This document shows, in pieces, positions 1 through 7,624 of a stretch of 7,624 nucleotides of DNA. Numbering within the stretch: position 1 is the stretch's first letter; every line of letters starts with the position of its first letter. The notes below the pieces were generated by a model. The model ran no database searches. It was not told where the DNA came from and worked only from the letters and a program-made list of their open reading frames with translations. Origin of the DNA: an uncultured Ruminococcus sp. (GTDB lineage: Bacteria; Bacillota_A; Clostridia; Oscillospirales; Acutalibacteraceae); assembly GCA_902773395.1 (NCBI GenBank), contig CACYEJ010000145.1, positions 1 through 7,624 of the forward strand. Reading direction: 5' to 3'. The position numbers and the translations under genes were made by a program.

Positions 1-40
1 ACAAAAAACAGAGGACAAACTCAATATGGCTCGTCCCCTA
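1..40 (-). terminator. Rho-independent terminator closing the operon
   Basis: On the minus strand, AGGGGAC (plus 33-39) pairs with GTCCTCT (plus 10-16), giving a 7-bp stem with one G-U wobble. The loop is about 16 bases and can close by a few more weak pairs. The stem is followed at once by TGTTTTTTG (the A-run at plus 1-9). It starts about 26 bases after the stop codon of the VWA gene. Stem plus U-tract in the right orientation fits intrinsic termination of the whole minus-strand gene set. Confidence 0.75.
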
Positions 41-65
41 AAAGCATTTTTAGTAATAAAAATCA

Positions 66-1055
66 TCAACTGTTCAGATGATTCTTAGAAAAGAAATCAC
101 TCCAATCATTACAATTGGACAACGTCTTTATATTTTTATTATTGTCATCGCCGCCGATACTAAACACATTTACCTTTAATTCATCTCTCATCTGGCAATA
201 GCCATTAATAATATCATCTGAAAATGACTCTCCGTCAGTTATCATAACAATATTAAACGAGATATCTAAATTCGAATGATACACTGAATTAAAATCTCTA
301 ATCTCGTTAAACAATTTAAAGATAGTATCAAACGGATTGCATTTCACATTTCCGCCGGGATACTGTTCGATTTCCGAGATAGAATCCATTATACGGTTAG
401 TAGTGTCGCTGATAAACCTATTTTCTATTCTCACATAGCTCTCAGGCTTGCCGCCAAATGTTATTATAGAAAAGAACGTATCAGGAAATATCGCCGGTGT
501 CTTAAAAAAAAGCTTATTTATCAATTGACTTCGACGATTACAAAACTTAGTTTCATCAATCATGCCTGTATCAAAAAGCAAGCAAACCCACGACAGCTTC
601 TCATTAGTATTAGAAAAATACATGTTATACATATCTGTAACAGCGGAAATATTAATACCTTTTAGTCCGTCACTCAATTGAATATCACTGTCAGGGATTT
701 CTTCTTCAACTGAAAGAAAACATTTTTTTATCTTCATCGAAATCTCATTTTCATTGTTCACGAAAAATTGCAGCTTTAATAACGAATGATGTCCATAAAA
801 AACATAGTGTCTTTTAACCCTTACAGTGTAATATTCCTTTACTTTGGAATCTCCAACACGTTTATTCAATATTAAAATAAATGTAACTTCGTTTGCCGCT
901 TCACCGCTGTTATTAACAACTAGATATTTTTCCGACACGCCCGGAACTATGGAATTGTTTCTCAGCGACATAACTTTCATTTCTCTTATACCATTATCGG
1001 TATATCTGATAAACCCCAGAGAGTGAAACGAACCATCATTTGTAAATATTGTCAA
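66..1055 (-). CDS. VWA-domain protein, cytoplasmic, with degenerate MIDAS
   Basis: This 329-residue protein has no signal peptide or membrane segment, so it is probably cytoplasmic. Residues about 1-120 are beta-rich and not recognised. Residues about 155-320 read as a von Willebrand A fold: a first strand WVCLLFDTG, a strand FSIITFGG, a GGN turn, then the strand FNIVMITDGES with D274, and a final strand VNVFSIGG. The overall pattern resembles the stand-alone bacterial VWA proteins of TerY/YfbK type. The metal-ion site is altered. The usual DxSxS is D162-T-G-M-I, so both serines are replaced, and the usual loop threonine after GG is asparagine. Metal-dependent ligand binding may therefore be weak or absent. 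VWA domains normally mediate protein-protein contacts, so an adaptor role with the neighbouring tubulin-like and actin/Hsp70-like proteins is inferred. It is the last gene of the set. The start is taken as TTG at 1055, because the upstream GTG at 1062-1064 lies inside the Shine-Dalgarno sequence GAGGTG; starting at the GTG would add three residues. Confidence 0.75.
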   Translation of the reverse strand: MTIFTNDGSFHSLGFIRYTDNGIREMKVMSLRNNSIVPGVSEKYLVVNNSGEAANEVTFILILNKRVGDSKVKEYYTVRVKRHYVFYGHHSLLKLQFFVNNENEISMKIKKCFLSVEEEIPDSDIQLSDGLKGINISAVTDMYNMYFSNTNEKLSWVCLLFDTGMIDETKFCNRRSQLINKLFFKTPAIFPDTFFSIITFGGKPESYVRIENRFISDTTNRIMDSISEIEQYPGGNVKCNPFDTIFKLFNEIRDFNSVYHSNLDISFNIVMITDGESFSDDIINGYCQMRDELKVNVFSIGGDDNNKNIKTLSNCNDWSDFFSKNHLNS

Positions 1056-1061
1056 AAACAA

Positions 1062-1067
1062 CACCTC
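1062..1067 (-). promoter_or_regulatory. Ribosome binding site deciding the VWA gene start
   Basis: GAGGTG on the minus strand lies 6 bases before the TTG at 1055. The longest open frame would start at the GTG within this motif, but nothing upstream of that GTG resembles a Shine-Dalgarno site. The downstream TTG is therefore the better start. Confidence 0.55.
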
Positions 1068-1079
1068 GTTACTAAAGCA

Positions 1080-1102
1080 GCTTTACAATTTGCAAGTAAA
1101 GC
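1080..1102. repeat. Inverted repeat in the gap before the VWA gene
   Basis: GCTTTAC at 1080-1086 and GTAAAGC at 1096-1102 form a perfect 7-bp stem with a 9-base loop. It sits in the 78-base gap between the cohesin-like gene and the longest VWA frame, just upstream of the VWA ribosome binding site. No T-run follows on the minus strand, so it is not an obvious terminator. An RNA-processing or stability hairpin that sets a different expression level for the last gene is possible but unproven. Part of the stem overlaps a smaller alternative palindrome (AAAGCAGCTTT, 1074-1084). Confidence 0.45.
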
Positions 1103-1142
1103 CGAATTTGAATTTCTCATACTTTTCAGTTGAGTATATAAC

Positions 1143-1937
1143 CTACTTTTTTTTACTTAAAATTACCATCTGCAACGGACAAACAGAAACAGCAATCACT
1201 GAGAACACACCAAGAAATACAAGATATCCCATTGGAACACTATCATCTTTTGTATCTTTTTCTTCTTTGGAAGCTGTCGAAGATGTATCCTCACTCTTGT
1301 TTTTATCCTTATCGGACTTGTTTTCCTTTGAGGAGTTGTCATCTTCTTTTTCAGTTTTGTCGCTTTTTACAACCTCAATTGTTCCCTTTGCACTTATCGG
1401 AATTGTTAAATCGTCTGTACTGTTGTACACTTTGCTTCCATTTGAAATTTCAACTGTGTATTTCGTGCCAACTTTGGCATTTTCAGGAACAGTAAAATGA
1501 ACTGTAAAGAATTTATCAGTCTTTTCTGTATAAGTATAATTTTCCGAAATGTCGAGCTTTTTCTTTTTTAGCTCTTGATTGCCGTCGCCTTTGCCCCATA
1601 CTATCAAAGCTTGATTCTCTGAAAAATTGTAAAGAATATCATCAGCATTTTCTTTGATATATCCGCCAACACCGCAGGAAGCGTCAGGCGAAAGATCCTT
1701 ACAAGTCAATATTATTCTAAAACTAGAAATACCGTTTTTATTCTCAGTTAAATTTATAGGCACCTCAACAGTTTCACCTTGTGACGCTGTAACATCTCCA
1801 ACAGACATAGCAACTTCATCGCTGCCGAAGATATCTAGCCCCTCTGCATACGCATTAACAGCTAAATCGTTCGGAGCATAAACTACCGTAAAAAAACACC
1901 CTATAATTAAGAAAAAAATAACGACTCCCTTTTTCAT
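1143..1937 (-). CDS. Secreted membrane-anchored protein with cohesin-like ectodomain
   Basis: This 264-residue protein begins MKK followed by a hydrophobic stretch to about residue 21. The likely signal-peptidase site is AYA|E after residue 31. Residues about 40-190 resemble a cohesin or carbohydrate-binding-type beta sandwich: VGDVTASQGETVEVPINL, a strand ISSFRIILT, a middle segment NQALIVWGKGDG, and late strands FFTVHFTVPENAKVGTKY. These match the usual order of cohesin strands. The strand that in cohesins often reads YDxxxL is replaced here by a segment with two cysteines ten residues apart (C74, C84), which could form a disulfide outside the cell. Residues about 193-235 are a linker rich in K, E, D and S. 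Residues 238-260 form one transmembrane helix, followed by a SKKK tail. There is no LPXTG motif, so anchoring is by the membrane. The topology is ectodomain out with a tiny cytoplasmic tail. A strong AAGGGGA ribosome site lies 7 bases before the ATG. It follows the ATPase-like gene by 18 bases. The partner is unknown. Other Ig-like beta sandwiches are an alternative to cohesin. Confidence 0.8.
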   Translation of the reverse strand: MKKGVVIFFLIIGCFFTVVYAPNDLAVNAYAEGLDIFGSDEVAMSVGDVTASQGETVEVPINLTENKNGISSFRIILTCKDLSPDASCGVGGYIKENADDILYNFSENQALIVWGKGDGNQELKKKKLDISENYTYTEKTDKFFTVHFTVPENAKVGTKYTVEISNGSKVYNSTDDLTIPISAKGTIEVVKSDKTEKEDDNSSKENKSDKDKNKSEDTSSTASKEEKDTKDDSVPMGYLVFLGVFSVIAVSVCPLQMVILSKKK

Positions 1938-1944
1938 TGAAAAA

Positions 1945-1950
1945 TCCCCT
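1945..1950 (-). promoter_or_regulatory. Ribosome binding site of the cohesin-like gene
   Basis: AGGGGA on the minus strand, 7 bases before the ATG at 1937, is close to the anti-Shine-Dalgarno consensus. It lies in the 18-base gap after the stop codon of the ATPase-like gene and supports both the chosen start and co-transcription. Confidence 0.75.
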
Positions 1951-1955
1951 TCATT

Positions 1956-4900
1956 TTATAGCAGAGAAAACTCTTCTCCATAGCACTTAGAAAGCAGCTT
2001 GCAAGCTTCAATCATACAAAAGATAGAATCTAACATTTCCGGATAAATATCCGATACAGGACACATTAGCTGCATTGTACCATTAATTATTGAAAACGCT
2101 TCGTTGATTTCTATTGCAATATCAAAGCTATCACTGTTTTTAAAAGCACCTAGAAGCATCTTAGTCATATCTCGATTTGGCATATATTTGTTGATAGCAT
2201 CAACACAATACTTACAGAAATGCTTGTAATTTTTGATATTAAAAAGTTCGTTGATATTGCCTGCCGGTATTTCTGTAGCCTGTATAGACTCCTGCAAATC
2301 ATTTTCAGCTGCTAGCTTACGGTGTCCTCTGCTGTCTACACAGCTTATCTCCGATAAAGATTTCATGTAGGTTTTATTTGAATTATCTCCAATTTCAAGA
2401 CTGCATTGTGATAAATACTTCCTCATGCTGACCTCAGCTTTTTTCAAGAAGCCCTCATCTCCGGAAATAATTTTATCAGCGAAGTCAAAGCCTTTTGCAG
2501 CCACACCGTCAAAACGAATTTTCATTCTTCTTATATTTTTATTATCAGGCTGTTTAATTACCATATCAACGAAGTTATTCACAGTCTGAATCAATAAAGC
2601 ATATCTAAAAATAAGGTTCGCACAAAATTGAATACCCTCTGTACTAAAATCACACTCCGTATTAAAATCAACCATTTTAAGCAATTGAGCTAATACATTA
2701 TGCCAACTGTCATCTCTTGGGCAGCCTCTCCGTTTATTGTTCGGAAAGAACTTTTTACATAATTTTGATGCGATTTTCTCCGGATCATTTTCACTGCCAA
2801 TCTTCAAACGCTGCTTTGGCACGAATAACGAATTCCCACCAACTGCACCATACAAAAGCTTTTGTGCACTCGCTGCTGATTCACAGTGGCTAAGCATATC
2901 ATACACACACTGATACAACAAGTCCTTTCCTCCAAACTGAAACGACGAATATGCACACAGCTTCTTAGCTCCATTCATATCTGTAGATACAGCCGCCAAC
3001 TTAGTGAGCGTATGCCCTATTTCAACATTGACAAACAGCGTATCTATAGCATTTCCGATAGCTCCTGCCACCGAAACAACACCGTCATACAGTACAGACA
3101 TTTTTTCAGCGTGAAGCATATTTATGATTTCAATATCAAATACATTGTTTATAGACTTAATTACGCTATCCCATACACCCGCTGTAAATTCCACATACAG
3201 CTTTCCGGGAATAGACGGATAAACATACAGGTGGTTGCAGCCCTTATTTAGTGCGTGACACGCCGCCGTATAACATAGATTATATATAATTGCTTTTATA
3301 CATGATTCTGATTTCAAATCATTCTGTTGCTTCTGATATCCTTTTTCAAGAACATGCTTATCACAATCATATATTTTAAGTTTGCTCTGTTCAAATTCCA
3401 CCGCACTGTTTTTAAACGGCAGAAACGCACCATGATAAGGCGTAAAGTCTTTGATATCCACAATATTATCAAAATAAGATACCATATAAGTTGGAACCTG
3501 ATTGTGTGGAACAGAATCTTTGAAAATATTCATATAAGGCGAATAATACTTCAAATCATATTCCGCAAGCAGCAAACGAATTGTAGGAGTGCCTCCGGTA
3601 ATACTGTCATAATAAGGCTCACCATTTGACACTTTGTAACCCATTGAACACGTCTGACTTCCAAAGTCTACATATACCGACATATCAACATCTGTTGAAT
3701 TATCTATATTTGCAAGGTTAATCTCTGCCTTTACATTCTGGTCAAGCAGCACAGGACAAGTCTCTCCGTCTTTTCTCCGTACATTGACCACCGTACCAAG
3801 ATACATCTTATTCCAGATAACCTTTATCAAATGTCTGGGCTTTTCGACAGTGGATACATCAAATGTATAAAGATTACCATTTGAAATTTCCAAAGAAGAA
3901 TTATTTATTTCAGCAAAGCAATCAATACCTTCTTCAGATAATTTCACACAATTATTAAAATCAGTTATATCATCAAAGCTTTTAAGCATAGCCGCCCTAT
4001 TCGAGAAAAATGTATATTCATGGCACATTGACTCGTACTCAAAAGGCACATCAGGATACATACAAAATGTAGGCAGATGAGAAAGATACCAAATAGAACG
4101 GGCAGAGAAATCATGCGTTTCAGTAAAATGATACGGTACAGAAACATTTTTTCCGTTAGGACTTGTGAACGTAATATTATAAACGAAAGAGCCTGTCACG
4201 ACCGCCATATCAATACGGCTTTCTTCCGATTCAAGCTCAGCCGATTCCGACACGTTCATTGAAATACTTTTTACAATACATTTTCCCTTTTCAATCTCCT
4301 CTAATACAGCAGAATTAAAAGGATATAACGCATTAAGAAATTCATTCGAATATACAAAGTAAATCTTCTCGCTGAACATAGAAAGCGGTATATAATTTTG
4401 ATCCACGCAATAAAGTGAAATATTTCCAAATTCCTTAGCCGGCAATTCATCAAAGCCTCTCAAAGGGATATTGATATAAGCAAAGATTATGTCCTTTATC
4501 ATTTTCAAAGGCGATTCATCAGGCAAAGATCTCGCCGAAAGAAGCAGCAAAATCTTCTGTAGGTGTGATGTCTTCACAAAAAGATTTTTATTCAAATCAC
4601 CCGGCACATCAATCAGCTTGTGGTAGAAATCCTTCCACGGTGAATTCTCACCATCTTTTCTGATTACTTCTCTTGACGGAATTATAAAAAATCTTCTGGA
4701 ACAACAGCCTGCAACAGAACCATTGCTGTTTGTATCAAAATAATATACATTAAGACCATCTTCCAGTATATTCTCATTGCCAATGCAGTTATCATACTGA
4801 TCCGATATAGAAAGCTTATCTTTCCAAACTCTCAAATATGGTCTGTTGCCGGAAAAAGATAAATTTACAGGAGAAAAACTGTTGCCCGTATTACAGCCAT

Positions 4901-5180
4901 ACAGCATTACTGTAACAACCATAGAGAACCACATCAGCAAGGAAGGCGTTTCTTTGATTTTTTCCAATGTGTCGTCAATACCATAATAGCTGTAAGTTTT
5001 CCACAACGAGTTAATCGAACGGATAGTGCTGATGAAATGATCACTTCCGCCCCTGCCGTCACCTTTTAGGCAGATAGGTTCAATCATCTCTGCATACTCT
5101 TCGGTACTGTCTGCAACTTTATAAAATTGACCCGCCTTGTCGGAAATCACCTGGTCCCCAAGTATATTAGAAATAATCAA
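1956..5180 (-). CDS. Large protein with actin/Hsp70-like nucleotide-binding domain
   Basis: This 1074-residue protein has an unrecognised N-terminal half (about 1-495). That half is mostly beta-rich, with one hydrophobic stretch near 81-96 that is more likely a buried helix than a membrane anchor. From about 500 it reads as an actin/Hsp70-superfamily ATPase fold. The phosphate-1 loop is VYVDFGSQTC (D505, G507), comparable to DFGTTN in Hsp70. P655-S-I-P-G follows a strand where Hsp70/actin-like proteins often have a conserved proline. The phosphate-2 strand is FVNVEIGHT (E720, G722). FQFGGKDL (749 onward) resembles the FAGRD-type segment of this superfamily. IRFDGVAAKGF (888 onward) sits where the adenosine loop is expected. 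Phosphate 2 is degenerate: the usual aspartate is E720 and the GGGT run is GHT, so hydrolysis may be slow or lost. The last 150 residues are mainly helical. The length is well above Hsp70 (about 640) because of the N-terminal half. The start is TTG with AAAGGGTG 7 bases upstream; an in-frame stop lies just before, and the first internal methionine is residue 32. It lies 19 bases after the tubulin-like gene. The role is not known; a filament or chaperone-like partner of the tubulin-like protein is inferred. Confidence 0.75.
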   Translation of the reverse strand: MIISNILGDQVISDKAGQFYKVADSTEEYAEMIEPICLKGDGRGGSDHFISTIRSINSLWKTYSYYGIDDTLEKIKETPSLLMWFSMVVTVMLYGCNTGNSFSPVNLSFSGNRPYLRVWKDKLSISDQYDNCIGNENILEDGLNVYYFDTNSNGSVAGCCSRRFFIIPSREVIRKDGENSPWKDFYHKLIDVPGDLNKNLFVKTSHLQKILLLLSARSLPDESPLKMIKDIIFAYINIPLRGFDELPAKEFGNISLYCVDQNYIPLSMFSEKIYFVYSNEFLNALYPFNSAVLEEIEKGKCIVKSISMNVSESAELESEESRIDMAVVTGSFVYNITFTSPNGKNVSVPYHFTETHDFSARSIWYLSHLPTFCMYPDVPFEYESMCHEYTFFSNRAAMLKSFDDITDFNNCVKLSEEGIDCFAEINNSSLEISNGNLYTFDVSTVEKPRHLIKVIWNKMYLGTVVNVRRKDGETCPVLLDQNVKAEINLANIDNSTDVDMSVYVDFGSQTCSMGYKVSNGEPYYDSITGGTPTIRLLLAEYDLKYYSPYMNIFKDSVPHNQVPTYMVSYFDNIVDIKDFTPYHGAFLPFKNSAVEFEQSKLKIYDCDKHVLEKGYQKQQNDLKSESCIKAIIYNLCYTAACHALNKGCNHLYVYPSIPGKLYVEFTAGVWDSVIKSINNVFDIEIINMLHAEKMSVLYDGVVSVAGAIGNAIDTLFVNVEIGHTLTKLAAVSTDMNGAKKLCAYSSFQFGGKDLLYQCVYDMLSHCESAASAQKLLYGAVGGNSLFVPKQRLKIGSENDPEKIASKLCKKFFPNNKRRGCPRDDSWHNVLAQLLKMVDFNTECDFSTEGIQFCANLIFRYALLIQTVNNFVDMVIKQPDNKNIRRMKIRFDGVAAKGFDFADKIISGDEGFLKKAEVSMRKYLSQCSLEIGDNSNKTYMKSLSEISCVDSRGHRKLAAENDLQESIQATEIPAGNINELFNIKNYKHFCKYCVDAINKYMPNRDMTKMLLGAFKNSDSFDIAIEINEAFSIINGTMQLMCPVSDIYPEMLDSIFCMIEACKLLSKCYGEEFSLL

Positions 5181-5187
5181 TTTGTGT

Positions 5188-5195
5188 CACCCTTT
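5188..5195 (-). promoter_or_regulatory. Ribosome binding site supporting a TTG start
   Basis: AAAGGGTG on the minus strand lies 7 bases before TTG at 5180. An in-frame TGA sits within it and no ATG or GTG is available in frame before residue 32, so the TTG start is well supported. The site lies entirely in the 19-base gap after the tubulin-like gene. Confidence 0.7.
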
Positions 5196-5199
5196 AAAA

Positions 5200-6894
5200 T
5201 TACTTTACTATCGTTTCTGCCAACATCATAGTATGACGTATTATTTTATTGCAGAAAATAGTACCGTCATCTGAGCTAAACTGCTCCACATCCGGAAATT
5301 TTTTCATATATTCTTGAAGATGCTCGTTTAAACGTCCAAGCATCATATCTCTATCAAAACCATCTATCGACTTTATCATTTTTACAAGTATTGAAAATGC
5401 GTATTCAGACAAACTTCCGGCACCCGAATGTCTTGTATTAAATCTAAGAATCTTATACGTAATGTCGTCTACAATACCTCGTGTATCTCCCGGAAACAAA
5501 TTTGTCATATCAGATTTATCGTCTATTTCATTCAACGCAATAAGTGTATTTCGCACTATTGTTTTTAGAAAAATATTAATATTATCTAATGCTTTTAAAG
5601 ATAGATTTGCTTTAGCTTCATCGGACATTCCTTTTGTTTTCTTGCCAAAAATACCTTTAAAAAATCCGCCGGAATTGACGGGAGCATTTTCAGGCACCTC
5701 ATTCAAAAGCAAAGCATCGTGTACATAATAGGTCATTAAAGCTGCCATTACGATAAAGATCCAGTAATGCTTCATACACGATTCATTGAACAATGTGTGA
5801 GAAGCAAAGATATTACCGGAAGAATTACCGAAGGCATAAACGGCACCATCTTTATAATCGCCGTTATTTACCAGAATTTCTCTTATCGACAATCCGTTAA
5901 TCAGATTAGATATATGCAGCCAATGCTTCTGTTCCTTAGGCTGATATTCATTAGAAGTAACATCGTATTCGAGCAATTTTTTTCCGTCTGTTTTAATATT
6001 AATAAACGTTGCATTGACCTTTGATATATCCGAATACAATCTGTCAAGAAAACGGGACGCATAAAAATTCGGATCAAGATTCGAAAGCTTATACTGATCA
6101 TTTACGACAATATTCCAATATTCATCGAGAGCATCGAGATTCTCCTGATGCAGTACAAATTGTTCAAGTGACGGATTGAAAGAAAGCAGCTTATTTTTCA
6201 CCGTAGGAATATCAAAAATATCAAAACCTTTTTTTAACTCAGGAAAATTTATATAAATTTCAGGGTGAGGTATTGTAAGATTAAACTCAAACTTCGTTGA
6301 CGGACCCGATATGACCATATAGCGATGCACCCGATGATCAGGGGGAATATAAGAATTCTCCATAGGAATAAATGTGGTGGCAGTGCCGCCGCCACGGTAG
6401 CCACCACAATTTATTGTAATAACATCACCGTTAGGAATACCGTCATAGAGCTTGCGAAAAAAGGTATCATTTTCGCCTGAATAGAAGATTTCACCCAACC
6501 ACGGCTTACCGTAAATACCGTTTTCTATATCAAGGCTGATATCCTCTTGTGTGCAGCCAAGCGAGAGCAGCGGATTGTTCGCATACTTAGTGTACACTGA
6601 CGTACTGTTACGGCAATCCACCACATCATAAATGGTTATATCGTCACATACCAGCTCAGGCTTTTTATCATACATGATCTCATAGTAATCAGTATACATT
6701 TTTGCAAAGCTAAGTGCACGTCCGTAATCAGTAGTTACACGATCCTCTGTCTTGTATTCAAGGTCTAATATTCTCACATGAACTTTTTCACCAGCATTCA
6801 CAACGCCGCTGAACATACCAAGTGCACCCATAATAAACACAGCTGTAGAGGAAAGTACGCCTTCTCCTCCCCAGGCATTTATCAACGATTCCAT
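5200..6894 (-). CDS. Divergent tubulin/FtsZ-superfamily protein
   Basis: This 564-residue protein shows the GTP-binding layout of the tubulin/FtsZ superfamily. The first strand runs into a glycine loop, LINAWGGEGV (G9, G10, G12; loop T1), followed by a hydrophobic helix to about residue 29. A second strand, VHVRILDLEY, ends in acidic residues as at loop T2. Later comes the strand DVITINCG and the signature loop GGGTATT (168-174; T4), which corresponds to GGGTGTG or GGTGAA in relatives. NLD at 272-274, about 104 residues after T4, could be a T7-like loop, but the second acidic residue that completes NxDxxD is missing, so catalysis on polymerisation is uncertain. A hydrophobic segment at about 376-396 may be a buried helix or may touch the membrane. 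The C-terminal 160 residues are helical and carry a GK-rich linker near 405-420. It is longer than FtsZ (about 380) and recalls the tubulin-like families found with VWA proteins. The ATG is preceded at once by an in-frame TGA, which fixes the start; the ribosome site (GGATG) is weak. It lies 31 bases after the repeat-protein gene and 19 before the ATPase-like gene. Confidence 0.75.
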   Translation of the reverse strand: MESLINAWGGEGVLSSTAVFIMGALGMFSGVVNAGEKVHVRILDLEYKTEDRVTTDYGRALSFAKMYTDYYEIMYDKKPELVCDDITIYDVVDCRNSTSVYTKYANNPLLSLGCTQEDISLDIENGIYGKPWLGEIFYSGENDTFFRKLYDGIPNGDVITINCGGYRGGGTATTFIPMENSYIPPDHRVHRYMVISGPSTKFEFNLTIPHPEIYINFPELKKGFDIFDIPTVKNKLLSFNPSLEQFVLHQENLDALDEYWNIVVNDQYKLSNLDPNFYASRFLDRLYSDISKVNATFINIKTDGKKLLEYDVTSNEYQPKEQKHWLHISNLINGLSIREILVNNGDYKDGAVYAFGNSSGNIFASHTLFNESCMKHYWIFIVMAALMTYYVHDALLLNEVPENAPVNSGGFFKGIFGKKTKGMSDEAKANLSLKALDNINIFLKTIVRNTLIALNEIDDKSDMTNLFPGDTRGIVDDITYKILRFNTRHSGAGSLSEYAFSILVKMIKSIDGFDRDMMLGRLNEHLQEYMKKFPDVEQFSSDDGTIFCNKIIRHTMMLAETIVK

Positions 6895-6925
6895 TCATTT
6901 CACATCCATTATTAAATAGGTAATA

Positions 6926-7624
6926 CTACATAATTTTGCCACGTTTGACAATATTGTACATATCATCCACCTTGCAGTAGATAATACGATTATCCAACGT
7001 AATATTATTATGATCACACTCATACACATCTTGATGAATATAACGCTCATTAAAGTTAGTTATCTTATTTGGCAGAACTTCATTATCAGAAGTGAGAATA
7101 TATGCGGAACTCTCATCAGAAACAAGATCCATACGTCCTGTTACAACATTGAATTGTAAGTAAGTTGGGTTATTCTCTCGCAAAGACCTAACAAGCTTAA
7201 ACATATCTCCCAATGAGCAGGAATCATCATTCGGTTTAATTTCCTGAACCTCTTCCGCCGGTTGTTCCGAAACAGCCGGAGTAGGCTTAGATTCATTCGC
7301 TGCATTAGGAAAGATTACCTCTGCACTAACCTGATTTGCATTTTCTCTAACAATAGCAGAATTTTGTACGGGAGGAGTAACCGTTCCTACCAATGTATTA
7401 TCATCCGGCACATCTGACTGAGATAACGTCTGATTATTTTGATTCTGAGTTCCCATACCCTGCATATTATTGCTTCCATAATTAAATGCTTGATTCTGAG
7501 CTCCCATACCCTGCATATTATTGCTGCCATGATTAAATGCTTGATTCTGAGCTCCTATACCCTGCATATTACTGTTACCATGATTAAACGCTTGATTCTG
7601 AGCTCCTATACCCTGCATATTACT
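6926..7624 (-). CDS. Q/N-rich tandem-repeat protein, 5' end missing
   Basis: The frame is open to the right edge of the window, so the N-terminus is not seen; 232 residues are visible. Three full copies and one partial copy of a 17-residue unit, MQG(I/M)GAQNQAFN(H/Y)G followed by three S/N residues, occupy the visible N-terminal part. The unit is rich in Gln, Asn and Gly and has no charged residues except histidine. Then comes an extended, probably disordered linker with Pro, Glu and Thr (VTPP, TPAVSEQPAEE). The last 100 residues, from about SLGDMFKLVRSL to the stop, look like a small folded alpha/beta domain that I do not recognise. There is no transmembrane segment in the visible part. Q/N-rich repeats of this kind are flexible and can self-associate, so a scaffold or assembly role for the downstream tubulin-like and ATPase-like proteins is possible but only inferred. 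The stop is TAG, and the tubulin-like gene begins 31 bases later. Confidence 0.7.
   Translation of the reverse strand, partial: SNMQGIGAQNQAFNHGNSNMQGIGAQNQAFNHGSNNMQGMGAQNQAFNYGSNNMQGMGTQNQNNQTLSQSDVPDDNTLVGTVTPPVQNSAIVRENANQVSAEVIFPNAANESKPTPAVSEQPAEEVQEIKPNDDSCSLGDMFKLVRSLRENNPTYLQFNVVTGRMDLVSDESSAYILTSDNEVLPNKITNFNERYIHQDVYECDHNNITLDNRIIYCKVDDMYNIVKRGKIM
7439..7624 (-). repeat. 51-bp tandem repeat inside the Q/N-rich gene
   Basis: Units at 7568-7618, 7517-7567 and 7466-7516 are each exactly 51 bases, with a decayed fourth unit at about 7439-7465. The six bases at the right edge (encoding Ser-Asn) match the end of a further unit, so the array continues outside. Copies differ at only a few positions (ATA/ATG, CAT/TAT, AGT/AAT order), which keeps the reading frame and indicates recent expansion by slippage or recombination. 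Confidence 0.9.

Follow-up and report, generated by a model that had tools for sequence, protein, structure and literature searches.

Paired tubulin-like and actin/Hsp70-like genes in a surface-protein operon suggest an internal scaffold in gut ruminococci

Organization of the operon

The window, by which we mean the whole 7,624-nt stretch of DNA that was analysed, carries five ORFs, all on the minus strand (Table 1). Successive genes are separated by gaps of 31, 19, 18, and 78 nt, and after the last stop a 12-pair stem is followed by a T run; for the 66-nt stretch the folding energy is -17.6 kcal/mol (z -3.0). The ORFs, the gaps, and the stem thus bear out the original prediction of five closely spaced co-directional genes ending in one terminator. 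Because the first gene, encoding protein A, is incomplete, the operon must extend beyond the window. The arrangement is more than a chance assembly: databases contain 18 distinct homologues of the gene for the tubulin-like protein (TubL), 28-76% identical to it, and its gene order is seen again in relatives.

Table 1. Genes and features of the operon in the window
Feature	Position	Strand	Basis
Protein A, 5' end outside the window	6926..7624	-	BLAST homologues and hydropathy
Q/N-rich repeat, 51-bp unit, 3.6 copies	7439..7622	-	Tandem Repeats Finder
Adaptor domain of protein A, residues 127-232 of the open frame	6929..7246	-	profile of six protein A rows
TubL-2, 564 aa, predicted tubulin-fold protein of second pair	5200..6894	-	
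FtsZ/tubulin-like core of TubL, residues 1-378	5761..6894	-	VIA-align row span
TubL glycine loop INCGGYRGGGTATTFIP, residues 161-177	6364..6414	-	conserved block; place of FtsZ T4 loop
ActL-2, 1074 aa, TTG start, predicted C-terminal actin/Hsp70-fold domain	1956..5180	-	model, fold matches, tree
ActL actin/Hsp70-fold domain, residues 495-960, phosphate motifs degenerate	2301..3698	-	fold matches, motif table
One-pass protein: signal-like segment, cohesin domain, C-terminal hydrophobic segment	1143..1937	-	Pfam, hydropathy
Cohesin domain, residues 42-189	1371..1814	-	PF00963, 26.7 bits
Soluble VWA protein	66..1064	-	PF00092 and alignment
Intrinsic terminator 3' of the VWA gene	9..40	-	stem and T run, folding energy

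The tubulin-like protein

The predicted structure of TubL shows the FtsZ/tubulin GTPase-domain fold, in line with the assignment made earlier for this gene. Structure rows span mainly residues 1-378; the remainder is predicted to form a helical bundle, which stands where FtsZ has its C-terminal domain. The glycine loop reads GGGTA[TAS]T, as against the T4 signature GGGTG(S/T)G, and is kept in 10/10 TubL-1 rows and in 14 of the 18 distinct TubL-2 rows. In a profile comparison of TubL with FtsZ the glycine loops fall in register, at a non-significant E of 0.33. No T7 catalytic loop was located in TubL, and sequence searches of the PDB returned no tubulin or actin for TubL or ActL, the actin/Hsp70-like protein. 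The kinship of TubL to the tubulin superfamily is therefore supported by predicted structure and not by sequence.

The actin/Hsp70-like protein

ActL was modelled at a pLDDT of 77.6, and the model shows the two-lobed ATPase fold of the actin/Hsp70 superfamily, as had been proposed. Among the 50 Foldseek matches listed, all are Hsp70-family ATPase domains or their complexes, whereas in VIA-align MreB takes the first rank and DnaK/Hsp70 follows within 1 Z, so that the fold cannot decide between them. Pfam scans of 13 ActL rows matched no Hsp70, FtsA, SHS2, or SrfB family, and FtsA is absent among the 50 VIA-align matches listed. A profile comparison with MreB is marginal (E 6e-4, probability 29%), and a profile search for further ActL proteins returned four after scoring 7987 candidates. 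As with TubL, it is the predicted structure that carries the superfamily assignment, and ActL is not tied to it by sequence. A possible kinship to SrfB was also searched for: 0 of 147 genomes matched, and the 14 control genomes gave no match either.

The identities of the phosphate-1, phosphate-2, and adenosine motifs of ActL are presumed. On that assignment, phosphate-2 is canonical in all five ActL-1 rows and degenerate (VEIGH) in ActL-2 of the window, P0026, and locus L001.

Protein A and the surface-domain proteins

Protein A consists of a Q/N-rich linker followed by a C-terminal adaptor domain. The Q/N-rich repeat had been recognized before (Table 1); what had been overlooked is that it forms the linker within an adaptor protein. 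Homologues occur at L001, L002, L003, L005, and L006 (BLAST E 1e-25 to 1e-7), and hydropathy points to an N-terminal membrane helix in four of these five relatives. The adaptor profile also matches the inner tail of the L002 cohesin protein (i-E 2.7e-5); its match to the tail of the L004 cohesin protein is non-significant (E 0.93). Relatives encode, further upstream, a protein with four helices by hydropathy.

The cohesin-like domain and the VWA domain named in the original prediction both exceed their Pfam cut-offs, the former against 24.1 bits and the latter at 25.3 bits against 23.8 (PF00092). Corresponding cohesin matches in relatives lie under the cut-off (19.5 bits in L001, 22.6 bits in L004), and L002 gives none. 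One-pass topology, too, agrees with hydropathy, which indicates an N-terminal signal-like segment and a single C-terminal hydrophobic segment. The window cohesin weakly matches (E 0.0044) that of an anchoring scaffoldin, the cellulosomal scaffoldin anchoring protein C (4uyp). Like it, this would be a cohesin-type domain on a surface-bound protein; unlike it, the window protein appears to be membrane-anchored and is encoded beside TubL and ActL.

For the VWA gene, TTG 1055, with GAGGTG 6 nt ahead of it, is a more plausible start than GTG 1064. Its first MIDAS motif, a point missed in the original prediction, is degenerate (DTGMI versus DxSxS); the motif is intact in L001 (DTSMS) and L002 (DTSLS) but not in L004. 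BLAST relates VWA-type genes in L001, L002, and L004 to it, and finds none in L005/L032; kinship of the L004 region comes from BLAST, as no VWA family matched there. In L002 and L004, C-type lectin or discoidin ectodomains stand behind a membrane helix, and in relatives such a domain stands behind the VWA-type module.

Carriers of the operon have 27-105 dockerin and 2-12 cohesin matches each. A control covered the first ten contigs of a genome, up to 20 kb per contig, and used a profile built from four dockerins. Four TubL-negative congeners yielded 9, 8, 3, and 1 dockerin-like ORFs (in 169, 120, 105, and 115 kb, respectively), and two carriers treated in the same way yielded 3 (in 135 kb) and 1 (in 103 kb). 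Dockerins are genus-wide in this control and therefore no marker of the TubL-ActL system; a cellulosome-specific role was rejected on the same ground.

Pairing, duplication, and distribution

ActL lies directly 3' of TubL for all 10 TubL genes with a visible 3' neighbour, in six ruminococcal genomes. Each of the six carriers has two TubL genes, one of which is split over two contigs in G004, and in the tree TubL-1 and ActL-1 fall in separate clades at 100/100. Loss of nucleotide motifs alternates between the partners: TubL is affected in L005 and L007, ActL in the window and L001. Genes for cohesin and VWA proteins come next in three of the five loci where the place is visible (L001, L002, and L004) and are absent from L005/L032 and L007. 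The original prediction had named TubL genes unaccompanied by the other genes as a reason to abandon it: pairing with ActL stands, constancy of the cohesin and VWA genes does not, and these are accessories of the operon. On the predicted structures, the claim that a single operon brings together both folds, tubulin and actin/Hsp70, with VWA and membrane partners is upheld.

The system is rare (seven loci in the species scan). Carriers also encode ordinary FtsZ (5/6), DnaK (6/6), and MreB (6/6), so the TubL-ActL pair is an extra system; a misreading of ordinary FtsZ, MreB, or DnaK as TubL or ActL was rejected, as carriers encode those separately.

Comparison with known systems and alternative explanations

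Makarova and Koonin (2010) described operons of FtsZl1 (Tubulin_2) with VWA genes, for which membrane remodelling is itself a prediction and a GTPase is frequent, not universal (PMC2875224). TubL resembles FtsZl1 as a divergent predicted tubulin-fold protein with a helical C-terminal part that is not that of FtsZ, encoded with a VWA gene (present in the window by PF00092) and membrane proteins in a host that also has FtsZ. In contrast to the FtsZl1 operons as described there, the TubL operon shows no GTPase, OmpA, or kinase match in our scans, and has a constant actin/Hsp70-like partner, two pairs, and cohesin, lectin, or discoidin ectodomains (PMC2875224). PF13809 (Tubulin_2) matches 0 of 19 TubL rows, nor was there a match in carriers G002, G003, and G004 (G001, G005, and G006 were outside this test). 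Profile comparison of TubL with FtsZl1 gives E 0.35 (17 of 18 FtsZl1 rows), as against 2.8e-6 for FtsZl1 with FtsZ by the same procedure. The TubL-1 and VWA proteins of L001 were compared with PADLOC only. Because no sequence link was detected and no GTPase of that system was found when the window and those relatives that were scanned were compared with Pfam, membership is not shown, and the idea that the operon is a version of the FtsZl1-VWA system is not supported. It could still be a system for remodelling membranes or forming vesicles, as Makarova and Koonin conceived it, with TubL bending or protruding the membrane and the VWA and cohesin proteins as regulators; the shared company of tubulin fold, VWA, and membrane proteins speaks for this, but with TubL outside Tubulin_2 and remodelling a prediction at its source, we consider it rather unlikely.

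GAP1-N2 GTPase-centric systems offer a second comparison. In the published account, some firmicute operons combine a pair of tubulin genes with a pair of vWA genes while other operons have HSP70, and the two themes do not overlap there (PMC7159879). Tubulin genes, vWA, membrane parts, and a proposed near-membrane assembly are common ground with that account; a GTPase and GAP1 are central in it, but neither of them, and no known effector, turned up in Pfam for the window and the relatives that were scanned, and in the TubL-ActL operon the tubulin and Hsp70-type folds are fixed neighbours (PMC7159879). A conflict or stress-response system of this kind, in which damage or invasion would trigger a TubL and Hsp70-like assembly with VWA and surface domains as sensors, would fit the patchy distribution. 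However, PADLOC matched none of nine L001 proteins at E 0.01 and gave one weak match (E 0.018) among the five window proteins, and we regard this explanation as unlikely. Still more improbable is a chaperone-like role for ActL, as a relative of Hsp70 that would fold the surface proteins or deliver them, with TubL as a non-polymerizing nucleotide switch: the Foldseek matches and the helical bundle of TubL favour it, but the first rank of MreB in VIA-align, the lack of an Hsp70 family match in Pfam, and the duplicated pairing, which would seem to suit assembly subunits better than a soluble chaperone, weigh against it.

A proposed membrane-tethered cytoskeletal couple

In the FtsZ-FtsA division couple, tubulin-fold and actin-fold proteins are encoded together and work at the membrane. 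Likewise, a tubulin-fold gene adjoins an actin-fold gene in the TubL-ActL operon; the differences lie in sequence, the C-terminal domains, the N-terminal 490 residues of ActL, the duplication, and the presence of ordinary FtsZ besides. We give an even chance to an analogous, membrane-tethered TubL-ActL assembly that positions surface-binding proteins. The window would be the downstream half, cut inside protein A, of an operon built on two TubL-ActL pairs, a make-up that the original prediction had missed. TubL-1, ActL-1, the four-helix protein, and a lipoprotein would then be expected upstream of it; an ActL protein identical to that of the window, P0025, is listed on a contig of 17.3 kb. TubL may bind nucleotide and assemble below the membrane; ActL may contact TubL and regulate or tether its assembly, in a role much like that of FtsA towards FtsZ. 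Protein A, which has a flexible linker, an adaptor domain, and in most relatives a membrane helix, would tie the assembly to the membrane, and one-pass proteins with surface-binding domains would couple it to the exterior. From this putative inside-to-outside layout, the internal scaffold would cluster or position external binding sites. The operon thus suggests an undescribed internal scaffold organizing the cell exterior in some gut ruminococci.

A more specific version is possible but doubtful. The couple would be of its own kind, apart from FtsZ-FtsA and from GTPase-centred systems: a composite of two TubL-ActL pairs, one keeping its nucleotide motifs and the other losing them in either partner, which would grip exchangeable ectodomains (cohesin, C-type lectin, or discoidin) from within the envelope via a shared adaptor domain and so arrange plant-fibre-binding or cellulosome-docking sites on rumen bacteria.

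Both families escape Pfam, and yet they are fixed, duplicated neighbours accompanied by surface-binding domains. If the couple assembles, it would add an independent example of cooperation between tubulin and actin folds, and it would offer a testable explanation of the way in which a monoderm could arrange adhesins or cellulosome docking sites from within. Since the nucleotide motifs are lost now in one partner and now in the other, comparing the loci may show, as an experiment of nature, which of the subunits has to hydrolyse.

Origin

Against a viral fold library, the best three matches are phage tubulins, but at E 0.075-0.1. A phage or plasmid origin was rejected, as none of 86 pattern matches in viral_contigs was confirmed by tblastn, and the plasmids searched yielded no relative. 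An integrase-like ORF beside L003 is the sole pointer to a phage or plasmid origin.

Organization of the operon

All five genes of the window lie on its minus strand: protein A (a Q/N-rich linker with a C-terminal adaptor domain) comes first, followed by TubL (predicted tubulin fold), ActL (predicted actin/Hsp70 fold), cohesin protein, and VWA protein. From A to VWA the intergenic gaps are 31, 19, 18, and 78 nt, and a terminator lies behind the VWA gene, the last of the five. At its cut-offs, Pfam recognised only two domains, cohesin at 26.7 bits and VWA at 25.3 bits, each by a small margin; Rfam and tRNA searches of the window gave 0 matches and none, respectively.

In two loci of other genomes, L001 and L002, there are nine co-directional genes each: lipoprotein, 4-helix membrane protein, TubL-1, ActL-1, protein A, TubL-2, ActL-2, cohesin protein, and VWA protein. 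Of their gaps, 14/16 are below 100 nt, the remaining two being 154 and 281 nt. The window corresponds to this operon from protein A onward, and therefore a first TubL/ActL pair is predicted upstream of the window edge. ActL comes next after TubL in 10/10 testable cases (leaving out L003 TubL-2 and L007 TubL-1, which are cut by contig ends), and protein A directly follows ActL-1 in all five loci that show this position (L001, L002, L003, L005, L006). All six carrier genomes have two TubL genes, counting one G004 gene split across two contigs and one G006 gene matched as two pieces. The order in L007 is TubL-2, ActL-2, then TubL-1. Where L001 and L002 have cohesin and VWA genes behind ActL-2, L005/L032 instead encodes a protein of 218 aa with two hydrophobic segments.

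The lipoprotein-like protein opening the operon is conserved in L001, L002, and L006, with no Pfam match in these loci. ActL-1 of L003 is split into two overlapping frames, either an assembly error or a decayed gene. An integrase-like ORF at the L003 contig end, judged by eye, is directed away from the operon.

Coordinates of genes and other features in the window and in related sequences
Feature	Sequence	Position	Strand	Remark
Protein A gene	window	6926-7624	-	open at window edge
TubL gene	window	5200-6894	-	
TubL helix, residues 379-397	window	5704-5760		
ActL gene	window	1956-5180	-	
Cohesin protein gene	window	1143-1937	-	
VWA protein gene	window	66-1064	-	
ActL-1 gene	L001	5168-8671		FGG tail
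ActL-1 gene	L002	4771-8343		FGG tail
ActL-1 gene	L003	3499-5886		FGG tail
ActL-1 gene	L005	2645-6214		FGG tail
ActL-1 gene	L006	11877-15416		FGG tail
Split ActL-1	L003	2270-5886		frames 2270-3598 and 3499-5886
Lipoprotein-like gene	L001	940-2715		
Lipoprotein-like gene	L002	346-2136		
Lipoprotein-like gene	L006	7267-9441		
Integrase-like ORF	L003	1-399		
Scaffoldin frame	G002:C81	113890-119070		2844 aa

The two TubL-ActL pairs

In maximum-likelihood trees, TubL-1 (10/28 rows, four near-duplicates having been removed beforehand) and ActL-1 (5/13 rows) each form a separate clade with support 100/100. The TubL and ActL of the window fall in the second pair, closest to the database homologues P0007/P0026 and then to L001. 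The GGGTA of the TubL glycine loop is kept in 10/10 TubL-1 rows and 14/18 distinct TubL-2 rows. The exceptions, with a broken loop, are TubL-2 of L005 and L007 as well as P0019 and P0021. A canonical phosphate-2 motif is present in 5/5 ActL-1 rows and in ActL-2 of L005 and L007; the motif reads VEIGH in ActL-2 of the window, P0026, and L001, and is intermediate in the other three ActL-2 rows. Thus either partner of the second pair tends to have lost its motif, the first pair keeping both; few genomes underlie this pattern.

In the alignment, all five ActL-1 proteins terminate in FGG, a conserved tail absent from ActL-2 proteins. The C-terminal bundle of TubL begins with a strongly hydrophobic helix, which could be either buried or in contact with the membrane.

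Membrane and surface components

Hydropathy places an N-terminal membrane helix in protein A of L001, L002, L003, and L006 and none in that of L005; in the window this terminus is cut off. All six versions of protein A have in common a C-terminal domain of ~105 aa. The inner tail of the L002 cohesin protein contains this domain as well (i-E 2.7e-5); it is not detectable in that of L004 (E 0.93). The cohesin proteins of L001, L002, and L004 were grouped by BLAST: cohesin matches are below the Pfam cut-off in L001 (19.5 bits) and L004 (22.6 bits), and the L002 counterpart has no Pfam cohesin match.

The VWA proteins of the window and L001 have no membrane segment. Those of L002 and L004, related to the window protein by BLAST (E 3e-35 and 6e-31), run on through a membrane helix into a surface-binding domain, C-type lectin (E 3.6e-7) or discoidin-type (E 1.3e-25, 2e-7). 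The VWA_2 match in L002 is weak (E 0.021), and L004 matches no Pfam VWA family. L001 and L002 retain an intact first MIDAS motif. In L004 and the window it is not intact, making a metal-dependent contact by the window VWA protein unlikely.

Proposed mechanism and known systems

TubL and ActL are fixed neighbours, duplicated, additional to the FtsZ (5/6), MreB (6/6), and DnaK (6/6) of the carriers, and accompanied by membrane and surface parts. For these reasons we consider it an even call that they would form an assembly beneath the membrane, to which protein A would tether it, and would carry interchangeable surface-binding domains. The obvious counterpart of TubL-ActL is FtsZ-FtsA. Conflict-system, membrane-remodelling, and chaperone readings are less probable alternatives to the submembrane assembly.

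Makarova and Koonin (PMC2875224) described the divergent tubulin-like family FtsZl1 (Tubulin_2, PF13809) alongside genes for VWA, GTPase, kinase, and OmpA proteins. Neither Pfam nor profile comparison places TubL in FtsZl1. In two TubL-negative congeners (L030 in G411, L031 in G402) a true PF13809 gene adjoins a VWA gene, and a GTPase-like gene is present in L031 too (MMR_HSR1 above cut-off, DO-GTPase2 below). In the GTPase-centred systems, as far as the available portion of the source goes (eLife 2020, PMC7159879), tubulin and HSP70 themes occur without overlap; in contrast, the present operon pairs the two folds, and no GTPase was found for it. The divergent group in the accessible part of an FtsZ/tubulin evolution study (PMC9871819) is Tubulin_2, and no group resembling TubL was found there. 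Searches of the open-licence literature showed no account of a TubL-ActL operon among the papers listed.

Distribution and the cellulosome

A scan of a one-genome-per-species collection (84,980 species) confirmed 7 loci in 6 genomes; degenerate copies may escape it, because it was built on only two short conserved patterns. The carriers are MAGs labelled Oscillospiraceae, Ruminococcus, or Clostridiales, one label naming roe deer rumen; 'RUG' stands for rumen uncultured genome. Further sampling of one family gave a single positive, the seed, among 396 genomes; two genera gave 4/38 (including a weak match in G428, E 1.9e-4) and 3/22.

Across the six carriers, dockerin matches range from 27 to 105 per genome and cohesin matches from 2 to 12. 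Since dockerins are abundant, possible ligands exist for a membrane cohesin; sampled TubL-negative congeners are at least as dockerin-rich. A link of the operon to the cellulosome is thus possible, without specificity. One carrier, G002, has a large scaffoldin with many cohesin matches.
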